A DNA stretch of 64,000 nucleotides, from positions 62,001-126,000 of the forward strand of contig JAATWA010000001.1 of NCBI GenBank assembly GCA_013361095.1, given 5' to 3'. Both the position numbers and the translations under genes were made by a program. Each line of letters starts with the position of its first letter. The stretch's first letter is position 1. The stretch comes from Pseudanabaena biceps. GTDB lineage: Bacteria; Cyanobacteriota; Cyanobacteriia; Pseudanabaenales; Pseudanabaenaceae. Under the pieces are notes generated by a model. The model ran no database searches and was not told the origin of the DNA. It saw nothing but the letters and a program-made list of their open reading frames with translations. Below are positions 1-64,000 of the stretch, in pieces.

Positions 1-1
1 T

Positions 2-646
2 CTTGTTCATGCCACTTCTGAACTACCCAAAAGAGTAATTAATGCTTGGGCTATGGAAGCGCAGGAACAATTAATTGCTGAAGCAACTGTGATTGGCGAT
101 CGCTTGTTGGTGTTTAGTTGTAGCATGGAGAAATTTGAAGTTCCCTTTTCTTCATTACCAGCTTTAAAGCGTATTCCCATCAACGAACGCAGCAACTTTG
201 CGATCGCTGATGATGGTAGTTATCTTTATTGGGAAAGTGCAGATATTCATCTCGATCTTGATGCTTTCCGTTATGTGACCGATCCCAAATGGAAGCAAAA
301 ATTTGATGCTCTCAAGTCAACTCACAATCAAGTATTTGGCAAAGCGATCGCTACTTTACGCAAAAAATATAAATTGCGTCAGTCAGATATTATCGGTTTG
401 TCAGAGCGTCAGGTCAGTCGGATTGAGAAGGGTGAAGGAAGTACTAAGGCAGATACACTGAGGTTGTTTGCTAAGGCGCATGGGATGGAGTTTGATGCTT
501 ATCTTGATGCAGTTGCCAATGCGATCGGGCATATTCCCGAAGAATTTACTTTGACATCAAATGACGAATTGAGTGTACCTAAGCTAAAATCAATGGAGGA
601 ATTGCGCGAAGATTTAGGTAATGGAAAACGGGAGCATCTCAATTAG
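2..646 (+). pseudogene. DUF2442-XRE regulator, 5' end outside window, 3' end cut by an insertion sequence
   Basis: The frame is open to the left window edge, so the gene probably begins upstream and the ATG at 53 is internal. The N-terminal half looks like DUF2442 (core around SMEKFEVPFSSLPALKRIP and a YLYWESADIHLDLD segment). The C-terminal half is an XRE-type helix-turn-helix around residues 104-150 of the 197-residue frame (KKYKLRQSDIIGLSERQVSR). DUF2442 proteins are often antitoxin-like or DNA-binding. The frame enters the ISKra4 element at 630 and stops at 644-646, replacing the native tail with REHLN. Removing the element and one target copy restores a frame that ends at 1893-1895, overlapping the ATG of the PIN-like gene by one base. 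That suggests a translationally coupled two-gene unit. Whether the truncated protein still works cannot be told. Confidence 0.8.
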
Positions 647-1815
647 GCACTGAGTAATTATACTTAGAAGAATAGAAATAGCCATTAAGATAAGCGCAAC
701 GATGTTTCAAAACTTGAGCAACATTGGACTTATTCCACTGAGCGCCAGAAATCTTAATCCGACGACCAATCTGCTTAACCGTTGATTCAACAGAGCCTGA
801 GCCAATAGTAAGCCCCTGTTGCTGTAGATAACCATACTCAGGGATGCGATGACGATGATTGCGTAAATAATCGAGAAAATTGATAGCCCGTTTGAATTTA
901 CAGTCTGCGAACAGAATCATAGTCGCCTCAACATCGCCTTGCCAGAGGAAATCTTCAGCCTTAGTTAGACGGCGCAAAGAACCACCAACATTATAAAGGT
1001 GTTCTTTCAAATGATACCAATCGAGTATTTCAAACCTTTGCTCTGAAGGCGCTATGGCTGTAAATAAATTCCAGATACCGTCATGTCCATCGCCAAGACA
1101 AGAGAATATTTCGGCTAATGGTTGTTTTTGTACCCAATCAACTAAACCTTGATTATTGAGAAAATAGGCGGCGATTGTCCCTTGAGCATTTACAGCTTTG
1201 TAGTCTTTCCACTCACACTTTTTTCCTTGCTCGGTTCGCAATCTCACTTTCCCGCCATCAATACTCATCTCTTCTACTGTTTCTGTGGTTGTCATTTCTG
1301 GAAATTCCTGCTTTTGGACTAATCGTTGTTGACTGCTGTGACCGATCTTGATTCCTGTCAATTCTTCAACATTAATCGTGGTTCTGGCGTAGGACTCACT
1401 AGCACTTACCAATAGGCAGCATTTTTCTAGTTGTGGGCTTAATCTCGCTCTTGCTTTTACTTGCAACTTCTTCGCTTGCTTGCTCTTCAGCTTTAGTTCG
1501 CCGATACAGCTTTTTACTTTTCTTTCTTTCCCTGCTTTTGTCCCACTGCTTTTTTCGATAAAAAAATTCCCACGTTTGGACTGACGTTTTCCAGCATTTG
1601 CTCCCTCACGGCTATTTCTATGCCTTCTAGCGTTTTCAATTGCTCGGCATCTTTTGTTTCTGCATTCCGATACAGGATTTCCGCGATCTCTCTGGTGCAG
1701 GCTTCGAGTCTTGCTTGCTCTTCTGGTGTCATTTGCTTAGACGGGTTAATTTGTTACTATTTTACCTGTGTTTTCTCTTAAGTATTTATACTTAGTGCCT
1801 AATTGGGATGCTCCC
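630..1815 (-). mobile_element. ISKra4-family insertion sequence with 9-bp target duplication
   Basis: The element is 1186 bp. Its ends are near-perfect inverted repeats: the left begins GGGAGCATCTCAATTAGGCA and the right, read inward, begins GGGAGCATCCCAATTAGGCA, continuing with few mismatches to about 27 bp. It is flanked by the direct repeat ATGGAAAAC at 621-629 and 1816-1824, a perfect 9-bp target duplication. The intact ends suggest a recent insertion. The transposase gene runs on the minus strand, and its stop codon lies within the left inverted repeat. Confidence 0.95.
639..1732 (-). CDS. ISKra4-family transposase in two frames, probable -1 frameshift
   Basis: Two minus-strand frames together make one ISKra4-type transposase. 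The upstream frame (1732-1514, 72 aa, starts MTPEEQARLEACTREIAEIL) ends in VGQKQGKKEK-stop. The downstream frame is open from before that stop and reads GKERKVKSCIGELKLKSKQA, continuing into KARARLSPQLEKCCLL, so the TTG at 1466 is not the true start. DDE residues are recognisable: Asp in SIDGGKV, Asp in LGDGHDGIWNL, Glu in GSGSVES. The switch needs a -1 shift near 1517-1520, where the sequence is GAA AAG TAA, an A-AAG slip site directly before the stop. Programmed frameshifting is known in some IS families. A disabling mutation is the alternative. Confidence 0.85.
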
Positions 1816-1824
1816 ATGGAAAAC

Positions 1825-1895
1825 AAGCCAAGACTATTAAGAAGAATATTAATAGCGTTAAGTCTGAGTGTCAGAATTTTGAGGAGGCTAACTAA
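1825..1895 (+). pseudogene. 3' remnant of the DUF2442-XRE gene, beyond the insertion
   Basis: Joining base 629 to base 1825 continues the regulator frame as QAKTIKKNINSVKSECQNFE and then EAN, ending in TAA at 1893-1895. These 23 codons are the displaced native C-terminus. The stop overlaps the next gene's ATG (TAATG). The GAGGAGG at 1881-1887 is a strong ribosome binding site for that gene and was part of this gene's coding sequence. Confidence 0.85.
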
Positions 1896-2941
1896 TGAAA
1901 TATATTAAACCTATCAAAATTTTAGTTGATTCAGACTTAATCGAAGAGTATTTTTTAAACCGTAATAATAGGAGGTATCTTTATGCTGAAAGACTTATAC
2001 AAATTATTTTTTGTCATCCAGAACTAAAAGTTTATCTTACTAAAAGATGTATAAATAATATTTTCGATCCTGAAGATGGCATTGATCTTTCAATGTCTGA
2101 ATTTAGAAACTTTAATATTTGTTGCATATCCAAAGAAATTCGACAAAAAGCACGTCAATGGTCTGATTTAAAAATTGAAGCAGCACTTGAATTAGAATGT
2201 GGTTTTGCAGAAGGTGTTACTGCAATTATCTCAGAAGAACCAGATAAATATGGAAAGCAGACTTCTCCGATCCGAATTTGGTATGTTGATCAGCTATTAT
2301 CCATTCTTCGTCTAAACTCGATTCCTGTTCGTAGTCGTGAATCACAACTATGTATTTTCCCAACAGAACCATCTTCATCTAAAGAAGTGATTAGAAATAC
2401 CGCAAAAGTTATTGTAGAAGCTCTGAAGGTACTCAAAACGGCAGGAAATACTGGTATAACTCCAGAGTTGCTAAGCTCGGAGCTAAATCGCTCTGCTAAA
2501 ACTACACAAAGCATTATTTGGGATTTAGAAAATTTCTTCATGGCATACACTAATAAAATAGGTATGGTGTGTATCAATCAGGATTTGTTAGGATCTAAAA
2601 CAGAAGATATATCTAATTATCTATCAATGGTTCTACGGGATAATCTTCTTGTGAAAGAAATACTCAAAGAAATTGAATTGAAGCAATCCATAACTGAGTC
2701 GGGTCTAGACTATATTATTAAGAGATTCCATTCTTATGGTGGTGAATTAAAAGGAAAGACGGTTAGATCCTATAGGTGTAGAATCACTTCTTGGCTTATT
2801 GCTGCGGGATTAGTAGAGAAGAAAAACAACTATAAATTTGTAACATTTGTAATCCCAAGAAGTGAAAATGTCTTCAAAACTGATTCTCAAAATGACGTAA
2901 ATAAACAACTCGACCTCTTTGATCTTCAATATTCTTCATGA
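1895..2941 (+). CDS. PIN-like domain protein with C-terminal winged-helix-like region
   Basis: 348 aa. The N-terminus KILVDSDLIEEYFLNR resembles the first acidic strand of PIN-domain ribonucleases (KVLVDTD). Residues about 90-125 (KIEAALELECGFAEGVTAII) resemble the PIN pattern in which an acidic residue and a DAIVT-like strand close the active site. The middle and C-terminal parts (around residues 170-330) are helical and winged-helix-like, for example ALKVLKTAGNTGITPELLSS. It follows a GAGGAGG ribosome site and overlaps the stop of the reconstructed DUF2442-XRE gene by one base, an arrangement typical of antitoxin-toxin pairs. The PIN call is an inference from pattern. The gene is AT-rich and nearly lacks HIP1 sites, which suggests transfer. 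Confidence 0.5.
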   Translation: MKYIKPIKILVDSDLIEEYFLNRNNRRYLYAERLIQIIFCHPELKVYLTKRCINNIFDPEDGIDLSMSEFRNFNICCISKEIRQKARQWSDLKIEAALELECGFAEGVTAIISEEPDKYGKQTSPIRIWYVDQLLSILRLNSIPVRSRESQLCIFPTEPSSSKEVIRNTAKVIVEALKVLKTAGNTGITPELLSSELNRSAKTTQSIIWDLENFFMAYTNKIGMVCINQDLLGSKTEDISNYLSMVLRDNLLVKEILKEIELKQSITESGLDYIIKRFHSYGGELKGKTVRSYRCRITSWLIAAGLVEKKNNYKFVTFVIPRSENVFKTDSQNDVNKQLDLFDLQYSS

Positions 2942-3025
2942 TTTTACAGCGCTTCGCGCTGCATAAATTCTATCTAATCTACAGATTTCTGCGTTTAAAA
3001 AAGTAGCGATCACCTTTTAAAAGAT

Positions 3026-4111
3026 ATGAGTCATTTAGAACAAATCTGGCGATCGCGCTTCTTTTGGATAGTTGTGGGTCTATATGGAATCGTGTTTATT
3101 TTAGAATTTTCCACACCACCAGACTATGTGATGGGGTATCTCTACACCAGTCCGATCCTGATCGCTAATTCGCAATTGAGCCGTACTAGCACTTTTCTGT
3201 TTACACTTGCTGCGGTGTTTTTAACAATTATCAATATCTGGATTCCTAATTTTGAAACGATTCAAGCTTCTATGGTTGTCAATCGCTTGGTGACTATCTT
3301 GGCTCTAGTTGTAACCGCGCTCCTATGCGATCGCAATCGGCAAACACAGCAAATTTTGGTGCAGCAACAGGTAAAACTACAAGCCCAAGAGCAAATCATG
3401 AATGTACGGGAAGACTTTGCCTCTACGTTAGCCCATGATTTGAAAACTCCGTTACTTGGTGCGATCGAGACTCTCCAAGCTTTTGATCGCCAACAATTTG
3501 GAACTATTGATGCCAAGCAAAAAGCTGTAGTAAACACAATGATCCGTAGTCATCAGAATAGTTTGCAACTAGTGGAAACTCTCCTTGATGTCTATCGCAA
3601 TGAAACAGAGGGATTGCAATTACAATTAGAACCAATTAATCTGGCGATTTTGGCGGAAGATGTGGCAACCTCATTATTAAATCTATCTACTAGCCGCCGC
3701 GTTTACCTCAACCTAAACTATGGAGAATCAGACTTTCGTAAGTTCCTTTGGGTGTATGGTGATGCCTTCCAATTGCGACGAGTTTTTACAAATTTACTGA
3801 CTAATGCGGTTAATCATTCTCCGCGCGGTGCAAAAGTGGAATTGGTTCTAGAAACCCAATCTTCATATCAATTGGTACAAGTGATAGATAATGGTGCAGG
3901 GATTAAATCTGATGAGAAGCCCTACTTATTTGAGAGATTTTACCAAGGACAAAGCGATCGCCTAGCTACTGGATCGGGGCTAGGCTTGTACCTAACCCGC
4001 CAAATTATTGAAGCTCATGGCGGTACAATTTGGGCAGAAAATCGACATCCTCAAGGTGCAATCTTTGGATTTCGCTTGCCAGCTTTGCCTTATTCATCCA
4101 GCATTAACTAA
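3026..4111 (+). CDS. membrane sensor histidine kinase
   Basis: 361 aa. About three hydrophobic segments in residues 10-100 form an uncharacterised membrane sensor, followed by a Gln-rich coiled coil (about 103-125). The HisKA box ASTLAHDLKTPLLGAIETL places the phospho-acceptor at His137. The HATPase domain has the N box (LLTNAVNHSPRGA), G1 (VIDNGAGIKSDE), F box (LFERFYQG) and G2 (GSGLGLYLTRQIIEAHGG), all intact. It should autophosphorylate and pass phosphate to the NarL-type regulator 56 bp downstream on the same strand. The signal sensed is unknown. A short GGCGG palindrome lies between the two genes. Confidence 0.93.
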   Translation: MSHLEQIWRSRFFWIVVGLYGIVFILEFSTPPDYVMGYLYTSPILIANSQLSRTSTFLFTLAAVFLTIINIWIPNFETIQASMVVNRLVTILALVVTALLCDRNRQTQQILVQQQVKLQAQEQIMNVREDFASTLAHDLKTPLLGAIETLQAFDRQQFGTIDAKQKAVVNTMIRSHQNSLQLVETLLDVYRNETEGLQLQLEPINLAILAEDVATSLLNLSTSRRVYLNLNYGESDFRKFLWVYGDAFQLRRVFTNLLTNAVNHSPRGAKVELVLETQSSYQLVQVIDNGAGIKSDEKPYLFERFYQGQSDRLATGSGLGLYLTRQIIEAHGGTIWAENRHPQGAIFGFRLPALPYSSSIN

Positions 4112-4115
4112 GCAT

Positions 4116-4143
4116 CAGGATAGGCGGCGTACCGCCTATCCTG
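4116..4143. repeat. intergenic palindrome
   Basis: Arms of 12 bp (CAGGATAGGCGG) around a short centre, right after the kinase stop codon at 4109-4111. The AGGATAGGCGGC stem resembles that at 56137-56172. It could attenuate or terminate transcription between the kinase and regulator genes. Confidence 0.8.
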
Positions 4144-4167
4144 CCATACCGAAGTTTATTCTAAAAA

Positions 4168-4845
4168 ATGACCTTAGATAACCTCAAAATTCTGTTAGTT
4201 GAAGACGACGAACTATTTCGTCTTGGTTTACAGGTGCGCTTGCAACAAGAAACTAAGATGGCAGTTTTAGCCGAGGCTAACGATGGAGAAACTGCGATCG
4301 ATCTTGCCAAACAGCAGCCCTTTGATCTCGTCCTACTTGATATTGGTTTGCCGGGGCTGGGTGGTTTAGAAACCTGTCGTCAACTAAAACTTAATCATCC
4401 AAACTTGCCGATTTTGGTACTTACTTCACGCAATGAGCGATCGCTAATTTCCCGTTTAGTTAGCGCAGGCGCACAGGGATACTGTGTCAAGGGAGTCGCT
4501 GCTGCGACGTTAATTCTGGCGATGCGCTCAGTAATTGCAGGAGCTTCTTGGTGGGATGCTACCGCTACTGCCGAAATCCATCATACTTTTCAAAATCAAT
4601 CTTCTGAACTTACTTCTAACAAGTCATTTGGAAATTCATCTGGATCAAAAATCGATACTTTGACTCGCAGAGAAAAAGAAATTCTCACTTTAATGTCTGA
4701 ATACAAGACAAATCAAGAAATTGCGGAGATCCTGTATATTTCATCAGGGACAGTAAGAGTGCATATTCATGCAATTTTGCACAAACTTGGAGTCAGCGAT
4801 CGCAAACAAGCGATCGCGATTTATTCTGATAGTGGGCATCTCTAA
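4168..4845 (+). CDS. NarL/LuxR-family response regulator
   Basis: 225 aa. The receiver domain (residues 1-125) has the acidic pair Asp13-Asp14, phospho-acceptor Asp58 (LVLLDIGLPG), Thr86 and Lys108 (YCVKG). A linker of about 30 residues leads to a LuxR-type helix-turn-helix: LTRREKEILTLMSEYKTNQE followed by SSGTVRVHIHAILHKLGVSD. It is probably the partner of the sensor kinase immediately upstream and acts as a DNA-binding transcription factor. Its targets cannot be read from the window. Confidence 0.95.
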   Translation: MTLDNLKILLVEDDELFRLGLQVRLQQETKMAVLAEANDGETAIDLAKQQPFDLVLLDIGLPGLGGLETCRQLKLNHPNLPILVLTSRNERSLISRLVSAGAQGYCVKGVAAATLILAMRSVIAGASWWDATATAEIHHTFQNQSSELTSNKSFGNSSGSKIDTLTRREKEILTLMSEYKTNQEIAEILYISSGTVRVHIHAILHKLGVSDRKQAIAIYSDSGHL

Positions 4846-4862
4846 AAAAGCGTTTAAGCTTC

Positions 4863-5048
4863 TTGAGTTTAAATCACCAACACGCGAACTTTAGAATCAA
4901 TTGTGGCAATAAAACCGACTTTTTGACCGCAGATCGCGAGTTTGTGAGGGAGGATTGGTTTGATTACCTACTCTGTGACCCATGTACCCATTTTCGGATA
5001 CGCATTCGTAAAAACACCTTGCTTGACGATGGGCAGAGACAACACTGA
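4863..5048 (+). pseudogene. IS4-like transposase fragment
   Basis: The only recognisable part is FLTADREFVREDWFDYLL followed by FRIRIRKNTLL, which matches the region around the second catalytic Asp and the following strands of IS4-type DDE transposases (GDREF..DWF..L...FRIRIR). The rest of the gene is absent. It lies directly upstream of a fragment from another transposase family. Confidence 0.65.
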
Positions 5049-5071
5049 CGTTTGTTTTCAAGACCTCCAAA

Positions 5072-5470
5072 TTGGTCAATCGAAAGTGTTATCCCATCCC
5101 AGAAAAGGGCAGACCTGTACTCGATGATTTGGCGGCTATTCGCAAGCGAACTCTCGAAGATGCCAAGATTCGCAATCAAATTGAAGGTAAGTTTGGACAG
5201 GCTAAACGAAGGTTCAGTTTAAATCGCGTCATGACCAATCTGGCAAATACTTCGGAAACGGCGATCGCTATCACCTTTTTGGTAATGAATCTAGAGGCGC
5301 TGCTCAAGCAGCTTGCTTTTTTATTTTTTTCTTGGTTTATGTTTGGCAGACAACGCCTCTTTCTTCAATTTGACATGGTGGGGTTTTCCTTTTCTGCTAT
5401 CTCTTGGCAATTTCCTATCTTGACTTCTAAGAAGTCTGCTTTTTCTCCTTACCTTCTACCTGCCACCTAA
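5072..5470 (+). pseudogene. IS5-like transposase C-terminal fragment
   Basis: The segment DAKIRNQIEGKFGQAKRRFS, followed by LNRVMTNLANTSETAIAIT and FLVMNLEALLKQL, is the conserved C-terminal end (catalytic Glu in IEGKFGQ) of IS5/IS1182-type transposases common in cyanobacteria. No N-terminal half with the first two catalytic Asp residues is present. The reading frame continues past the conserved region to 5470 and may not be native there. No intact element ends were seen. Confidence 0.75.
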
Positions 5471-5488
5471 TTGCTTTTTCAGTAAGCC

Positions 5489-6577
5489 CTACTTAGTAGC
5501 TCTTAATCGAAAGACTGTTACTGGTTCACTTAGACCTTTTAGAACTTCAGAACTTTCTTCACAAATGTAATGCTTTATAGCTTTGATTGCCTTTACTTGC
5601 GTTATCAAAGTTGAAGTAAACACGATGTCATTACCTTCACTTAGCCCCTGTACTCGTGCGGCAGTGTTGACCGTTGTCCCGAAGTAATCAGAGCGATCAT
5701 TAAGGTTGACACTAATACAGGGACCAGAATGAACTCCCACCTTGAGAATTAGATATTGTTCTGGAGATTCAAAGCGACGGTTGAAATCTTGCATTTTTGC
5801 TTGCATCGCGATCGCTGCCTTTAGCCCATCATCAGGGGAAGTAAAGGTTGCCATAATCGCATCACCAATCGTCTTAATTACGGCTCCATTATGTAGATCG
5901 ACAAGTTCAAAGAGAAAATCAAAATGTTGACGCACTAGACTATAAGCATGGGAATCACCTTTTTGGCTATAGAGTGCAGTAGAGCCAGCTAAATCGGTAA
6001 ATAGAATGGTGACTTGCCTAATTAGCAAACTCTCGTTGGGTGGTATCGTTTCGCGAGGGAATAGTTCCCGAAACATCTGCAAGGTTAAGAGTCGATGCCC
6101 CGAAACTGCACCATATAGTGCATCAATCTGATCGCGAAATATTGGATCGTTGGCTTCCTTAGATAGTGGTCTTAAACGTTCATCAATACTAAAGGTGACT
6201 CGCACCTGTTGATCAGCATCGGACTCATGTTTATGTTGACATACTGGGCAGACATGCCATGTTTTGAGATTCCCCAATTGTGTTGCCGCAAAATCAATTC
6301 CCCGACATTTTGGACATTGAATATCCCAATTAAGAGTAACAAGCCCTTCTTTCAATGCAGTGACTAAAAGTTTTAAGGTTTTTCGCTCTGATAGTTGTAA
6401 CTTGTTAGCAATTAGACGAGGGTTAGCATGATAAAGAAATCGGCTATCTTGAATTTGTAAAAAATTAATAAAATTTTCTTGCTCGGTTGTGTCAAATCCG
6501 TATTGATTCAATGACTTGACAGCACTGGCGATCGCGTTATCTGTCTTATGTTTTGAAGAATTAAATAGCTTTAGCAT
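5489..6577 (-). CDS. class III adenylate/guanylate cyclase with N-terminal DUF5939-like domain
   Basis: 362 aa. The N-terminal about 170 residues include a helix-turn-helix-like stretch and a zinc ribbon (CPKCRGIDF and CPVCQHKH), the DUF5939 arrangement. The cyclase domain (about 185-362) has both metal-binding Asp residues (FTDLAGST and TIGDAIMA). It also has the Lys of VIKTIGD and the Asp of SDYFGTTVN, the pair usual for ATP specificity, plus the Asn and Arg of VNTAARVQG. It probably makes cAMP. No membrane segment is seen, so it should be cytoplasmic. It converges with the transposase relics. Confidence 0.88.
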   Translation of the reverse strand: MLKLFNSSKHKTDNAIASAVKSLNQYGFDTTEQENFINFLQIQDSRFLYHANPRLIANKLQLSERKTLKLLVTALKEGLVTLNWDIQCPKCRGIDFAATQLGNLKTWHVCPVCQHKHESDADQQVRVTFSIDERLRPLSKEANDPIFRDQIDALYGAVSGHRLLTLQMFRELFPRETIPPNESLLIRQVTILFTDLAGSTALYSQKGDSHAYSLVRQHFDFLFELVDLHNGAVIKTIGDAIMATFTSPDDGLKAAIAMQAKMQDFNRRFESPEQYLILKVGVHSGPCISVNLNDRSDYFGTTVNTAARVQGLSEGNDIVFTSTLITQVKAIKAIKHYICEESSEVLKGLSEPVTVFRLRATK

Positions 6578-6853
6578 AGGTAGGATCTAGATACTATCAA
6601 GGAAATCAATCATTTTTGGGGATCTGCTGCATTTCAATTGTACTTTTCAAAAATTATGATCGAGTTAGGTAGATAAGCGCAATTAAATATGATTATCCCC
6701 TTCAAGCTATTGCGATCGCCTAGTCATTGGTTAAACGCATAGGCGATCGCAATGTCACTCATGGCTATTCTCTACCAAGGTTGAATAGTTGACGGAGAAA
6801 AGCGGCAAGAGCAGCGATCGCACTTGTCGAGTCGATAACGATTAGCTTCTGAG
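6578..6853. other. gene-free gap with a HIP1-containing inverted repeat
   Basis: About 275 bp without a convincing gene. It contains a 14-bp inverted repeat, ATTGCGATCGCCTA at 6709-6722 and its complement at 6740-6753, each arm holding one HIP1 octamer. This is upstream of the cyclase gene and downstream of the VapC-like gene. A protein-binding or structural role is possible but not shown. Confidence 0.5.
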
Positions 6854-7264
6854 TTACAAAACTTGCGCTGGTGTTAAACGACCTTGTTCAGTTTTATCAA
6901 AATCTTTATCAAAACTCACAATTACGGCTTTCTCAATCTCCGCAGAAACATATTGGTAGGCATCATCAAAATCTAAGTTAAAGCGCTCCATTATTTCTAC
7001 GACTCGTTTCATTTTGTTGGTAGGAATGCTGACTAGCACTACTCCGCCATCAATCAAAACATCGTCTACAAATTTGAGAAAAACATCTCTTTGCTTCAGT
7101 CGATTACAAATCACACCTATGGAATGTAGGGTGAAGTCGGTCATACACATATCACATGGGGAGAGTTTATCGAGTAATTCAGCAACAACTTCTGAGTTTC
7201 CTTGTCCTAGTAGGCGTTCCAGCCAAATATTAGTATCTAACAGAAACACTAGACATTTCTCCAC
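6854..7264 (-). CDS. PIN-domain toxin, VapC-like
   Basis: 136 aa. The N-terminal motif FLLDTNIWLERLL supplies the first catalytic Asp. TDFTLHSIGVICNRL follows where PIN proteins carry a conserved Thr/Ser and Glu region. FNLDFDDAYQYVSAEIEKAV followed by IVSFDKDFDKT gives the remaining acidic residues. Such proteins are ribonuclease toxins. The start overlaps the end of the upstream antitoxin gene by 16 bp, as in most such operons. Relation to VapC is by fold motif only. Confidence 0.85.
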   Translation of the reverse strand: MEKCLVFLLDTNIWLERLLGQGNSEVVAELLDKLSPCDMCMTDFTLHSIGVICNRLKQRDVFLKFVDDVLIDGGVVLVSIPTNKMKRVVEIMERFNLDFDDAYQYVSAEIEKAVIVSFDKDFDKTEQGRLTPAQVL

Positions 7265-7461
7265 TCAGATGCAAGATGCTGTAGCTCAAGTGCTGTATAG
7301 TTATCTGCTTTAAGAGATCCTGCCCAATCTTGACGAAGCTTTTGCTTGGGAATTTGTGTGGATTTATTGAGAAGAGACTCGACAAATATCTGAACTTCAT
7401 TCCGCAAATGCGGCGATAGTTTCTGAATCATCTCTTCTAATGGTTGCGCGGTTATACTCAT
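7249..7461 (-). CDS. DUF2281-like antitoxin
   Basis: 70 aa. Residues 5-30 (QPLEEMIQKLSPHLRNEVQI) fit the DUF2281 pattern (helix, LSP...EV.DFVE.LL) found in small cyanobacterial antitoxins. The C-terminus DWAGSLKADNYTALELQHLA is typical of a toxin-binding tail. It is the first gene of a two-gene unit with the overlapping PIN toxin. The start ATG at 7461 is preceded by a purine-rich AAAAGTAGG. Confidence 0.8.
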   Translation of the reverse strand: MSITAQPLEEMIQKLSPHLRNEVQIFVESLLNKSTQIPKQKLRQDWAGSLKADNYTALELQHLASEWRNV

Positions 7462-7506
7462 GACATTTGCCTACTTTTCTTTAGGTCAATTAACCACAAG
7501 TATAGC

Positions 7507-7620
7507 GCCGAAGATTGGCAATTTTCCAGTATTCATCGTTTTATTCCACAGGGACAATATCCACCCGATCGCCGAGTCACAGAAATCCCAGAAAAGCCTC
7601 TAAACACTTGGGACAAATAA
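7507..7620 (+). pseudogene. REP-associated tyrosine transposase (RAYT) C-terminal scrap
   Basis: Reading from 7507 gives AEDWQFSSIHRFIPQGQYPP, ending in a TAA at 7618-7620. DWQ(F/Y)SS(I/F)HRF is the highly conserved C-terminal motif of RAYT/IS200-like Y1 transposases, which mobilise REP palindromes. The catalytic HUH and Tyr part is missing. It lies just upstream of the VapC-like operon's antitoxin start, in opposite orientation. Confidence 0.75.
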
Positions 7621-7763
7621 CCATCCGCGTAGCGTGTGTTAGCGAAGTGTAACGCACAAACATTTGTTATGGCAAAGGTTCTAAACGGTTCATTTAATTG
7701 ATATTAAAAAGGTGCGTTACATTTCATTAACTACGCGAGGGGCGATCTCACTATTCTTTATGC

Positions 7764-8948
7764 TTACCTAGATTTCGGCGGACGAGATTTACCAAAACCT
7801 TGGGGATATTGTTTTATCTTTCCTCTAAATTTTTTTAAGTCTTCAATAAAATATCTAGGTGAGTTTCCTTTCAAAAACTTCTCTAATAAAAAAGTATCTA
7901 TAAAACTAAACATCTGCCCAACAACAGGAACAAAACCTAATCCGTTACCAACACAAAAACGAATAGCTTTAGATGGGATCGTTTGTATTGCTGGTACTTC
8001 ACTAAGCAAACCGACATATTCTTTAAATATCTCTCTTTCATCAAGAGTCTTTCTATCATGAAACCATTTCCGAAATTCATTTGCATTCTGACTTCTTATA
8101 ACTTTTAGCAGGTCTTTAAAGTTACATCCATCCGTTAAATCAAGCTTTCCAAGATCAGGAACATTATTTATCTCTAGCAAAGACCACATATTTTTTGATC
8201 TCACTGATTGCTCAACTAATCGATCAAGTTTTATATCGATCAAATCACCTAAAGGTGATCCAGTTGAACTACTAGTACAGTCAAGTTTTAATGAAAGATA
8301 AAGCTCGATATTAAAAAGAGCTAATGCCAGAAGTGCATCAACAGGATTGATTTTAGGATTTGTCCCAGATCCTATCACTCTAACTTGCATAGCCTCCATA
8401 CCAGGAAGCGCAAGAAAATCTTTATTTGCACAATTATACTTATCATTCCAAAGTGATGTCGCTCTTAAATCTCTATACGTATCGCTTTTGACAGCATCTA
8501 AGACTATCGACATTTCGAGAGCTGTGGATTCCTGAATAAGCAGCTCTGTGATTTTGTTTTTCTCTGTTATCTGATTACTAATAACACTTAAACCAACTTT
8601 GATAGACTCCTCAACACTTGAGTCTTGAGGTCTTTTTGAATTAGGATCTATCATAGTTATCAAAGTGCCATCCATACCTGCCCCTTTTACATATCCAAAA
8701 ACACCACTTAATCTTAAAAAATGAATCCTTTTATCTTCAAGTAAAGAAATAAAATTTTTTTCACCCAATACCAAAATCAATCCACATGCTGTTAGATAAT
8801 CTTGTGTTGGAATGAAAATCTGATCATGTAGAATTAATTCTTCACAGATTGAATTTTTTATCATCTCCTTATTCTGGAGATATCGACCTAAATGTTTGCC
8901 ATCTAAATTGAAAGTTGCAGATAGATTACCTGCAAGTACCTTAAACAT
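7764..8948 (-). CDS. protein of unknown function
   Basis: 394 aa, not recognised. It is mixed alpha/beta by composition, has no signal peptide and no obvious catalytic motif. The only hydrophobic Gly-rich stretch is near residue 340 (GNGLGFVPVVGQMFSF). The sequence is AT-rich and nearly free of HIP1 sites, unlike flanking core genes, which suggests a transferred gene. It sits alone between the RAYT scrap and a duplicated permease 3' end. No start upstream of the ATG at 8948 is available. Confidence 0.6.
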   Translation of the reverse strand: MFKVLAGNLSATFNLDGKHLGRYLQNKEMIKNSICEELILHDQIFIPTQDYLTACGLILVLGEKNFISLLEDKRIHFLRLSGVFGYVKGAGMDGTLITMIDPNSKRPQDSSVEESIKVGLSVISNQITEKNKITELLIQESTALEMSIVLDAVKSDTYRDLRATSLWNDKYNCANKDFLALPGMEAMQVRVIGSGTNPKINPVDALLALALFNIELYLSLKLDCTSSSTGSPLGDLIDIKLDRLVEQSVRSKNMWSLLEINNVPDLGKLDLTDGCNFKDLLKVIRSQNANEFRKWFHDRKTLDEREIFKEYVGLLSEVPAIQTIPSKAIRFCVGNGLGFVPVVGQMFSFIDTFLLEKFLKGNSPRYFIEDLKKFRGKIKQYPQGFGKSRPPKSR

Positions 8949-9044
8949 AAATTGTGAGAGTTTAGAGATTTAGTGAAATTATTATAACAAAATCTTTTCA
9001 GATTTTAAGCAAATAATAATTGCCCCACAATATAATAAATTTTT

Positions 9045-9128
9045 AGTTTTCTTGATACTAAAATCTCTGAGTTAAACCTTCACCTACTAGAGATAAACTG
9101 ATCGCCAGAAAAGTAATCGCTAAACCAG
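9045..9128 (-). repeat. diverged duplicate of the 3' end of the ABC permease gene
   Basis: About 84 bp here match 10703-10785, the last codons of the ABC permease gene, with roughly 10 differences including one extra base. The shared blocks include CTCTGAGT and AACCTTCACCTACTAG. The copies are direct repeats bracketing the nuclease-HEPN and membrane-protein pseudogenes, as expected if foreign DNA entered at the gene end and duplicated it. The copy at 10703 is the functional one because it is in frame with the gene. Confidence 0.85.
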
Positions 9129-9143
9129 CGTGTCAGCATAGAT

Positions 9144-9833
9144 TTATAGTTTCCACGTTGCTATTGACTCATTAACAAGCAGTTGCAATTGTTTTGCAGG
9201 TTCCCCAAGATTTGGCAGTTGATAACCATGTATAAGCCGATCGCGAATAGCTTGAATTACTCTCACCTGATCAAACTGCTCCATCGAAAGCTCACCTTGA
9301 GAATATAAATGATTAATTAAAGAATTGGCAGGAAAGCGTTCTATCGGAATTGCAACTTGCTTAGCTTGACGACGCATAGCCGCTTCCAAAACTCCCCATA
9401 AATACAAAAAGGCAACTTCCACTTCGCCGATCGCTAAAAATCTTTGAGCCTGTTCTTGACGTTGTAACATTTGTTCCCAAGTCAGTAACTCAATACCATC
9501 TTTGGGATCGTCTGAAGAGACATCTTCTCCAGTGATCAGTAAAAATCGCCAACCATGATGCTGAGCTACTATTTCCGCAATTTCTCGATAGCGATCGACA
9601 GAGATTTTAGCAATTGAGTTTTTAAGTTCTATTATGTAACCTTCATTCGATGCCTTTCTCGCAATAAGATCTGGACAATAATTTCCCAAATCAAAAGGGA
9701 GTAGAGCTTTAGAAGGCTCGATTACAACATCAAATCCTTACAATCTATATTTTTCGGCGATTTCTTGTAATCTGTTTTTTTCTAAAACTTTAGTGTCTAA
9801 ATTCTTTTCAGCTAATTGAGAATCAACAGTCAT
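9144..9833 (-). pseudogene. PD-(D/E)XK nuclease-HEPN protein gene with an in-frame TAA
   Basis: From ATG 9833 the frame reads MTVDSQLAEKNLDTKVLEKN and so on to EKYRL, then TAA at 9738-9740. It continues in the same phase as GFDVVIEPSKALLPFDLGNY and on to 9144. The core NYCPDLIARK followed by YIIELKNS is a PD-(D/E)XK nuclease signature. The C-terminal half ends in a HEPN-like helical domain with VIQAIRDRLIHGYQLP (R....H motif). Full length would be about 229 residues. The simplest view is one nonsense mutation in a restriction or defence-type nuclease. Reinitiation near 9689 could still give a fragment carrying both motifs. Confidence 0.75.
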
Positions 9834-9876
9834 AAGTAACACTCCAAATAATCGCACTACAAGATTGGCGATCGCA

Positions 9877-10532
9877 CTAAGGTTTATTCATTTGTTTCCT
9901 GATTTGGCGCAACTCATCAGCAATTTCAGCCATAGATATCGCTGTAGGTTCAATCCTAAAACCAAGGAATCCAAAACCAACACTTCGTAATATGGATGGG
10001 GCAATCTCAGCATCTAGAACGCTAGGTATTTTCCTTCTTAGTTCTAGCCCTGGCTCCGCAGCGTCAACGGTAATGTTTGCTTGTTCATGATTACTAAGCA
10101 AAAACTCAAGCTCAAAACTACTTCCAGGATTTATAAAAGAGATATCAATGCGGCAACAATTTTGGTCATTTGTCCATGTAATATTTTTGCCATACTCACC
10201 TAGATCTACCACAGGTTGAATTCTAAGGATGCTGGTTCCCTTGTTGAAGGTAACTGCAAGAGCAAATTCTCAACTATATCGTTACCTATGCTGCCGAACC
10301 TTAATTTCACAGTACTCAGTGAATCAGGCTTAAAATCCCCCACTTGGACGGTAACTTGAATACCAAGCACTTGAGAAAGTTCTCGAGGTATTAGATCGCT
10401 TTCAGATATTACAGCCCAAGCAATAATCTTACGCTTACGATTTAATCTAGGCACAACTATGCCTGCTGATATAGCACCTAGAAAAAATGTGACAATCCAA
10501 CCAGCTATTGAAATGTAATCCCTTGTTTCCAT
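9877..10532 (-). pseudogene. membrane-anchored protein of unknown function, frameshifted
   Basis: Two minus-strand frames overlap by a few bases: 10532-10206 (108 aa, one N-terminal transmembrane helix GWIVTFFLGAISAGIVVPRL) and 10212-9877 (111 aa). The second frame is open upstream of its GTG, reading VTFNKGTSILRIQPVVDLGE, which continues the first frame's ENLLLQL naturally. That points to one protein of about 218 residues broken by a frameshift between about 10206 and 10265. Translational coupling through GTGGTAG is the alternative. The predicted topology is an N-terminal anchor with a soluble beta-rich domain. No family is recognised. Confidence 0.6.
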
Positions 10533-10693
10533 TGAGTTAAATCGAAATTACTACTTTTGATCTATTGAAAAGTGTTATCTGAATATGAGCTGTGCGGAAT
10601 GGTCTTGAATAATTTTCTAAACTTGGTTGGTGTATTCATTTAGACGATATTATTTTTGCCGCCTGTCCACAAATTATGATTACAAAAATTTGA

Positions 10694-11530
10694 TTAACCT
10701 TCAGTTTTCTTGTTACTAAATCTCTGAGTCAAACCTTCACCTACTAGCGATAAACCGATCGCCATCAAAGTAATCGCCAAACCAGGAAAAACCGTTGTCC
10801 ACCAGATATTTTCGCCAGTTGAGAGCGCATCTAGAGCTTGCTTGAGATCATGCCCCCATTCTGGGACATCTTCAGGAATGCCTAAACCTAAAAAGCCTAA
10901 ACCTGCCAGAGTCAGAATCGCATCGGCGGCGTTGAGGGTGAAAATTACGGGTAAGCTTTGGATCACATTGGGCGCGAGATATTTAACTAAGATAGTTTTC
11001 GTATCCGCGCCGATCGCTTGGGCTGCTTCGATATAAACTTCGTTTTTTGTACTTACGGTTTGGTTGCGGATCACCCGAAAATATTGAGGGATATAGGCAA
11101 CACTGATGGCAAACGCCGCATTCCAGACACCCGCACCGACGACAAAGGCGATTGTCAGCGACAGCAATAAACTGGGCAATGTATAAAGTGCGTCCATTAA
11201 AAATACTAACCCGCGATCTAGCCAACCACCTTTGTAGCCGCTAATCATACCCAAAGGGACACCAACGACAATGCTGATGATGGTGGAAGCGATCGTCACT
11301 TGCCATGCCACACCTGCCCCCGCGATCGTCCGTGAAAATACATCATGTCCTTGCAAATCTGTACCAAACCAATGCTGAGATGATGGTGGCTCATGGATCG
11401 GGTAGCTGAGAAATTCATTGGGATTTAACAATCCTGCGGCTTGGAGTAACGGTGAAGCGATCGCCATCAGCAAAAAAGCAATGCTAATCACGAAGCCAAT
11501 AGACATCAATTTTTGCGATACGGACTTCAT
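10694..11530 (-). CDS. ABC transporter permease, DppC/OppC family
   Basis: 278 aa. One N-terminal transmembrane helix is followed by an extracytoplasmic loop with HWFGTDLQGHDVFSR, the conserved DppC/OppC feature, and then five hydrophobic segments. The EAA-type coupling motif is around IEAAQAIGADTKTILVKYLA. It is an inner-membrane subunit of a peptide or nickel-type importer. Its partner permease, ATPases and binding protein are not next to it, which is common in cyanobacteria. The substrate cannot be named. The 3' end is duplicated at 9045-9128. Confidence 0.92.
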   Translation of the reverse strand: MKSVSQKLMSIGFVISIAFLLMAIASPLLQAAGLLNPNEFLSYPIHEPPSSQHWFGTDLQGHDVFSRTIAGAGVAWQVTIASTIISIVVGVPLGMISGYKGGWLDRGLVFLMDALYTLPSLLLSLTIAFVVGAGVWNAAFAISVAYIPQYFRVIRNQTVSTKNEVYIEAAQAIGADTKTILVKYLAPNVIQSLPVIFTLNAADAILTLAGLGFLGLGIPEDVPEWGHDLKQALDALSTGENIWWTTVFPGLAITLMAIGLSLVGEGLTQRFSNKKTEG

Positions 11531-11701
11531 AAAGACTGTTAACTTTGACAGAGCAAATTTTTATTATGAGGCTGAGTGTTAAATTTGCGGAGCCTTTAGC
11601 ACTACAAATTCAACAATTGGTTTTGATATTCAATGTTTTGTACTATACCGCGATCGCTAAATCTAGTTAAAATAAAACACTGGGATCGTATGGTAAAAAT
11701 T

Positions 11702-12466
11702 ATGGATGTAATTCCCGCAATTGATATTTTAGATGGACGCTGTGTCAGGCTCTATCAGGGGGATTATCAACAGTCGGAAGTATTTGGTGAAGACCCTGTA
11801 GAGGTTGCTCAGCGCTGGTATAGTCAAGGCGCTAAGTATTTGCATGTAGTTGATTTGGACGGAGCCAAAGAAGGTAAGCCCAAAAACCTGAAAGTAATCG
11901 AGGCGATCGCCCGTTCAATTCCGATGCGGGTGCAGATGGGTGGAGGGTTGCGCGATCGCGAAAGCATTCTGTCCGTACTGCATTCAGGCGTGAGTCGAGT
12001 GATCTTAGGTACGGCGGCGGTGGAAAACTCGCAACTGATCGCCGATATTTGCGCCGAATTCCCTGAACAAATCATGATTGGCATTGACGCCCGTGATGGC
12101 AAAGTTGCCACGAGAGGTTGGCTAACAACTTCAGAAATAATGGCAGTGGATCTCGCTAAACGCATGACTTCCATTGGCATAGCTGGCATCATTTACACCG
12201 ATATTCATCGCGATGGCACGATGCAAGGTCCTAATATCGAGGCTTTGCGACAACTTGCCGAAAATGTCAATGTACCTGTAATTGCGTCGGGCGGAGTTAG
12301 TTCGATTACAGATTTATTAAATCTCGTATCCCTAGAGTCAGTTGGAGTCACAGGGGCGATCGTTGGCAAAGCGATCTATACAGGTGATATTCAACTACGC
12401 GAAGCAATTCGGGCGGTGGGTAACGGACGTTGGCAAGATGTGATTGATGGCTCTGCGATCGCATAG
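11702..12466 (+). CDS. hisA: phosphoribosylformimino-AICAR ribotide isomerase HisA
   Basis: This catalyses the fourth step of histidine synthesis, the Amadori isomerisation of ProFAR to PRFAR, in the cytoplasm. The beta/alpha-barrel is clear: [20 protein letters not shown] with the catalytic base Asp, [11 protein letters not shown], the phosphate loop [22 protein letters not shown] with the acid Asp, and [13 protein letters not shown]. The frame extends to 11633, but homologs begin MDVIPAID, so the ATG at 11702 is chosen; 11690 is also possible. Length 254 is normal. It is a lone gene, followed by a clear terminator. Confidence 0.95.
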
Positions 12467-12478
12467 TCACTTGAACAA

Positions 12479-12517
12479 AAAAAGCTCTTTGGCGTAGTGT
12501 GCGCCAAAGAGCTTTTT
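12479..12517 (+). terminator. hisA terminator
   Basis: 16-bp perfect stem AAAAAGCTCTTTGGCG, loop of 7, followed by the T run of the stem itself, 12 bp after the hisA stop. It looks like an intrinsic terminator that can work in both directions. Confidence 0.85.
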
Positions 12518-12555
12518 ATCTGAAGCATTGCTTAGCACTGCCACTATGAAACCCA

Positions 12556-12594
12556 AAAGATGAGAGGCGGCGCGAAGCGCCGCCTCTCATCTTT
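12556..12594. repeat. GGCGC-core palindrome abutting the msrA stop
   Basis: 18-bp perfect arms (AAAGATGAGAGGCGGCGC) with loop GAA. It ends one base from the msrA stop codon (12596-12598, minus strand). The GATGAG stem is shared with the palindrome at 21081-21149. Confidence 0.9.
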
Positions 12595-12595
12595 G

Positions 12596-13249
12596 CTATG
12601 GCTTTGCAACTTCGGGATAGCAAACCTTCGTACCACCTAAACCACAATATCCACCAGGATTCTTGGCAAGATATTGCTGGTGATAACCCTCAGCATAATA
12701 AAACTCACCAGCATCACGGATCTCAGTGGTGATCCCCTGCTTCATTCCTGCCGACTTGAGAGCATCTTGATATACTTCACGAGACTGCTCAGCCAATTTT
12801 CTCTGACTATCGTTATACACATAGATACCTGAGCGATATTGTGTCCCCTTATCGTTCCCTTGTTGCATTCCTTGAGTCGGGTTATGAGATTCCCAAAACA
12901 CCTTGAGTAAATCTTCGTAACTAATTAATTGGGGATCGTATACAACCAAAACAACTTCATTATGTCCAGTCATCCCTGAACAAACTTCTTCGTAGGTAGG
13001 ATTTGGAGTCAAACCTGCGGCGTAGCCTACAGCCGTGACATAAATACCTTGCTGTTGCCAAAATTTACGCTCTGCTCCCCAAAAACAACCCAAACCAAAA
13101 ACAGCAGTTTCCATACCTTCGGGAAAGGGTGGCTTCAAAGCGTTCCCATTTACGAAATGATGCGATGCAGTAGGAATTGATGAAGATCTTCCGGGAAGAG
13201 CATCAGCTGCATTTGGGAGTGTTAACTTCTTACCGAGTCCAAATAACAT
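12596..13249 (-). CDS. msrA: peptide-methionine (S)-S-oxide reductase MsrA
   Basis: 217 aa. It reduces methionine-S-sulfoxide in proteins using thioredoxin. The active-site Cys lies in [15 protein letters not shown], and the family blocks [31 protein letters not shown] and [20 protein letters not shown]-like segments are present. C-terminal Cys residues in [16 protein letters not shown] are the resolving thiols. An N-terminal extension of about 45 residues before the catalytic core is typical of the cyanobacterial and plant forms. It is a monocistronic gene bounded by palindromes. Confidence 0.95.
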
Positions 13250-13319
13250 AATGTATATTTTTTAAATTTATTAGTCTTTAATACAGATCTACAGATCGTT
13301 AAATATGCATTTATCTCAC

Positions 13320-13351
13320 AAAAAATTAGGGGCTTAAGCCCCTAATTTTTT
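13320..13351 (-). terminator. terminator of the DUF1816 gene
   Basis: Perfect 14-bp stem AAAAAATTAGGGGC with a TTAA centre, 12 bp after the DUF1816 stop on the minus strand, ending in a T run. Typical intrinsic terminator. Confidence 0.85.
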
Positions 13352-13363
13352 AGCCTTAGGTAG

Positions 13364-13660
13364 TTACAGAGTCTGACCGCTAAATGCAGGAAAACGGTCA
13401 AACTTAAAATCCAGTGAATCATCATAAATTGTAAGGCTGTCAGGCTTACAGCGCTTGATCATCACGCTGAGTCCTTTTGAACCTTCTGTTTCTAAATCTT
13501 CGATGTATCCTAGCTTGGCAGCTTCCGCATCGGTAGTATTAGCAAAAGGACCAAAGTAATAGGTACATCTTGGTGAGTCGGTAATGATTTCGACCCAGAG
13601 TGCTAGACCAAAAGTTTCGAGAAATGAGGTGAAGATATTCTTAAACAAATTACCACCCAT
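13364..13660 (-). CDS. DUF1816 family protein
   Basis: 98 aa. The segment WVEIITDSPRCTYYFGPFAN followed by DAEAAKLGYIEDLETEGSKG is the DUF1816 signature, a small cyanobacterial family found near phycobilisome and regulatory genes and of unknown role. No signal peptide or membrane segment. Monocistronic, with its own terminator. The ATG at 13660 begins MGGNLFKNIFTSFLE, as usual for the family. Confidence 0.85.
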   Translation of the reverse strand: MGGNLFKNIFTSFLETFGLALWVEIITDSPRCTYYFGPFANTTDAEAAKLGYIEDLETEGSKGLSVMIKRCKPDSLTIYDDSLDFKFDRFPAFSGQTL

Positions 13661-14165
13661 GGTTTTACATTGATAGAGTCAATGGCTGAAGTAGATTAAA
13701 AAGCTCCAAATTCAGTGATTTCTTAATTATTGTTTAACCGCAACTAAGATATATGGAATTCTCCCAACTGGTGTAATACAGCGTTGTGAATCTGATTCAG
13801 CTTGACTGATATTATAACAATTTTAAAATAGAGTTACCGTTTTTTAGTTAAAACCCTCACTACTCCTTACCTACTCAATAATCAGAGGTACGGCGCGAAG
13901 CTCCTCTAATTATTGGGTTTTACTGTCTATTTTTTAGACTGAGAAGGAGTGTTTTTGATTTTAATTCCCCGAAATATGGTTACAGATCAGAGAATTGGTA
14001 TGAAGTGAAGAAACTGAATTCAGAGCTTTATTTTTAAGTCGCTAGACATAACTAAATGTAAACTTCTAAAACCTGTATTGCAAGCTGTGCTTACAATACA
14101 GGTTTTAGAGCTAGCTTCTAATTATGCCCAGCTACTTATATCTTTATTTAACTTAAAACATGACT
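13661..14165. other. 500-bp intergenic region with repeat relics
   Basis: No gene is seen. It holds a degenerate MITE-A relic (13863-13949) with CTCCTTACCT at the left and GACTGAGAAGGAG at the right around a worn GGCGCGAAG core. It also holds a palindrome at 14066-14108 with 15-bp arms CTAAAACCTGTATTG and a 13-base loop. The latter is flanked by CTAGACATAACTAAA and AGCTACTTA, the outer arms seen again at 21178-21275. Confidence 0.6.
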
Positions 14166-15596
14166 TTAAGACAAATTGTTCAGGCTTAACGTATTTACCC
14201 AACGTTGTCTGAAAATCTCATATAGAGCCATTCCCGTCGCCACAGAAGCATTGAGGCTTTCGACTTTTCCATCTAAAGGTATAGAGACTAAGAAGTCACA
14301 GTTTTTTTGAACTGAGAGACTAAGTCCTTCATCTTCAGCACCAATCACCAGAGCGATCGCTCCAGAAAATTTAGCTTTATGAATTGCGTCGCTAGCTCCT
14401 GCCATCGTTCCGTAAACCCAAAAGCCTGCTTCTTTAATTTTTTCGAGGGCGCGGTTGAGATTAACCACACGGGCTACAGGCAGAACTTCCAATGTACCTG
14501 CGGCAACCTTGGCTACTGTTGCTGTAATACCTGCGGCTCGTCGTTGAGGAATCACAAGGGCATAGGCTCCCAGCGCCGCTGCACTGCGAATAATCGCACC
14601 CAGATTATGGGGATCAGTAATGCCATCGGCGATGACGATTACGGGATGTGGGGATTTTTCTTTGGCTTTAACCAATAGCTCATCAAGATCAGCATATTCG
14701 TATGCCGACACTTGAATAGCGATACCTTGATGTCTGCCATTGTCAGTGATGCGATCAAGGCGAGTGTTATCAACTTCATCAACAACTGCGCCAGCCGCTT
14801 TAGCATCATTGATCAATGGTAAAAAGTCAGGTGCATATCGCATTCTGGCGGTTACCCAGACACGGTTAACGCTGCGATCGCTGTTTAACACAGCCTCTAC
14901 GGCATGACGACCATAGACAATATCAGGATTTTCGGGATTATGGACGGGGGGAGCGATCCCTAATTCGCCATCTGGGTCGAAATTTTGGGAAACGGGCGGC
15001 AAAGAGCGCCGTTCAAAGTTCGGAACTGCGCCACCAAAATTGCGATCGCGATCATGATCAAATCTGGCGGGACGATCGCTAAAACTGCGATCGCCACGAT
15101 CAGGACGATCACCCCGATCAAATTTTTTCTCGCCGAACTTCTTGTCACCAAAGGTCTTATCACCAAATTTTTTATCGCCAAACTTCTTGTCACCGTACTT
15201 TTTATCGCCAAACTTCTTGTCGTCGTATTTCTTAGCGATCGGTTTGTCAAACTTGCGTTCAAATTTTGGCTCAGAGCTTGAGTCACTGCGCTTGTCATAG
15301 CTTTTACTGAAACTCTTTTCAGGACGGCGATCGCCATACTTAGCATCACCGCGACTATCGGCACGCTTCTCATAGCTCTTTTCTGAAGACTTGTAAGGCT
15401 TATCAAAGGATTTCTCTGATCCCCGCTCTGGTCGCTTGTCGGAGCGCTTGTCAGCATATTTCTCAGGATATTTGCTGGGGCGACTATCGGAACGATAATC
15501 ACCACGTTTTTCAAAGTTTCTGTCAGAACCTCTTTCATGGTCTCTGTCAGAATTATTGTCAGATTGCTTGGATTTTAGTCTAGGTTGCGATGTCAT
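14166..15596 (-). CDS. rlmB: 23S rRNA 2'-O-methyltransferase, TrmH/RlmB (SpoU) family, with long charged N-terminal extension
   Basis: 476 aa, about 230 more than standard RlmB. The C-terminal half carries the substrate-binding domain ([20 protein letters not shown]) and the SPOUT methyltransferase knot: [38 protein letters not shown], and [20 protein letters not shown] with the SAM-binding loop. It methylates G2251 of 23S rRNA. Residues 1-200 are Lys/Asp/Arg/Ser-rich, with five-residue units such as DKKFG repeated in tandem. This is probably a disordered RNA-binding tail. The start overlaps the mrnC stop by 4 bp, so the two are co-translated. Confidence 0.9.
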
Positions 15597-15988
15597 GGCG
15601 ATGCTGGTGTATCGATGTGGCTAAGTATTTGAGTGAAAATTTGGTCAAGGCGATCGCGATCAGTTAAATAAAGATAACCAATCAATGCTTCAAGCCCTGT
15701 TGCCTTTTGGTAAATTTTGGGATCGACTTTACGAGGAACCGATCCTGCTGCGTTGCGTCCGCGTTTAACTAGATCAGACTCAAATTCAGTCAGATCTAGC
15801 TGTTCGAGAAGTTTTGCTTGTTGCTCAGCCCTAACCTGACAAACCACAAGTTGGTGATACTGTTTAGCGGTGCGTGGCGGTAATAGGTAATGCATTCGCA
15901 TTTGTATTTCATAAACAGCATCACCTATATAAGCGAGAGCAGAAGCTGGAATTTCAGCAATATTGTCAACTATTGGACTAGGAGACAT
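15593..15988 (-). CDS. mrnC: mini-ribonuclease III
   Basis: 131 aa. A single RNase III catalytic domain without a dsRNA-binding domain: [20 protein letters not shown] includes the conserved acidic residue, and [20 protein letters not shown] the second acidic region. Mini-III matures the 23S rRNA ends. Its overlap (ATGA) with the 23S rRNA methyltransferase gene downstream makes a compact ribosome-maturation operon; the same pairing occurs in Firmicutes. Confidence 0.92.
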
Positions 15989-16113
15989 GAAAAGAAAATG
16001 CCGTTAGAAAGTAATAGTGATTTGGTTGCTTTTAAAAGATTACTAAAGATATGTTTGGGCAACTTTATATGCTTTTTTACCGCAGCTTAAGCTGGTTTTT
16101 ACTGCTAGGATTC

Positions 16114-16152
16114 AGACATAAACGGGCAAGCTATGCTTGCCCGTTTATGTCT
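16114..16152. repeat. palindrome
   Basis: 18-bp perfect arms (AGACATAAACGGGCAAGC) with loop TAT, between the mrnC start and the STAS gene, where no stop codon is close. Confidence 0.85.
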
Positions 16153-16370
16153 TTAAAAATGTTTTACAAGATGCACTCTTAATATCATAGGCTGATCAAG
16201 TGTAGTTTTAACAACATTTGTATTGACTCTTAATCACATTTTAGCCAGTGGCTAACTGCGATCGCCATTGATGAGTGATCTAGCAGAGCTTAATCCCCTA
16301 TTAGTTTTGTTACCTAAAATCTTTAGCACTTTGCATTTAGTTTGGCTAACAGGTCGATGTGATAGTTTGA

Positions 16371-16745
16371 CTAGACTATCTTAGCGATCGCAGCATCAAT
16401 TGATGTCTGAAGAGACAGGAACTGATCAAGTCTAACTAGCTTGACGGTTTGGGTAACTCTAGGATTGGTGATAATTTGCAGAGTGCCACTCAGGGTTTGA
16501 GTTTTTTTTGCCATTTGCACCAATACCCCAAGTCCAGAACTATCGATAAAATCAATAGTTGACAGATCTAAAATTACGTTAATAGGACCATCTTCAACGC
16601 ATTTACCAATCACTTTTTTGAAGGCTGGCTCAGAAAAAGCGTCAAGAAGACCTGTGAGGCGGATCAATTGGTAAGTATCCTTGACTTCGCGGCTGCCTCT
16701 CAAACTCACAGTCAGGGTTAACGGCTCAGGAATAATGACCTCCAA
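16371..16745 (-). CDS. STAS-domain anti-sigma factor antagonist
   Basis: 124 aa. A single STAS domain with the phospho-site motif DLSTIDFIDSSGLGVLVQMA, where the Ser of DSSGLG would be phosphorylated by a partner kinase. Such proteins switch partner anti-sigma kinases or transport regulators. No partner gene is adjacent. The ATG at 16745 is preceded by a GGAGG-containing stretch on the minus strand. Confidence 0.88.
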   Translation of the reverse strand: MEVIIPEPLTLTVSLRGSREVKDTYQLIRLTGLLDAFSEPAFKKVIGKCVEDGPINVILDLSTIDFIDSSGLGVLVQMAKKTQTLSGTLQIITNPRVTQTVKLVRLDQFLSLQTSIDAAIAKIV

Positions 16746-16822
16746 GGGGTGCAGACGTACCTTAATTTGCGGGTATATTGTATTTGCTTTCTTCGTACTT
16801 GTCCAGACAATTTAAAAAATAG

Positions 16823-17046
16823 CAGCAATTCTCATTATAAAAATTGTTTTTTTGAAAGCTACTCCCTTCCTAGTAAAAAATTAGACGTGGCGGCGCGAAG
16901 CGCCGCCACGCTAGTTCTGGGTTTTTAATGTCTATTTTGATAGTGGGAAGGGAGTAGCCTACGGCTGGCTTTCAAAAAACCAATTTTGGGTTTGCAGCGC
17001 CTTAGGCGCTGCAAACCCAAAATTGGTTTCATAAGGAGAATTGCTG
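16823..17046. mobile_element. MITE family B copy 1, with 9-bp target duplication and a MITE A insertion
   Basis: The termini are inverted repeats of CAGCAATTCTCATTAT (right end ATAAGGAGAATTGCTG). The perfect direct repeat AAAAAATAG at 16814-16822 and 17047-17055 is a 9-bp target duplication. Inside are two stem-loops: one around GCAGCGCCTTAGGCGCTGC with outer stem AACCAATTTTGGG, and one of GAAAGC/GGCTGGCTTTC type. The second is interrupted by a MITE A element. There is no coding capacity, so it must be moved by a transposase encoded elsewhere. Confidence 0.85.
16862..16954. mobile_element. MITE family A copy 1, nested in MITE B, TA target duplication
   Basis: A 93-bp element with termini CTCCCTTCC and GGGAAGGGAG, flanked by TA at 16860-16861 and 16955-16956. 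Its centre is the palindrome 16886-16910 (CGTGGCGGCGC, loop GAA). Without the insert the host arm reads GAAAGC-TA-GCCTACGG, matching GAAAGC-CA-GCCTACGG of copy 2 at 29041. TA duplication is the hallmark of IS630/Tc1-mariner-type transposition. Confidence 0.8.
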
Positions 17047-17130
17047 AAAAAATAGCAGTAATTTTCACTATAAAAAGTGGAAAAGGCTATAGTACTAACT
17101 AGTTTTTACTAGTTAATCACCCAGTTAGTC

Positions 17131-17748
17131 ATGCCCAGAGAACTTAAAAATACCAAGCCAGAAGAAGATAACAGCGATGTATCGCCCAATGTGTTGCGGG
17201 TTGTTCTCGCCTTTAGACGCTGGGGATGGACTTCTTTTTGGACACAGGTTGTCTTATGTATAGTGTCAATAGTGACACTGCTACAACTATTTCTATTTCC
17301 CAGACCAAATCAAGCAGGATTGCCCAGTGGACTGGATACTAATCCTGCGACCCTACCCGGTTTAAGCTTTGCTTGGGTGGGGATAGCGATGCTGGGAGCG
17401 AGTATTCTTTGGAATTTTCGCTATACGCGAATGGCAAATAAACTGCGATCACCTGATCGTCCAACTAAGAGCCAAACGATATTTCAAATCAAAATTGGCT
17501 TGATTATCAATCTCTTAGGAATGTTGGTAACTCTAGTGGGAGCGTTTGCAATTACGGGGGCTTTGACTTTACGAGCGCAGCAAGGTCAAGGAGTGTTTGC
17601 TGGTTCGGGAAGTTTTAACTCAATTATTCAACCATTAGATTTTCAGATTATTCAAGCTAGTTTCAATATTATTTTTGCTCATTTTGTTGGGTTGGTTGCA
17701 TCCCTAGCACTGCTCAATTGCTCCACTGACAAACCAAATCGAGAATAA
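17131..17748 (+). CDS. DUF3611 (TIC21-like) membrane protein
   Basis: 205 aa with four predicted transmembrane helices, near residues 34-55, 80-100, 125-150 and 175-198. The block VVLAFRRWGWTSFWTQVVLC and the SFAWVGIAMLGASILWNFRY region match DUF3611, the family of chloroplast TIC21 and its cyanobacterial relatives. TIC21 has been linked to protein import or iron homeostasis; the cyanobacterial role is not settled. It is followed directly by a long palindrome. Confidence 0.8.
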   Translation: MPRELKNTKPEEDNSDVSPNVLRVVLAFRRWGWTSFWTQVVLCIVSIVTLLQLFLFPRPNQAGLPSGLDTNPATLPGLSFAWVGIAMLGASILWNFRYTRMANKLRSPDRPTKSQTIFQIKIGLIINLLGMLVTLVGAFAITGALTLRAQQGQGVFAGSGSFNSIIQPLDFQIIQASFNIIFAHFVGLVASLALLNCSTDKPNRE

Positions 17749-17757
17749 TGTTACAGA

Positions 17758-17804
17758 CCCAAAAAGCAAAAGGCGGCGCGAAGCGCCGCCTTTTGCTTTT
17801 TGGG
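17758..17804. repeat. GGCGC-core palindrome after the DUF3611 gene
   Basis: 22-bp perfect arms: CCCAAAAAGCAAAAG followed by GCGGCGC, loop GAA, starting 10 bp after the stop. The right flank to about 17855 (CTGGGAAAGGAGTA) looks like the right end of a MITE A whose left end is missing. Confidence 0.9.
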
Positions 17805-17894
17805 AGCGATGCGGCACGAAGCGCATCACCGCTATTTCTTGGCTGGGAAAGGAGTATCATAAAAGTATGAAGAAATGTAAATAGTAACAAGCCA

Positions 17895-18659
17895 ATGCAA
17901 TGGAAGCAGATTGAAGAAAATTGGGTACTGACACCGCCCAAACCCCAAGGCGTAATTCACTTTTTGGGCGGCGCATTTTTTGCGGCTGCGCCTCACGTTG
18001 CCTATGGTCGAGTGCTTGAGCAACTAGCGATCGCCAACTATGCGATCGTAGCTACCCCATTTCTAAATAACACCTTTGATCATCGCCAAATTGCTAGAGA
18101 CGTTCACACTTCATTTCGGAAAGTTCGCAGTAAGTTGTTTTTAGACTATTTTCCTGTGTTTGGCATGGGGCATAGCATGGGTTGTAAAATCCATTTACTC
18201 GTAAATTCTCTATACAGTCCCTCCCGTGCGGGTAATATTTTTATTGCTTACAACAATTACAGCGCCGATCGCTCGATTCCCTTTTTTAAAGAGCTAGCTG
18301 GCACGATCCCCGAAATGTCTACGATGGAATTTACGCCAACGCCAATGGAGACGGAGCGACTAGTTGCAGCAAATTACGCCACACCTCAAAATTTATTGGT
18401 TAAATTTATCGACGATGATATTGATGAAATCTCGACATTGGGCAAAATTTTAAAGCAAAAGTTTCCTGATACGGTCAGCTTGCACACCCTCAAGGGTACG
18501 CATTTAACGTCAATGGGCGTAGATCTTAAATGGAAAGCTGGCTCTAGTTTTTCGCCTGTGGATGCGATCGCGCAGTGGGTGAAGCAGGAAGTTCATAGAA
18601 ATAATCAGACCCTAGAGCAAGTGATGTTGTCATGGCTAAACAATCAAGTCAAACGTTAA
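17895..18659 (+). CDS. DUF1350 alpha/beta-hydrolase-like protein
   Basis: 254 aa. The N-terminus GVIHFLGGAFFAAAPHVAYG and FPVFGMGHSMGCKIHLLVNS (a GHSMG nucleophile-elbow-like motif) match DUF1350, a family shared by cyanobacteria and plastids with an alpha/beta-hydrolase fold. A late His occurs in LKGTHLTSMGVDL. Substrate unknown. The last two sense codons and stop (AAA CGT TAA) lie inside the palindrome at 18651-18701, so the C-terminal residues VKR may be set by the repeat. Confidence 0.85.
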   Translation: MQWKQIEENWVLTPPKPQGVIHFLGGAFFAAAPHVAYGRVLEQLAIANYAIVATPFLNNTFDHRQIARDVHTSFRKVRSKLFLDYFPVFGMGHSMGCKIHLLVNSLYSPSRAGNIFIAYNNYSADRSIPFFKELAGTIPEMSTMEFTPTPMETERLVAANYATPQNLLVKFIDDDIDEISTLGKILKQKFPDTVSLHTLKGTHLTSMGVDLKWKAGSSFSPVDAIAQWVKQEVHRNNQTLEQVMLSWLNNQVKR

Positions 18660-18701
18660 AACAAAAGCCTGCCTTCGGCAGGCTTTTGTTTTAACGTTTG
18701 A
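18651..18701. repeat. palindrome that includes the DUF1350 stop codon
   Basis: 24-bp perfect arms (CAAACGTTAAAACAAAAG followed by CCTGCC), loop TTC. The left arm contains the last two sense codons and the stop of the upstream gene, and the right arm is their exact complement. Confidence 0.95.
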
Positions 18702-18736
18702 ATTTTAGAAAACATAGCGCTTTGCGGCTTCTTAAA

Positions 18737-18779
18737 AAAAATTTTAAAAGGCTGGCGAAGCCAGCCTTTTAAAATTTTT
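18737..18779. repeat. GGCTGGC palindrome
   Basis: 20-bp arms (AAAAATTTTAAAAGGCTGGC), loop GAA. The flanks GCGCTTTGCGGCTTCTTAAA (left) and CTTGTACTACA (right) recur, inverted, around 27010-27060, defining another repeat family (E). Confidence 0.85.
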
Positions 18780-18791
18780 CTTGTACTACAT

Positions 18792-18848
18792 AAAACCTAA
18801 ATAAGCTGACCTGATCGCTTTGCGGTCGGGTCAGCTTATTTAGGTTTT
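18792..18848 (-). repeat. palindrome at the menB stop, possible terminator
   Basis: About 27-bp arms (AAAACCTAAATAAGCTGACC then TGATCGC), loop TTT. There are two transition mismatches near the loop that would still pair as G-U in RNA. It reaches the first base of the menB stop codon and ends in T residues, so it may terminate menB. Confidence 0.85.
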
Positions 18849-19678
18849 TATGGCAGTTTAGGATATTGGCGAAAATTAGGTTTGCGTTTTTCTAAGAAAG
18901 CTTGCTTACCCTCTTGAGCCTCTTGGGTCATATAAAACAATAGAGTCGCATTTCCTGCTAACTCTTGAATGCCAGCCTGTCCATCACAATCAGCATTAAA
19001 AGCTGACTTGAGGCAACGAATCGCCAGCGGACTCTTATCTAAAATTTCCTGCGCCCACTGAATTCCCTCCGCTTCTAGTTGCTCTACGGGTACAACTTTA
19101 TTCACTAAGCCCATATCTAGAGCCTCCTGAGCATCGTATTGACGACAGAGATACCAGATTTCGCGGGCTTTTTTTTGTCCGACTAGACGCGCCAAATAGG
19201 AAGCCCCAAAACCACCATCAAAACTACCCACCATTGGGCCAGTCTGCCCAAAAATAGCATTTTCCGCCGCGATCGTGAGATCGCAAACGACGTGCAGTAC
19301 ATGACCGCCACCGATCGCATAACCTGCCACGAGGGCAATTACAGGCTGCGGCATTGTGCGGATTAATCTTTGTAAATCTAGGACATTAAGGCGCGGCACA
19401 CCCGACTCCGAAATGTAGCCCCCTTCACCACGCACTTTCTGATCGCCGCCTGCACAAAAAGCATATTTGCCATCAGGTGCTGGATTTGCCCCAGTTAGTA
19501 ACACTACTCCAATCTCTATATCTTCCCGCGCATCAGCAAAGGCGGCGATCATTTCAGTGATCGTTTTGGGACGAAAGGCATTGCGGACATGGGGGCGATT
19601 GATGGTAATTTTTGCCATGCCATCAGCTTTGTGATACAGAATATCTTCAAATTCGGCGGCGAGTTGCCAATCAGTCAT
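18848..19678 (-). CDS. menB: 1,4-dihydroxy-2-naphthoyl-CoA synthase
   Basis: 276 aa. A crotonase-fold enzyme that closes the naphthoate ring from o-succinylbenzoyl-CoA, in phylloquinone synthesis in cyanobacteria. Family blocks: [60 protein letters not shown], and [20 protein letters not shown] with the oxyanion glycines and catalytic Asp. Length is normal. The other men genes are not nearby. Confidence 0.95.
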
Positions 19679-19756
19679 TGGTTTGGATCAGAGATTTACA
19701 GCCAAATATCTTACAGTGCTTTGCGCTTTGGTATTTGCGATCGCTATACCAAAAAA

Positions 19757-19791
19757 CCAGAAGATGCGTTGCGGCGCAACTTATCTTCTGG
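19757..19791. repeat. imperfect palindrome
   Basis: CCAGAAGAT pairs with ATCTTCTGG, with an inner GTTGCGGCGCAAC stem. It lies between menB and the next gene. GCGATCGCTATACC just before it resembles family D/E outer arms. Confidence 0.7.
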
Positions 19792-19867
19792 AGCTAGCTA
19801 ACTCTAGCTTTGCTATATAATTGAATGCTGAACATCGTTATCCAAAAATTTTAAGTAAGGGCGAATA

Positions 19868-20925
19868 ATGGCGACTCCTCAGAGAACAAAACAGGTAAGT
19901 CTTCGTTTCCCTTTGCCTTTATTAAGCAAAATTAAATCTCAAGCTGATGCTAAGCAACAGGCGATCGCTGATTGGATCGTTGAGGCGATTGATCATCAAT
20001 TTGAAATAAGCACCGAGCCGCAATCAAATAAAGAAGTAGATAAAGAGCCAGCCGCCTTTGTTTTGCATCCCGATCTTTTAGCTTATGTGGAAGGATGTCT
20101 TACGCCATTACATTCGCAGATTAGCGATCTGAGGACACAATTGGGGGAGTCCAAAGCCTGATTGACCAAGGGAAATCTAGTCAGGCTGATGCTCATGTCC
20201 CAAATAAAGAAACTCCTCAGCAGGAAGTAAGTAGCGGCTTCTCCTCATTTCCTAACGCCAAGCCTTTATTTAATTCGTTAACAGGATTTGCGCTCGAAGT
20301 TGGCGATCGCTTATTAATTAATGATCAAGAGGTGATTTTTAAAGGTTGGGTGGATCAGTCCCAAACAGCGATCGAGGTTAAGTCCATTGATGATGTCTCA
20401 TCTAAGCAAATTCGAGCTAGAGAGATTACCAGTCTCTCGCGATCGCCTGTTGCTAATGCGTCATCACACGCACCTGAGCCAAAACAATCTGAAAAATCTA
20501 GGGAGCATATTGCCACTGAGGAACCAGAAATCAAGCAAGAATCTGCTCAAGATTTTCATGAGCCGATAGAAGTCGATAACAGCGATCGCGCTGGGGATAA
20601 TTTTGCAGAACCAGAGCCTGAAATAGCGACCGAGCCAGAACCCGAATATAACGCTTGGGAAGTGTGGACGTATCTAGAGCGTCAGCGCATGAAAACTCTT
20701 AAATTGCTGAATACCTTTCAAGCAGAATGGGAAGCTAATCGATTTGTGAGGGAGGCAGAGCGGAGCACACCCGCAAATTTGCGGATACATTATGAGGTAC
20801 GTCCCATTGTGCTGGGGGAAATGGACGATACAGGTAATGAATACAGCCAAGCCCACGACAGCCAAAGCGCTCAAGTTGAATATCCCGATGCGATCGATGT
20901 AGAGATCGTCACCGAAGCATCGTGA
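19868..20925 (+). pseudogene. cyanobacterial hypothetical protein gene broken at a G5 run
   Basis: Two frames make one apparent protein. The first (19868-20161) starts MATPQRTKQVSLRFPLPLLS, then reaches HSQISDLRTQLGESKA-stop. The second frame is open from 20125 and reads GVQSLIDQGKSSQADAHVPN across the junction, continuing to 20925. Adding one G to the five-G run at 20143-20147, or a -1 slip there, joins them into about 352 residues. The GTG at 20332 is therefore unlikely to be a real start. The N-terminus is ribbon-helix-helix-like, the middle (LEVGDRLLINDQEVIFKGW) is beta-rich, and a long Glu/Pro-rich acidic linker follows. Function unknown. Sequencing error is possible. Confidence 0.65.
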
Positions 20926-20969
20926 ACAAAAGAATAAAGCGGCGCAACGCGCCGCTTTATTCTTTTGTT
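20925..20969. repeat. GGCGC-core palindrome at a stop codon
   Basis: 21-bp arms (AACAAAAGAATAAAGCGGCG followed by C), loop AAC. It begins on the A of the TGA stop at 20923-20925. The CAAAAGAATAAA part of the stem is the same as in the palindrome at the radA stop (46178-46222). Confidence 0.9.
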
Positions 20970-20993
20970 TGCTTACAGCAATTTCCGAGCAAA

Positions 20994-21056
20994 CGAACCA
21001 AAAAAAATTTTTTAAAAGTGCTGCAAAGCAGCACTTTTAAAAAATTTCTTGGTTCG
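20994..21056. repeat. palindrome with CGAACCAA outer arms
   Basis: Outer arms CGAACCAA/TTGGTTCG enclose a TTTTAAAAGTGCTGC stem with loop AAA; a few unpaired bases lie in the A/T tract. It precedes GAGCGCAAAGCGCGGTAGG, a family E edge. Confidence 0.8.
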
Positions 21057-21080
21057 GGTTTGAGCGCAAAGCGCGGTAGG

Positions 21081-21149
21081 AAACATCAAAACCCAAAAGA
21101 TGAGTGGCGGCGCTTCGCGCCGCCACTCATCTTTTGGGTTTTGATGTTT
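21081..21149. repeat. 69-bp perfect palindrome, family D
   Basis: 33-bp perfect arms: AAACATCAAAACCCAAAAG, then ATGAGTGG and CGGCGC, loop TTC. Read inverted, the flank TATAGCTGTCGCCATTCTTG matches the left outer arm of the family D copy at 58498. No gene overlaps. Confidence 0.95.
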
Positions 21150-21177
21150 TAACAAGAATGGCGACAGCTATACTAAA

Positions 21178-21275
21178 TAGCTGGACATAATTAAAAAACA
21201 AAGTCAAAACCTGTGGCAAACGCGCAGCGTTTGCCACAGGTTTTGGGGTTTTATATTTAATTTTTCCTAGCTACT
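21178..21275. repeat. family F repeat with palindromic centre
   Basis: Outer arms TAGCTGGACATAATTAAA and AATTTTTCCTAGCTACTTA enclose a perfect 19-bp-arm palindrome at 21205-21245 (CAAAACCTGTGGCAAACGC, loop GCA). Related outer arms occur at 14040-14150, 49740-49855 and, as a left half only, 35038-35060. Confidence 0.75.
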
Positions 21276-21306
21276 TAAAAAATACTATTTAAATTGGAGA
21301 AACATC

Positions 21307-21417
21307 GTGGGAGAAATCGTTAATGCAATGGTTTTGTCAATGGTCTTGATTCCTGTCGGTATCGCCTTTGGCTATTTCTTACTAAAGCTACAAGGCGAAG
21401 AACAAGAAGAAGCGTAA
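21307..21417 (+). CDS. petM: cytochrome b6f complex subunit PetM
   Basis: 36 codons from a GTG start to the TAA at 21415. The translation begins MGEIVNAMVLSMVLIPVGIA and ends FGYFLLKLQGEEQEEA. One transmembrane helix followed by the (L/I)LK(L/I)QG-E motif is the PetM (subunit VII) pattern. It is a thylakoid subunit of cytochrome b6f in photosynthetic and respiratory electron flow. TTGGAG at about 21293 is a suitable ribosome site. It is shorter than usual gene-finder limits. It shares a bidirectional terminator with the converging antiporter gene. Confidence 0.85.
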   Translation: MGEIVNAMVLSMVLIPVGIAFGYFLLKLQGEEQEEA

Positions 21418-21418
21418 A

Positions 21419-21449
21419 AAAAGTGGCGGTGCTATGCACCGCCACTTTT
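21419..21449. terminator. bidirectional terminator between petM and the antiporter gene
   Basis: 14-bp perfect stem AAAAGTGGCGGTGC, loop TAT, with A/T runs on both sides. It fills the whole 30-bp gap between the two converging genes. Confidence 0.9.
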
Positions 21450-22850
21450 CTAGTTTTGTATAGTTTCGATTTCTTTAGTCTTGCCAAAGGCAATTCTTAG
21501 AAACGGCGGTGCTAGGAAAGTAGTGAGGATCACCATAATAATAATTGCTACTTCTAGAGGTTTATCGATCGCACCACTTGCAGTGCCAATACCTGCAAAT
21601 ACCAGACCAACTTCACCACGGGGAACCATACCGATCCCGATCGCAAGGCGATTCACATCAGGAACACCAAAGACTACCCAGCCTGTGATCACTTTGCCCG
21701 CGATCGCGACAAGCAGCAAAAATGTCGCAATTAGCAAACCGCTACGATTTTCAGGAATCATTGGATTTAGCACCGTCAAGTCAGCTCTAGCCCCAACCGT
21801 CACGAAGAAAATCGGCACAAGCAGATCGGCGACGGGCTTAATCAACTCATCCAGTTCTTTACGCGCATCGGTTTCATCAAGTACTAGCCCTGCGGCAAAC
21901 GCTCCCAAAATCGCTTCTAGATGGATGGCATTGCCAATAAAAGCCATCACATAGGCAAAGATAAAAGCAGGAATGACAATATTGCCACGAGTCTTGAGCT
22001 TGCTAACAATAGACTCAAAGGTGTTATTAAAAAAGCCGCCTAAAAGAATCGCCCCAAACAAAAAGGCGATCGCGCTAATCAGCAAAACAAACACATTGGT
22101 GATGTCAACTTCACCTGTTTTTGCCAAACTTGCGACCACCGCCAGCACAATAATCCCCAACACGTCATCAATCACCGCCGCACCGACAATGATTTGACCT
22201 TCCTTAGACTTGAGTTGTCCAATTTCGGCAAGCACCTTAGAGGTAATGCCAATACTAGTAGCAGTCAGAGCCGCACCTGCAAAAATTGCGGGAATTGCCG
22301 CCACATGAAAAAAATACATCAAGCCAATCGTTCCCGCCGCAAAGGGAGCAGTTACACCAATAAAGGCAACCACAAAAGCTTGAATCCCCACTTCTTTGAG
22401 TTGGCGGATATCTGACTCTAGACCAATCTCAAACAGCAACACGATTACGCCAATCTCAGCTAATACCGAAATCACTTCACTTTGCTGCTCAAAGATGCTG
22501 TTTACCGAATCAGGAGTTAACTGGTTGAGCATCTGTAAGGCTGACATGATCAAGGAGTCAGACGCTTCAATGCCTCCTTCTGGAAAGACTACCAACTTCA
22601 AAGCCGAAACGCCGATCAGTACACCGCCCACTAACTCTCCCAACACAGGGGGAAGATCTAATCGTTTAGCGATTTCACTGCCGACCTTGCTGGCAAGGTA
22701 AATGACTATTAGGGTAAGCAAAACTCCCGACAGAATAATAGGCGCATTATCGGATGCCACCGTAGCAATCAGCGGTTGAGTTATGTTTAGTCCTGATATT
22801 TGATCAATTTGCTTTGATATTTGAGAGGCGATCGCATTGATCGAAGACAT
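21450..22850 (-). CDS. CPA2-family Na+(K+)/H+ antiporter
   Basis: 466 aa with about 12-13 transmembrane helices. Features of CPA2 exchangers are the segment DLPPVLGELVGGVLIGVSAL, the core AVIDDVLGIIVLAVVASLAK with the Asp-Asp pair that carries cation and protons, and GMVPRGEVGLVFAGIGTASG. It resembles cyanobacterial NapA/NhaS3-type Na+/H+ antiporters; the exact member cannot be fixed. It would serve salt and pH homeostasis at the plasma or thylakoid membrane. No TrkA-type regulatory domain is present. Confidence 0.9.
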   Translation of the reverse strand: MSSINAIASQISKQIDQISGLNITQPLIATVASDNAPIILSGVLLTLIVIYLASKVGSEIAKRLDLPPVLGELVGGVLIGVSALKLVVFPEGGIEASDSLIMSALQMLNQLTPDSVNSIFEQQSEVISVLAEIGVIVLLFEIGLESDIRQLKEVGIQAFVVAFIGVTAPFAAGTIGLMYFFHVAAIPAIFAGAALTATSIGITSKVLAEIGQLKSKEGQIIVGAAVIDDVLGIIVLAVVASLAKTGEVDITNVFVLLISAIAFLFGAILLGGFFNNTFESIVSKLKTRGNIVIPAFIFAYVMAFIGNAIHLEAILGAFAAGLVLDETDARKELDELIKPVADLLVPIFFVTVGARADLTVLNPMIPENRSGLLIATFLLLVAIAGKVITGWVVFGVPDVNRLAIGIGMVPRGEVGLVFAGIGTASGAIDKPLEVAIIIMVILTTFLAPPFLRIAFGKTKEIETIQN

Positions 22851-22916
22851 AGGCTTTGACCTTTAAATTAATGTTTTTTAATGCTTTACAGTCTATTCCA
22901 GCGCTTTGCGCTTTCT

Positions 22917-23029
22917 TATAGCTATCGCCTGTACTGGGACATAAACCCCAATAATTGGTTGGCGGCGCGCCGCGCCGCCAACCAATTATTGGGGTTTGAT
23001 TTGTCTTAAAACAAATGACTTTAGCTATA
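22917..23029. repeat. family D repeat with perfect palindromic stem
   Basis: Left arm TATAGCTATCGCC..GGGACATAAACCCC and right arm GGGGTTTGATTTGTC..TAGCTATA bracket the palindrome 22943-22997 (26-bp arms, AAACCCCAATAATTGGTTGG then CGGCGC, loop GCC). It is preceded by CAGCGCTTTGCGCTTTCTTA, a family E edge. Confidence 0.85.
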
Positions 23030-23048
23030 AAACCCGAGCTTCACATTA

Positions 23049-23171
23049 TTACGATTTAAGCTGATTGTCTCTAGTACGATGAGCTACATATTTTTGACGC
23101 GCCACTTCTCTTGTGGTTTTCAGCATTACTCCATTTAAGCTCAGTCCAGAACTTTGATAAACTGAAATCAT
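23049..23171 (-). CDS. possible 40-residue basic protein, divergent from ldpA
   Basis: ATG at 23171 overlaps the ldpA ATG on the other strand. The frame encodes MISVYQSSGLSLNGVMLKTT, then a Lys/Arg-rich tail ending NQLKS-stop. A second ATG in the frame (MLKTTREV) has GGAG just upstream. Not recognised. It fills an otherwise unexplained gap but could be chance. Confidence 0.25.
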   Translation of the reverse strand: MISVYQSSGLSLNGVMLKTTREVARQKYVAHRTRDNQLKS

Positions 23172-24168
23172 GAAACTGGAATCTCTCCACTCGCGCCAGT
23201 GGTTTAAGCTCATTTGTGGGGCGAGTTATCAACATTTACCCGCAATTCGACACTTGGCTTTGATTTATACCTTAGCAGGCGCAGATTGCATCGATATGGC
23301 TCCCGATCCCGCTACCATTCGGGCAGCCAGAGAAGGCATCGCCGCCGCCTTAGAGATAGATCCAAATGCGATCGCCCCTCTAGTAATGGTTAGCTTTAAT
23401 GATGGTGAAGATCCACATTTTCGCAAAGCATTTTTTGATCCGCAGCTTTGCCCAAGTGATTGCCCTCGACCTTGCGAAAAAGTATGCCCCACCAATGCAA
23501 TCAAGTTTAGTAATGATTACATTGGGATCACGCCAAATCTTTGTTATGGGTGTGGTCGTTGTTTACCAATATGTCCAGTGCAGATAATTCATACCCGCGA
23601 ACAGGTTTATGTCCCTGAAGATATTTTTGATCTGATTATTAATCAACAGATTGATGCGATCGAAATTCACACTCAACCCAACCGCACTAAAGAATTCGCA
23701 GCTTTTTGGCAACGCTTAAGTCCAATTATCCCCAAACTTAAATTGATGGCGGTCAGTTTTCCAGATTGCGAAGATTTGCGTGAATATCTCATGTCTTTGT
23801 TAGTAGGAATGCAGCCGCAACCGCGATCGCTGATCTGGCAAACCGATGGCAGACCAATGAGTGGTGATATTGGTGATGGCACAACCCGTGCGGCGCTGCA
23901 ACTTGGTCAAAAGGTTCTCGATTTTCAATTACCCCTTGGCTTTGTGCAATTGGCAGGTGGGACGAATGCGAGTACTGTTTCTAAGTTGCGTCAAGCTGCT
24001 ATTCCTGTGGCGGGTGTTGCCTATGGTAGCTATGCGCGTAAAATTATTATGGATTTTCTCGAAGGGTTAGGAGAAGAGATTCCCGATCGCCTTGAGGAAA
24101 AATCCTGTGTACTCTGGCAAGCCGTAGCGATCGCTAAGAAACTAGTTTCCCAAATCAAACAAAGCTAA
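23170..24168 (+). CDS. ldpA: light-dependent period protein LdpA, Fe-S protein
   Basis: 332 aa. It starts MKLESLHSRQWFKLICGASY, as other LdpA proteins do. Two ferredoxin-like clusters are ligated by CPSDCPRPCEKVCP and CYGCGRCLPICP. The C-terminal LdpA domain follows (GGTNASTVSKLRQAAIPVAG and VAYGSYARKIIMDFLEGLGE). In Synechococcus elongatus LdpA passes redox/light information to the KaiABC clock. A product of normal length with all eight Cys ligands suggests a working protein. Confidence 0.93.
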   Translation: MKLESLHSRQWFKLICGASYQHLPAIRHLALIYTLAGADCIDMAPDPATIRAAREGIAAALEIDPNAIAPLVMVSFNDGEDPHFRKAFFDPQLCPSDCPRPCEKVCPTNAIKFSNDYIGITPNLCYGCGRCLPICPVQIIHTREQVYVPEDIFDLIINQQIDAIEIHTQPNRTKEFAAFWQRLSPIIPKLKLMAVSFPDCEDLREYLMSLLVGMQPQPRSLIWQTDGRPMSGDIGDGTTRAALQLGQKVLDFQLPLGFVQLAGGTNASTVSKLRQAAIPVAGVAYGSYARKIIMDFLEGLGEEIPDRLEEKSCVLWQAVAIAKKLVSQIKQS

Positions 24169-24239
24169 AGGGCTTTTTCTTAGAGCTTGTTTGAAAAGCC
24201 TCCAAGCTAGCATAAATTTCTGCTTTTACCCCCCTTAAT

Positions 24240-24284
24240 CTCTTCTTGAAAGGGGGATTTAAATCCTCCCCCTTTCAAGAAGAG
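24240..24284. repeat. hairpin between ldpA and the DUF1003 gene
   Basis: 18-bp perfect arms (CTCTTCTTGAAAGGGGGA) with a 9-base loop, followed by GGTAAAAAACTTCTC. It lies between two converging genes. The CCCCCCTTAATC..GGGGGATTT type also occurs at 47855-47895. Confidence 0.8.
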
Positions 24285-24307
24285 GTAAAAAACTTCTCAA
24301 ACACGCT

Positions 24308-24769
24308 TTAAACCTTAGGGTGATTGGTCGCAATCTCCCTCGCAAGCATATCTTCTAAACGTTGAATGGACTCATTCTGAATAACAAGCATTCGGCTAAG
24401 ATCGGCTATCTCGCGCTCCTTTAAGCCATCAATCTTTTGATGTAAAGACTCGATTTCGGATTCTGCTTTAGTATCAATATCAAAGTCTTTCTGAGCTTTC
24501 AATCGGTCAACTTCAGATTGTCGATTTTGACTCATTAAGATAAATGGAGTAGCATATGCTGCCTGAAAACTTAGGGCAAGATTTAAAAGAATAAAGGGAT
24601 ATTCATCCCAATGCCTGATCCAACCAATGATATTGAGAACAATCCACAAACATAGCAGAAAGCTTTGAGTGAGTATAAACTTCCACGAGCCAACGGTAGC
24701 TGTAACAATATCAGCAATTTCTTCTCCTGTTGATGAGCGATGACGTTTAGAACTGGTTGACTTTTCCAT
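24308..24769 (-). CDS. DUF1003 membrane protein
   Basis: 153 aa with two transmembrane helices (around residues 29-48 and 60-80). The blocks GSWKFILTQSFLLCLWIVLN and LLNLALSFQAAYATPFILMS followed by QNRQSEVDR define DUF1003. A C-terminal coiled coil (residues 95-150) follows. Function unknown. Confidence 0.88.
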   Translation of the reverse strand: MEKSTSSKRHRSSTGEEIADIVTATVGSWKFILTQSFLLCLWIVLNIIGWIRHWDEYPFILLNLALSFQAAYATPFILMSQNRQSEVDRLKAQKDFDIDTKAESEIESLHQKIDGLKEREIADLSRMLVIQNESIQRLEDMLAREIATNHPKV

Positions 24770-24914
24770 AATTGATTAAATCTGTGGGTAAATTTGTTGA
24801 GCAAACAGTTTATGCATCATGCCTACTCCCTTCCCAGTGAAAGATTAGACGTTGCGGCGCTTCGCGCCGCAACGCTAATTCTTGGGTTTTAATACCTATT
24901 TTTAGACTGGGAAG

Positions 24915-26210
24915 CAGGGTGGTTTCATTTTCGGAAAGGGCTATCGTGTAAAGAGTACAGAAAAGAGCAAGAGTTAGGAGAAGAAGCCAAAACAGTAAAA
25001 AATGGTCTGGTAGAAGCTAAGCAAAAAGCAAAACCAGACCATGAACTTTATAGAACAATTAAAGCAGATCCCAGACCCTCGAAAAAGTAAAGGTAAGCGC
25101 CATCCCTTGTGGCTAGTAATGTGCTTAACCTTGCTGGGAGTATTGTGTAATTATCACGGATATCGCCCATTAGCAGATTTCTGTGAGAAACATTGGCAAA
25201 CGCTACAAACAATGCTAGAGCTAGCACCAGAGAGCCAAATCCCCTCATACTCCACCTTTCGCCGTGTCATTCAAGGGGTAGAAATCGAGTCAGTAGTCAA
25301 ACTATTTAACGAGTGGTGTCGAAATAGTCATACAGGAGAATCAGGGCAATGGCTAGCGATGGACGGTAAAAGCATCAAATGTACGGTCACCAATCAGACC
25401 GATTCTAAGCAAAACTTTACCAGTACCGTGTCAGCCTTTACCCACGAAACAGGAGAAGTAATTGCCCTTGCTGTATCTGAAAATAAGCAAATCAGCGAAA
25501 TCGAAGTAGTTAAACAAGTGATTACTTCCTTACAAGGACAACCAGCCTCTTTCACAATGGATGCCTTACATTGCCAAAAAGATACGGTGAAATTAATTGC
25601 TGAGCAGGAACAGCATTATTTGATTGCCCTCAAAAATAATCAACCCAATCTGGTCAAGGCTTTGGATCACTTACATCAAAACACGGTCGCTCTTAGTTAT
25701 GCCGAAGAGTTTGACAAATCTCATGGTCGGCAAGTGCGTCGTCGTGTTTGGGTCTATCCTGCTCCACTTCACTTACGCAAACATTGGTCGTCTCTACAGT
25801 CTTTGATTTATGTCGAACGCGAGGGCTGGCGTGATGATAAGCCCTTTTTCGAGTCCCTTGGTTATATTTCTGATTTGGCTCTTAATGCGGCTCAGTTTCT
25901 GGACCCGATTCGCCTACACTGGGGTATTGAAAATCGCTTGCATTGGGTGCGTGATGTCCTTTTTCAAGAGGATACTGGCTTACGACGTGGCGGCAATGCT
26001 CCTACTATTTGGGCTATTATTCACTGCTTTATCATGACTACTGTCCGCCGTCTTGGTTATCGCACGATTCCTCAGGGGCAACGTGTTCTCGCTAATCAAG
26101 TTCACCAAGTTTTTGATATTCTCTCTTGTTCTTATTCTTACTGATTTTTCTCCCTCTAATTTTTCTGTAACTTCCTTCCTGTTTGCCTTTCCGAAAATGA
26201 AACCACCCTG
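24915..26210 (+). mobile_element. ISAs1-family insertion sequence
   Basis: 1296 bp. Perfect terminal inverted repeats CAGGGTGGTTTCATTTTCGG followed by AAAGG sit at both ends. It is flanked by direct repeats CTATTTTAGACTGGGAAG (24897-24914) and the same with one extra T (26211-26229). That is longer than the 8-10 bp usual for the family, possibly because part of the MITE arm was duplicated. The transposase frame is intact, so it may be active. Confidence 0.92.
25041..26144 (+). CDS. ISAs1-family transposase
   Basis: 367 aa, full length. It has the N-terminal DDE_Tnp_1-associated domain (QIPDPRKSKGKRHPLWLVMC, CEKHWQTLQTMLEL) and the DDE catalytic domain with Asp in WLAMDGKSIKC, Asp in SFTMDALHCQKDT, and Glu in RLHWGIENRLHWVRDVLFQE. 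The C-terminus HCFIMTTVRRLGY is typical. No frameshift or stop interrupts it. Confidence 0.96.
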   Translation: MNFIEQLKQIPDPRKSKGKRHPLWLVMCLTLLGVLCNYHGYRPLADFCEKHWQTLQTMLELAPESQIPSYSTFRRVIQGVEIESVVKLFNEWCRNSHTGESGQWLAMDGKSIKCTVTNQTDSKQNFTSTVSAFTHETGEVIALAVSENKQISEIEVVKQVITSLQGQPASFTMDALHCQKDTVKLIAEQEQHYLIALKNNQPNLVKALDHLHQNTVALSYAEEFDKSHGRQVRRRVWVYPAPLHLRKHWSSLQSLIYVEREGWRDDKPFFESLGYISDLALNAAQFLDPIRLHWGIENRLHWVRDVLFQEDTGLRRGGNAPTIWAIIHCFIMTTVRRLGYRTIPQGQRVLANQVHQVFDILSCSYSY

Positions 26211-26296
26211 CTATTTTTAGACTGGGAAGGGAGTAAGTACAGGACAAAAAATGGCAAAAGAGAAAAGAAGGAGTCTTGCAGAGAACATAGTGATCG

Positions 26297-26557
26297 CTAT
26301 CTATATACAGCTCTCCGATGAGCAACTTTAACCACAGTAACCACAAGTATTCGATCCTGTATTTCGTAAACAACGCGATAGTTACTAAAAACGCGAATTC
26401 TATACAGATTGACTTCCCCTTTTAACTTCTTACATCCATCAGGACGTGGATTGTCTGCTAGTAACTCAATCTCTGAAATAATTGCTTTTCGAGCAGTTTC
26501 ATCAAGTTTACGAAGCTCTTTCAAAGCATCTGGCTTAAAGCCAATTTCGTAAGGCAT
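26297..26557 (-). CDS. RelE/ParE-family toxin
   Basis: 86 aa. MPYEIGFKPDALKELRKLDE, DNPRPDGCKKLKGEVNLYRI and RVFSNYRVVYEIQDRILVVT, ending AHRRAVYR, form the compact RelE fold with its C-terminal basic residues. A translation-dependent mRNA interferase is likely. The ATG follows the antitoxin stop codon with no gap (TAG-ATG), so the genes are co-translated. Confidence 0.92.
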   Translation of the reverse strand: MPYEIGFKPDALKELRKLDETARKAIISEIELLADNPRPDGCKKLKGEVNLYRIRVFSNYRVVYEIQDRILVVTVVKVAHRRAVYR

Positions 26558-26818
26558 CTAGACAATTCCCAATTCTTTTTTGACATCTACCAAGCTAATA
26601 AAACCATCCTCCTGTAAAGTAATTTTTGCATCCGCAATATCTTCGGCATCTTCCATTTCTTCTAAAACTAGGTTTAGTATCATTCTAGAAGAGATAGATC
26701 CTACAGCTATATCCATCTGACTTTGACGAAACAAGCGAACCAGCCTTAATAATTCAGGAATGTACTCTTCGGGAGTATGTTCAAGTTCTGATAATAGTTC
26801 AAACCTTGGGTTTGTCAT
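26558..26818 (-). CDS. antitoxin of the RelE pair
   Basis: About 86 aa from ATG 26818 (MTNPRFELLSELEHTPEEYI); GTG 26827 is a weaker alternative because AAAGG lies well placed before the ATG. The C-terminal acidic part (EEMEDAEDIADAKITLQEDG) and FISLVDVKKELGIV resemble RelB/Phd-type toxin-binding tails in cyanobacteria. First gene of the toxin-antitoxin operon. Confidence 0.85.
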   Translation of the reverse strand: MTNPRFELLSELEHTPEEYIPELLRLVRLFRQSQMDIAVGSISSRMILNLVLEEMEDAEDIADAKITLQEDGFISLVDVKKELGIV

Positions 26819-26828
26819 TGTATTCACC

Positions 26829-26875
26829 TTTTACAAATTTTGTAAAAATTAGGGTGAGATTGAATAACTCACCCT
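26829..26875 (-). promoter_or_regulatory. candidate operator region of the RelE operon
   Basis: TTTTACAAATTTTGTAAAA at 26829-26847 is a perfect 9-bp dyad just upstream of the antitoxin start. A second dyad AGGGTGAG/CTCACCCT lies at 26851-26875. Antitoxins of this type commonly bind dyads at their own promoter. Binding here is an inference. Confidence 0.5.
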
Positions 26876-27009
26876 GTCATTATAATTAAAAAAGTTGAAA
26901 ATCTTGATCTAATCGCTTATCCAATCCCCAATAAGCCGCGATGCCTCTCAAAAAATCAACGAACATAGCGATCGCACTAAAGTACAGTCTTTTGCGGCTT
27001 TGTGTAGTA

Positions 27010-27060
27010 CAAGAGAATTTTTGAAAGGCTGGCAAAGCCAGCCTTTCAAAAATTCTCTTG
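27010..27060. repeat. GGCTGGC palindrome, family E
   Basis: 24-bp perfect arms (CAAGAGAATTTTTGAAAGGC then TGGC), loop AAA. Inverted flanks GCGCTTTGCACTTTCTTAAA and CTTGTACTACA match those of the palindrome at 18737-18779. Confidence 0.9.
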
Positions 27061-27112
27061 GGTTTTAAGAAAGTGCAAAGCGCTGTAGCTATAATTGCAT
27101 TCAAAAACCTTT

Positions 27113-28210
27113 ATGAAATATCAAATCAAATCGCGATCTAGATCATCATTCTGGCAACGCCCGATCGCATTGTTACTAGGGGTCGCGATTTGTGCCTGTA
27201 TGCTGGTGTTAGCTGCCTGTGAGCCAGTTCCCGAACCAAATCAATCCACAATTGGCAATGCCAACCGTCTCAAAACTGTACTGAGTCGCGGCAAATTGGT
27301 ATGTGGCGTAAGTGGTGAATTACCGGGATTTAGCTTTGTCAATAAAGAGGGTAAATATTCGGGGCTAGATGTGGATGTTTGTCGAGCGATCGCGGCGGCT
27401 CTGTTTGATGATCCTGAAGCGGTGCAGTTTCGTAATCTCAATGCTAAGGAGCGCTTTACGGCTTTACAATCTGGCGAAATTGATATCCTTAGTCGCAATA
27501 CCACATGGACGTTGGGGCGAGATACGACTTCACGACTAGCATTTATGCCAGTGGTTTTTTATGACGGTCAAGGGGTGATGGTTCGCAAGGATAGCAATAT
27601 TAAGGCGATCGCAGATCTGAAGGGAGCAGATATTTGCGCTCAGACAGGAACTACCACTGAGCAAAATCTTGCCGATCAAATGCGGAAACTGAATCTGGAA
27701 TACAAGCCTGTAGTTTATGAAGATGTAAATGCAACTTTTGCCGCCTATCAGTCGGGGCGTTGTGTGGCGATTACAGCCGATCGCTCGGCGCTAGTTGTGC
27801 GTCGGACTAGGCTGGGCGATCCTGAAAATCATGTGGTGTTAGATTCCGTCTTTTCTAAAGAGCCGCTTGCCCCTGCGGTCAGCGATGGAGATTCTAAGTG
27901 GGCTGACATTGTGCAGTGGATTATATATGCAGCGATCGAGGCGGAGGACTTGGATATTTCTAAGGCAAATTTGACGAGTCAGTTGGCGAGCAAAAATGCA
28001 GAAGTTCGGCGTTTTTTAGGGAGCGATGGCAGCTTGGGTAAAGATATGGGCATTGCCAATGACTTTACAGCGCGAGTGATTAAGCACGTTGGTAATTATG
28101 CAGAGATTTACGATCGCAATTTGGGCAAAGATAGCTCGTTTAAGTTGCCACGCGGACAAAATGAGCTATGGAAAAATGGCGGGTTAATGTACTCCCCGCC
28201 ATTTCGATAA
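27113..28210 (+). CDS. amino-acid ABC transporter substrate-binding lipoprotein
   Basis: About 365 aa from ATG 27113 (the frame also offers TTG 27095). A hydrophobic N-terminus ends in the lipobox LVLAAC, so the protein is probably lipid-anchored outside the inner membrane. The type-3 periplasmic-binding fold resembles AapJ/BztA general amino-acid binders: RGKLVCGVSGELPGFSFVNK, SGLDVDVCRAIAAALF, WTLGRDTTSRLAFMPVVFYD and DICAQTGTTTEQNL. Permease and ATPase genes are not adjacent. The last codons (CCA TTT CGA TAA) lie inside the palindrome at 28199-28258. Confidence 0.9.
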   Translation: MKYQIKSRSRSSFWQRPIALLLGVAICACMLVLAACEPVPEPNQSTIGNANRLKTVLSRGKLVCGVSGELPGFSFVNKEGKYSGLDVDVCRAIAAALFDDPEAVQFRNLNAKERFTALQSGEIDILSRNTTWTLGRDTTSRLAFMPVVFYDGQGVMVRKDSNIKAIADLKGADICAQTGTTTEQNLADQMRKLNLEYKPVVYEDVNATFAAYQSGRCVAITADRSALVVRRTRLGDPENHVVLDSVFSKEPLAPAVSDGDSKWADIVQWIIYAAIEAEDLDISKANLTSQLASKNAEVRRFLGSDGSLGKDMGIANDFTARVIKHVGNYAEIYDRNLGKDSSFKLPRGQNELWKNGGLMYSPPFR

Positions 28211-28280
28211 AAAAGAAGTGCCGCGCAGAGCGCGGCATTTCTTTTTTTATCGAAATGGTGGCGCTTTGCGCCACCATTTC
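28199..28280. repeat. double palindrome sharing one arm, overlapping a stop codon
   Basis: The first palindrome, 28199-28258, pairs CCATTTCGATAAAAAAGAA with its complement around GCCGCGC-AGA-GCGCGGC; it has one mismatch and one A/T indel and includes the last three sense codons and stop of the upstream gene. The second, 28252-28280 (GAAATGGTGGCGC, loop TTT), reuses the right arm of the first. CCATTTC therefore appears three times in alternating orientation. Confidence 0.92.
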
Positions 28281-28285
28281 TCGTA

Positions 28286-28876
28286 TTACCAACCAAATAC
28301 TGTGGAGATCGCTGGTTGCGGTGCGATCGCTACATTGTCAGAAGCTTCAGCATCATTCACTAATTCTTCTGTGCAGAAAGTTGCAGTACTAAAGCCACCA
28401 AAACGCTTTACAGTGCTAGCCCGCATCCTGACATTAGGAGCAGGAAACCAGAAGCGCTCATAGGAACTCATGGAAGGATACTCAGTAATCAAAACGAGAG
28501 CATCTTCATTGTCAATTTCATAACGTCCGATGACGGGCATAACTTCGGCGTAGCCACGTTCTCGCAATAGCTTACCTTGGCGACCTGTTGCGTCATCTGG
28601 AACAAGGGCAAATACGGTTTCGCCAGAATGATTTTCATCGTCTTCCTTATCCCAAGCCATTGTGCCGTCCCATTTGACATAGGCTCCGCCGATCGCCGTT
28701 TTAGGTTCGACTTCATGCATTTGGCAAATTTCGATCACCTTTGGATCATCGGCATTTAGTGGATTGACATAAATTTCTGAGCCACCTTTTTCGGCGCGGC
28801 GAAAGGCTAAATGGTGAGTAGTACGTTGCGATCGCCATGTACCTGCACTTTTTTGGAAAAATTCTAAAGCATTCAT
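28286..28876 (-). CDS. cpcS: CpcS/CpeS-type phycobiliprotein lyase
   Basis: 196 aa from ATG 28876 (MNALEFFQKSAGTWRSQRTT). The frame opens earlier at 29020, but those codons lie in the MITE at 28965 and are not conserved in type. FRRAEKGGSEIYV, GGAYVKWDGTMAWDKEDD, FALVPDDATGRQGKLLRERG and YERFWFPAPNVRMRAS are CpcS blocks. The lyase attaches phycocyanobilin to a conserved Cys (often Cys84) of allophycocyanin and phycocyanin beta chains. Its subtype (S or U) is not resolved. Phycobiliprotein structural genes are not in the window. Confidence 0.9.
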   Translation of the reverse strand: MNALEFFQKSAGTWRSQRTTHHLAFRRAEKGGSEIYVNPLNADDPKVIEICQMHEVEPKTAIGGAYVKWDGTMAWDKEDDENHSGETVFALVPDDATGRQGKLLRERGYAEVMPVIGRYEIDNEDALVLITEYPSMSSYERFWFPAPNVRMRASTVKRFGGFSTATFCTEELVNDAEASDNVAIAPQPAISTVFGW

Positions 28877-28964
28877 CGGGTTGATATTAAAAAGAAGATT
28901 TAAGATTAATTTTATGATTAGCGAGGCGCAATTAAATATCAAAGTCAAAACTTGTAGAAATCTC

Positions 28965-29095
28965 CAGCAATTCTCATTATGAAACCAATTTTGGGGTTTG
29001 CAGCTTCTAAGGATCTGCAAACCCCAAAATTGGTTTTTTGAAAGCCAGCCTACGGATGGCTTTCAAAAAACCAATTTTTATAATGAGAATTGCTG
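28965..29095. mobile_element. MITE family B copy 2
   Basis: A 131-bp element with termini CAGCAATTCTCATTAT and ATAATGAGAATTGCTG enclosing two stem-loops: AACCAATTTTGGGGTTTGCAG around TTCTAAGGAT-type bases, and GAAAGCCAGCC/GGATGGCTTTC. It lies inside a larger inverted repeat (AAAGTCAAAAC at 28941-28951 and GTTTTGACTTT at 29110-29120), so it split an older palindromic repeat. No clear target duplication is left. Confidence 0.85.
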
Positions 29096-29659
29096 AGCGA
29101 TCCCCAAAGGTTTTGACTTTGATCTCTTAGTTTAGTTTGCGAATGTTTACATTTACTAACAGACGACGATTTTACAAAAAACACGAAAATTTATGTTGAT
29201 TTTAAATTTTAACAATTTTTTTACTATTTGTAATTCCTTACTGCCAAGCAAGCTTTAGAAATTAGTTACGCATAATTTTAAGGCGGGGATCGCTCATCTG
29301 CTAATGATCCCAATTTTTGCACTTATAATCTACGGGTAGCTAGCACAACAATTTAGAAATTTGAGACCCCTGTTTATAGACCATTGTTTTCAGATATCAA
29401 GCTTAAAAGTAATCTTAACGTTTGTAGATATTTCTTTATAATTTCTCTTAGCGATACCTGATAAATTTTAATATATAAAAAATAAACTCTTTTATTATAG
29501 AGGTTTCATAACAAATCTGTAGTAATTCATGTAAAGCTAAACTGCTTTCTAATGTATAACTTCAGAATTTACATTTCAAACATCAGACTAATCTTATTTA
29601 ACTTTTTATCTTATTTTTATTCAAAAATTTATTCATATTTATCTCAAGGAAACAACAAA
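29096..29659. other. 560-bp AT-rich gap upstream of a zinc-ribbon gene
   Basis: Apart from the right arm of an older repeat (to about 29125) I see no gene, hairpin or clear repeat. The stretch is AT-rich with few HIP1 sites and may hold the promoter and a long leader of the gene at 29660. Confidence 0.5.
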
Positions 29660-29926
29660 ATGATTGAATCTATTCGTTGCTCAAACTGCGGCGCGATCGC
29701 CGAGCGCCACCACCTGTCTTACCTTGCCCAAGTCAAGACCCAATGCGAAAAGTGCGACTACTTATTAGTGATGTGTACTCGCAGTGGTCAGGTTTTAGAA
29801 TCCTATGCCCCTGGTTTACCCTGTGAGCCAAAAGGTCTCAACACAATCTCTATGCGCTTTACTCTAAATGCAAAAAAAAATCTAGACAACAGTTTAATTG
29901 CTAGAGATAGAGGATTTGTCACGTAG
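29660..29926 (+). CDS. small zinc-ribbon protein of cyanobacterial type
   Basis: 88 aa from ATG 29660, chosen because AAGGA lies 9 bp upstream and homologous small proteins begin near the first Cys pair; the open frame starts earlier at 29552 with AT-rich codons. Two CXXC pairs, IRCSNCGA and TQCEKCDY, form a zinc ribbon. The motif SYLAQVKTQCEKCDYLLVMC is found in short cyanobacterial proteins often labelled PriA-like in databases, although nothing helicase-like is present. Function unknown. Confidence 0.75.
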   Translation: MIESIRCSNCGAIAERHHLSYLAQVKTQCEKCDYLLVMCTRSGQVLESYAPGLPCEPKGLNTISMRFTLNAKKNLDNSLIARDRGFVT

Positions 29927-29933
29927 AGATCTC

Positions 29934-30001
29934 CCAAAACCAAAGAAAAAAAAATGGCGGCGCATTGTAATGCGCCGCCATTTTTTTTTCTTTGGTTTTG
30001 G
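29934..30001. repeat. 68-bp perfect palindrome with two-base loop
   Basis: 33-bp arms (CCAAAACCAAAG, nine A, TGGCGGCGCATT) with centre GT. The 9-A/9-T tracts match exactly. It starts 8 bp after the upstream stop. Confidence 0.92.
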
Positions 30002-30117
30002 AATAGCCTTAGCCATCAATGTTAGGAAAAAGCCAAAACCCAAGAGAGAGGAGCGGCGCTTCGCGCTGCTCCTCTCTCTTGGGTTTTGAGTTTTAACTTG
30101 ATTTGCTATAGCTATAA
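30002..30117. repeat. family D repeat at the 3' end of the hybrid kinase
   Basis: Palindrome 30034-30088 (CAAAACCCAAGAGAGAGG then AGCGGCGC, loop TTC) has one mismatch. The outer arms end in TAGCC...GTTAGG and GCTATAGCTATA. The right arm overlaps the last codons of the kinase, so its C-terminal YSYSKSS is encoded by the repeat. Confidence 0.8.
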
Positions 30118-33100
30118 GCTTTAGTGAGGGCATCAGTTAGCTCTTTAATTTGAATGGGTTTGCTCACATAGTCATTCATTCCTGCTTGTAAATAGACTTC
30201 GCGATCGCCTTGGAGGGCATTGGCAGTTAAAGCGATTATCCAAGGATGGATGGGGAAATTTTGGATAATTTGTTTAGTGGCGATAACTCCATCCATCACA
30301 GGCATAAATATATCCATCAAAATTACATCATATCTTTTGTGCTTGAGCGACTCCAAAGCTTCAGCACCATTGACCACAACATCGACCTCACCATAACCAA
30401 GACGTTTGAGAAAACGTAATGCAACTGTTCGATTAAGAGCGTTGTCTTCCACTAATAGAAGGTTAAGAGGATATTTCTTAGCAAAACCCTCATCAAATAT
30501 GGCGGATCTTACATTTTGAGAGGGCTTACTAATCTGTTTTTTGTTGCAAAACTTAACTAATTCTCGACATACATGAGATCGCTTAACAGGGTGGTGCATT
30601 AAGCAAATTAAGGGATCTGAGATATCTAGACTTGCCTTGGCATCATTATCTAAATTAAGCCCTAACAAAATAATAGGTAAATTCGTGGATTTTGCCCGCA
30701 GCAGGGAAGCAATATTAGTTTTGTCACTTGCCGAACGACTGGTCGTATCGATAATTGCAAAATCAAATTTTGTAGTCTCCTGCAAACAAGCGATCGCCTC
30801 TGCCATAGATGAAGTAGCGATCGCTTGCAAACCTAGATTTCTAACCGTATTTACTAATCCCTCACGGCTGACTTGATTGTCATCAACAATGAGAATGCAT
30901 CGCCCTGCTAGGTCGGATTTGCTATCTACATCTGAGCAATAGTCATTATCCCTTGCTTCAATTTTGATAGCATTCGCAGAAATCGAAAAAGTAAATGTTG
31001 AGCCAACTCCCACGGTGCTATCAATGGATATATCGCCGCCCAGCAGCTCAGTTAAGCGCCAACAGATCGCTAGTCCCAACCCTGTGCCGCCATATCGCCG
31101 CGTGGTCGAAGAGTCAACCTGACTAAAAGGCTGAAATAGGCGATCGTAACAATCTTGGGGAATTCCAATCCCTGTATCACTGACACTAAAACTTAATTGA
31201 TAGGTGTGTAGCTCACCTAATCCGTCATCGTTATCTTCGGTTGAAATTGTCTCGCTCAGCAATGACACTTTGACTGTCACCGAGCCAGTAGCCGTAAATT
31301 TCACCGCATTACTAATGAGGTTAACTAAAACTTGGCGGAGACGAGTCGCGTCACTAACAATGAATTCAGGGACATCACAATCCATGCAGTACGCCAGCTT
31401 AATTCCTTTATTTAGAGCCGATTTAGCCAGTAGATTCAGTGAATCTTCGATGCAATGACGTAGGTTAAAAGTATAAATATCTAAGCTAAATTTTCCTGAT
31501 TCAATTTTAGAAAAGTCAAGAATGTCATTAATGATCGTCAGCAGATTATTGCCACTGGATCTAATAATTTCGACAAATTCCTGCTGCTCAGCATCAAGGG
31601 TCGTGTCCAACATCAAGCTTGCCATGCCCATCACCGCATTCATAGGCGTACGGATCTCATGACTCATAGTTGCTAAAAAGTCACTCTTAGCACGATTGGC
31701 TGCTTGTGCCGATTGCATTGCCTGCAACATTTCGATTTTGGATTGCTTACGCTCTAAGTGCATCGCCAAAGATGATGCAAAAATGCTGAGTAGACTTATT
31801 TCTAACTGATCTCGTGGGCGATCGCTATGGTAATCATGAAAGCTTAAAAATCCCCAAAACTTTTTATTTGCCATCACAGGCATTAATAAAACTGAAGCAA
31901 GATTTTTAGAGTTTAAAATTACTCTCTCAGCATTACTAATTGAAGATAGCGACTCATTGATTACTTCATTATTTTTGAGTCGTGATATCCAATGAAAATT
32001 GATTAATTGTTGAATGAATTGCTTTTGTTGGGTTTTTTGAGGGATCTTAATATTTTGATCATGCCAAGTGGCGTATGGCTCCAAGCTAGTCAATTCAAAG
32101 TCAAACTCGTCCTCTTCTTCATAAATAAATAACTTAATACTGGAAAAATTTGATATCGTACCAAGCATTTTCAGAATATGCGTATATTCTTGGATGTCCT
32201 TTTCTGCCAACAAATACCGTTGGATCTCCACCAGTATCGTCAAGTAGCTTTCGCGTTGTTTGAGGGTCTCGATCGCGAGCTTGCGATCGCTAATATCGCT
32301 ATTGATACCGACCAGTCGGATCGGCTTGCCATCGTCATTCCATAGAGCTTTAGCGTGACTTAAGATCCATTTATAGCTGCCGTCTTGACAGCGTATACGA
32401 TATTCAATCCTACATTGTGAGACTCGATGCTCAAAATAATCGCCTTGCAATTGCAATAGTTGCTCACGATCCTCAGGATGGATCATTGACAACCAATCCA
32501 TCGGTTGATCTTGGTTATGGATGATCTCCATACCGAGCATCGTAAACCAGCGATCTGAGCGAAAGATAATCCCTGTTTCTAAATCCCAATCCCAAATTCC
32601 ATCATTAGCAGCTTGAATTGCTAATTGCCAACGCTCTTCACTCTTGAATAGTTCATGGCTGCGTTCCTGCACTCTTTCTTCAAGATATAAGTTAGCTTGT
32701 TGAATCTCTTGAAATTTTTCTTGCAAGGCGATCGCCATAACTTGAAAGTTATAGCCAAGGATATCAATTTCTGCTAAGTTACGAGGCTTCCATGTAAAGT
32801 CAGTGGCAGTGGAAAGATTTTGTTGCAGATTAGTGGTCAAACGGATTAAATCTGCAATGGGCTTAACTAGACGGCGACTCAATAATCTTGCCACTGCCAC
32901 TGCCACAAGAGTAATCCCTAACACAATTAGCAAAATATAAGTATATAGATGTTCTAAATTATTAATAAAATCTATAGGTGATAACTGCACAACTAATGAC
33001 CAAGGAATATCACCACCGAGAGCCACTCTTTGCCTATAAAGAGAACCCCGCCAACGGGTCATGGTTGATTTGCCAGCCATAAATGGCAACCATTGAACTT

Positions 33101-34346
33101 GATTCTTTCTAAAAGTTTTTTCTTCTCCACCTTCAGATGAGTTCCATAGCTCATCAGTAATTGCGTCTACCTGAGTATCAGCAATTACTGATTGCGATCG
33201 CTCAACTAATAAAGCAGTAATATTACGATTAGATATTGAATTTGATAGTAACTCATCGATTTGAGTAATATCTAAGACTCCTACGACAACACCTTTAAAT
33301 TGATTATTGCTATCAATAATTGGTACAACAATATCAATGTGAAGTAAGCTTGTAATTTTATTGCTATGAATATCAGTAAATAATGTATTGCGCGTATCTT
33401 TTGCTTTATTAAAAACTTCTTTCTCAATAGAGTAAGTTTTAAAAAGCTCTTTCTTGGATTGAGAAATATTAGGATATATAGTAACTATTTTTCCTTGCTC
33501 ATCTGTGGTATAGAGCATAGAAAATGATGGTATAGCTTGCCCAAGAGTTTCATTTACAAGTTGTAGTCTAGTAAAATCATTTCCTGAGTCATCTCCTAAG
33601 TTATTAGTCTCCGCAGCAGTTTTTGCTAATTTGTTTAATAGCAATAAGTTTCGATAATGCCAATTTTCAAATTTTTTGACTAGCACTATTGAGGTATTGT
33701 CAAGCTGAGTAGAGATTTCATTGTTGACATATTGCAGAGACTGGGTTCCTGTAAAAGAAGCAATACTTAATACTGGAAGCAAGACAAAGACTAGTAATAA
33801 ATTAAATAAAGTTTGTTGAATTGATATGCTCTCCCGCCCTCCTGTTTGACCATATTTATGCTTTTCATTTAGCCATTGTGGTAAAGGAACATAGTCAATC
33901 AACAAATGTGCGATTAGTGCGTTAAATAAAGTATTGACAGTTTGCTTAAGGACGACAAGAATTGCCGAATTAATCTCAAAATTAAGGGCAACAAAATACG
34001 AAAGGAAACACAAGGGCGCACCCAAACATAGCCAGTAGGTCAAGACCAGCCAAACCAAACTAATTGGCTTTTGTTGTTTACGATTGCGAGCAACCCCAAT
34101 CCCCACCCACAAAGCTTCTAAAATCAATAAACCTGCGCTAAAGGGTTGATTCCATCGAAAGATAGTCTGAATACTGGCGATCGCGGATACAGCTAGTCCG
34201 ATTTTTAGCCCATATTTATAGGTTGCCGCTAACCCAAAAATACTCCCAAATATAAAATCAGCCCCAAAAAACAAAGGTAATGCAAAATAATTACCTAGAT
34301 ATCCTAAAAAAGTAAACAGCAAAAATCCACTTAAATATTTCAGCAT
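30093..34346 (-). CDS. hybrid sensor histidine kinase with PAS, GAF and two receiver domains
   Basis: 1417 aa. An N-terminal membrane domain of about five helices (residues 1-160) and one more helix near 180-205 are followed by a large extracytoplasmic Cache-like sensor (206-470). A helix and HAMP come next (about 470-545), then PAS/PAC (about 570-690) and a GAF-like domain (700-870). The HisKA box [18 protein letters not shown] has His896. HATPase (about 1000-1130) is intact ([24 protein letters not shown]). Two receivers carry Asp1200 (FAIIDTT, lacking the usual neighbourhood) and Asp1345 ([14 protein letters not shown]). No Hpt domain is present. It probably signals through a separate phosphotransfer protein. 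Confidence 0.93.
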
Positions 34347-34442
34347 GAATTTTTAGAATTGCACCGCCTAACGAGCCTGAGAGAGTTATATCAGCAGTAA
34401 AAATGGGCTTTGCCATTTCTTCTGCTAAAACTTTTACTGGTT

Positions 34443-34486
34443 TGTGTAAGTAGTTGGGCAAATTCCAAAGCTCAGCTACTTACACA
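34443..34486 (-). repeat. inverted repeat over a stop codon
   Basis: TGTGTAAGTAG at 34443-34453 pairs with CTACTTACACA at 34476-34486. The stop codon of the 34480-34878 gene lies in the right arm. AGCTACTTA is also the outer arm of family F. Confidence 0.7.
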
Positions 34487-34878
34487 TTGATTTTATTCTG
34501 CACAAGAGCGCTAAACATACTCTCTTGTTTAGAACTTAACATCTGAGAATTGCTCATGCTGCCAAATATAGGAGTCGGATCTAGCCCCGTAATCAGTCGA
34601 AAATGCATCGGTGAAATATGGGGAGCGATCGCCGAGGTTTCCCAAGACTTTAAAAACTGATGCGATCGCTCTAAAAACTGCACACCTCGCAGTAGAGGTG
34701 TAATTTGCCAACTAGCAACCAAGGCTTCAACCAGTGCCAATTCAATCTGTGGAGAGGCATAGGCTTGGAGTAAATCTTCCAAATATTCGTCAAAATCTTG
34801 ATCGTCTTCGCCAGCTAACTGATAGCTATCAACGATATACTTCACTCTCTGACGACTAATCTGTTCCCATATTTCCAT
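34480..34878 (-). CDS. conserved-looking hypothetical protein
   Basis: 132 aa, not recognised. A helical, acidic protein (SYQLAGEDDQDFDEYLEDLL) with no signal or membrane segment. HIP1 sites and codon use match the host, so it is probably a resident cyanobacterial gene. It lies head-to-head with sbcC (about 200 bp apart) and downstream of no clear partner. Confidence 0.6.
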   Translation of the reverse strand: MEIWEQISRQRVKYIVDSYQLAGEDDQDFDEYLEDLLQAYASPQIELALVEALVASWQITPLLRGVQFLERSHQFLKSWETSAIAPHISPMHFRLITGLDPTPIFGSMSNSQMLSSKQESMFSALVQNKINV

Positions 34879-35085
34879 AACACTCTCGGTTGTTAGGTGT
34901 TGATGTAGTGCTGCGATCGTCAGCCAAAAATAAAGCAGGGACAGTTTATAAACAGCCCGTACTATATTTTTGGGAGATTTCTTTTGTTAGGTAATACATT
35001 ATTATGATAATTAGATAACAATTAGTATAATTGTATCAAGTAGCTAAGCGAAATTAAACATAAAACCCAAAAATTCCTATAAAAA

Positions 35086-38000
35086 ATGATTCCTCAGAAA
35101 TTACGCTTAAAAAATTTCTTGAGCTATCAACAGTTAGCCTTAGATTTTAGTGGGCTACATGTTGCCTGTATTTGTGGCGCAAATGGAGCAGGAAAATCAT
35201 CATTATTAGAGGCGATTTCGTGGGCGCTCTGGGGTGCAAGTCGGGTGGCGAGCCAAGACGATGTAATTCATGTTGGTTCTAAAGAAGCCCAAGTTGATTT
35301 TACGTTTATCGCAGGTGGGGAGATTTATCGAGTAATTAGAACCCGATCGCGTAATAGCTCAACGTCTTTGGAATTTCAAGTCCAGAGTGAAGGTAAGTTT
35401 AAATCTTTGACTGAGCGCAAAGTCCAGTCCACCCAACAGACGATCATTGCCCATTTAAAAATGGATTATGAAACCTTCGTCAATTCAGCCTATTTGCGGC
35501 AAGGTCGTGCTGATGAATTTATGCTGAAGCGTCCTAGCGATCGCAAACAGATTCTTGCGGATATGCTGGCTCTGTCGCGGTATGACGAACTAGCAGAACG
35601 GGCTAAAGATATTGCGCGAACTAGCAAAGCCGAAATTTCGATTTTAGAAAATCTGTTGGCGCATTTACAATCACAAATTTTGGCGGGAGAACAAATTGCA
35701 CCGCAGTTAGAAACATTGCGATCGCAACTAACAAATTTGCAAGCATGGGAAAGTCGCGATCGCGCCCAATTGCAAACCGTAGAAGAACTGCAAAAGCAAT
35801 ACCAAAGTGTCTCGCAGCAAATAACTTGGCAACAACAGCAGCAAGCATCCCTTAATGGAAACTTATCACAAATATCGCGGCAGCTAGCCAGTCAACAAAA
35901 GCAACTTCAACAATTAGAGTCTTGTCTCAATCTGCGATCGCCAATTTTGCAAGACTATGAACGCTATCAATTGCTATCACAACAAGAATCTGAATTAGAG
36001 CGCAAGTTTCAGAAATATCAACAGCTTAGCGATCGCCGAGGTGAATATAGCCACAAACTCGCCAGTCTCCAAAGTGAACTGAAGGGGCAATTGCGGCATT
36101 ATCTAGCGCAATTAGAGGGATTAGTGCAGCAAGAAAATGACTTAAAAGGGATTTTAAGTCGTGCTACCGAAATAGAAGCAGCGATCGCGGAACTGCACAA
36201 AGCCAGAGCAGTATTGCAAGAATTTGATCGCCTCCATGCTCAATCCACGCCTCTAGTGCATCGTCACCAAGTACTTAAACATCAATTAGAAAGAGAACAA
36301 ACTAAAATAGCCGCCAAACTGGAAGAATTAATTGCTAAGCGTGAGCAGTTATATCTACAGGTCAAAAACCAAGATCGATTGCTAATCAACGCGCAAGAGC
36401 TAGATCGACAGATTGATTTGTTACAAAAAAAGCAAGTCTATCAACAACGTGTCCATGAGAAGGGTTTAGAACGCCGTGATTTTTTGGAACGCTTAAAAAC
36501 TCGTCTGGCAGATAGTGAAACTGCTTTTAATAAACTAGAAGCAAAAATGCGGCAACTAACTGTGCCTGATGCGCCCTGTCCATTGTGCGATCGCCCACTC
36601 GATGCAGCCCATTGGCAGCTAGTCCAAAAAAAGCACAAACAGGAATCCCGTGATCTGCAAGCAGACATTTGGGTAGTAAAAGAACAACAGGCGGCTTCTA
36701 ATTGTGAAATCGAAGTATTGCGTGAAGAATATCGTGTCTTAAAAAAAGAACTCGCTCCTCTTAATGATTTGATTCAGCGTAAGGGAACTTTGCAAGAACG
36801 TTTAAAAGCCATAGCTGAAGCTAAACAAAGACTCGTAATGATTGATACTGAGATTACGGATTTGAGCGATCGCTTGCAAAATCAAAACTATATGCGTGAT
36901 GCATGGGAAGAGATGGAATTAATCGACAAAAACATCCATAAATTCGCCTATGACGAAAAAAACCATGCCCTCGCTCGTGGTGATGTAGAGCGTTGGCGCT
37001 GGTCAGAAATCAAACAGTCAGAACTTAAAAATGCTCAACGACAAGCAGATAACCTATCTCAAAAAATCCCCGATCTGCAAACCAAAATCCATCAACTCCA
37101 AGAGCGCTTAACTAAAAACCTCATTGATTTGGAAGTACAACATGAACTCGAACAATGCGATCGCGCATTGCTTCAACTTGCCTACGATCCTGATCTCCAC
37201 CAACAACTTCGCGCCCAAAAGCAAGAACTCACTCCAACATTACTGCGATATCAAGAACTCACTCGCGCCGAACAAGAATATCCGCAACTTCAGCAGCAGG
37301 TAAATCATTTACAAAAATCTCAAACTGCTCAGCAGCAAGAGTTGCAAACAATTACTAATCAAATTAGAGAGCTGCAATCACAAATACAGTCTCTTCATGG
37401 GGATCATGGAAATGAGATTCAAACTTTAAAACAAAATCTACAAAATTGGCGATCGCAAATGGATACGCTACTAGCACAAATCGGCAGCCTCCAACAATCA
37501 CAACAACAATTAGAACAAAGTCGCCACAGAGAACAAGAAACCCTCAGTCAAATTGAAGCGGCGCGTCATCGACAACGTATTCACAATGAGTTACATCAAG
37601 CCTTTGGCAAAAATGGTATCCAAGCACTGATGCTAGAAAACATTCTGCCCCAAATCGAAATAGAAGCGAATCAAATTCTCGCGCAACTTAGCGATCGCCA
37701 ATTAAATGTCCGTTTCATCACCCAAAAATCTGGCAAAAAAAGCGATCGCCTCATTGAAACCCTCGATATCGAAATTGCGGACACCAAAGGCACAAGACCC
37801 TACGAAACCTACTCAGGCGGTGAATCCTTCCGCATAAATTTTGCCGTGCGTCTTGCCCTCTCCCGCATACTTGCCCAACGCAAGGGCAGCACCTTACAAA
37901 CCCTAATTATCGATGAAGGCTTTGGCAGTCAAGACCAACTAGGATGCGATCGCCTTGTCAGTGCCATCAATGCGATCGCGCCTGATTTTGAGTGCATCTT

Positions 38001-38097
38001 GGTAATTACGCATATGCCCCAAATGAAGGAAGCCTTTAATACATTGATTGAAGTGTCTAAGACTGAAGAAGGCTCAACAGTACAATTGATTGGTTAG
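35086..38097 (+). CDS. sbcC: exonuclease SbcCD subunit C
   Basis: 1003 aa. An SMC-like ATPase with Walker A in CICGANGAGKSSLLEAISWA, two long Gln-rich coiled coils, the zinc hook Cys498-Pro-Leu-Cys501 (PCPLCDRPL), the ABC signature TYSGGESFRINFAVRLAL and Walker B TLIIDEGFGSQD. With SbcD it cuts DNA hairpins and palindromes at replication forks. sbcD lies 16 kb away (54260-55426) on the other strand rather than next to it. The left half of a family F repeat precedes the ATG. Confidence 0.95.
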   Translation: MIPQKLRLKNFLSYQQLALDFSGLHVACICGANGAGKSSLLEAISWALWGASRVASQDDVIHVGSKEAQVDFTFIAGGEIYRVIRTRSRNSSTSLEFQVQSEGKFKSLTERKVQSTQQTIIAHLKMDYETFVNSAYLRQGRADEFMLKRPSDRKQILADMLALSRYDELAERAKDIARTSKAEISILENLLAHLQSQILAGEQIAPQLETLRSQLTNLQAWESRDRAQLQTVEELQKQYQSVSQQITWQQQQQASLNGNLSQISRQLASQQKQLQQLESCLNLRSPILQDYERYQLLSQQESELERKFQKYQQLSDRRGEYSHKLASLQSELKGQLRHYLAQLEGLVQQENDLKGILSRATEIEAAIAELHKARAVLQEFDRLHAQSTPLVHRHQVLKHQLEREQTKIAAKLEELIAKREQLYLQVKNQDRLLINAQELDRQIDLLQKKQVYQQRVHEKGLERRDFLERLKTRLADSETAFNKLEAKMRQLTVPDAPCPLCDRPLDAAHWQLVQKKHKQESRDLQADIWVVKEQQAASNCEIEVLREEYRVLKKELAPLNDLIQRKGTLQERLKAIAEAKQRLVMIDTEITDLSDRLQNQNYMRDAWEEMELIDKNIHKFAYDEKNHALARGDVERWRWSEIKQSELKNAQRQADNLSQKIPDLQTKIHQLQERLTKNLIDLEVQHELEQCDRALLQLAYDPDLHQQLRAQKQELTPTLLRYQELTRAEQEYPQLQQQVNHLQKSQTAQQQELQTITNQIRELQSQIQSLHGDHGNEIQTLKQNLQNWRSQMDTLLAQIGSLQQSQQQLEQSRHREQETLSQIEAARHRQRIHNELHQAFGKNGIQALMLENILPQIEIEANQILAQLSDRQLNVRFITQKSGKKSDRLIETLDIEIADTKGTRPYETYSGGESFRINFAVRLALSRILAQRKGSTLQTLIIDEGFGSQDQLGCDRLVSAINAIAPDFECILVITHMPQMKEAFNTLIEVSKTEEGSTVQLIG

Positions 38098-38137
38098 TTA
38101 TTGAATATGATGTTTAGCTGATGATAATCCTAAAAGT

Positions 38138-38452
38138 TTAGGCAACTAAATCGACAAAATTTTCAGGTAAAATTTCTCCAGTTGTTTTCCACCAGCGTTG
38201 ATTAAGATCGAGGGTTCTTATTTGCTCTGCAATGACTGAACCCTTTATTTTAAAACCTTCGGGAATAGGAATCATCATTCTGACTTCAGGCTTAATGGTG
38301 CTGGTAATGGGATGAACGATGACGATTCCCTGACGTTTTTGGTTATATTGCGTGTGGCTGATGACCAAGCAGGGACGGGCATTTCCTGACTGTTCTCTGC
38401 CTTGGGTTGGGTTAAGATTAATTCTGATAATTTCACCTCTTTGGATGTTCAT
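38138..38452 (-). CDS. MazF/PemK-family mRNA interferase toxin
   Basis: 104 aa. The MazF signatures are present: RGEIIRINLNPTQGREQSGN, ARPCLVISHTQYN, VIVHPITSTIK and GSVIAEQIRTLDLNQRWWK. It overlaps the antitoxin gene by 4 bp (ATGA). A ribosome-independent RNA-cleaving toxin is expected. Confidence 0.92.
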   Translation of the reverse strand: MNIQRGEIIRINLNPTQGREQSGNARPCLVISHTQYNQKRQGIVIVHPITSTIKPEVRMMIPIPEGFKIKGSVIAEQIRTLDLNQRWWKTTGEILPENFVDLVA

Positions 38453-38721
38453 AGAAGTTCGCGCCCTAGTGGTTCGCTTTCAGTAAATTCCATTACATCG
38501 TCAGGATATGTAAAGTTATTGGGAATACTGGATATTAAATCGCTAAGGGTTAGTTTTTGATGTTGTGTGGTGATATCTGAGCTTTTGACCGCGATATTAG
38601 GAGAGACTGTAACTGGGGCATAAGTTTGTTGCAAGAAGGTGATGAAATTCATGGCTTGGCGTTGGGCTTCGGTGGGTAATGAATCGAAGGCTTTGAATAG
38701 TTCTTGTTGTGTCATATTCAT
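38449..38721 (-). CDS. antitoxin paired with MazF-like toxin
   Basis: 90 aa. The N-terminus ELFKAFDSLPTEAQRQAMNF followed by ITFLQQTYA fits the DUF2281-type pattern. The C-terminus is acidic (TYPDDVMEFTESEPLGRELL). A 34-bp stretch of its coding DNA (38569-38602) recurs, diverged, at 40205-40238. Confidence 0.8.
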   Translation of the reverse strand: MNMTQQELFKAFDSLPTEAQRQAMNFITFLQQTYAPVTVSPNIAVKSSDITTQHQKLTLSDLISSIPNNFTYPDDVMEFTESEPLGRELL

Positions 38722-38777
38722 TGGTTAATTTTCTAAATCCTCTAAGTTAATCTCTATTTTAAACTTTCTTTTTTTTT

Positions 38778-40115
38778 CTAGTAACATACTAGCAATCTAA
38801 TTCTATCGCGAGATTTGTTATATCCTTCTGTATTGCCTTGCTGCTGATAGAGTTCCGCCGCCTTCCGAAAATCTGCCACTGCTTCTTTTTTCTTACCTCT
38901 TTGTTTTTTGATTAACCCGCGATTGAAGTAAGCACTAGCATAATCAGGATTGAGACGAATGACTTCGTTGTAATCTGCGCTCGCTCCGTATTTGTCTCCT
39001 AATGCTTTCTTCGCATTACCGCGATTGAAGTAAGCATTAGCATAATCAGGATTTAGGCGGATGGCTTCGTTGTAATCTGCGATCGCTCCGTATTTGTCTC
39101 CTAAAGCAGACTTCGCATTACCACGATTGAAGTAAGCACTAGCATAATCAGGATTGAGACGAATGGCTTCGTTATAATCTGCGATCGCTCCTTGAAAATC
39201 CGTCTCACCGTATTTTTTTCGTCCATCATTAAAGAACTCTGTCGCAGTCTTACTGGAGACTATCGCTTTTGATAAAGGCGAATCAATCGCTTACAATACA
39301 TCCGTCGCCGCCCAACGCTGATTGTGATCCCTTACCAAACAACCCTTGACAATATCAACCCAATCACTAGGAACACCTTCCAAATCAGGGCTATCTATCT
39401 GGATTTTGCGCTCCAATTCACCCGAATATGGAGATTCAAAGGGAAAATGACCCGTCAACATTTCTACAATCATTACCCCCAAAGACCACATATCCCACTT
39501 AGTCGAAACATAACGATTGCGAAATAGTTCAGGTGGCATATAGTGAAGCGTACCCGCAATTTTTGAAGCTTGCATTGTGCCTTGATCCAACGCCTTCGAC
39601 AAACCAAAATCAGCAATTTTCCAACCCCCACCCACCTGTAAAACATTCAACAACTTGAGATCCCGATGCACATATCTCTTATCTTGAGAATTACCAGCAT
39701 CAAGCTCATGCAAATATTTCAAGCCCTGAGCAATATCCTGCACAATAGGCTTAGCCTCCGCAGAAGAAATCTGACCACCCCGTTTTTTTACAAAATCTGC
39801 CAGAGAGCAATCTCCCAACTCCATTACCAGATAGAACATCGGAAAAACGTCAATCTCCACATTATTACCTGTGAAATGCTGCACCAGATTTTGATGAGAC
39901 GGCAAATCAAGTGCAAAATTTAGCTCATCTTGCTGAATTGTGCCAGAAAGCATCAGCTTTACCGCCACCCTTTTATTTAGCTTTCTACCATTGGCAATCC
40001 GCACGGCTCGAAATACACCACCAAAAGCGCCACAGCCCAATAACTGTTCAAGTTCGTATGCGTTAGCAATTTGTTCACTTTCACACTTTTTCCAGAAATT
40101 TTCATCAGGCTGCAT
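38778..40115 (-). pseudogene. Ser/Thr protein kinase-TPR gene split by an in-frame TAA
   Basis: Codons 1-274 encode a kinase: LLGCGAFGGVFRA (Gly loop), RVAVKLML (Lys), YVHRDLKLLNVLQ (catalytic loop), IADFGLSKA (DFG), GTLHYMPPELF. At 39291-39293 a TAA follows DVL. The same frame then stays open to the TAG at 38778 and encodes AIDSPLSKAIVSSKTATEFF and at least three TPR units (ADYNEAIRLNPDYASAYFNR type). The TPR part has no usable start codon of its own near its beginning. A kinase-TPR fusion is usual in cyanobacteria, so one nonsense change (for example CAA to TAA) is likely. The kinase domain itself may still work. Confidence 0.8.
38921..39226 (-). repeat. three 102-bp tandem repeats encoding TPR units
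   Basis: Units start with GATTGAAGTAAGCA near 38921, 39023 and 39125, a period of exactly 102 bp (34 codons). They are nearly identical at DNA level, which suggests recent expansion or gene conversion after or shortly before the stop mutation. Confidence 0.85.
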
Positions 40116-40234
40116 CTTGCGTTACCAATCACCCTAACCACAAAAATATTGTGGCATAAAAACTTTAGATAGCCTCGAAATAATCATGTTATTGCCGATC
40201 GCGCGGTGATATCTGAGTTTTTGACTGTGATATT

Positions 40235-40534
40235 ATGATTACGACGGGTACGGATATCAAAGCCCTTGAATGTCTGATGTTTCTCCGTAATATCAAGTCT
40301 GCATCCTGTTTTGAACAGATGAAGGGACGCGGCTGTCGGATTATTGACTCTGATGAGTTACAGCTGTGGTTTAAGTTATCGCACGCATGGCAAGAGCCTA
40401 AAGGGGTGGCGATCGTGCGTGATAATCGTATTTATGTTCTGATTACTCAAGAAGAATGGGACGCTAGAATACAAGATGTTCTTAATTTGTTAGACCCACC
40501 AGCTAACGCGGCGCGATTGCTAGGCAAAGGCTAG
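40235..40534 (+). pseudogene. chimeric relic carrying an HsdR helicase scrap
   Basis: 99 aa. The first 43 residues, ITTGTDIKALECLMFLRNIK followed by SASCFEQMKGRGCRIIDSDE, match the last helicase motif (QMKGRG) of type I restriction HsdR subunits. The remainder (HAWQEPKGVAIVRDNRIYVL and ITQEEWDARIQDVLNLLDPP) is unrelated to HsdR and not recognised. The start lies at the end of a diverged copy of MazF-antitoxin DNA. The whole looks like a rearrangement joint. Confidence 0.6.
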
Positions 40535-40578
40535 ATCTGGGGCTAATGTACCGCGAAATTCAACAACCTAATAAATAA

Positions 40579-40791
40579 ATGATGACTATTAAAGAAAAGT
40601 TACTCCAAGAAGTTGATATATTTCCCGAATCTCTTTTGGTGGAAACTCTCGACTTTGTTCTATTTCTCAAGTCTCGTTATCTAGATACCGAAATTTCGTC
40701 AGAAGAACAAGATATAATTGCTGCATCTCAGTCTGCATACAACTTAGGAGACTATATCAACCTTGATCAATACGAAGCGAATCAGGTATGA
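40579..40791 (+). CDS. DUF2281-like antitoxin
   Basis: 70 aa. TIKEKLLQEVDIFPESLLVE and TLDFVLFLKSRY match the small cyanobacterial antitoxin family. The acidic tail EEQDIIAASQSAYNLGDYIN probably binds the toxin. It overlaps the RelE-like gene by 4 bp (ATGA). Confidence 0.85.
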   Translation: MMTIKEKLLQEVDIFPESLLVETLDFVLFLKSRYLDTEISSEEQDIIAASQSAYNLGDYINLDQYEANQV

Positions 40792-41042
40792 GTTATCAAG
40801 TCATTGTCCCTAAGCCTGTCCAAAAGCAGCTAGATAGCCTCCCAAAAAATCTGCGAGATCGGGCAATTATAGCGTTGCGATCGCTGGCTCAAGATCCTCG
40901 CCCAAGTGGAGTAAAAAAGCTAAAGGGATATGAGGATACTTATCGCGTTAGGGTTGGTGACTATCGCATTATTTACAAGATTCAAGATAGTGAATTAGTA
41001 ATTTTACTTTTGAGTGTTGGTCATCGAAAAGATGCTTACTGA
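40788..41042 (+). CDS. RelE/ParE-family toxin
   Basis: 84 aa. MSYQVIVPKPVQKQLDSLPK, LAQDPRPSGVKKLKGYEDTY and RVRVGDYRIIYKIQDSELVI, ending GHRKDAY, are standard RelE features. Similar in design to the toxin at 26297, but the two sequences differ clearly. Second gene of the operon. Confidence 0.93.
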   Translation: MSYQVIVPKPVQKQLDSLPKNLRDRAIIALRSLAQDPRPSGVKKLKGYEDTYRVRVGDYRIIYKIQDSELVILLLSVGHRKDAY

Positions 41043-41067
41043 TGTAGCTTTTTGATGTGAATTTGGA

Positions 41068-41202
41068 GTGATTTTGAGTGTTAGCGAGATTGATAAAAAT
41101 GAATTGCCGAAGAAATTGAGGGCAAACGCGCAAGCAAAAAAAACTAACATTGAGTCAGCCTCAAAGCCTATTGCGGTAGTGATGCAAAGTAATGATGACT
41201 GA
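41068..41202 (+). CDS. possible 44-residue protein or gene remnant
   Basis: GTG at 41068 with GGAG near it opens a frame encoding a Lys/Asn-rich peptide (SEIDKNELPKKLRANAQAKK) ending VVMQSNDD-stop. Not recognised. It could be a remnant of a transferred gene next to the toxin pair. Confidence 0.25.
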   Translation: MILSVSEIDKNELPKKLRANAQAKKTNIESASKPIAVVMQSNDD

Positions 41203-41263
41203 AATAGCTTTAAACATTGGATTTGCAGACTAATCGCTTAAAAGATAGTTCAAGTTTTATGGA

Positions 41264-42136
41264 TTAGATTTTTGGGTAAAGCTTCATCAAAGCTTGCACT
41301 TGCTCAGCATGATAGGAGCTGCGTGTTAACGGAGAAGATACCACCTGCAAAAATCCCATACCTTCGCCAGCAATCCTCCATGACTCAAACTGCTCAGGAG
41401 TTACAAACTCCTGGAGCGTCAGATGTTTTGCCGAAGGCTGCAAATATTGACCAATCGTAATAATGTCGCAATCAACTTCTCGCAGATCGCGCATCACTTG
41501 CAAAACCTCAGCATCAGTTTCGCCCATGCCAACCATAATTCCCGACTTGGTATAGACCCAAGGGGCAATTTCGCGGGCGCGGCGGAGCAACTCTAAACTA
41601 CGGGCATAATCTCCCTGTGGACGCACGCGGCGATAGAGTCTTGGTACTGTTTCTGTATTGTGATTTAGCACATGGGGCTTTGCCGCCAAGATAGTTTCTA
41701 GGGCTTCCCAATTGGCACAAAGATCGGGAATTAGCAATTCAATCGTTGTTTGCGGTCTCAATTTACGAATTTCTTCGATGCAACGGACAAACTGCGAAGC
41801 ACCGCCATCGGGCAGATCATCACGATTCACCGATGTAACTACAACATGCTTAAGATTCATCCTGTTGACCGCTTCACCCAAATTAATTGGCTCCATCGGA
41901 TCGAGGGCTTGAGGCTTTTTCTCAAAATCAATGTCGCAGTAAGGGCAAGCACGGGTACAAGCAGGCCCCATGATCAAAAATGTGGCAGTACCTTGGTTAA
42001 AGCATTCGCCAATATTTGGGCAAGATGCTTCTTCGCACACAGTATTTAGCCCCAAGTCGCGCAATACTTCTGTGACATTGCCAATGCGCTCCCACTGTGG
42101 GGCTTTAACTCGCAACCAATCTGGTTTGACTGCCAT
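41264..42136 (-). CDS. lipA: lipoyl synthase
   Basis: About 290 aa from ATG 42136 ([20 protein letters not shown]); the frame opens earlier at 42214 but homologs start here. A radical-SAM enzyme inserting two sulfurs into octanoyl groups of lipoyl domains. The auxiliary cluster is [13 protein letters not shown]; the radical-SAM cluster is [26 protein letters not shown] and the C-terminal [13 protein letters not shown] are family blocks. Cyanobacteria often have two lipA genes; which this is cannot be told. Confidence 0.94.
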
Positions 42137-42212
42137 AAATTTATTGATATTTGAAGATCTATTTATTGATGAATGTTTGTAACGTTTTATAGCTGCCGCT
42201 AAATTTATCGGC

Positions 42213-42418
42213 AAACAAAACTCAAAAATGCAATTTGCAGCGCGTTGCCAGTAATCCTCATTATGAAATCAATTTTGAGGTTTTCAGCGCCGAAGGCGCT
42301 GAAAACCTCAAAATTGGTTTTGTGAAAGCCAGCCTTAGGCTGGCTTTCACAAAACCAATTTTTAATAATGAGAATTGCTGGCGCGTTGCGCTGCAACTTG
42401 CATTTTTGAGTTTTGTTT
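42213..42418. repeat. long palindrome with a MITE B inserted at its tip
   Basis: The arms AAACAAAACTCAAAAATGCA (left) and its complement (right, ending 42418) continue to GCAGCGC. The apex GTT between GCGC and GCGC is where the MITE sits. Without the MITE and one GCGCGTTGC copy, the stem is about 30 bp with one mismatch. Confidence 0.85.
42249..42380. mobile_element. MITE family B copy 3, 9-bp target duplication
   Basis: A 132-bp element with termini CAGTAATCCTCATTAT and ATAATGAGAATTGCTG. It contains CAGCGCCGAAGGCGCTG and GAAAGCCAGCCTTAGGCTGG hairpins. The direct repeat GCGCGTTGC at 42240-42248 and 42381-42389 is a perfect 9-bp target duplication, located exactly at the loop of the host palindrome. 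Confidence 0.92.
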
Positions 42419-42446
42419 TTTTTGAGTGGCTAGGTACAGTGATTTA

Positions 42447-42497
42447 TTCAAACCCATAAGGTTGCGATCCTCAGGATCGCAACCTTATGGGTTTGAA
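42447..42497. repeat. perfect palindrome
   Basis: 24-bp arms (TTCAAACCCATAAGGTTGCG then ATCC), loop TCA. It lies in the divergent gap between lipA and the DUF3318 gene, so not every copy is at a gene end. Confidence 0.9.
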
Positions 42498-42691
42498 AAT
42501 TTAGTAGCGATAGTTGTATATCTTAACGCAAGACAGGGAGAGCCAATGCCTATGCTGAAAACACCAAAATTCCTTTTGTGATCAAAATTGCTGGTACTTA
42601 AGCTAACAAAAATACAACTAGGTTAAGACATATACTAAAATTTAGTCTTAATACTCTAAGTCCAACACAACTCTGAACTTGCTGTAGATTC

Positions 42692-43321
42692 ATGCCATCT
42701 CCAACATCCTCTCTAAGAAATACATTCACAAGAACTGAAATCCGCCGCTTGCAAGAATTACTGCCCTCAGAATTGCAAGCATGGGTAAAAGTTCTTAATG
42801 CTGATGGTGTACGCCCACCGCTAATCGCCTGCGAAGAAGCAGGTGGCGATGAGGTGGTGATTTTAGTCGATATGGTGCGCTGGGAAAGATTAGCTGAAGA
42901 TCAGCGCAACCTGCTTTATTGGCACGAAGTCGCCCGTATTCAAAATGACGCAGTTCCCAAAGATGGATGGGAAGTGGCTGCCTTAGCGATCGGCTTGGGT
43001 GGTGCAGTCGGAGAACTGTGGGTACAAAATGGTTTGTTGTTTGTGCTTGCCCTCGGTATCTGCGGCGTTGCAGGTTTTCAGCTATGGCGCAAGGGTACTA
43101 GCAAAAAAGATATTCGTAATCTGATCGAGGCGGATCAAGGTGCAATCCGTTTAGCAGTGCGAAATGGTTATCCTTTGCCTGCCGCCTATAAGAGTTTGGG
43201 CAGTGCGCTAAAAATTATGCTCAGTGATGTATCTAAAGGTCGATCGCGGACATTGATCGAAAAAAGATTGGATTCCCTGCGTTCTGAAGCTAATAAAGCT
43301 AGACGCACCTACGACAACTAA
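42692..43321 (+). CDS. DUF3318 family protein
   Basis: 209 aa. TRTEIRRLQELLPSELQAWV, LVDMVRWERLAEDQRNLLYW followed by HEVARIQND, and a hydrophobic pair near residues 100-145 are the DUF3318 pattern, known only in cyanobacteria. The HEVAR motif looks protease-like, but no activity is known. Two transmembrane helices are predicted. Confidence 0.85.
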   Translation: MPSPTSSLRNTFTRTEIRRLQELLPSELQAWVKVLNADGVRPPLIACEEAGGDEVVILVDMVRWERLAEDQRNLLYWHEVARIQNDAVPKDGWEVAALAIGLGGAVGELWVQNGLLFVLALGICGVAGFQLWRKGTSKKDIRNLIEADQGAIRLAVRNGYPLPAAYKSLGSALKIMLSDVSKGRSRTLIEKRLDSLRSEANKARRTYDN

Positions 43322-43330
43322 AAGACTAAC

Positions 43331-43367
43331 AATAGAGACGGCTTAAACTACCGCCTCTATTTTTTTA
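43331..43367 (+). terminator. terminator of the DUF3318 gene
   Basis: AATAGAG-A-CGG pairs with CCG-C-CTCTATT, followed by a run of seven or more T, 10 bp after the stop. Intrinsic terminator. Confidence 0.8.
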
Positions 43368-43392
43368 TGAATGGCGTAAAAAATTTAGAAAT

Positions 43393-44670
43393 ATGGAACA
43401 GGAACTAAGCTTTTATCAACAGGGATTGGCAAAGGCAAAAGCGGGCGATCGCTATGGAGCAGTTCAAGCCTTTAGCAATGCGATCGCGGTAAGTCCAGAT
43501 TTTGCGGCTTACTATCAGCGGGGACTAGTTTTATTTGATCTTGGTGATCATCAAGGGGCGATCGCTGACTATAACCAAGCCATAGAGCTTCATCCTCAAG
43601 CCATTGATGTTTATATTGCTCGCAGTATGCTACGGATCGCGATCGGGCAATTGCCGATCGCACAAGCTGATATTGCCCAAGCCTTAGAAATCAATCCAAA
43701 ATCGGCGATCGCCCATCAGTTACTTGGTCTGACTTACAAACAACAGAACCAAATCGATAAGGCGATCGCGACTTACAAAAAAGCCGCTAGTCTTTTCTTA
43801 GAGTTACGCGATGAAAATAATTGTCGCCGTTGCATTGAAAGCTATAAGCCATTGGAGGCGCTATTGCCAACCTCATTGCAGGATGTTTTTAAAAACGTGC
43901 AGCAAAAAATTGATAATTGCGACTACACCAATGCCCTGATTGATCTCAATTGGTTAATTCAAATTGATCCCAAAAATAGTAAAGCTTTCTGCCTGCGTGG
44001 TTTGACCCTCGGTAAAATGGGTGACACCCAAGGCGCAATCAAAGACCTCAATCAAGCCCTATTTCTTGATCCGCAAAATCTGGAGGTGCAACTGGGGCGC
44101 GGCAAAATTCGAGTGGAGATTGGTGATGCTCAAGGGGCGATCTCTGACTTTAATCAATTAATCCGTGAATATCCGAGCAATCCTGAAATCTATAGCGATC
44201 GCGCTAAGGCTTATTTAAAATTAAAAGAATATCGCAGCTCAATCGAAGATTTTTCGAGAGCCTTAGCCTTAAATCAAAGCCCTCAACTCTTCAGCGATCG
44301 CGCTGAAGCGAAGTATGACTATGGCGATCTAAAAGGGGCGATCGATGATTATCAACAAGCCGCGAATATGTGGTTTAACCAATCGATGCTGGATCGTTAT
44401 CGCTACGCCATAGATCGGATCAATCTCTGGCAAGCGGAACTGACAAAGCAAACCAAAGACGAGCAGAAACAACAGGCAAAGGCGGCGGCGACCGTGGATT
44501 TGATGCAGATGCCTAGTTTGCAGTTGCAGCAACGTCTGTTAGCTCTAGTTAGTGGCAATATGGCGATCGCGCAACGATTAATCGATATTGCCAAGCAAGA
44601 GCAGCCAAATATGCCCGAAATTTGGTATTGGCAAAAAGTTGTCTTTGATCTAGAAAGCGATCGGCAATAA
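43393..44670 (+). CDS. TPR repeat protein
   Basis: 425 aa. About eight to nine TPR units occupy residues 1-340: SFYQQGLAKAKAGDRYGAVQ, GDHQGAIADYNQAIELHPQA, GDTQGAIKDLNQALFLDPQN, GDAQGAISDFNQLIREYPSN. The C-terminal about 80 residues form a Gln/Ala-rich helix (TKDEQKQQAKAAATVDLMQM). No signal peptide. A protein-interaction scaffold; partner unknown. It is followed by a palindrome and then radA on the same strand. Confidence 0.88.
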   Translation: MEQELSFYQQGLAKAKAGDRYGAVQAFSNAIAVSPDFAAYYQRGLVLFDLGDHQGAIADYNQAIELHPQAIDVYIARSMLRIAIGQLPIAQADIAQALEINPKSAIAHQLLGLTYKQQNQIDKAIATYKKAASLFLELRDENNCRRCIESYKPLEALLPTSLQDVFKNVQQKIDNCDYTNALIDLNWLIQIDPKNSKAFCLRGLTLGKMGDTQGAIKDLNQALFLDPQNLEVQLGRGKIRVEIGDAQGAISDFNQLIREYPSNPEIYSDRAKAYLKLKEYRSSIEDFSRALALNQSPQLFSDRAEAKYDYGDLKGAIDDYQQAANMWFNQSMLDRYRYAIDRINLWQAELTKQTKDEQKQQAKAAATVDLMQMPSLQLQQRLLALVSGNMAIAQRLIDIAKQEQPNMPEIWYWQKVVFDLESDRQ

Positions 44671-44673
44671 TAA

Positions 44674-44726
44674 GGAACCAGATTTTTAATGGCGCGGCTT
44701 CGCCGCGCCATTAAAAATCTGGTTCC
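44674..44726. repeat. perfect palindrome after the TPR gene
   Basis: 25-bp arms (GGAACCAGATTTTTAATGGC then GCGGC), loop TTC, beginning 3 bp after the stop. Its ATTTTTAATGGC part resembles the stem at 61288 (ATTTTTGATGGC). Confidence 0.92.
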
Positions 44727-44751
44727 CTACATTACGGCGAAGCCCTAAGCA

Positions 44752-46188
44752 ATGGCGAAAGCAAAATCTCGATATGTATGTAATAGCTGCGGTGAAGACT
44801 TCCCACAGATGTATGGCAAATGTCCTGCTTGTTCTAGTTGGGGATCTTTGCAAGAGGAAATAATTCCCGTCGTGTCGGCTAATTCTAATGCGATCGCGAC
44901 TTTTTCTCACCTCGGTAATTCCAAATCTTCAGGTAAACCTAAAGCTAGAGAATCCCTTACGCTTTCCCAAATTACCGATAATGACCAAGCGCGATCGCCT
45001 TCGGGTTACGAAGAACTAGATCGCGTTTTAGGTGGTGGCATTGTCGCTGGCTCCTTAGTCCTCATAGGCGGCGAACCGGGGATTGGCAAAAGTACGCTGT
45101 TATTGGGGATGGCTCAAAAACTAATGAGCCGATACCCCACTCTCTATGTTTGTGCGGAAGAATCAGCTCAACAGGTGAAATTGCGATCGCAGCGATTGGG
45201 CATCTTAGAAGAAAATTCTGAAGATCTATATTTGCTTGCAGAAACGGATTTAGAAACGGTTCTTAGAGAATTGCAATCCCTTCGCCCTAAAGTTGCAGTT
45301 ATTGACAGTATTCAGGCACTTTATTTTTCTAACCTCAATGCTGCCCCTGGATCGGTTTCACAGGTAAGAGAATGCACCGCCGCGCTGATGCGAGTTGCCA
45401 AGCGAGAAAATATCTCTTTATTTATTGTCGGTCATGTCACCAAAGAAGGCTCGATCGCAGGTCCTAAGGTTTTAGAGCATATGGTGGATACGGTGCTTTA
45501 TTTTGAAGGCGATCGCTTTGCTACGCATCGGCTCTTACGATCAGTTAAAAATAGATTTGGCGCAACGCAGGAAATCGGTGTATTTGAAATGATTGATCGC
45601 GGCTTGCGCGAAGTTTCTAATCCATCGGAATTATTTCTGGGCAACCGTGATGAATCTGTCCCCGGTACAGCCACGATTGTCGCCTGTGAAGGTACACGCC
45701 CGATTGTGGTGGAGCTACAAGCGCTCGTTAGTCCCACCAGTTATTCTTCGCCACGACGCACGACCACAGGGATTGAGACTAATCGCTTTCTGCAAATTCT
45801 CGCCGTTCTCGAAAAGCGCATCGGCATTCCGCTTTCAAAGCTCGATGCCTATGTGGCGGCGGCTGGCGGGTTGAGCGTTGCCGAGCCTGCGGTGGATCTT
45901 GGTGTAGCGATCGCGGTGGCGGCAAGTTTTCGCGATCGCACTGTTGATCCGCGTACAGTGATGATCGGCGAAGTGGGACTCGGCGGACAGGTGCGCCCCG
46001 TTTCACAATTAGATTTGCGATTAAAGGAAGCAGCCAAACTTGGCTTTAAACGGGCGATTATTCCTGTGATGCAGGTGATGCAAAGCTATGGCATGGAAAT
46101 AATTCAGGTTAACAAAGTTCTTGATGCGATCGTGGCGGCGCTACCGCGCACCAAGTTTACAGACACCACTGATGAATCAAAAGAATAA
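44752..46188 (+). CDS. radA: DNA repair protein RadA
   Basis: 478 aa. N-terminal zinc finger YVCNSCGEDFPQMYGKCPAC, RecA-like core with Walker A GGEPGIGKSTLLLG, Walker B-type VAVIDSIQALYF, the KNRFG motif (SVKNRFGATQEIGVFEM) and a Lon-protease-like C-terminal domain (AAAGGLSVAEPAVDLGVAIA). It is a DnaB-like helicase that extends recombination intermediates. The last SKE codons and stop lie in the palindrome 46178-46222, so the repeat may have supplied the end of the gene. Confidence 0.96.
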   Translation: MAKAKSRYVCNSCGEDFPQMYGKCPACSSWGSLQEEIIPVVSANSNAIATFSHLGNSKSSGKPKARESLTLSQITDNDQARSPSGYEELDRVLGGGIVAGSLVLIGGEPGIGKSTLLLGMAQKLMSRYPTLYVCAEESAQQVKLRSQRLGILEENSEDLYLLAETDLETVLRELQSLRPKVAVIDSIQALYFSNLNAAPGSVSQVRECTAALMRVAKRENISLFIVGHVTKEGSIAGPKVLEHMVDTVLYFEGDRFATHRLLRSVKNRFGATQEIGVFEMIDRGLREVSNPSELFLGNRDESVPGTATIVACEGTRPIVVELQALVSPTSYSSPRRTTTGIETNRFLQILAVLEKRIGIPLSKLDAYVAAAGGLSVAEPAVDLGVAIAVAASFRDRTVDPRTVMIGEVGLGGQVRPVSQLDLRLKEAAKLGFKRAIIPVMQVMQSYGMEIIQVNKVLDAIVAALPRTKFTDTTDESKE

Positions 46189-46222
46189 ATGGCGGCGCGT
46201 TGCGCCGCCATTTATTCTTTTG
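46178..46222. repeat. GGCGC-core palindrome containing the radA stop codon
   Basis: 21-bp perfect arms (CAAAAGAATAAATGGCGGCG then C), loop GTT. Bases 46178-46188 are radA coding sequence and stop. CAAAAGAATAAA also forms the stem at 20925-20969. Confidence 0.92.
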
Positions 46223-46348
46223 CAAGATTTTTTTAAAGCAGACTTTTTAGGTCGGGTATATTTGACGGCTATAAAACCGCGTGTTAAGGTTCACTACAAT
46301 AAGAAAAAAGAAACCTTAAAACAAGGTAGCTAAGAGGCAACCAAGAAC

Positions 46349-47656
46349 ATGACTGCAACGATTGTTTCTCCTTACACCAGCGATCGCGTTGACACCTTCA
46401 GTAATCTCAAATGCAAAGAGTGTGGTGCAGAGTACGAAGCCAAGGCGATGCACGTTTGTGAATTGTGTTTTGGTCCTTTGGAAGTTGCTTATAACTACGA
46501 TGTGATCGCGGCACGAGTTAGCCGTGAGACTATCCAAGCTGGGCCTCTGTCAATCTGGCGCTATCGTGATTTCTTGCCAGTCAAGACTGAAAATTATATT
46601 GATGTATCTACGGGCATGACTCCCTTGCTCAAGGCAAATCGTCTAGCCAAGCGTCTCGGTATCAAAAATCTCTACATTAAAAATGATGCTGTAAATATGC
46701 CCACCTTGAGTTTCAAGGATCGGGTCGTATCCGTAGCCCTCAGCCGCGCCCGTGAGCTAGGCTTTACTACAGTTGCTTGCGCTAGTACTGGCAACTTAGC
46801 AAACTCCACCGCCGCGATCGCTGCCCATGCTGGCTTAGAGTGTTGTGTCTTCATTCCCTCTGACCTCGAAGCTGGTAAGGTTCTGGGAACCACTATCTAC
46901 AATCCCAAAGTATTCTCCGTTCATGGCAACTACGACCAAGTAAATCGCCTTTGTTCAGAAGTTGCCAATACTCACGGTTGGGGCTTTGTAAACATCAACC
47001 TGCGTCCTTACTATTCCGAAGGTTCTAAGACCCTCGGTTATGAAGTAATTGAACAACTCGGTTGGAAACTTCCTGATCACATCGTTGCACCTTTAGCTTC
47101 TGGCTCTCTTTTCACCAAGATTTACAAGGGCTTCAATGAATTTGTAAAGGTAGGCTTAGTTGAAGGCAAGCCAGTTCGTTTCAGTGGCGCACAGGCTGAG
47201 GGTTGCTCTCCCATCGCTTCTGCTTACAAAGAAGGTCGCGATTTCATTACTCCCGTAAAGCCCAAGACCATTGCTAAGAGTTTGGCGATCGGAAATCCTG
47301 CTGATGGTATTTATGCGATCGACATTGCTCACAAGACTAATGGCAATATTGAGTCAGTCAATGATGACGAAATCATCGAAGCGATGAAGCTACTGGCTGA
47401 AACTGAAGGCATTTTCACTGAGACTGCTGGCGGCACAACGATCGCAGTTCTCAAAAAGCTAGTTGAAGCGGGCAAGATCGATCCTGAAGAAACAACGGTG
47501 GTCTACATCACAGGTAATGGCTTGAAAACTCAAGAAGCGGTTCAAGGTTATGTTGGCGAACCTTTCTTGATTGAGCCAAAACTCGATAGTTTTGAGAGAG
47601 CCTTAGAGCGTTCTCATACCCTCGAAACTTTAGAATGGCAGACTGTTTCTGTATAA
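46349..47656 (+). CDS. thrC: threonine synthase
   Basis: 435 aa. A PLP enzyme converting O-phosphohomoserine to threonine. An N-terminal zinc-ribbon-like part (CKECGAEYEAKAMHVCELCF) as in plant/cyanobacterial forms, GMTPLLKANRLAKRLGIKNL, the PLP lysine in LSFKDRVVSVAL, and the phosphate loop CASTGNLANSTAAIAAHAGL. An upstream TTGACG about 90 bp before the ATG could be a -35 element. Monocistronic with a strong terminator. Confidence 0.95.
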   Translation: MTATIVSPYTSDRVDTFSNLKCKECGAEYEAKAMHVCELCFGPLEVAYNYDVIAARVSRETIQAGPLSIWRYRDFLPVKTENYIDVSTGMTPLLKANRLAKRLGIKNLYIKNDAVNMPTLSFKDRVVSVALSRARELGFTTVACASTGNLANSTAAIAAHAGLECCVFIPSDLEAGKVLGTTIYNPKVFSVHGNYDQVNRLCSEVANTHGWGFVNINLRPYYSEGSKTLGYEVIEQLGWKLPDHIVAPLASGSLFTKIYKGFNEFVKVGLVEGKPVRFSGAQAEGCSPIASAYKEGRDFITPVKPKTIAKSLAIGNPADGIYAIDIAHKTNGNIESVNDDEIIEAMKLLAETEGIFTETAGGTTIAVLKKLVEAGKIDPEETTVVYITGNGLKTQEAVQGYVGEPFLIEPKLDSFERALERSHTLETLEWQTVSV

Positions 47657-47659
47657 AAC

Positions 47660-47702
47660 AAAAAAAGGAAAGTCGGCGCAAAGCGCCGACTTTCCTTTTT
47701 TT
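47660..47702 (+). terminator. thrC terminator palindrome
   Basis: 20-bp perfect arms (AAAAAAAGGAAAGTCGGCGC), loop AAA, ending in seven T. A GGCGC-core palindrome that also has all features of an intrinsic terminator, 3 bp after the stop. Confidence 0.9.
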
Positions 47703-47767
47703 ATTCACCTAAAAGGGTAATACCCTACTACCCCGTGGGGTAAATACTGCTTTCCCAGTCAAGGATT

Positions 47768-47941
47768 CTACCGTGTACACACAAGTCCCAAAACCTAGTC
47801 AAGTCAACAATTAATCGCCCCCCGCCCCCAATTTTTGGGGTACAAGAAAATAAAATTCTTTCAAAGCCCCCCAGAATTGGGGGATTTAGGGGGCTTAAAT
47901 CAATTGAAACGTAGACAGTTAGACTTGTGTGTACACGGTAG
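47768..47941. repeat. 174-bp element with perfect 20-bp inverted termini
   Basis: CTACCGTGTACACACAAGTC at 47768-47787 is the exact complement of 47922-47941. The interior has C-rich and G-rich runs (CGCCCCCCGCCCCCAA, AAGCCCCCCAGAATTGGGGG) that can also pair. It has no coding capacity. It is probably a MITE, unrelated to families A and B; no target duplication was found. Confidence 0.8.
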
Positions 47942-47977
47942 CCTTAAAAAGAGGGGCTGCGGGGGATTTTTTAATAA

Positions 47978-49615
47978 TTAATCATTCCTTTTGAATGAAT
48001 CCAACCATTCACGCAACTGTTGCGTAGCAATATCCTTGCCGCCTAAACCGAAAGCGACCGCGATCGCTACGGCGATCGCACCAGTTAATAAGCCAAAGGC
48101 GAGATCAACAATATTGCTAGCAATACCCATCTGCTTCAGCGCCATTGCGGTAATTAGAGCCACAATCGAAATTCTGGCGGCATGACCGAGAATTCTGGCT
48201 TGACGACCACCAGTACTAGAAATCAGATTAAATGCAAGGTTGGCAAGATATAAACCAATCCCGAAAATAATCACACCACTCAGCACTTGTCCAGAGACTT
48301 TTAGTACACCAAAGACAATACTGGTAAGGGCATTTACTTGTAAGACATCAGTTGCAGTCGCGATCGCCACCAGCATAATTGCTAGGAATACGATGATCCC
48401 CACAATTTGCGAAGGGGTTTGTGGTGGTAAAGAAGTTACCACTTTATTCTCACCATCTTCGCTTACAGGATAGACAGTCGGTGTAGTAGCGGCGATCGAC
48501 TGGAATCCTAACCATTGCAAAATATTATTGAAGCCTAAACCCGTAAGAATGCCAGAAGTAATATCTCTTGCGAACTGACCAAGAAAATATGCCACCGTCA
48601 AAATTACACTTGCTACAAAAAGTTGTGGCAGGAAGCGCAACACTTGATCGAGCATCGCTGTAGCGGGGCGGGAAATCGCACTAATTTCCAAGGCTTCCAG
48701 CGTAGATATGGCAGTAGGAATCAGAATCAAGATATAGACAAAGTTCCCAACTACTTGAGACAGAGTATATTCAGTTTGATTAGAAGTCCAACGTTGAAGG
48801 AAGCGATCTGCGCCGCTGCTCGCCAATAGACTTGTGATAATTCGCTTAACTACTTGAGCAATCAACCAACCGATACCACCAATCATTACCGCCTTGATGA
48901 TTTTGGGTAGGGCGCTCAAAATCTGATTGACGAGATTTTGGACTGGTTGAAGTGCTTGCACTAGTCCCAAAGTATCAAGGACGAGGGGTAGAAATAGCAG
49001 CAAGATAAACCAATACAAAGTAGAGGCTAGAGTCTCACTGAGGGGTAAAGCCTCTGTACTAGAATCGGCAACGCTTTCATTAACTTTAGAATCAATATTT
49101 GCCGATCGCAAAAAGCGCCCAACAATCATTTTGCTAATCGTAGCGAGAACCCATGCAATACCAATTAGGATCGCTGCACCACCGAGCTTAGGTAGGAAGG
49201 ATGTGATTTGTCCTAATAAGCCATTTAAGGGAGTAGCAACCGCATCTAATTTTAGGTATTGAAAAAATCCAACTAGAGTAAAAAGTAAGATAATCCAAAA
49301 AACCGTAGTGCCAGCCCATTTTTCAATCGGGAAAGCATCAGTACTATTACTGGAACCAGTTAACCATCCTGCAAGTTTGTTATCAATACTGGTGCGTTTT
49401 AGCAAGTTTTCGGTCATGGACGCGAAAAAGATGGCGATTACCCAACCACCGACTAAAATCGCGATCGCGACAATAAGTTGGAATACAATTCCATCAGACC
49501 TAAGCAAATCGTTAACCGCAAAGCTATTCCCTGTTGACGTTTGTGCCAATAGGAAAGAATTAATATCATACATACTGCACCATACTGAACAACCAAGGAA
49601 AAATATCCTCTTCAA
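47978..49615 (-). CDS. membrane protein with repeated MscS-type TM helices
   Basis: 545 aa, strongly hydrophobic, with about ten transmembrane helices arranged as repeats: LPKLGGAAILIGIAWVLATI, LPKIIKAVMIGGIGWLIAQV, LPQLFVASVILTVAYFLGQF, VLSGVIIFGIGLYLANLAFN. This is the Conserved TM helix pattern related to MscS channels. The end GAIAVAIAVAFGLGGKDIAT resembles the MscS pore helix, but the cytoplasmic beta domain is absent. Start may be ATG 49573 (MYDINSFLLAQ) rather than 49615. A mechanosensitive or ion-conducting role is likely but unproven. Confidence 0.85.
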   Translation of the reverse strand: MKRIFFLGCSVWCSMYDINSFLLAQTSTGNSFAVNDLLRSDGIVFQLIVAIAILVGGWVIAIFFASMTENLLKRTSIDNKLAGWLTGSSNSTDAFPIEKWAGTTVFWIILLFTLVGFFQYLKLDAVATPLNGLLGQITSFLPKLGGAAILIGIAWVLATISKMIVGRFLRSANIDSKVNESVADSSTEALPLSETLASTLYWFILLLFLPLVLDTLGLVQALQPVQNLVNQILSALPKIIKAVMIGGIGWLIAQVVKRIITSLLASSGADRFLQRWTSNQTEYTLSQVVGNFVYILILIPTAISTLEALEISAISRPATAMLDQVLRFLPQLFVASVILTVAYFLGQFARDITSGILTGLGFNNILQWLGFQSIAATTPTVYPVSEDGENKVVTSLPPQTPSQIVGIIVFLAIMLVAIATATDVLQVNALTSIVFGVLKVSGQVLSGVIIFGIGLYLANLAFNLISSTGGRQARILGHAARISIVALITAMALKQMGIASNIVDLAFGLLTGAIAVAIAVAFGLGGKDIATQQLREWLDSFKRND

Positions 49616-49774
49616 TATGTTAAAGGTAGTTACAGCTAAATAAAAGTCAACAATGGTTAAGGTTTATTTTTAATATGGTAAAAAACTCAACTGAAGCCGC
49701 AGGACGCAATCAAGTTTTGACAGCACCATAAATTTTGTAGCCCAAGTCCCTTAAGTACTTATGCAAAATAAATT

Positions 49775-49827
49775 ACCAAAACCCGTAAAGTTGCGCCCCG
49801 CAGGGGCGCAACTTTACGGGTTTTGGT
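49775..49827. repeat. perfect palindrome with family F-like flanks
   Basis: 25-bp arms (ACCAAAACCCGTAAAGTTGC then GCCCC), loop GCA. Flanked by AAGTACTTATGC on the left and TTCTTAGCTACTTA on the right. Confidence 0.9.
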
Positions 49828-49868
49828 TTGTAATTAATTCTTAGCTACTTACAACAGTTTAGAAAAAA

Positions 49869-50462
49869 TTAAACTTTTCTCAAAACAAACAAATTCCCCT
49901 CATTTCCTCTACCAATTCGCAAATCCTGATCAAGATAAGTCGTCTCTAGCCAACCCTTCTGATCTTCGCGCTTAATCTTAAAATCGATCGCCAATAATTT
50001 CTTAGGTGATCGCAAAGTATCAATAAAACTATTCACATCTTGATAACCGATCATCTGTTGAGAGCCAGCCACAAGGCGCTCAAAATTCACCTTAACCCGT
50101 TTCTCCGAGACCACCACAAAATTGGCGCAAACACTGACCAATCCACCTAATAGTGGCAAACCTTTAATTTCAGCAATATTAAAAATCTTGCCTTCACTCA
50201 TCAGCAAACATTGGTAAATATTACCCAGTTTATAAAGAGGAAAACGATCAATTCCCAAAAGTTCTTGGCTAGTTGTAAACATTAATAACCAATTTCCATC
50301 TAGCAGCTCAGGAGCTTGATTTGGCTGAGGCGTGGGGTTTAGTTCTTCAAGATAGGCAACAGCCGAGAAGATTGCCTTGCGCTGATTTTCCGTCATTTCT
50401 AATCCACGATTCACAGGGGCGATCGCACTTAGAAGATTAGCTTTGCGAGTATTACTAGTCAT
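49869..50462 (-). CDS. PAP/fibrillin family protein
   Basis: 197 aa. AIAPVNRGLEMTENQRKAIF, LLDGNWLLMFTTSQELLGID and LGNIYQCLLM match plastid lipid-associated (fibrillin) proteins, and the C-terminal TTYLDQDLRIGRGNEGNLFV is the family's ending. It probably binds thylakoid lipids or isoprenoids and helps in photoprotection or plastoglobule-like structures. Confidence 0.9.
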   Translation of the reverse strand: MTSNTRKANLLSAIAPVNRGLEMTENQRKAIFSAVAYLEELNPTPQPNQAPELLDGNWLLMFTTSQELLGIDRFPLYKLGNIYQCLLMSEGKIFNIAEIKGLPLLGGLVSVCANFVVVSEKRVKVNFERLVAGSQQMIGYQDVNSFIDTLRSPKKLLAIDFKIKREDQKGWLETTYLDQDLRIGRGNEGNLFVLRKV

Positions 50463-50501
50463 GAAGCTTATTTTACAAAATAAATTACCATTCCAGATTT
50501 T

Positions 50502-50627
50502 CCAGAATTAGTGGGACGGCTTCGCCGCCCCACTAATTCTGGTTTTATATTTGGTTACATTCAAAAATCAAAACCGAAAGAATCAGATTCGCCCGCTTTG
50601 CGGGCAAATCTGATTCTTTCGGTTTTG
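50502..50627. repeat. two palindromes in tandem
   Basis: 50502-50542: arms CCAGAATTAGTGGG-A-CGGC with loop TTC and one mismatch. 50569-50627: 28-bp arms (CAAAACCGAAAGAATCAGAT then TCGCCCGC) with loop TTT and one mismatch. They lie in the divergent gap between the fibrillin gene and the glycosidase-like gene. Confidence 0.88.
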
Positions 50628-50709
50628 CGCTCTCTTAAAATTTATTAATGAGGTTTGCTAAACTGATCGGGCAAGTTTTCAGAGATCGCGTCAGCCCTTC
50701 AGTAAACAA

Positions 50710-52236
50710 ATGAAAATTTCTATTAAATTCTTAGCGATCGCGCTTTCTGTATATTTGTCATCTTTGAGTATTACTGAGCCAAGTGCGGCACAAGTAGGTG
50801 AATATTGTCGATTTGAAAGTGGAGCGATCGCGGAAAAAGAAAATTTACGCTTAGCGGCTTTTGATGACAAACCAGATAGCAATAAGACGAGAAGTTATCA
50901 AGAGATTGTCAGAAAGCACCAACAATCTCTTAAGGAATGTCGTCAAAAATCTTGGCTAAAGACCCAAGGCGTATGGCTACGGCTCTATCCCTGTGATATT
51001 CAGTCAGGTAAGCTCGATGAAGTAATGGATCGGATTGCGAATAGGGGATATAACCAAGTATTTATTGAAGTAATTTCTAATGGGAAAATTCTATTGCCGA
51101 GTTCTCAAAATTTCAGCGCTTGGGAATCATTAATTGACTCAGAGAAATATAAAGATGCAGATTTGTTGAAGATGGCGATCGCTAAGGGTCGAGAACGCGG
51201 TATTAAGGTTCACGCTTGGCTATTTACAATGAACTTTGGTACTGGATATGCAAAGGGACTAGATAGCGATCGCCAGCCAAAATGGAATGCCGAACGTCAA
51301 AGGGCGATCGCGCTTAATGCTTTCGGTGATAACACTATTTCCATAGTTGAGAACTTAGGCAAAAATAATGAGGGTGAAGTTTCCAGCAAAGATCAATTAT
51401 TTATCGATCCCTATAACTATCAAGCTCAAAGTGATTTGTATTTGGTCGTCAATGAAGTTCTAAAACGTAAGCCCGATGGCGTTGCCTTTGACTATGTGAG
51501 ATACAAGCGAGGAGCAGGAGCCGCCTCGGTGGTGAGTAATGTGCAATATCTCTGGATTTATGGAAAAGCTTCATTACAAGCACTCCGCGATCGCGCTGAA
51601 AATCTGCAAGGGAGGGAATTAATTGTCCGCTTTCTCAAGCAAGGCTTTGTGACACCCAATGATCTTAAAGCGATCAAAACTCTTTATCCTCAAGAAACTG
51701 ATCCCCAGTGGCAAGGTCTACAACTCACCACTGACAAAAAGCCAACTCTTAAATATTGGCAAAGTGAACTGTGGCGACTCGCCGTAAATCATGCTTTTGT
51801 TGGGGTGACTTATTATCTCAATACCGTTGCTAAGCCTGTCTTCCGTCAAGGATTGCCCGCCAGTATTGCCTTCTTTTCGGATGGAAATCAGCCTGTCGGT
51901 GCGGGATTTGACTCGCGAATGCAACCTTGGCATCTGTTTACTAGCTCCTATGAGTGGCAACCGATGGCTTATGCTGCCTGTGGCAAACCTGACTGTGTTG
52001 TAGCGCAAGTGCGTAAGGTCGCTTTAAATTCATCATCAAGAACGAAAATCTCGCCAATTATCGTTGGTCAATGGGAAGATCTGCCTACCAATGCCTTGGT
52101 GGCAAATCGTCCATCATTGGAAGTACAGATGCAAGCGATTCGCAGTGCTGTACCAAGAATTGATTCTATTAGTCATTTCGCCTTTGGGTGGCAAGAAGTA
52201 GAAAATTCGCGATCGCGGCAATTCTGCAAACTTTAG
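50710..52236 (+). CDS. exported GHL10-type glycoside hydrolase-like protein
   Basis: 508 aa. A signal peptide (MKISIKFLAIALSVYLSSLS) precedes the mature part. QGVWLRLYPCDIQSGKLDEV, GIKVHAWLFTMNFGTG and KPDGVAFDYVRYKRGAGA match the GHL10 (DUF4015-like) barrel in which the last Asp-Tyr-Val-Arg-Tyr segment is catalytic-site-like. It may act on cell-wall or exopolysaccharide; the substrate is unknown. The ATG at 50710 follows a GCTTGCGG-free, AT-rich leader. Confidence 0.8.
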   Translation: MKISIKFLAIALSVYLSSLSITEPSAAQVGEYCRFESGAIAEKENLRLAAFDDKPDSNKTRSYQEIVRKHQQSLKECRQKSWLKTQGVWLRLYPCDIQSGKLDEVMDRIANRGYNQVFIEVISNGKILLPSSQNFSAWESLIDSEKYKDADLLKMAIAKGRERGIKVHAWLFTMNFGTGYAKGLDSDRQPKWNAERQRAIALNAFGDNTISIVENLGKNNEGEVSSKDQLFIDPYNYQAQSDLYLVVNEVLKRKPDGVAFDYVRYKRGAGAASVVSNVQYLWIYGKASLQALRDRAENLQGRELIVRFLKQGFVTPNDLKAIKTLYPQETDPQWQGLQLTTDKKPTLKYWQSELWRLAVNHAFVGVTYYLNTVAKPVFRQGLPASIAFFSDGNQPVGAGFDSRMQPWHLFTSSYEWQPMAYAACGKPDCVVAQVRKVALNSSSRTKISPIIVGQWEDLPTNALVANRPSLEVQMQAIRSAVPRIDSISHFAFGWQEVENSRSRQFCKL

Positions 52237-52274
52237 GAACGCAAAGCGCCGATTGCCCTGATCATTAATAAGTA

Positions 52275-52333
52275 GCTCAAAGCCAAAACTTGTGACGCAC
52301 ACGCAGAGTAAGTCACAAGTTTTGGCTTTGAGC
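52275..52333. repeat. palindrome
   Basis: 22-bp arms (GCTCAAAGCCAAAACTTGTG then AC) with a 15-base loop holding GCACACGCAGAGTAA. AAGTAGCTC at the left edge resembles the family F arm. Confidence 0.85.
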
Positions 52334-52371
52334 GCAAAGCAATATAGATATAGATCACAACTAAAAGTCCT

Positions 52372-53580
52372 ATGAAAATATTAGTTCTCAATGCGGGATC
52401 GAGCAGCCAAAAAAGTTGCCTATACGATTTAAAAGATGCTTTGCCCGACCTTCCTCCTGAACCAGTTTGGGAAGCTATGGTGGACTGGACACATCATCAG
52501 GGATTTGCATCGGTCAAAGTTAAGACTCTACATGGTAAAACCTTGCAGACAGAAATCGAAGCAACTTCGCGCCCTCAAGTAATCACCTATATGCTTGAGA
52601 CGCTTTGGAATGGTGAAGATGCAGTGATCAAGCATCCTTCAGAAATAGATTTGGTGGGACATCGGGTAGTGCATGGCGGCGCAATCTATCGCCAAAGTAT
52701 CATCATCAATGCTGAAGTAAAAGCAGCGATCGCACAACTAGCAGACTTTGCTCCTGTCCATAATCCTGCAAATTTGGAAGGAATTACCACAGCCGAAAAG
52801 ATATTTGGGGACATTCCTCAAATAGCGGTGTTTGATACCGCTTTTCATGCTCATTTACCACCTGCGGCTTACACCTATGCAATCCCTACAAAATATACTA
52901 ATCAAGGGATTCGGCGCTATGGATTTCATGGCATCAGTCATCAATATTGTCGCGATCGCGCAGCTCAAATTCTCAATCACCCCATAGCAGATTTGCGTTT
53001 AATCACTTGTCATTTAGGAAATGGTTGTTCTCTCGCCGCGATTCGCAACGGTCAGAGTATTGATACGACAATGGGATTTACGCCCCTTGAAGGGCTGGTC
53101 ATGGGTAGTCGTTCGGGTTCCATTGATGCAGGGATTTTGATCCATCTATTGCGTCAACCTGATATGGATATCAATAAGCTAGATCACATACTAAATAGTG
53201 AATCTGGCTTATTAGGAATATCAGAAATTTCAGGGGATATGCGTTCCATCTTTCAGGCGATCGCCGAAGGTAATCCTCAAGCCCAATTAGCCTTTGATGT
53301 GTATGTGCATAGTTTGCGATCGCACATTGGCTCAATGCTAGCCAGCTTAGGTGGGTTAGATGTCTTAGTTTTCACCGCAGGTGTGGGAGAAAATTCTGCC
53401 GCAGTTAGAGCCACCGCCTGTGAGGGCTTCGAGTTTTTAGGATTAAAAATAGACTTAGAAAAAAACAATCAAAGAATGCTGGATGTGGATATCGCCGCCG
53501 CTGATTCATCAGTACGAATTTTAGTGATTCATACCCAAGAGGATTGGGAGATCGCTCGCGAATGTTGGAATTTGCAGTAA
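52372..53580 (+). CDS. ackA: acetate kinase
   Basis: 402 aa. It interconverts acetate plus ATP and acetyl phosphate. The ASKHA-fold blocks are present: KILVLNAGSSSQKSCLYDL, DLVGHRVVHGGAIY, VFDTAFHAHLPPAAYTYAIP, RRYGFHGISHQYC, CHLGNGCSLAAIRNGQSIDT and FTAGVGENSAAVR. Length is normal. The usual partner pta is not in the window. Confidence 0.96.
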   Translation: MKILVLNAGSSSQKSCLYDLKDALPDLPPEPVWEAMVDWTHHQGFASVKVKTLHGKTLQTEIEATSRPQVITYMLETLWNGEDAVIKHPSEIDLVGHRVVHGGAIYRQSIIINAEVKAAIAQLADFAPVHNPANLEGITTAEKIFGDIPQIAVFDTAFHAHLPPAAYTYAIPTKYTNQGIRRYGFHGISHQYCRDRAAQILNHPIADLRLITCHLGNGCSLAAIRNGQSIDTTMGFTPLEGLVMGSRSGSIDAGILIHLLRQPDMDINKLDHILNSESGLLGISEISGDMRSIFQAIAEGNPQAQLAFDVYVHSLRSHIGSMLASLGGLDVLVFTAGVGENSAAVRATACEGFEFLGLKIDLEKNNQRMLDVDIAAADSSVRILVIHTQEDWEIARECWNLQ

Positions 53581-53602
53581 TTACAGCGCTTTGCACTTTT
53601 TA

Positions 53603-53641
53603 AAAAACTGTGGCGGACGCGAAGCGTCCGCCACAGTTTTT
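53603..53641. repeat. GGCG-core palindrome between ackA and ruvC
   Basis: 18-bp perfect arms (AAAAACTGTGGCGGACGC), loop GAA, followed by T residues, 8 bp from the ruvC stop. ACAGCGCTTTGCACTTTTTA at its left is a family E edge. Confidence 0.9.
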
Positions 53642-53649
53642 ATTTATCG

Positions 53650-54117
53650 TTAAGCAATCAACCAGCAGGTCAGAGCCGCCGCGATCGCATCAGCAGCATC
53701 ATCAGGACGAGGAATTACATCCAGACTAAGTTCCCTTTTTACCGCCTCCTGCACATCACTTTTATCGGCATTGCCATGCCCTGTTAGGGCTTGCTTAATT
53801 TGCGGTGGTGAAAACTCAATTGGCTCAATTTTATGCTGGTTAAGGACTAATACGATTACTCCCCGCGCCTGCGCCACATTTACCAAGTTCCCCATCCGAT
53901 AAAAAAATAATTTCTCCATCCCCACCACCTGCGGCTGGAACTGCTCGATCAGCGTGTGCATATCCTCATAAATCGTTTTGAGGCGATCGCCGATGGGTGT
54001 TTGCTTTGGTGTGACGATGGTTCCAAACTCCAATAATTTGGGGGCAGCAGGTTTTTCTACTTCAATTAAACCAAATCCGACTATGGCTAGTCCGGGGTCT
54101 ATTCCTAAGATTTTCAT
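53650..54117 (-). CDS. ruvC: Holliday junction endonuclease RuvC
   Basis: 155 aa from ATG 54117 ([20 protein letters not shown]). The four acidic residues are in [15 protein letters not shown] and [23 protein letters not shown]. It resolves Holliday junctions with RuvAB. The start at 54138 adds seven unconserved residues. ruvA and ruvB are elsewhere, as in most cyanobacteria. Confidence 0.95.
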
Positions 54118-54160
54118 ATCTGCAATCTTAGCATTCAATTGTCAACTCAACTCAAAACCG

Positions 54161-54235
54161 AAAAGGGCAAGGGCGGCGCGAAGCGCCGCCCTTGCCCTTT
54201 TGAGGTGTCATAAAACCTCAGCGCCGAAGGCGCTG
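54161..54235. repeat. GGCGC-core palindrome plus small hairpin
   Basis: 54161-54201: 19-bp perfect arms (AAAAGGGCAAGGGCGGCGC), loop GAA. 54219-54235: CAGCGCC-GAA-GGCGCTG, the same apex sequence as in MITE B copy 3. They lie between the ruvC start and the sbcD stop. Confidence 0.88.
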
Positions 54236-54259
54236 AAAACTACAAGAATTTTTGGGTAA

Positions 54260-55426
54260 TTAGTGAGCAGCCTCACTAAACTCCATATATAGATCCTTAA
54301 AAGCTGTAACTACATCAGGTGACAACTTCTTTTCGCGATCGCTATAAAATTTTTGAAACTCAGCGATCGGATCAAATAATTGATGCTCTTTTAGCTCTGG
54401 CTCTGAGACTGCGTTAGTAGAGATTAACTTCGGCTCCACCATTACCGTCTGTGGACAGACTTTTCGTACGCGATCCGCTAGTCCGATAGGGGGCGTATCC
54501 ACCGCGATCGCAAACTTTAAGTAGCCCACATAATCACGATGGGCTTCCAATTGTTCGTCCAAATTATCTAGATGACATTCCACCCGCTTGAGAGGTTTCT
54601 GGCAAGAGAGAGGCTGAAACTGAACTTTGGCAGGTCGTCCCGTTTCCACTTCGATTAAATTAAAACCTTTCTCTTCTCCTACTTCTCCAAAATCCACTTG
54701 AATTAAAGAACCTGAATAATAGGTTGGGGCAGCATTGGGAACTTGCTGCGGACGATGAATATGTCCTAAGCCGACATACTGGCATTCAGAAGGAATCGAC
54801 TGCCCTGAAAAGCTATAAATATCGCCGCTATAGTAAGCCGCCTCTGAACCTGCAAACTTAGCGCCATCAATGGTCATATGTGCCATCATCACGTTTACAG
54901 CATCGGGCTTGAAGGCTTTGGCGAGATTTTGCAAGACATAAGTAACGGTATTTTTATAGTCGCTGCGTTGCTCTAATACATCTAAGTTCCAGAGATCATC
55001 CACCGTAATCATCCGTCGCTCTGAAGCAAAGGGTAATGCTCCGACACAGAGTTTTCCGCTAGCTGTATCCAACTCAATCATGCCCCCATCGACCGCAACT
55101 CGTGGTCTACCTAAGGCTCTTACCCCTGCGAGGGATAGTAATTGCGCGAGGCTATCAATTCGATTAGCAGAATCATGATTTCCCGCGATCGCCACTGAGG
55201 GAATGCTGAGTTGATTGAGTTGGTAAAAGAACTCATAGGCAACTCTCTCGGCTTCAGTAGTGGGATTTGGCACATCAAAAATATCGCCTGCCACGAGTAC
55301 GGCATCAACGGCAAATTCTTTAGCATAGGCAATGATTTCTGCGAGAGCTGCTTCAATTTCTGATGTGCGATCAACTCCCCGCAATTTTCTGCCCAAGTGC
55401 CAATCAGAGGTATGGATTAAACGCAT
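54260..55426 (-). CDS. sbcD: exonuclease SbcCD subunit D
   Basis: 388 aa. A metallophosphoesterase nuclease of the Mre11 family: MRLIHTSDWHLGRKLRG (Asp, His), LVAGDIFDVPNP (Asp), IAGNHDSANRID (Asn-His-Asp), MMAHMTIDGAK (His) and YVGLGHIHRPQQV (His-His). The C-terminal capping domain is present. Works with SbcC (35086-38097). Genes for the two subunits are usually adjacent in other bacteria; here they are 16 kb apart and divergent in strand. Confidence 0.95.
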   Translation of the reverse strand: MRLIHTSDWHLGRKLRGVDRTSEIEAALAEIIAYAKEFAVDAVLVAGDIFDVPNPTTEAERVAYEFFYQLNQLSIPSVAIAGNHDSANRIDSLAQLLSLAGVRALGRPRVAVDGGMIELDTASGKLCVGALPFASERRMITVDDLWNLDVLEQRSDYKNTVTYVLQNLAKAFKPDAVNVMMAHMTIDGAKFAGSEAAYYSGDIYSFSGQSIPSECQYVGLGHIHRPQQVPNAAPTYYSGSLIQVDFGEVGEEKGFNLIEVETGRPAKVQFQPLSCQKPLKRVECHLDNLDEQLEAHRDYVGYLKFAIAVDTPPIGLADRVRKVCPQTVMVEPKLISTNAVSEPELKEHQLFDPIAEFQKFYSDREKKLSPDVVTAFKDLYMEFSEAAH

Positions 55427-55481
55427 AAATTCAGTCAGATTAATTTGGGGACTTAGGCTATTTTAAATCGCAATTAGAGTA

Positions 55482-55555
55482 GTAGCGCTAAGCGCTACCT
55501 GCAATTTTTTGGGGATTTTTACCGCCTTCGGCGGTAAAAATCCCCAAAAAATTGC
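55482..55555. repeat. palindromes abutting a stop codon
   Basis: 55482-55498: GTAGCGC-TAA-GCGCTAC. 55501-55555: 26-bp perfect arms (GCAATTTTTTGGGGATTTTT then ACCGCC), loop TTC, ending on the base before the stop codon (55556-55558) of the next gene on the minus strand. Confidence 0.92.
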
Positions 55556-56107
55556 TCAATCACTGCCACCCCATGACCAAACGGGATTACCATTTTTTAC
55601 AGCTTGGTTCAAAATCACCGTTGTAAATTTATTGGCATCGCGCATTCCTGTCATATCCAAAATCAGGTACGCATTACCATTGGCAAACTGCATTCGCAAA
55701 TAGGAATGTCTTTCAAAGGCTTCGTCATTAACTTGACTGATTTTGGCGCTGGCTAGACATTGACGATATTTGGGCTGCAATTTGGCGACCCAAGTCACAC
55801 TAAAGTGATCGCTTTTTTCGATTTTGAAGGCTTTCGCTAGCCATCCTAGAGATGCAGAGCCGTCTGTGGCATAACTGCCTTCAGTATAGGGTCTAGAAGT
55901 TTCATTTAGACTAATAGAAGTAGGACAACTTTGGAATGGATTGGTTGTGTTTTGATTGAGCAGAGGATAAACCTCCAATTTGAGTTGTACGGGAGCCGCA
56001 AAACTAGGCTGGGCTAAGATTCCTAACTGAGCGATCGCTACGGTGCTGACACTTAAAAAAAAGTTATTTAGCATCTTTCTAAAAAATGCAAACTGAAAAT
56101 TTATCAT
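55556..56107 (-). CDS. exported protein of unknown function
   Basis: 183 aa. N-terminal signal peptide with cleavage likely after AQPSFAA. The mature part has two spaced Cys (FQSCPTSI and YRQCLASA) that could form a disulfide, and a beta-rich pattern (HSYLRMQFANGNAYLILDMT). No family recognised. Its last codon is next to the palindrome at 55501-55555. Confidence 0.65.
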   Translation of the reverse strand: MINFQFAFFRKMLNNFFLSVSTVAIAQLGILAQPSFAAPVQLKLEVYPLLNQNTTNPFQSCPTSISLNETSRPYTEGSYATDGSASLGWLAKAFKIEKSDHFSVTWVAKLQPKYRQCLASAKISQVNDEAFERHSYLRMQFANGNAYLILDMTGMRDANKFTTVILNQAVKNGNPVWSWGGSD

Positions 56108-56136
56108 CTAGGTTTTCCTCGCAATATCTAATTCTG

Positions 56137-56172
56137 TCGTGATGATAGGCGGCGCGCCGCCTATCATCACGA
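56137..56172. repeat. loop-free perfect palindrome
   Basis: 36 bp with no unpaired centre: TCGTGATGATAGGCGGCG and its complement. The stem GATAGGCGGC resembles 4116-4143. It lies upstream of both divergent genes. Confidence 0.92.
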
Positions 56173-56286
56173 GCAGGGAAACAAGTCTCTACAACTAGAC
56201 GAAGACTATAATGATATGGGCGCTTGCGATCGCAAAAAACGCTATATTGATCACCGACTAGGCTAACCGCGATCTATAACCAACCA

Positions 56287-58044
56287 ATGACTACCTCTAT
56301 ATTATCCGACTTAAAAATTCGTTTTGCTAAGGCGATCGCTCAGGCATTTGGGACAGAATATGCTAATCATGATCCTGCGGTTGCAGCATCTAAAGATCCT
56401 AAATTTGGTGATTATCAATGCAATGCAGCGTTAGGACTGACTAAAAAACTTAAACAAAAGCCTCAAGATGTAGCCGCCCAAATAATTGAGCATTTTGTAG
56501 CTGATAGCGCAGTTAATGAGATTTTTGAACCTCCCACGATCGCAGGAGCAGGGTTTATTAATCTCAAGCTGAAGCTAAGTTATATCGAAACACAGTTAGC
56601 AAAAATGCAAAAAAGTAAACGCCTAGCGATCGCCAAAGTCGATAAACCTGAGCGAGTTATAGTTGATTTCTCCAGTCCCAATATTGCTAAAGAGATGCAT
56701 GTTGGACATTTGCGATCGACCATTATCGGTGATAGTCTGGCGCGAATTTTGGAATTTCAAGGTCACGAAGTGCTGCGCCTCAACCATGTCGGGGATTGGG
56801 GAACTCAGTTTGGAATGTTGATTACTTATCTACGCGAAGTTTATCCTGATGCATTGACCAAAGCCGACGCGATCGCGATCGGCGACTTAGTAGAACTCTA
56901 TCGCGCCGCTAAAAAACGCTTTGATGAGGATGAAGCCTTCAAAGAAACTTCCCGCGCTGCTGTAGTAGAGCTTCAAGCAGGAGAAGCTTCAGCCAAACTG
57001 GCATGGCAACTCCTTTGTGAACAGTCTCGCCGTGAGTTTCAGAAAATCTATGATGCGTTAAATATCCAGCTAACGGAACGGGGCGAATCCTTCTACAACC
57101 CATATCTATCAAATGTAATTACTGACCTCCGTGAAACAGGCTTATTGCAAGAAGATCAAGGTGCTTTATGTGTCTTTTTAGAAGGATTTAGCAATAAAGA
57201 TGGTCAACCACTACCCTTAATTGTCCAGAAGTCCGATGGCGGCTATAACTACGCCACTACCGACCTCGCTGCTCTGCGCTACCGCATTCGAGAAGATAAG
57301 GCGACTCGGATCATCTATATAACGGATATCGGTCAATCGGGACATTTTGCCCAAGTCTTCCAAGTAGCAAATCGTGCTAATTGGATTCCTGAAACTGTGC
57401 AGACCACCCATGTTCCCTTTGGCTTGGTGATGGGTGAAGATGGCAAAAAATTTAAAACGCGATCGGGTGATACGGTTGCTCTCAAGATTCTTTTAGAAGA
57501 AGCGATCGCCCGTGCGCGGACTGACATCGAAACCCGTAATCCTGAAGCTTCGGAAGAATTTAAACAGGATGTTGCGGAAGCAGTGGGACTTGGAGCCGTG
57601 AAGTATGCTGACCTTTCTCAAAATCGCACTAGCAACTATATCTTTAGTTTTGACAAAATGTTAGCTTTGCAAGGGAATACTGCGCCCTATATGCTCTATG
57701 CTTATGTGCGCGTACAGGGGATTGGGCGCAAAGGAGAAATTGATTTTGACAGTTTAGATACTGATGCCGTAAGCCTTACTACTGATCCAGAAATTATTTT
57801 GGCTAAGCACTTATTGCAATTTGCAGAAGCGATCGATGCCGTTGCCGAAGAACTTTATCCCAATCGCCTTTGTCAATATCTCTTTGAACTCAGCCAGAAA
57901 TTCAATCAATTTTTTGAGCAATGTCCAGTCTTGCAAGCGATCGAGTCAGAGAGAATTTCACGCCTAAGTCTTTGTGATATCACTGCTAAGACACTCAAAC
58001 TAGGCTTGAGTCTTCTCGGTATAAGAGTCTTAGAGCGAATGTAA
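56287..58044 (+). CDS. argS: arginyl-tRNA synthetase
   Basis: 585 aa. Class I synthetase charging tRNA-Arg. The N-terminal Add-1 domain is present (residues 1-110), HIGH motif in [20 protein letters not shown], the ArgS block [17 protein letters not shown], and a KMSKS-equivalent region at [16 protein letters not shown]. The C-terminal anticodon-binding DALR domain ends [12 protein letters not shown]. Normal length. Confidence 0.97.
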
Positions 58045-58061
58045 TCTTTAGGATATAAAAC

Positions 58062-58093
58062 CGCAAGCTCATGGCGCACGCCATAAGCTTGCG
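58062..58093. repeat. short palindrome after argS
   Basis: CGCAAGCT-C-ATGGC pairs with GCCAT-A-AGCTTGCG around GCAC; one mismatch. 17 bp after the stop; may act as a terminator or attenuator before the DUF6737-like gene. Confidence 0.7.
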
Positions 58094-58125
58094 CTATCAA
58101 TTATAAGCAAATAGGAATATAAAAA

Positions 58126-58341
58126 ATGACCTCAGAAAAGCCTGATAGTGTTTGGAATCATAAGCCTTGGTGGTGTCAACCTTGGTCGATTATTTTGACA
58201 GGATTCTCAATCATTAGTGCTAGTTGGCTATTGTTTAAAATTGTTTGGTTATCGATTCTTGTCGCCATTCCTATTTCCGCATGGATGGGATTTTTTGTGA
58301 TTTTATTTCCCAAACTAGCGATCGCGCCAGAGCAACAATAA
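58126..58341 (+). CDS. small two-helix membrane protein, DUF6737-like
   Basis: 71 aa. VWNHKPWWCQPWSIILTGFS is a strongly conserved-looking cyanobacterial signature with several Trp residues, followed by a second hydrophobic segment. Probably a two-helix membrane protein. The DUF6737 assignment is from memory of the motif. Same strand as argS and 81 bp downstream. Confidence 0.7.
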   Translation: MTSEKPDSVWNHKPWWCQPWSIILTGFSIISASWLLFKIVWLSILVAIPISAWMGFFVILFPKLAIAPEQQ

Positions 58342-58497
58342 TCAAAAAAAAAGATGCTTTGCATCTGGCACTATTCAGTTAATTAGGGATAGTTACAGAA
58401 ATGGCCATTTTACGCCGACAAAAAAGACGTAAATACCTTAATCATGCTTTAACTTTGTAGTGCTATAAAAACAGATAGTTAATCGTTTTCTCAAAGA

Positions 58498-58607
58498 TAT
58501 AGCTATCGCCATTCATGTTAGGACATAAAACCCAAACAGTGTGAGGCGGCGCAAAGCGCCGCCTCACACTGTTTGGGTTTTGATTTGTCCTGATACAAGT
58601 GGCTATA
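58498..58607. repeat. family D repeat with 55-bp palindrome
   Basis: Outer arms TATAGCTATCGCCATTCATG and CTGATACAAGTGGCTATA enclose the palindrome 58527-58581: 26-bp arms (AAAACCCAAACAGTGTGAGG then CGGCGC), loop AAA. The CAGTGTGA segment is unique to this copy, whereas the flanks match copies at 21081, 22917 and 30034. Confidence 0.9.
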
Positions 58608-58670
58608 AATTATTAAGAAGATAATATGATGACTGAAACAATCAACTACTAAGATCACTTTTTAGTATTA

Positions 58671-59987
58671 ATGAAGTTTAATATATTTGTCTTATCATTT
58701 CCGATTGTTTTGGGTTTTACTCTTTGTACTGTCATTGCAATTCTCTCAAATCCACATATTTTTACAAGTTTTTTTTCAAACTCTCCAGCAAAACTTTTTT
58801 ATGACATTGAGCATTATTCTAATTTAGTCATACATCCAACTTGTAATGCATTTTATCCATTATGGCCATGGCTGATTAGTAAGTTAGAAAGACCACAAAC
58901 AGTTAATGATGCAGCATTCTATTTCCGTATTATTGGTAGCTTACTATCTTTGATTAGTATCCCTCAATTTATATTGCTATTAAAACAAAACATTAAAAGT
59001 TATAAAATCATATTTTTAATTGTCATATTATATGTAGTAAATCCTCTTTCAGTTTTTAGAATGATTGGTTATACTGAAGGTATATTTTCTGTTTTGAGCC
59101 TAATCTTTCTGTTTCTTATAAGCAATTTAAAAATAACGTCAAAAATATCAATTAAACAATTATTAATATTAGTTTCGATATTTATTCTTGCATTTTTACT
59201 TTCCTTAACTAGACCATTTCTCATTCAAGTAATTTTTTCATCTATACTTGCATTATCTTCAATTCTATTAATAAATAAGTTCAAAAACAGTGACAATCTT
59301 AAAAATTATTTTAAAACTTATGGCATAACTACCTTAATTATTTGCCTTGGTGCTTTAGTTGGCTACTGCGCGTATGGATATTCTTGTTTGCAATCTAGGG
59401 GAGACTTTTTTGCCCCCTTCCATGATCAAAAAAGTTGGGGTAAACAATTAGGGATTTATCCTCAGCTATTTTTGATACCTCTAACATCTGCTGATTTTAC
59501 TGCAATATATCTACCAGCTATAGCATTGATACTATCTTGGTTGATTTGTATATCTATTAGTATTAGGAAAATGATTTTTATTGCCCCAAAAATTTGGCAA
59601 TGGATCTTACTTTTTGCTTATCCACCAGCTTTTCTAGCATTTTATGGTGCAGATTTTAAAAAAGCTAATTTTTCAGACAAATCCAATGATTTACAAGTGC
59701 TTAATCTTACTCAATCAGCTAACAAAATATCTACTAGTTACATATTTTGGTTTTGTATTTATTTTGCTCTAATACATTCAATAATTATTGTTTTTAGTGA
59801 TCAGAAGCTAACAAGTTTAAGACGATTTATATTTGGAACCCCTTATTTTTTTGTGGCGATCGCTTACATAAGTAATTGTTTCCCAACACGCAAAGTGTCC
59901 CAATTGCTGATATTGCTAATAGTTGTCTCAAGTATATGGCTAGTAAAATATTGGTTAGACTATGCTAATAATGTGTGGATTGGATAG
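58671..59987 (+). CDS. PIG-V-like integral membrane glycosyltransferase
   Basis: 438 aa with about ten transmembrane helices. YDIEHYSNLVIHPTCNAFYP, FYPLWPWLISKLERP and VVNPLSVFRMIGYTEGIFSV match the PIG-V mannosyltransferase pattern (extracytoplasmic Asp/Glu in the first loop, NP..(F)..YTES motif). It may add mannose from a polyprenyl donor to a lipid or surface glycan. The gene is far more AT-rich than its neighbours and nearly free of HIP1, a sign of transfer. Isolated between argS and hemF. Confidence 0.65.
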   Translation: MKFNIFVLSFPIVLGFTLCTVIAILSNPHIFTSFFSNSPAKLFYDIEHYSNLVIHPTCNAFYPLWPWLISKLERPQTVNDAAFYFRIIGSLLSLISIPQFILLLKQNIKSYKIIFLIVILYVVNPLSVFRMIGYTEGIFSVLSLIFLFLISNLKITSKISIKQLLILVSIFILAFLLSLTRPFLIQVIFSSILALSSILLINKFKNSDNLKNYFKTYGITTLIICLGALVGYCAYGYSCLQSRGDFFAPFHDQKSWGKQLGIYPQLFLIPLTSADFTAIYLPAIALILSWLICISISIRKMIFIAPKIWQWILLFAYPPAFLAFYGADFKKANFSDKSNDLQVLNLTQSANKISTSYIFWFCIYFALIHSIIIVFSDQKLTSLRRFIFGTPYFFVAIAYISNCFPTRKVSQLLILLIVVSSIWLVKYWLDYANNVWIG

Positions 59988-60041
59988 ATTTAAAGACCTT
60001 TATCTCTTGTCGGCTCCCAAAGTTAATCGCAATCCTGACGC

Positions 60042-60076
60042 ATAAAAAAAGCACCCCTTGCGGGATGCTTTTTTAT
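60042..60076 (-). terminator. hemF terminator
   Basis: ATAAAAAAAGCACCCC pairs with GGGATGCTTTTTTAT around TTGC, directly at the hemF stop on the minus strand, with T runs both ways. It can stop converging transcription. Confidence 0.88.
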
Positions 60077-61098
60077 TAGGCTTGCCAGTTAACCCAGTCT
60101 TGAGGTTTTAGGAAAGTTGTGTGCAACTCGGCCTCTGGAGTATTAGGTTCAGGATGATAGTCGTAGTCCCAACGTACTAGGGGAGGCAGAGACATCAAGA
60201 TTGATTCAGTACGTCCATTAGTTTGCAGACCAAAGATTGTGCCACGATCGTAGACGAGGTTAAATTCAACATAGCGTCCGCGACGGTAGAGTTGCCATTG
60301 CTTTTCGCGATCGCCATATTCCATGTCGCGACGAAGATTAGCGATCGGGGTATAGGCTGGCAAGAAGGAGTTACCGCAGTCTTGAACAAAGGCGAAAATC
60401 TCTTCCCAAGTACGAGGCACATCGCCAACTTCATCACTCATTACTTGAGCCGTTGTCGAGTCATTACTATTTTTATAAAGTCCGTCTTCGCCATTTTGAT
60501 AATCGAAGAAAATTCCACCGACACCGCGAGTTTCGCCACGATGTTTGAGGAAAAAGTAATCATCACACCATTGCTTGAACACAGGATAGTAATGAGGATT
60601 GTGGCGATCGCAAGCACCTTTGAGGGTGGAGTGCAGATGCTTTGCGTCTTCGCCAAAGCCATAATAAGGCGTGAGGTCAAGACCACCACCAAACCACCAG
60701 ACTTTACCTGCTTCAAAATAACGGTAATTGAGGTGAACTGTTGGTGCATAAGGATTTTTAGGATGCAGCACCATCGAAGTACCCGTTGCATAGAAGGTTT
60801 CACCAGCCACTTCTGGATGATGACGCAAAATGGCTGGGGGCAACTGCGAACCATAGACTTCGGAGAAATTTACACCACCCTTATCAAAGTAGTCACCATC
60901 GGTAATAACACGCGATCGCCCGCCGCCACCTTCAGGACGTTCCCACTGATCTTGTTTAAACTCAGCTTTGCCGTCTAGCTCTTCTAAACCTTGGCAAATG
61001 CTGTCTTGCAAGTTCTGCATGAACTGTTTCACGCGAGTCTTTGAGTCAACAGGAACTTTGGATAAAACCTTACTAGGTGCAACGGGAGCAATAGTCAT
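60076..61098 (-). CDS. hemF: oxygen-dependent coproporphyrinogen III oxidase
   Basis: 340 aa. It makes protoporphyrinogen IX for haem, chlorophyll and bilins. Blocks: [84 protein letters not shown] and [20 protein letters not shown]. Normal length for the family. Single gene with its own terminator. Confidence 0.97.
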
Positions 61099-61243
61099 AA
61101 TCGTTATCTTTACTACTTACTAATATTTCAGGGATTGGACTTAGGATTTTTTATATAAGCGTTTATCACTAATAAATACTTTACATTTAGTCTGTGATGC
61201 CTAGGTGAAATGTAAAGCATTGTGTAGCAATTTATTGCGAGCG

Positions 61244-61342
61244 CGAACCTATAGATAGCTATAGGTTCGTGAACTCGCCGTAAAATTAAGAAGCAAATTT
61301 TTGATGGCACGGCAAAGCCGTGCCATCAAAAATTTGCTTCTT
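61244..61342. repeat. two palindromes upstream of a GNAT gene
   Basis: 61244-61269: CGAACCTATAG pairs with CTATAGGTTCG. 61288-61342: 26-bp perfect arms (AAGAAGCAAATTTTTGATGG then CACGGC), loop AAA. The second lies just 15 bp before the GNAT start and would fold in the mRNA leader. Confidence 0.9.
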
Positions 61343-61357
61343 GATAAGATTGAAAGT

Positions 61358-61924
61358 ATGTTAGATCTGCCAGAACAATTCCTCACTTTACAAACACCAC
61401 GCCTCATTTTGCGCAAGTTGACGATCGCTGATGCTGAAGATATTTTTGCTTATGCGAGTGACCCACAAGTAACTGCTTACACGCTATGGGAAGCACATCG
61501 GTCAATTGATGACACTTATGATTATTTGAATAACATTGTCTTTGAGCTATATCGCTCTGGTCAAGGTATGGACTGGGGAATCATTTCTAAAAAAAGTAAC
61601 AAACTGATTGGAACTTGTGGTTTATATACTAAGCCTGTACATCGGCGGGCGGAGTTAGGATACGCGCTATCGAGAGATTATTGGGGTCAGGGATTGATGA
61701 CTGAGGCAGCTAAAGCGGCGATCGCCTTTGGTTTTCATGTGATGCATTTGCAAAGAATTCAGGGATATTGCGCTGTCGAGAATATCAGTTCTGCGAGAGT
61801 TTTAGAAAAGTCGGGATTGGAGTTTGAAGGGATTTTGCGTAATTATGTATTTACTAAGGAAAGTGCTTGGGATGTGAAGATGTATGCGATCATTTCTAAA
61901 TCTAATTTTCCTTTAATTGGCTAA
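61358..61924 (+). CDS. GNAT N-acetyltransferase, RimJ/RimL type
   Basis: 188 aa from ATG 61358 (MLDLPEQFLTLQTPRLILRK). The frame extends up to 61301, but those codons are in a palindrome. LILRKLTIADAEDIFAYASD, KLIGTCGLYTKPVHRRAELG, YWGQGLMTEAAKAAIAFGFH and RIQGYCAVENISSARVLEKS are typical of acetyl-CoA-dependent RimJ/RimL enzymes. Substrate could be a ribosomal protein N-terminus or a small molecule. Its stop codon lies in the palindrome 61920-61978. Confidence 0.88.
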   Translation: MLDLPEQFLTLQTPRLILRKLTIADAEDIFAYASDPQVTAYTLWEAHRSIDDTYDYLNNIVFELYRSGQGMDWGIISKKSNKLIGTCGLYTKPVHRRAELGYALSRDYWGQGLMTEAAKAAIAFGFHVMHLQRIQGYCAVENISSARVLEKSGLEFEGILRNYVFTKESAWDVKMYAIISKSNFPLIG

Positions 61925-61978
61925 ACACAGAATGCCTTGCCGTCCGCGTAGCGGACGGCAAGGCATTCTGTGTTTAGC
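61920..61978. repeat. palindrome containing the GNAT stop codon
   Basis: 28-bp perfect arms (GCTAAACACAGAATGCCTTG then CCGTCCGC), loop GTA. The left arm begins in the last Gly codon and contains the TAA stop; the right arm is its exact complement. Confidence 0.95.
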
Positions 61979-62080
61979 GAGCGGTGTGCAACTCTGCCGC
62001 GCACCGCTAATTATTCACAATTATGGAGTTCAGGGCATAGCACTTTACGTTATAACTTTTCTAGGACTACAAAAAACGCC

Positions 62081-62875
62081 ATGTCACTCAAATATATTCT
62101 GCGCGTCACCAACACCTTATTTGTCACTTACTACGCCCATATGGTGGAGTATCGAGCAGAATTATTTATCTGGGTACTTTCCAATTCACTACCATTTATT
62201 CTGATGGGAGCATGGCTCAAAGCTGCGGAAAGTGGCAATATTGGACTCACCAGCTTAGAATTTATTCGTTACTTTTTAGCCGTATTTTTAGTTCGACAGT
62301 TTAATATTGTCTGGGTAATTTGGGACTTTGAAAAAGAGCTAATTTCAGGACAACTCTCTCACCGTTTATTACAACCCATTGACCCATTTTGGCATCATTT
62401 AATTGGTCATCTTGCCGAACGTTGGGCAAGAATGCCCTTGCTAGTAGTCTTAGTTATCCTATTTTTTATTCTTTATCCCCAATCCCTTTGGATTCCATCT
62501 CTAGCAACTAGCCTTCTAACCATATTAATAGTAGCGATCGGGTTTATGTTGAGGTTTCTCATTCAATATACTTTCGCACTCCTATCTTTTTGGACAGAAC
62601 GCGCTAGTGCGATCGAACAACTTTGGTTTTTAGCCTATATTTTCCTGTCAGGCATTATTGCTCCTTTGCAAGTGTTTCCACCTTTAATGCGCGAAATCGT
62701 GATGTGGACTCCTTTCCCTTACATGGTGTATTTTCCTGCGGCAATTTTAGTTGACAAAGAAGTTAGCCTTTGGCAAGGATTAGGCGTAATGATGGCATGG
62801 ATGGGTCTTTTTTATGTAGTCAGCCGTTGGCTATGGCGCAAGGGTATTAGACAATATTCAGGAATGGGCGCATAA
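62081..62875 (+). CDS. ABC-2 family transporter permease
   Basis: 264 aa from ATG 62081 (MSLKYILRVTNTLFVTYYAH); an upstream in-frame start at 61970 lies in repeat DNA. Six hydrophobic segments. LISGQLSHRLLQPIDPFWHH and FLSGIIAPLQVFPPLMREIV match the ABC-2 permease family whose genes often pair with an ATPase. No ATPase is adjacent here. An export function (lipid, polysaccharide or drug) is likely. Confidence 0.87.
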   Translation: MSLKYILRVTNTLFVTYYAHMVEYRAELFIWVLSNSLPFILMGAWLKAAESGNIGLTSLEFIRYFLAVFLVRQFNIVWVIWDFEKELISGQLSHRLLQPIDPFWHHLIGHLAERWARMPLLVVLVILFFILYPQSLWIPSLATSLLTILIVAIGFMLRFLIQYTFALLSFWTERASAIEQLWFLAYIFLSGIIAPLQVFPPLMREIVMWTPFPYMVYFPAAILVDKEVSLWQGLGVMMAWMGLFYVVSRWLWRKGIRQYSGMGA

Positions 62876-62877
62876 AA

Positions 62878-62930
62878 AAACCGTTTTGAGTTTTTATGCG
62901 TCAAAGGCGCTGAAAATCTCAAAACGGTTT
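62878..62930. repeat. palindrome between converging genes
   Basis: AAACCGTTTTGAG pairs with CTCAAAACGGTTT, and an inner, imperfect stem TTTT..GCGTC-AAA-GGCGC..AAAA follows. It starts 3 bp after the ABC-2 permease stop and also faces the pilT end. Confidence 0.82.
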
Positions 62931-62957
62931 GATAATTAAAATTGTTTTTTACAAGAG

Positions 62958-64000
62958 TTACATCCGACCGCGTAACATCTGCGCCATTTCATTGGGTTTT
63001 GGCGAGTTTTCTACAGCAGTTTCTTCCGTAATTCGACCATCTTCGTAGAGCTTATAGAGAGACTGATTCATATTCACCATTCCCTCATAGGTACATTTAG
63101 GAATGATTGCCTCAATCTCATCCACTTCACCACGCTTGATATAGTCACGGACTGCATCAGTATTAATCATGACTTCATGAACGGCGGCTCGCTTCCCATC
63201 AGTGGTTCGTACTAGGGATTGGGCAATAACCCCCACTAGCGACTCCGCAACTTGAACGCGCATCGGGGCTTGTTGCTCAGGCTCAAAGAGATTGAGAATA
63301 CGTTCAATAGTTTTAACAGCACTGTTAGTGTGGAGCGTTCCAAAAACTAAATGTCCTGTTTGAGCGGCTTTCAGTGCAGTGTTTACAGTTTCCTTATCAC
63401 GCATTTCCCCAATTAGGATGATGTCAGGATCTTCCCGCAAAGCTGCTTTTAGGGCATTATCAAACTTCAGTGTGTGGATACCAACTTCTCTCTGTTTGAT
63501 TAATGCTTTTTTACTTTGATGCACAAATTCAATAGGATCTTCAATAGAGATCAAATGTTTTTGCATTTCAGTATTGATGAAATCAACCATTGCCGCGAGG
63601 GTGGTCGATTTACCTGAACCAGTGGGCCCTGTAACCAAGATCAGCCCTTTATGGGTATAGCAAAGTTCACGGAAAACTTCTGGCAAGCCAAGTTGATCAA
63701 TCGACAAAATCTTTAAGGGAATTAGCCGCAATACCATTGCGGAGCCACGAAGCGAATCAAAAACATTAATCCGACAACGGGCAAATTCGTACTGGGTCGC
63801 TCCGTCAAACTCTAGGGTGTCCCGAAATTGCTGAATTTGTTTATCATCCATAATTTCGGTCAGCCAAGTATCAAAGGTTTGTTTGTCTGGTACAGGATAT
63901 TGCTCCTGTGTGACCATCAAGCCTCGGCTACGAAATCTAACTGGTTCATTGATGCCCGCATGAATATCAGAACATCCCTGTTCATAGGCATCTTTGACAA
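62958..64000 (-). CDS. pilT: PilT/PilU-type twitching ATPase, 5' end outside window
   Basis: At least 346 codons. The frame continues to the right edge (DAYEQGCSDIHAGINEPVRF precedes the ATG at 63920), so the start lies beyond it. Walker A in LVTGPTGSGKSTTLAAMVDF, Asp box HLISIEDPIEF, Walker B DPDIILIGEMRDKETVNTAL and His box TGHLVFGTLHTNSAVKTIER define the PilT/VirB11 secretion ATPases. The AIRNLIRE retraction motif of classic PilT is replaced by VRDYIKRGEVDEIEAI, which suggests a PilT2/PilU-like member. It would drive type IV pilus retraction. Confidence 0.9.
   Translation of the reverse strand, partial: VKDAYEQGCSDIHAGINEPVRFRSRGLMVTQEQYPVPDKQTFDTWLTEIMDDKQIQQFRDTLEFDGATQYEFARCRINVFDSLRGSAMVLRLIPLKILSIDQLGLPEVFRELCYTHKGLILVTGPTGSGKSTTLAAMVDFINTEMQKHLISIEDPIEFVHQSKKALIKQREVGIHTLKFDNALKAALREDPDIILIGEMRDKETVNTALKAAQTGHLVFGTLHTNSAVKTIERILNLFEPEQQAPMRVQVAESLVGVIAQSLVRTTDGKRAAVHEVMINTDAVRDYIKRGEVDEIEAIIPKCTYEGMVNMNQSLYKLYEDGRITEETAVENSPKPNEMAQMLRGRM

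Follow-up and report, generated by a model that had tools for sequence, protein, structure and literature searches.

Probable extension of a bidirectional terminator hairpin by short-range template switching at a gene end in Pseudanabaena

In the focal Pseudanabaena genome (G000), two convergent genes are separated by a bidirectional terminator hairpin that appears to have been lengthened by short-range template switching in the course of DNA synthesis, a reading to which we assign a probability of roughly 0.8. The genome comprises 5.57 Mb, and the window, the whole 64,000-nucleotide stretch that was analysed, lies on a 3.97-Mb contig.

The convergent genes end at 28210 (plus strand) and 28286 (minus strand) and are separated by a spacer of 75 bp that holds two hairpins. 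The plus-strand gene (27095–28210) encodes an amino-acid ABC transporter substrate-binding protein (Pfam SBP_bac_3, E 1.3e-18) and closes with a TAA stop at 28208–28210; its orthologues in congeners share the C-terminal end PPFR-stop or near variants. The minus-strand gene (28286–29020) encodes a CpeS-like lyase (Pfam CpeS, E 4e-72), the stop codon of which closes the spacer. Arm 1 (28199–28226, plus strand) is composed of the gene end CCATTTCGATAA and the left half of the terminator stem. The core of hairpin 1 (28209–28248, no assigned strand) contains an A tract, a GC stem, an AGA loop and a T tract, behind which lies arm 2, TTATCGAAATGGTGGCGC (28247–28264, plus strand). Hairpin 2 is completed by a TTT loop (28265–28267, plus strand), of the three-base length that prevails genome-wide, and by arm 3, GCGCCACCATTTC (28268–28280, plus strand), which is in gene orientation and is a perfect 13-bp complement of 28252–28264. 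Separately, an ORF at 25041–26144 of the window resembles an ISAs1-type transposase by eye.

A first-pass annotation of 28199–28280 had described two adjacent hairpins formed from three alternating copies, and this arrangement was confirmed, with every sequence at its reported position. The copies are CCATTTCG at 28199–28206 (within the gene), CGAAATGG at 28251–28258 and CCATTTC at 28274–28280, and the stems are GCCGCGC-AGA-GCGCGGC at 28220–28236 and GTGGCGC-TTT-GCGCCAC at 28258–28274. In hairpin 1, positions 28199–28226 pair with 28230–28258, the exceptions being an A6/T7 difference in length and a single G-T pair; in hairpin 2, positions 28252–28264 pair with 28268–28280 over 13 bp with no mismatch. 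The hairpins do share an arm, as had been claimed: 28252–28258 belongs to the right arm of the first and to the left arm of the second. The RNA folding energy of the two-hairpin region on the plus strand is -52.9 kcal/mol (z = -9.95 versus shuffled sequence).

Read on the opposite strand, arm 2 gives GCGCCACCATTTCGATAA. In G000 the gene now ends in CTCCCCGCCATTTCGATAA; since the alanine codon is GCG in both sister species and the next codon is CCA in one of them, GCGCCACCATTTCGATAA is likely the ancestral gene end. The G000 spacer gave an ungapped match score of 15.5 against the gene ends of several congeners and 12.5 against the reverse complement of the gene end that G000 has today, and even the latter score was reached by none of 500 shuffles. 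From these alignments we infer that the copying predated drift of the G000 gene end. Template switching is expected to leave derived sequence that repeats, in reverse complement, what lies directly beside it, and such copies of 15 to 18 nt were found in G000 and in a second strain, G008 (0 of 500 shuffles). These sequence matches lend strong support to copying of the gene end, and the last 18 bases of the substrate-binding protein gene were probably the template of the copied arms.

The core of hairpin 1 has the GC-rich stem and following T run of an intrinsic terminator and folds at -26.5 kcal/mol on the plus strand and -22.8 kcal/mol on the minus strand, the latter strand also yielding a terminator match. 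Its position is conserved among congeners, many of which carry counterpart hairpins at the same spot in other forms, for example AAAAAGGAGCGC-NNN-GCGCTCCTTTTTTT. Because these counterparts occupy the same place, the core is considered old and not made by snap-back. It is a putative ordinary two-way transcription terminator and probably still ends transcription from both sides. The serial self-copying envisaged in the first-pass annotation thus holds for arm 2, which was copied in reverse with the gene end as template, but not for hairpin 1, in which only the outer right arm is new. The suggestion that hairpin 1 is older because it is imperfect was likewise rejected, since its mismatch and indel are located at a wobble pair of the terminator stem and in a homopolymeric A/T tract and say little on age. 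A regulatory switch between arm 1–arm 2 and arm 2–arm 3 pairing was also considered; folding indicated none, the terminator core pairing either way.

Selection for a stronger terminator, with the arms built by single substitutions, would accord with a terminator-like core and with the enrichment of hairpins between convergent genes (74 in 12.7 kb, versus 46 in 23.1 kb of divergent spacers). The copied part, however, lies beyond the T tract, where it would be of no help to termination from the gene whose end was copied, and it tracks the coding sequence base by base; this explanation is accordingly given very little credence. Most likely the added arms arose as a side effect of template switching and have no function of their own.

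The same spacer was compared across about 23 species, including terminators with and without the copied arm, and relationships were taken from a tree of both flanking genes. In strain UWO311 (G008), the region reads CCACCATTCCGATAA AAAAAGGAGCGC-GAA-GCGCTCCTTTTTTTATCGGAATGGTGG TAGTTT followed by the lyase gene stop, and the arm TTATCGGAATGGTGG reproduces the strain's gene end CCACCATTCCGATAA exactly in reverse complement, including a CC that differs from G000. Copy and template therefore agree by allele in both genomes (arm CGGAAT and gene ATTCCG in G008; arm CGAAAT and gene ATTTCG in G000), although the gene end of G007 fits the G008 arm equally well. G017, G020 and G010 are close relatives of G008 in the tree and have the hairpin without the extension, the G010 spacer being an almost clean empty site (TTTTTTTTGTTT). 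The ancestral state without the copy is thus represented among close relatives of G008, whereas for G000 it is represented among more distant relatives only.

G000 clusters with G007 and G011 with full support and is far from G008, with copy-less lineages between them, so at least two events must have occurred in this spacer. The first step was taken separately in G008, with that strain's allele as the template. Strain ULC187bin1 (G011), in the sister lineage of G000, carries ATCAGCGAAATG, a 7-nt trace (3 of 500 shuffles) without a third arm; no copied arm was found in the spacer of G007, also in that lineage, and the G011 trace may therefore be a separate event. Strains with the first step alone, which the first-pass annotation had proposed to look for, accordingly exist in the form of G008 and, as a partial trace, G011, and they show that the stage-1 state can stand alone. 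No compared strain was closer to G000 than about 80% nucleotide identity, and the step from arm 2 to arm 3 was consequently not caught in the act. The G017 spacer (L030) holds another hybrid array, in which hairpin 2 repeats 20 nt of the loop and right arm of hairpin 1 (CATAGCGCTCCTTTTTTTAT) with a different left arm.

The proposed sequence of events would start from a two-way terminator hairpin between convergent genes. The growing strand would fold at this hairpin, copy itself and go back to its template, the DNA polymerase probably being on the wrong template only briefly. Comparison with the congeners shows that the right arm was lengthened by copying of the hairpin's own left side into the gene end, leaving 18 bases of the ancestral gene end reversed behind the T tract. 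A second switch, at or after the first, would have copied arm 2 (or the gene end directly) again and produced the second, triloop hairpin. The two rounds envisaged in the first-pass annotation fit best and are most likely, although unproven. It is also possible, if unlikely in our estimation, that a single replication accident with more than two (at least three) switches placed arms 2 and 3 together as a tiny inverted triplication. Arm 3 is as good a match to the inferred ancestral gene end as to the reverse of arm 2 and could thus have been copied directly from the gene, but the stage-1-only states of G008 and, in part, G011 show that the first step can occur alone.

The origin of hairpin 2 bears on the same question. 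Like hairpins of several congeners, it could be an older, separate terminator that serves the CpeS-type gene, in which template switching later brought only the outer arms into agreement. Two hairpins are indeed present in the focal spacer of G005, G006, G016, G017 and G020, and the GTGGCGC-NNN-GCGCCAC core is common in G000, with 58 sites at no more than one mismatch, which calls for caution; such a generic GC hairpin could also be the source of the TTT loop and of TGGCGC, the six bases that end arm 2. In a dispersed repeat described below, moreover, the second hairpin came first. Hairpin 2 nevertheless lacks a T tract whichever way it is read, the copied gene end runs on exactly into its GC stem (GCGCCACC), and TGGCGC, the inner hexamer, occurs in just 3 of the 156 triloop hairpins found in 464 kb of G000, so a separate origin appears rather doubtful. 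Under template switching from the gene end, GTGGCGC of hairpin 2 is probably for the most part copied gene end, and its GC stem would then be gene-derived too. Of the GC-rich hairpins that the first-pass annotation had placed between each pair of copies, both stems are present, but the second probably continues the copied gene end and is not a separate hairpin.

Insertion of a mobile palindrome (REP- or MITE-like) was considered because dispersed hairpin repeats abound in G000, two families among them having a triple-arm plan. REP, REPIN and MITE elements are recognised by the same unit at many unrelated loci, whereas a genome-wide search with the 82-bp block, whose recurrence as a fixed repeat unit would have spoken against the first-pass annotation, returned a single full-length match. 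The arms are moreover sequence of the focal gene and, in another species, of that species' allele. An inserted element is thus highly improbable, and the fixed-unit explanation was rejected. Other triple-arm arrays, for which the first-pass annotation had proposed a genome-wide search, do exist in the genome, but most belong to the two dispersed families. One of these is represented at 28978–29085 of the window by a double-hairpin repeat with the plan AAACCAATTTT / AAAATTGGTTT / AAACCAATTTT, a fixed triple-arm unit with at least about 40 near full-length copies of 87–95% identity among the matches listed.

A second case of arm acquisition was identified in the same genome. The sequence at C17:510637–510736 (L075:4637–4736) is a copy of a dispersed repeat of ~104 bp with short inverted ends (TACAGC../..GCTGTA). 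Alone among 21 aligned copies, it has its 5-nt left end TACAG replaced by the 25 nt ACAAGTTTCTCTGTACTACATAAAG, the reverse complement of the arm that follows within this copy; the outcome is again a three-arm array. A variant base (C/G, where the other copies have T/A) is common to all three arms. The new arm is best described, on the basis of these alignments, as a template-switch insertion for which the ancestral form, lacking the copy, is known from paralogues. As the second hairpin existed first at this site, a triple array need not take two rounds. The array was initially taken as a unique replicate of the focal array, a view that was dropped because it belongs to a dispersed repeat in which the first arm alone is new. 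Stem changes among 20 repeat copies and this copy were paired in 15 instances and one-sided in 15, and because the copies share ancestry these do not represent 15 separate events.

Paired changes and inverted loops are marks of template switching (Monttinen and Loytynoja 2022; PMC8794818), and both were observed when stems of G002 were compared with those of G021 and G022 in a search with 20 kb of sequence. In one spacer common to G002 and G021, a 27-bp stem differs by two substitutions, each paired across the stem, and its loop is inverted (TAC to GTA); at another hairpin, G002 and G022 differ by a paired insertion of a single base, and the loop is again inverted (AAA to TTT). Gene order among G002, G021 and G022 is broken (for G021, over 200 kb of G002) despite 92–96% identity in the compared genes, which suggests frequent rearrangement in Pseudanabaena.

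Perfect hairpins with arms of at least 12 bases were counted in 464 kb of G000 (the window and L056–L075). The 156 with three-base loops compare with one hairpin, of any loop length, in first-order random sequence. Loops were overwhelmingly of three bases, mostly GAA/TTC and AAA/TTT, and odd lengths were favoured. Long perfect triloop hairpins numbered 20–34 per 100 kb in four Pseudanabaena genomes versus 0–3 in three further genera of cyanobacteria, all with a higher G+C content. With a simple ORF model for G000, 13 listings (12 hairpins) extended 4–11 bases into a gene 3' end. We tentatively consider that short-range template switching at triloop hairpins is unusually active in Pseudanabaena, where it would keep generating, extending and rewriting hairpins behind genes, and that most long perfect hairpins are its products and not those of stepwise selection, although we hold this general claim to be somewhat less probable than its opposite. 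Loss of the hairpin nuclease SbcCD as a cause of the abundance was not supported; SbcC- and SbcD-like genes occur throughout the genus, the SbcD-like genes scoring above the curated cut-off and the SbcC-like matches being strong but below theirs.

The mechanism of template switching is already known, and the focal locus is a clear new bacterial case; its interest lies in the clarity of the record, the recurrence in one spacer and the hairpin density of the genus. The birth of bacterial hairpins and terminators, and the joint change of both stem arms, have so far been argued mostly from statistics. Here, one spacer is seen with and without the copied arm in about 23 species, together with a second case in the same genome with an ancestor known from paralogues. 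Given its dense triloop hairpins, Pseudanabaena could serve as a natural test bed for bacterial template switching. A literature search, with most subscription journals outside its coverage, found no report of such copying in Pseudanabaena.

As in the template switching described for RNA hairpins (PMC8794818), reverse-complement copying yields a new stem in a single step, compensatory multi-base changes keep stems paired and loops are inverted concurrently. That work concerns RNA genes (rRNA histories) and an enriched loop length of four, whereas the present case involves an intergenic terminator, a protein-gene end as template, three arms and an enriched loop length of three. Quasipalindrome template-switch mutations in Escherichia coli lacZ reporters (PMC7202029, which cites Ripley 1982) similarly match arms by intramolecular copying at an imperfect hairpin in replication. 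In those assays a stem that already exists is corrected at a few bases, whereas here 18 bases of new arm were added, apparently followed by a second round. The copy order of forward, inverted and forward is shared with inverted triplications by template switching (ODIRA, PMC4689423). In yeast these are far larger and origin-dependent, whereas 7–18 bases at a hairpin are involved here. Within G000 itself, the dispersed double-hairpin repeats (the families of 28978–29085 in the window and of C17:510615–510760) resemble the focal block in that neighbouring hairpins share arms, but they are multi-copy fixed units with their own sequence, while the focal block is single copy and gene-derived.
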